A DNA stretch of 8,134 bases from NCBI GenBank assembly GCA_003696125.1, contig RFHZ01000245.1, positions 1 to 8,134 on the forward strand. The letters are read 5' to 3'. Positions 1-8,134 of this stretch are shown here, piece after piece (within the stretch, counting starts at the first letter, position 1; each line of letters starts with the position of its first letter). A program made the translations under genes and the position numbers. Source of the stretch: Nitrospinota bacterium (lineage in GTDB: Bacteria; Tectomicrobia; Entotheonellia; J063). A model generated the notes under the pieces. It was not told the origin of the DNA. It did not search any database and was given only the letters and a program-made list of their open reading frames with translations.

Positions 1-1
1 C

Positions 2-26
2 CTTTGTGCCTGGTCTTTTGTGCCTG
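2..26. repeat. Two copies of a 10-bp direct repeat at the left edge
   Basis: TTTGTGCCTG occurs at 3-12 and again at 17-26, a period of 14 bases, just beyond the stop codon of the 378-residue gene. The array may continue outside the window. It could be a regulatory site of the next gene, a small tandem repeat, or chance. Confidence 0.35.
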
Positions 27-35
27 TATTATAAT

Positions 36-1172
36 CTAGCGATGAATGAACAGATAATCGACAACCCTGTTGACGAGCCATCCCCCGTTGTACGGTGCAG
101 GGAAGAGGGCGGCATCTCCCAGAGCAGACCAGATCAGGCGGCCGGTGGGATCGGTAAAGCCACCCACAGGATTCCAGGCAGCCGAGGGAGGGGTGGGGAC
201 CCCGAGCCGCAGCCAGCCGTTCCAGGGAAAATCTTTCAGTTTTACCGTGCGCAGGAAGATCGGGGCATGCAACCCGGTGTGGGAATCAAAGGCGATGTTT
301 TCCACCCCAGCGGAAAAGTCGGCATTGTAGTATTCGCGTCGTACCGTGTACCCGACCACGGTCCGCTCGCATCCTTCCACAAGCTGTGAGACCAGTTTTC
401 GCTCTATATTCACCTGTTCCTCTTTCCCTTCCGCCTGTCCCCTGATCAGGCGCTGGTACAGGGCATCAACCGCCCGTCTTCTCGCCGGTTCGCTTATGGC
501 ATCGGCCAGGAGCAGGTAGGCGTGAAACCAGCCCTGTTTGATCCAGGGAGGATTGATCCACCCGTTGAGGCTGAGGGTCTGGGTGGTGAGGAGAGCCCTG
601 ACATCCACCTCCTCCAAAGCCACTTTTCCTTTCTCCTCTACCGGCCAGGCCACTGCCTGCACGAGTCGTGTGGCCAGTTTCCCTTGGGGATGCACCGAGA
701 GCGAACGGTCGATAGAGTCGGCGGCAAGCGCCTGATATTCCGCCTTGGCCGCTTCGATCAGATCGAAGTGGTAGAGGTAGTCCTCATGAAAGGGGGTGAT
801 CGGGTAGGGGTGGAAGCGGAACCCGGGAAGAGCCTTCGTGACAAGCGTGGAAGCCAGGGTGCGGGCCAGTGTACAACGGGAGTCACGATCTTTTGCTGCA
901 TCCGGAGCCAGAGAGAGCACGAGGTACGATCCCAGAGATTCTACAAAGCGCACGTTGTCCGGAGGCGAAGAGTCAAAAGCCGGTTCCGGGCCGATATAGG
1001 CATGGATAGCGGCTTTGGGGAGTTGTGCCGCTGCTTCTCGGGCATCAACGGTCACGATACGGATCTCCTGCGGGTAAAAGGAAGGATAGATGGGTAACTC
1101 GTGTCCGGCCCTGACCGGGGTGAAGAGGATAAAGAGGCTTACCAGGAGTGTACCTATGACTATGGACTTCAT
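36..1172 (-). CDS. Secreted protein of unknown function
   Basis: A 378-residue protein I cannot assign to a family. The first 22 residues form a clear signal peptide (cleavage likely after VRA), and the mature protein begins GHELPIYPSFYPQEIRI. No other membrane segment is visible, so it is probably soluble in the periplasm. It has only two cysteines, C100 and C268, which could form a disulfide. There are many histidines, including H121, H129 and H135 in an aromatic-rich stretch, but no recognised motif. The C-terminal part (about 310-378) is rich in Trp, Gly and Pro. AGGAG lies nine bases before the ATG. It may have its own promoter in the preceding 156-bp gap. Context suggests a role linked to the copper and redox genes upstream; this is inference. 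Confidence 0.75.
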   Translation of the reverse strand: MKSIVIGTLLVSLFILFTPVRAGHELPIYPSFYPQEIRIVTVDAREAAAQLPKAAIHAYIGPEPAFDSSPPDNVRFVESLGSYLVLSLAPDAAKDRDSRCTLARTLASTLVTKALPGFRFHPYPITPFHEDYLYHFDLIEAAKAEYQALAADSIDRSLSVHPQGKLATRLVQAVAWPVEEKGKVALEEVDVRALLTTQTLSLNGWINPPWIKQGWFHAYLLLADAISEPARRRAVDALYQRLIRGQAEGKEEQVNIERKLVSQLVEGCERTVVGYTVRREYYNADFSAGVENIAFDSHTGLHAPIFLRTVKLKDFPWNGWLRLGVPTPPSAAWNPVGGFTDPTGRLIWSALGDAALFPAPYNGGWLVNRVVDYLFIHR

Positions 1173-1215
1173 CTCATCGTTCTCCTACTCATCGGTTCAT
1201 GGGAGATGGATTCCT

Positions 1216-1237
1216 AAGGGGTATACCTACTCCCCTT
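1216..1237 (-). promoter_or_regulatory. Dyad at the predicted start of the second promoter
   Basis: AAGGGG and CCCCTT (1237-1232 and 1221-1216) form a perfect 6-bp inverted repeat with a 10-base centre, overlapping the palindrome GGTATACC (1220-1227). Placement at the predicted start site makes an operator or a 5' hairpin plausible. It does not clearly fit the CueR or CsoR operator patterns I know. Confidence 0.35.
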
Positions 1238-1241
1238 CCGT

Positions 1242-1270
1242 TGTTTACCCTTTTTTCTCCTGTTTGTCAA
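1242..1270 (-). promoter_or_regulatory. Candidate promoter for the 378-residue secreted protein
   Basis: In the 156-bp gap 1173-1328 the minus strand has a perfect TTGACA (1270-1265), a 17-base spacer, and TAAACA (1247-1242). The -35 box is consensus; the -10 box is poor (about three of six). A weak promoter helped by an activator is possible. Predicted start is near 1235, leaving a leader of about 60 nt. Confidence 0.4.
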
Positions 1271-1328
1271 TCCCGGTTTTCTCCAGAAGAGGATGGTTTT
1301 CCTTGCCCACGGTCACGCAGATCCAGGG

Positions 1329-2201
1329 TTACAGAGGCTTGCTATCAGCAGTGTGGGTGAGGGAGCGGAGATAGTTGACCAGATGCCAGATCTCCTCTGC
1401 CGTGAGTCTTTCTCTCAACGCCGGCATCTGTGTTCCCGGGATTCCCTCCTGAATCAACTGAAACAGGATATGATCCGGATGTTGAGGAACATGGACCACC
1501 AGATCGGCCGGTGGAGGAGAGAGGTGTGCGGCCAGGGGACCATCCCCCCGGCCAGACCCCCCGTGGCAGGGCACACAGAATTGGGCGTACAACCGCTGTC
1601 CCTGCTGTAACGAGATGGCATCTGGGGGAACAGGATTCTGCCAGTCCTCTGCTCCCGGATTCATCAGGCCGCTCGCCTGGAGTACCAGCCCGACTCCCAG
1701 GAGGATCCCAACCGTGCCAGCAAGCAAGGCCCCGCCTCCCCACCGCGTTGCCCACCCACCGAGCAACAAGCCGGAGAGCTGAAGGAGCACGCCGGCCAGT
1801 CCAACCTCGATTCCCAGCAGGGTGAAGAGCGAGGGACGAGGGGCGACCTGAAAGATGGTATGGTTTTCCGGGTGCAGGGTACAGATGTACTCGAAGGTTC
1901 CGGCACGCCGAAAGGGCTGGGAGAGGGTCTCTCCTGGCCGCACGTACAATCCTCCCACCCGATGAGGGACCTGATCCTGGTTTTGCAGGACAACGACATC
2001 ATCCACACGCAGGTGGATGGTCTGGGGAATCGCGGTGACCACCTGCCCGGCCTGCAGACGGACTGCCGTGCCTGGAGGAATGGTCAGCACTACCTGGCGG
2101 GGCTTATCGAGTATGCCTGTCCATACTCCCCAAAGCACGGCAACCAGGAGGAGGCCCCCGCTCCCCAGGCCCCACAGGCGAGAGAGCCGTGACGTGTCCA
2201 T
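1329..2201 (-). CDS. Membrane-anchored cupredoxin-cytochrome c fusion
   Basis: A 290-residue protein with two redox domains. A helix at 12-30 leads to a cupredoxin at about 36-119, with VPH (H80) and YICTLHPENH (C107, H110, H114). Two helices at about 124-148 and 157-178 bring the chain back to the periplasm. A class I cytochrome c domain follows at 195-283, with heme motif C209-VP-C212-H213 and probable axial M259 (GTQMPAL). Both domains therefore face the periplasm. It could relay electrons to or from a copper enzyme. The usual Met copper ligand is missing from the cupredoxin loop; H114 is the nearest candidate, so copper binding is uncertain. AGGAGAAG precedes the ATG. This is the last gene of the chaperone operon; no clear terminator follows. 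Confidence 0.88.
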   Translation of the reverse strand: MDTSRLSRLWGLGSGGLLLVAVLWGVWTGILDKPRQVVLTIPPGTAVRLQAGQVVTAIPQTIHLRVDDVVVLQNQDQVPHRVGGLYVRPGETLSQPFRRAGTFEYICTLHPENHTIFQVAPRPSLFTLLGIEVGLAGVLLQLSGLLLGGWATRWGGGALLAGTVGILLGVGLVLQASGLMNPGAEDWQNPVPPDAISLQQGQRLYAQFCVPCHGGSGRGDGPLAAHLSPPPADLVVHVPQHPDHILFQLIQEGIPGTQMPALRERLTAEEIWHLVNYLRSLTHTADSKPL

Positions 2202-2209
2202 CGCTTCTC

Positions 2210-2656
2210 CTAGGGCTGGCGGACCGGGACGGTGATCGTGAGGGGAGCGCTTTTCTCAAAGCGGAGCTCTACCGTCACCGTATCCCCTGGCTGGAGGTCC
2301 TGCTGCAGGTCGATCAGCATGATATGGAATCCCCCCGGTTTCAGCGTGACCTGCCCACCGGCCGGAATAGGGAGGCGCGAGACCGGCCGCATGCGCATGA
2401 TATACCCTTCCATGCGGCTCTCATGTAGCTCTACCGCCCTGGCCACCGCACTGCGGGCACCCACCAGGGCATCTGCCGTCTCGCCGGTATTGCGCAGGGT
2501 CAGGTAGAGGGCGGTGTTCATGGCACGAGAGGCCGGACGCACCCAGGGATCACGCACCTGCACTGGAGGCGATGTCCCGGCTGCAGCCGCTGTCATCGTC
2601 CAGAGGAGAATACTCATGGTCAAGAAATAGCCGATCTTTCTAAGTTGAAAGCCCAT
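2210..2656 (-). CDS. PCu(A)C family periplasmic copper chaperone
   Basis: A 148-residue exported protein (signal peptide about 1-26). It carries the complete family metal site H78-X10-M89-X21-H111-X-M113, the exact spacing known for Cu(I)-binding PCu(A)C proteins, and the typical VRDPWVRPA start and PGGFHIMLIDLQ strand. In characterised bacteria PCu(A)C hands Cu(I) to the CuA site or to SCO, so its position right behind SCO fits a shared pathway. Start choice is clear: AAAGGAGGT lies just upstream of the ATG, overlapping the end of the SCO gene. Its TAG stop lies within the Shine-Dalgarno region of the next gene, eight bases away, so the two are likely coupled. Confidence 0.95.
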   Translation of the reverse strand: MGFQLRKIGYFLTMSILLWTMTAAAAGTSPPVQVRDPWVRPASRAMNTALYLTLRNTGETADALVGARSAVARAVELHESRMEGYIMRMRPVSRLPIPAGGQVTLKPGGFHIMLIDLQQDLQPGDTVTVELRFEKSAPLTITVPVRQP

Positions 2657-2659
2657 TGC

Positions 2660-3352
2660 TTACCTCCTTTGCTCTTGATGGAGCATGTACGCAATATCGT
2701 TGACGATGTCCTGGGGAGCGGTGCCAAAGGCAAAGAGGAGACGGAGCTGTCGGTGCCGGTCGACCAGGTACAGGAAGGAGGAGTGCGCCACCAGATAGCC
2801 GGTGGCACTCCCCTGGATTTTTTCGCGTTGGGCATAGACGCCAAACGCTTTCCAGATCGGCTGCAACACCGCTCGATCCCCGGTCAGGCCGATAAACGCC
2901 GGATCAAAAGCGGCTAGACGTTGCTGTAACGCCTCGGGCGTGTCCCGCTCCGGATCGACCGTGATCATGAAGAAGGTGACGGCACTTGCCTGCTCTCCCA
3001 GCAGCCGCTTGACTTTCACCATATCGGCCAGGGTCATGGGACACACATCTGGACAGGAGGTGTAGCCGAAATAGAGGAGGTTGAGGGTATTGAGCCGGGC
3101 ACCAAAGGGGAAAGGCCGTCCCTGCTGATCGATGAGCACAAAATCGGGAATGGGACGGGGAGGGGTGACGAGAGTCCCGGTGAAGGTATGGGCCGCACGA
3201 GACGGCCGGTGTTTCCAGAGCCAGAGGCCCAGTACAGACCCCAGGAGAACAAGGCTTCCCAGGAGGAGCACACCCAGGCGGCGTTTCTGCAGGAGCAATT
3301 TTTTCTCTCCCACGGTTACAGGTTGCCTCGCTACGTTTTCTTTTGACATCAT
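2660..3352 (-). CDS. SCO1/SenC/PrrC copper chaperone and thiol-disulfide protein
   Basis: A 230-residue membrane-anchored protein with a thioredoxin fold facing the periplasm. A helix at about 26-46 is followed by the SCO domain (60-228). The copper and redox site is complete: C100-PDV-C104-P within FGYTSCPDVCP, and the distal ligand H190 in LVAHSS. DPERDTPE (133-140) and the FIGLTGD stretch are typical of the family. SCO proteins help metallate CuA of cytochrome oxidase and related sites, and reduce its cysteines. The first two codons are both ATG (3352 and 3349); GGAGGAAGG lies upstream inside the end of the Cox11-fusion gene, whose TAA directly abuts the first ATG, so translational coupling is likely. 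The SCO stop TAA falls three bases before the PCu(A)C start, next to that gene's Shine-Dalgarno. Confidence 0.95.
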   Translation of the reverse strand: MMSKENVARQPVTVGEKKLLLQKRRLGVLLLGSLVLLGSVLGLWLWKHRPSRAAHTFTGTLVTPPRPIPDFVLIDQQGRPFPFGARLNTLNLLYFGYTSCPDVCPMTLADMVKVKRLLGEQASAVTFFMITVDPERDTPEALQQRLAAFDPAFIGLTGDRAVLQPIWKAFGVYAQREKIQGSATGYLVAHSSFLYLVDRHRQLRLLFAFGTAPQDIVNDIAYMLHQEQRR

Positions 3353-4795
3353 TTAACGTCCTTCCTCCCTGAGAGGCGATGATCCGGTGGTCTCTATGCG
3401 TTGCACCGAGACGTTGCGGATATGCAGTGCATAAGGATATTGCCCTCCATGTTCACGCACATCCAGGAGCACGAAGTCAACGGTCAGCACCGTGGTCTCC
3501 CCTGGCGTGATCTGGAAGGTGCGGGCAACCGGCGCATCTTGCACGGTGATGCGCACCGGTTTTCCACTGTTCAGTACCCCGTGGACGCTTTCGAGATGGA
3601 GCTTGAGCCAGCGATAGGTACCGACCGGGACCTGTTGGTGAAGGATGACCGCGTACCGGCCATCGACGAGTCGGGTGAGATCCACGTCCTGGACGGTGGG
3701 AGCCAATCCTAGCCAGGCACCGGCCTTCGGTCGCGTCCCTCGCTGAATATTGATCTGCGAGATGGAGAGCACGAGTCGGCGAAAATCGGTAATCGCCTCC
3801 CGATGATCCTGCACCCGCACCTCGAGCCAGCCGAACTCCAGGGCGCCGAGTTGCTGCGCTTCCCGGTCAGGTTCTGGTCCGGGAAAGGCCTCGATCGGAT
3901 AAAATGCGTAACGAATGGTGAAATGGGTGACGGTTTCAGGGGCATCCCATCGCACGCGAAAGGTCAAAGGCAGCTCTTTCTCCTCACCCGGTTCGAGTGT
4001 GGTCTGCAGGAAGCAGAAGCACTGGATGATCTCCAGATACTGGGCCTGATCCTGGGGAGCAATGCGATGGATCGCTTTGGCCGTTACCGGATGGTCAGAG
4101 AGGTTTTTGACCCGATAGACGGCGTGCAGCGTTTCACCAGGGAGGGCCAGGACTTCTTTCTGCACCGGCCAGAACCGCCAGGGGAGATGCTCCTTGACCG
4201 CAGCGACAAATTGCACCCGGATGGCACCAGCCCAGTTGAGAAACACCCGCCATCCTGCTGGCTCTTTCACCAATTCCCACGTGTCCTCCCCCGCGATCAT
4301 CGGAAGACGCTCTGCCCGGTACAGCGCATCCAGTCGGGTTTTTATCGCCTCCCGTTCGGGCGGAGACAAGCGGGCAAGCCGCTCAGCATCGAAATCACGC
4401 ACCAGTCGTCGCACGGCAGGCGCATTGGCATTGGGAATCCGGAAGGCGAGGGTCACCGTGGCCCGATCGCCGTGGATCTCGGTATGCCTTTCCTGATACG
4501 TGATCAAGGTAGCGAGTTTTTGCGCCAGCTCGCGGGCAGGTCCCTCCCAAGGGGGATTTTCTCTCAGATACTCCTCCTGACTCTTCCACTGTCTATCCTG
4601 TGAGGAGATGAGCATATAAGCCCGGTGTGAGTCCCGGGTGTACAGGGCATGCAGATAGTGGGTTAAGACGATCCAAGGCTCCTCTGGTGGCTGACCGGCC
4701 TGTCCCGGCAAGGGAAGAGCCGCCAGCAGGCCGAAGACCCACCCGCTCAGGACGATGATCGTGAAGAGAGATACTGTACGCCATGGCTGCACCAT
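3353..4795 (-). CDS. Three-domain protein with Cox11/CtaG copper-chaperone core
   Basis: A 480-residue exported protein. Residues 7-30 form a signal or anchor helix. Residues 38-190 look like an NTF2-like (DUF4878-type) domain ending in WELVKEPAGWRVFLNW. Residues 193-302 match Cox11/CtaG: VQFVAAVKEHLPWRFWP, then PGETLHAVYRVKN, the diagnostic IQCFCF with C259 and C261, a PGEEKELPLTF strand, and a closing ITHFTIRYAFYPIE-like stretch. Residues 332-465 resemble DUF4382 (SQINIQRG, VPVGTYRWLKLHLES, TTVLTVDF). Cox11 delivers Cu(I) to the CuB site of heme-copper oxidases. Normal bacterial Cox11 is about 190 residues with one helix directly before the domain and a third conserved cysteine there; that cysteine is absent here. 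The stop TAA abuts the SCO start with no gap. The Cox11 core is a firm call, the flanking domains less so. Confidence 0.82.
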   Translation of the reverse strand: MVQPWRTVSLFTIIVLSGWVFGLLAALPLPGQAGQPPEEPWIVLTHYLHALYTRDSHRAYMLISSQDRQWKSQEEYLRENPPWEGPARELAQKLATLITYQERHTEIHGDRATVTLAFRIPNANAPAVRRLVRDFDAERLARLSPPEREAIKTRLDALYRAERLPMIAGEDTWELVKEPAGWRVFLNWAGAIRVQFVAAVKEHLPWRFWPVQKEVLALPGETLHAVYRVKNLSDHPVTAKAIHRIAPQDQAQYLEIIQCFCFLQTTLEPGEEKELPLTFRVRWDAPETVTHFTIRYAFYPIEAFPGPEPDREAQQLGALEFGWLEVRVQDHREAITDFRRLVLSISQINIQRGTRPKAGAWLGLAPTVQDVDLTRLVDGRYAVILHQQVPVGTYRWLKLHLESVHGVLNSGKPVRITVQDAPVARTFQITPGETTVLTVDFVLLDVREHGGQYPYALHIRNVSVQRIETTGSSPLREEGR

Positions 4796-4811
4796 GATGG
4801 TTTCTCCCTAT

Positions 4812-4868
4812 AGACTCGTTTAGTGTAATACGCAGAGGTACGGAGTCTGTTCGCTCCGCCAGGACTCC
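4812..4868 (-). other. Gap with two mutually exclusive short stems before the Cox11 fusion
   Basis: The 95-bp gap 4796-4890 holds no gene and no clear promoter. On the minus strand GGAGTC (4868-4863) can pair with GACTCC (4847-4842), or AGACTC (4848-4843) can pair with GAGTCT (4817-4812), but not both. The second stem ends close to the Shine-Dalgarno (GGGAGA) of the next gene. This may be chance. Confidence 0.2.
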
Positions 4869-4890
4869 TCTCGCTGGGAAAGGGGACACC

Positions 4891-5325
4891 TTAGGCTGGA
4901 GACAAAGGGAAGAACAACTGCGGAGGGTGGTCCAGGACGACGCGGTACCCGGTGGCCCGGCAGGTCGTGTCTCCACCGGTTATCCGTTGACTGCTCAGAA
5001 GGAAGGGAGAAGGCCGGGACGGGAGTATCCATAGATCAGAGTCAGGCGCAGTCTTTCCGATGCCGTGCCCGGTCCCAGACGGGGAAAGCGTATAGGATGG
5101 GAACACCTGACCGGCTTGAGAGGAAAGGATGCGTTGCGCATGATCGCCGTAGATATTATACCAGACCAGCGATCCATCAGGGCGGAGTACGGCCCGATGC
5201 TGATGCGGTTGTGGCTGCAGTCCTCGCTCGGCAACGCAATGCGTGTGGGGAGGAGGGAGGAGCATTCCCCAGGGGAAGAGGTGGAGCAAAAGGAGGACCC
5301 CTCCCGCCAGTAGTCCTTTGTGCAT
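4891..5325 (-). CDS. Small secreted His-containing protein, function unknown
   Basis: A 144-residue protein I do not recognise. The first 24 residues are a strong signal sequence. The mature part opens with a potential metal-binding stretch: H27-x-H29-C30, then H41-x-H43. A second cysteine, C122, could pair with C30. There is no further membrane segment. The start is well fixed: an in-frame TAG lies two codons upstream of the ATG, and AAGGA precedes it at sensible spacing. It is the first gene after the strong promoter and leads the copper-chaperone operon, separated by 95 bp from the Cox11 fusion. Export, His pairs and context suggest a periplasmic copper-related role, which is inference. 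An overlapping 130-codon frame (5387-4995) looks like a shadow. Confidence 0.6.
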   Translation of the reverse strand: MHKGLLAGGVLLLLHLFPWGMLLPPPHTHCVAERGLQPQPHQHRAVLRPDGSLVWYNIYGDHAQRILSSQAGQVFPSYTLSPSGTGHGIGKTAPDSDLWILPSRPSPFLLSSQRITGGDTTCRATGYRVVLDHPPQLFFPLSPA

Positions 5326-5389
5326 ACTCTATCCTTCAACCTCGACCATGTTCCGGCAGAGAGGGCGGTGTCCCCTCCCCTCGTCATGA

Positions 5390-5410
5390 CCTCTCCCTAT
5401 CCTGGAGAGG
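5390..5410 (-). other. Leader hairpin
   Basis: In the leader before the ATG at 5325, CCTCTCC (5410-5404) and GGAGAGG (5396-5390) form a perfect 7-bp stem with a 7-nt loop. It is G-rich on one arm and might hide or mimic a Shine-Dalgarno. No riboswitch class is recognised in this leader. Confidence 0.3.
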
Positions 5411-5486
5411 GAAGCAAAGCCATCTCCGGCTAGGTACACATGGTCAGGTCGTGGTCTTGCGGTGATCTTCACGTCAAGCGCCTTGT

Positions 5487-5503
5487 GATCGCCTGCGGCG
5501 ATC
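5487..5503 (-). promoter_or_regulatory. Perfect 7-bp dyad at the predicted transcription start
   Basis: GATCGCC and GGCGATC flank a three-base centre, a perfect inverted repeat lying just downstream of the predicted start (about +3 to +19). It could be a repressor operator or a 5'-end hairpin in the leader RNA. The sequence shows only the symmetry; no regulator family is recognised. Confidence 0.4.
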
Positions 5504-5512
5504 GGATGTAAA

Positions 5513-5541
5513 AATATACCGGTAAAGGAGCGAGTAGTCAA
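5513..5541 (-). promoter_or_regulatory. Near-consensus sigma70 promoter for the copper-chaperone operon
   Basis: Reading the minus strand: TTGACT (5541-5536), a 17-base spacer, then TATATT (5518-5513). Each box differs from consensus at one position and the spacer is optimal. The predicted start site is near 5506, giving a leader of about 180 nt before the ATG at 5325. Its position between two same-strand genes fits an internal promoter that lets 5325-1329 be expressed apart from the upstream group. Confidence 0.65.
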
Positions 5542-5553
5542 GAGAGGAATTTT

Positions 5554-5595
5554 TGACCAATGGGAAGATCCCGGCCTGGACCCCGGATCTGGTCA
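5554..5595 (-). terminator. Weak imperfect hairpin after the cupredoxin lipoprotein gene
   Basis: Beyond the stop at 5597 the minus strand can fold TGACCA (5595-5590) with TGGTCA (5559-5554), and inside it AGATCC (5590-5585) with GGATCT (5571-5566). One base, 5590, is shared between the two stems. What follows is AAAAATT, not a U-run, so this is not a classic intrinsic terminator. It could slow or end transcription before the next promoter, or mean nothing. Confidence 0.25.
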
Positions 5596-5596
5596 T

Positions 5597-5971
5597 CTAG
5601 CGAGGCAGGACCTCCAGGTAGAGGAGAGGGATCTCCTGCTGGTCCCCGGCAGCCGGGAGGTTTCCAAAGGCATGGGCGGTGATCGGATAGCGTCCGGTTG
5701 CGTACGCCTGGAAGGTAAATACGCTGGATACCCCCGGTTTCACCACCTGCTCGATATCATACCCGTGCAGGTGAATGGTGACCGTCTCGTCCGTCATCCA
5801 CCAGAGGGTGACCCGGTCCCCCTGCTTTACCCGGAGCACATCCATATCTCCCTGGACGGCACGGTTACGGATATTGATGGTGAAGCTCTGCTCTTCCGAC
5901 CCGGTACCCGGGCAGCCGGTGAGCCATGCGGCCAGCACAAGGAGGCAGAGTCCAGACCAGAATACGCGCAT
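5597..5971 (-). CDS. Cupredoxin-like lipoprotein lacking a copper-binding cysteine
   Basis: A 124-residue exported lipoprotein: hydrophobic N-terminus, then lipobox LTGC with C20 as the lipidated cysteine. The mature part (about 30-124) reads as one cupredoxin beta-sandwich with the HLHGYD segment (H67, H69), a GRYPITAH strand (H100) and a YLEVLPR end. True type 1 blue-copper proteins need a cysteine in the C-terminal loop. Here the only cysteines are C9 in the signal peptide and C20 at the lipid site, so a blue centre is impossible. Copper binding by His alone, or a structural role, are the options left. A GGGGA Shine-Dalgarno precedes the ATG. It is the last gene of the right-hand group and is followed by a promoter for the next unit. 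Confidence 0.75.
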   Translation of the reverse strand: MRVFWSGLCLLVLAAWLTGCPGTGSEEQSFTINIRNRAVQGDMDVLRVKQGDRVTLWWMTDETVTIHLHGYDIEQVVKPGVSSVFTFQAYATGRYPITAHAFGNLPAAGDQQEIPLLYLEVLPR

Positions 5972-5983
5972 GGGTGTCCCCTG

Positions 5984-6562
5984 TCAGGCAGGTCTTTGCC
6001 GCTGCTTGATCACCCGGACCGTGGCCAGGAGCGCAAGAATCAGGAGGAGATATCCCCCCAGGACCACCTGAGGGGGGAGGGGCTGGTGGGCAGCATTTTT
6101 GTCCATCTTCAGGATCGTTTCATCGGTCATGACCCGGGCTGATGCCGGCATGGTCCCCATACCAGGTGCCGGCGTCTTCCCCGGTGTAGGAGCCATCACA
6201 TGGACCATGTACTGCCGGAAATCCAGCTCGTTCCGATGCTCGACCTCTACCCGCATCTTCCACATGCCCGGTTGGGGAAAGGAGATGGTTCCCAGGTATT
6301 CACCGGCCTGCTCGGTGGCCTTGGCCGTATAGATGAGCTGTTTTCCCTGGTCATTGCTCAGCACGATCTTGATCTTAGCTCCTAAAACCGGTATGCCGGC
6401 ATTCGATCCCTGCAGGTGGATGCGGAGCGTGGCCTCTTCCTTGACCCTGGGCATACCCGGCTGCATGGTCAGCTTCATCAAGGGGGGATCGGTATGGGCA
6501 AAGACCCATAGGGGCATCCCGGCCCAGAGGATGAGGATTGCTATCTTGTGCCAGCCTTTCAT
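5984..6562 (-). CDS. YtkA/FixH-like membrane-anchored periplasmic protein
   Basis: A 192-residue protein with a signal peptide (cleavage likely after VFA, residue 22), a beta-rich domain at about 28-122, a Pro/Met-rich linker at 123-160 and a C-terminal membrane helix at about 165-185 followed by a basic cytoplasmic tail. The domain pattern (PGMP start, then PVLGAKI, GEYLGTISF, PGMWKMRVEV) resembles the YtkA-like/FixH immunoglobulin-type fold, often found near copper and cytochrome oxidase assembly genes. There is no catalytic motif. Met and His in the linker (M123, M135, M138, M145, M153, H159) could bind Cu(I), which is inference. The start is supported by GGAGGAGA just upstream of the ATG. 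It sits between the polyferredoxin (9 bp) and the cupredoxin lipoprotein (12 bp), so it is probably cotranscribed with both. Confidence 0.72.
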   Translation of the reverse strand: MKGWHKIAILILWAGMPLWVFAHTDPPLMKLTMQPGMPRVKEEATLRIHLQGSNAGIPVLGAKIKIVLSNDQGKQLIYTAKATEQAGEYLGTISFPQPGMWKMRVEVEHRNELDFRQYMVHVMAPTPGKTPAPGMGTMPASARVMTDETILKMDKNAAHQPLPPQVVLGGYLLLILALLATVRVIKQRQRPA

Positions 6563-6571
6563 CGTCTCCTC

Positions 6572-8095
6572 CTACATGCTGGTGCGCATCTCCATCGGTT
6601 GGGCCACCAGGTACAGGCTGAGTACCGAGTAGGTGATCATGGCCAGCACCATGGGGAACTCGGCCTTGAGCGATTTGTGATGGCCGTAGAGATGCAGCGC
6701 CACCCGGTGGCCGATGTAGAGCGACCACACGTGACCGATGATGATGAAGAGGACCTGCAGGTACCAGACCGCCTGGATGGAGAAGAGGGGTCCCACCGGG
6801 TACTGGGCGGTGCCGAACAGATTCCATCCCCAGCCAAAGGGATCGGAAAGGGCAGGAATGATCTTCCCTCCCTCCATGGCAAAGTGCATCACGTTATGGG
6901 CCAGGTGGTAAAAAAGGGCAATGGGGAGGAGGGCATAGGCGTTCTTGAGGACCAGTTCCCGCCAGGGGAGCTCTTTATGGAGCATGATCCAGGTGGTGGC
7001 CATCACCAGGAGGTAGAAGAGTCCTACGGCCAGGAGTGATGCCACCATGCCGATGGTAAAGGCCGTGGTGTATCCGACCCCAAGCCCCTGCTGCAGGCGA
7101 TCGGTCAGGGAGAACCAGAGCGGGGTCATGGTCAGGCCGTGAAAGGAGGTCATGGCCAGCATGATCAGAACCAGAGCCGCCTCATCGGTCCGTGCCTGGT
7201 GGATCTTCAGGAGGTCCACACCAAAGGGACGCAGGTTAATGGTTGTATTCTCCCTGGCACACGAGCGCAGGCATTCCATGCACATGATGCAGTAGGTGTT
7301 CTTTTCCATGTTGCCCAGGTACTGGTAGGTGGGACAGCCGTAACCCTGGGCATTCCCCTTGAAGCAATCTTTGCTCTTGCAAAGAGCACAAACCTCGGTA
7401 TCCCGGGCACGAACTTCCAGGGGAGAGATCAGGGCATAGAGCCCGCTGATCCTGCCGATGAGGCAGCCGTACCGGCAAAAGGACTTCCGGTCAAACACAA
7501 CAGCCGAGAAGATGGCTAAAAAGAGGATAAGAAGGGCCAGATAGGCGGTGATGGCCGGTTTGGTGGTCACCCCCCACCCCAGCTCCAGCCAGGTCAGGAC
7601 CAGGAAGAGGAAGGTGGCCAGGTAGATGTTGCGTAGCTGGCGCGGCCATTTTATCTGCAGGGAAAATACGCTCGGTTTTACCTTCCAGAGATGCAGCTTA
7701 TCGATCCAGGTGGCGATCGCGTCCCAGGGACAGAGATAACACCACAGCTTGGCGGCAAAGAGGATGAAGAGGACCAGCAGGATCCACCAGATCGTCCAGG
7801 TAAGGATGGTGGAGAGATTCCTTCCCGGGTCCTGCACACCGAACAGGCCGGTCAGGATGATGAGGAGGAAGAGGAAAACGAGAAAGAGACGCAGGCCGGT
7901 TTGCACCATCCTGGATTTGACCAGGTGGTCCAGCCAGGACCATCGTAGGAGATCGAGCTTGCGGTACGAGGTGGGATCTTTGGAACGGCCGGGAAACTTG
8001 ACGAAGAGGGCAAAGGAGATGATCATCACCGTGACCACAGCCACGTAATAGAGGTGGGTCGGGATCCCCGGCATCATATGCATCATGTGTGTCAT
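6572..8095 (-). CDS. NapH/NosR-like polyferredoxin membrane protein with extra C-terminal membrane domain
   Basis: Predicted inner-membrane iron-sulfur protein of 507 residues, probably moving electrons between the quinone pool and periplasmic partners. Hydrophobic segments lie near residues 15-33, 65-86, 97-117, 156-173 and 180-201. Two cysteine pairs of the NapH/NosR type follow: C119/C122 (CYLCP) and C207/C211 (CRYGC, followed by Leu where Pro is usual). Two cluster motifs come next: C236, C239, C244, C254-P with wide spacing, and a regular C269, C272, C275, C279. After residue 300 there are about five more membrane segments with histidines H397, H400, H404, H455, H463, H468, H472 and H473, which ordinary NapH and NosR lack. 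The open frame continues to the window edge from a GTG, but the ATG at 8095 has an excellent Shine-Dalgarno (GGGGAGGT, 8109-8102), so I start there. The N-terminus is Met/His-rich. Its stop lies 9 bp before the next gene. Family-level assignment is firm; exact role is inferred. Confidence 0.85.
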   Translation of the reverse strand: MTHMMHMMPGIPTHLYYVAVVTVMIISFALFVKFPGRSKDPTSYRKLDLLRWSWLDHLVKSRMVQTGLRLFLVFLFLLIILTGLFGVQDPGRNLSTILTWTIWWILLVLFILFAAKLWCYLCPWDAIATWIDKLHLWKVKPSVFSLQIKWPRQLRNIYLATFLFLVLTWLELGWGVTTKPAITAYLALLILFLAIFSAVVFDRKSFCRYGCLIGRISGLYALISPLEVRARDTEVCALCKSKDCFKGNAQGYGCPTYQYLGNMEKNTYCIMCMECLRSCARENTTINLRPFGVDLLKIHQARTDEAALVLIMLAMTSFHGLTMTPLWFSLTDRLQQGLGVGYTTAFTIGMVASLLAVGLFYLLVMATTWIMLHKELPWRELVLKNAYALLPIALFYHLAHNVMHFAMEGGKIIPALSDPFGWGWNLFGTAQYPVGPLFSIQAVWYLQVLFIIIGHVWSLYIGHRVALHLYGHHKSLKAEFPMVLAMITYSVLSLYLVAQPMEMRTSM

Positions 8096-8101
8096 GTCAG
8101 C

Positions 8102-8109
8102 ACCTCCCC
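8102..8109 (-). promoter_or_regulatory. Ribosome-binding site that sets the polyferredoxin start
   Basis: On the minus strand GGGGAGGT lies six bases before the ATG at 8095. This near-perfect Shine-Dalgarno supports the internal ATG over the GTG at the window edge, which has no visible upstream sequence. It also suggests that an upstream gene ends just here. Two other frames close nearby: one with TGA at 8114-8112, the other with TGA at 8094-8092 inside an ATGA overlap. Confidence 0.7.
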
Positions 8110-8134
8110 TCTCAGTACCCCCTGCACGTAACAC

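Follow-up and report, generated by a model that had tools for sequence, protein, structure and literature searches.

A rare Cox11 variant with NTF2-like and DUF4382 domains in an uncultured Entotheonella-class bacterium

The way in which Cox11 hands copper over to CuB is unsettled, as is the purpose of its membrane helix and of its third cysteine (PMC6696091; PMC9232578). Cox11 is a dimer with a membrane-facing Cu2S4 cluster, and the third cysteine, located just above the membrane, joins in the transfer to COX1 (PMC6696091; PMC9232578). A gene from an uncultured Entotheonella-class bacterium bears on this question. A preliminary description of the locus had proposed that it encodes a Cox11 core in the middle of a longer protein, with an NTF2-like region in front and a DUF4382-like region behind, deprived of the adjacent helix and of the third cysteine, and thus taking copper differently or serving a different client. 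Is this protein a genuine form of Cox11, and does it still load CuB? The window, i.e. the whole stretch of DNA that was analysed (8,134 nucleotides), contains the gene together with several genes for copper proteins (Table 1). Its open reading frame begins with an ATG preceded by a GGGAG ribosome-binding-like site.

Table 1. Features of the window, in coordinates of the analysed stretch, with the parts of the three-domain protein listed below the genes.
Feature	Coordinates	Strand	Evidence or remark
Cupredoxin-like + cytochrome c protein	1329..2201	(-)	PF13442 E=3.7e-12, weak PF00127
PCuAC copper chaperone, motif HX10MX21HXM	2210..2656	(-)	PF04314 E=3.9e-39
SCO1/SenC	2660..3352	(-)	PF02630 E=1.1e-39
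Three-domain Cox11 protein (NTF2-like + Cox11 + DUF4382)	3353..4795	(-)	480 aa
Cupredoxin-like lipoprotein, upstream of the Cox11 gene	5597..5971	(-)	PF13473 E=6e-6, 0.3 bits under cut-off
YtkA/FixH-like membrane protein	5984..6562	(-)	PF13115 E=4.8e-5, just under cut-off
Membrane polyferredoxin, NapH-like (distant), reaching the contig end	6572..8134	(-)	TIGR02163 E=5.5e-6, below cut-off
N-terminal hydrophobic segment, residues about 8-28 (signal peptide or signal anchor)	4712..4774	(-)	
NTF2-like domain, residues about 38-188	4232..4684	(-)	Fold match to 3k7c and other NTF2-like domains
Cox11 domain, residues 191-299	3899..4225	(-)	PF04442 and 1so9 matches
CFCF copper-binding motif, residues 259-262	4010..4021	(-)	CxC invariant in the family
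DUF4382 domain, residues 324-443, SCO-linked subfamily	3467..3826	(-)	PF14321

The three parts of the protein were recovered where the preliminary description had placed them. The PF04442 (CtaG_Cox11) profile matches the middle region with E=7.1e-30 (104.5 bits, cut-off 25), and Cox11/CtaG of S. meliloti (PDB 1so9/1sp0) comes first both by profile and by fold: 1so9 was matched at E=4.9e-30 by the profile of a three-row family alignment, and was the top Foldseek match for both AlphaFold2 models of the protein (E=7e-6 and 2.5e-8), which are of modest confidence (mean pLDDT 51 and 61). Like the S. meliloti protein, the window protein has the Ig-like copper domain with CFCF, and the Foldseek alignments give 41–44% identity to 1so9. 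The NCBI Cox11 equivalog model NF003465 scored 118 bits, under its cut-off of 162. The C-terminal region is matched by PF14321 (DUF4382) with E=2.2e-11 (44.5 bits, cut-off 25). Nothing in the N-terminal 190 residues scored above the Pfam cut-off, and the assignment of this region comes from its predicted structure: model residues 38–187 align to NTF2-like domains, the best being 3k7c (Z 8.7 over 105 residues, rmsd 3.9). Many such alignments were obtained, with Z of 7.3–8.7 over about 100 residues; middling Z values of this kind are common, and the confidence of the model is middling as well (pLDDT mostly 55–87 in this region), so these alignments are no more than supportive. Homologues also gave weak matches to MecA_N, which is NTF2-like, and to DUF4864. 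The window protein thus differs from Cox11/CtaG by an added NTF2-like domain of about 150 residues in front and by DUF4382 behind. We rejected the possibility that the window protein alone has the N-terminal domain, the module being also found at the head of unrelated lipoproteins (L024, L027, L029 and L030, E down to 3e-20), which carry DUF3426/DUF2393-like tails and no Cox11 domain.

To define the distribution of this format, 386 genomes spread over the domain were searched with PF04442 and with a profile of the NTF2 and Cox11 parts. PF04442 was matched in eight genomes, by three short proteins (frames of 177–205 aa, aligned from profile position 1 or 2) and by five long ones, aligned only from positions 33–35. 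The NTF2+Cox11 profile was likewise matched in five of the 386 genomes, over nearly its whole length: the window genome, two uncultured Candidatus Entotheonella sp. of the same class (G001 and G002; OX639990.1 and OY282375.1) and a pair from another small phylum (G101 and G367). The four relatives share 43–52% identity with the window protein as well as the N-terminal signal, the NTF2-like and Cox11 parts and the residue losses described below, but they are 318–324 aa long and devoid of DUF4382; only the window genome yielded the three-domain form. In a 349-genome sample of the large phylum around G286, which we infer to be Pseudomonadota, matches occurred in 178 genomes, and none of those listed includes the NTF2 part, all starting at model position 198 or later. 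Among genome contigs, a single-sequence search returned no relative of the window protein and an alignment-based search returned two Entotheonella records only; viral contigs gave no match, and plasmids gave only matches to the Cox11 domain, which spanned no more than a third of the query, and none to DUF4382. The architecture is thus far from common, and neither the NTF2-Cox11 nor the three-domain format was found described in the literature searched. In a tree of Cox11 domains, the five NTF2-Cox11 proteins form one clade (support 100/98, recovered in 200 of 200 bootstrap trees), within which the window sequence is nearest to those of G101 and G367, with 58% identity in the domain. We conclude that the window protein is a real, rare variant of Cox11 and not a new kind of system. 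A 2022 review places Cox11 in alpha-, beta- and gamma-Proteobacteria and in eukaryotes (PMC9145763), a range that is widened by its occurrence in the Entotheonella class. The notion that all members of this class use Cox11 was rejected, since two of them, G003 and G004, have none.

To see which features these proteins have lost, we set all five of them against 23 short Cox11 proteins of other genomes. The PF04442 match of the window protein spans positions 34–147 of the 148 of the profile, the first 33 being missing, and no membrane helix directly precedes the Cox11 domain. The N-terminal hydrophobic segment sits about 160 residues away; it has a Kyte-Doolittle maximum of 2.2 for the 19-residue stretch from residue 8, corresponds to a helix at residues 10–26 of the predicted model, and is the only strong segment of the protein. 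Its equivalent in the Entotheonella class-mates is a typical cleavable signal peptide ending in AxA. In all 23 short proteins, a cysteine stands right after the N-terminal hydrophobic segment, about 89–97 residues ahead of CFCF (for example in the context PLYRMFCQ.TG). This third cysteine is absent from all five NTF2-Cox11 proteins, which do keep the CxC, and cysteines 259 and 261 are the only ones of the window protein. Both absences noted in the preliminary description, of the adjacent helix and of the third cysteine, were therefore verified, and a third was added to them: the position three residues before CFCF, a lysine in most short Cox11 proteins, is an isoleucine in all five. In yeast Cox11, Lys-205 and three cysteines were reported as essential for CuB insertion (PMC9172173). 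The lysine is less diagnostic than the cysteine, because it is also missing from two of the 23 short proteins (L074 and L077). These two, which retain the third cysteine, stand on a very long branch of the tree (2.4 changes per site).

It is reasonable to suppose that the protein may take copper differently. Loss of essential residues might also mean that it is a degenerate Cox11, or a moonlighting one, whose main task is thiol or copper stress protection and not metal insertion; a redox role is proposed for plant and yeast COX11 in one report (PMC8682889). We regard this as improbable, given the strict conservation of CFCF and of most of the core at 43–52% identity, even between phyla, and the place of the window gene in a copper-site assembly unit.

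This unit is tightly packed. The stop codon of the Cox11 gene and the start codon of the SCO gene abut (TAA ATG, 0 bp), SCO being endowed with its CxxxC; 3 bp separate SCO from PCuAC, and 8 bp separate PCuAC from the cupredoxin-cytochrome c gene, the Cox11 gene heading the series. Further upstream, beyond the cupredoxin-like lipoprotein and YtkA/FixH-like genes, comes the polyferredoxin gene, with which the copper gene unit starts. The interval separating the Cox11 gene from the cupredoxin gene contains a possible further gene, a 144-aa ORF (4891-5325) with a signal-like N-terminus that matches no family. The surroundings are different in the relatives: the Entotheonella NTF2-Cox11 gene adjoins a cytochrome c gene, and there are no copper genes beside it in G101 and G367. 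In both Entotheonella genomes, it is also adjoined by genes for Cys-rich proteins with NPCNPCNPC repeats (L012:9870-10745 and L013:9998-11059), which do not occur in the window.

The presence of DUF4382 in this protein can be related to its neighbour in the class. In G001, G002 and G003, DUF4382 is a separate gene (180–236 aa) with SCO as the next gene, and the free proteins of G001 and G002 are lipoproteins. SCO also comes directly after the fused DUF4382 of the window. This gene order indicates that a DUF4382 gene standing before SCO, as in the class-mates, was fused to Cox11 in the window genome, and that Cox11 was thereby joined to a protein which gene order had already linked with SCO. 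The window domain shares 32–38% identity with its free SCO-adjacent counterparts, from which it differs by being fused to Cox11 and having no signal of its own. The four sequences have in common a DHR motif, where ordinary DUF4382 has DAP-like residues, and an insert with an invariant histidine; in the window protein the invariant histidines are His331 and His449, the latter just beyond the Pfam match. Strong matches to this subfamily are confined to the class, in four of its five genomes. Elsewhere, DUF4382 matches were weak (E 3e-6 or worse), had neither the DHR motif nor the insert with its histidine in the aligned parts, and revealed no link with SCO outside Entotheonellia; the window genome itself has one more DUF4382, which belongs to an ordinary 583-aa lipoprotein. 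The domain has no solved relative by sequence and was modelled at pLDDT under 50. A literature search found no connection of DUF4382 to copper, and we know of no role for it in copper handling; its fusion to Cox11 provides a first functional lead for a subfamily of DUF4382. Of the window cassette, only SCO, DUF4382 and the YtkA/FixH-like gene recur in G003, where a distant relative of the YtkA/FixH-like protein (25% identity over 97 aa) adjoins DUF4382-SCO. That genome has no Cox11, and its genes for DUF4382, SCO, the YtkA/FixH-like protein and Caa3_CtaG are clustered (L016:9122-11786), the last two coming after SCO.

As DUF4382 is a separate gene in the relatives, and the window genome is a 4.18-Mb bin of 990 contigs with 8% contamination, we considered that the three-domain protein could be an artefact, either an assembly chimera or two genes joined by a lost stop codon. 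This seems very unlikely, as judged from the codon pattern and the conserved DUF4382-SCO order. The two domains share a single reading frame, and neither third-position GC nor the codon-position pattern shifts anywhere along the ORF, the junction included, indicating that it is coding throughout. The succession of DUF4382 and SCO is that of the relatives, and the short linker and the disappearance of the lipoprotein signal of free DUF4382 are as in a real fusion. Moreover, the NTF2+Cox11 half is present in four other genomes, two of which are single-contig.

Assigning a client requires consideration of the oxidases. Two other contigs of the window genome carry caa3-type oxidase genes, with CoxA in two pieces at contig ends: the first carries CoxB fused to cytochrome c and the start of CoxA, the second the end of CoxA, subunit IV, CoxC and, directly after CoxC, Caa3_CtaG (PF09678). 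Caa3_CtaG, a multi-span membrane protein unrelated to the window Cox11, is also thought to serve CuB assembly, so the window genome may have two CuB factors. This leaves room for a different client, as the preliminary description had suggested: the protein would be a periplasmic copper carrier for the CuA/SCO step, for the cupredoxin-cytochrome c or cupredoxin lipoprotein of its operon or for another cuproprotein, CuB being loaded by Caa3_CtaG. Such a role would fit the loss of the helix, third cysteine and lysine on which the known CuB function depends, as well as the position of the gene among CuA chaperones and cupredoxins instead of oxidase subunits, and the case of G003, which has DUF4382-SCO and Caa3_CtaG but no Cox11. 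However, G001, G002, G101 and G367 each have NTF2-Cox11 and about four COX1-family matches (one of the four being weak in G001 and G002) and are devoid of Caa3_CtaG, which makes NTF2-Cox11 their only known CuB chaperone; the lack of adjoining copper genes in G101 and G367 also speaks against this reading. A different client is therefore not favoured for the group. For the window genome, where Caa3_CtaG is present, we hold it to be a possible, though rather doubtful, reading.

We thus favour, with some reservation, CuB delivery to an aa3-type oxidase by a Cu(I) chaperone of the Cox11 family that has a lineage-specific, largely periplasmic format. It is the likeliest role because, in four of the five genomes, heme-copper oxidases occur with NTF2-Cox11 as the sole known CuB chaperone, and it agrees with the clear Cox11 core with CFCF, the SCO/PCuAC gene unit, the caa3-type oxidase genes of the window genome, the link of DUF4382 with SCO and the grouping of the proteins in one clade; the window protein probably still does the known Cox11 job. 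Besides the lost cysteine and lysine, the Caa3_CtaG gene of the window oxidase cluster and the absence of any known copper role for DUF4382, two observations weigh against CuB delivery. The NTF2-Cox11 gene is beside oxidase subunit genes in none of the five genomes examined, and G004 has COX1 matches with neither Cox11 nor Caa3_CtaG, so that the class does not strictly require a chaperone of either kind.

In the pathway that we propose for CuB delivery, the N-terminal signal would export the protein, perhaps being cleaved, and the protein would work in the periplasm. The NTF2-like domain would replace the membrane stalk, setting the distance, and might keep two Cox11 domains paired. In each Cox11 domain, the CFCF pair would hold Cu(I), probably obtained from the PCuAC and/or SCO of its own gene unit; in R. 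sphaeroides, Sco and Cox11 receive copper from PCuAC (PMC9145763). Cu(I) would then be passed to CuB of subunit I of the aa3-type oxidase via CFCF alone, while the DUF4382 domain could tie Cox11 to SCO or to subunit II, coupling the CuA and CuB steps. Cox11 binds both subunit I and subunit II and may serve as a scaffold, binding to subunit II being known in Paracoccus and in human cells (PMC5249081; PMC9232578), so a DUF4382 arm that bound SCO or subunit II would fit known contacts. More speculatively, NTF2-Cox11 might constitute a distinct class of CuB chaperones needing neither the membrane-proximal helix nor the third cysteine, and DUF4382, with its two invariant histidines, an unrecognised copper-site assembly factor of this lineage, the fusion physically coupling SCO-dependent CuA loading to Cox11-dependent CuB loading; we put this forward only tentatively. 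A natural Cox11 clade without helix and third cysteine, which is the sole known CuB chaperone in some genomes, offers a soluble test protein for the question of copper hand-over.

At the other end of the window, positions 36-1172 encode a 378-aa secreted protein that neither Pfam nor NCBIfam matches. Another contig of the genome carries part of a second copy, beside a substrate-binding protein of branched-chain-amino-acid type, and a relative with 48% identity is found in an unrelated genome amid ABC transporter genes of the same type.
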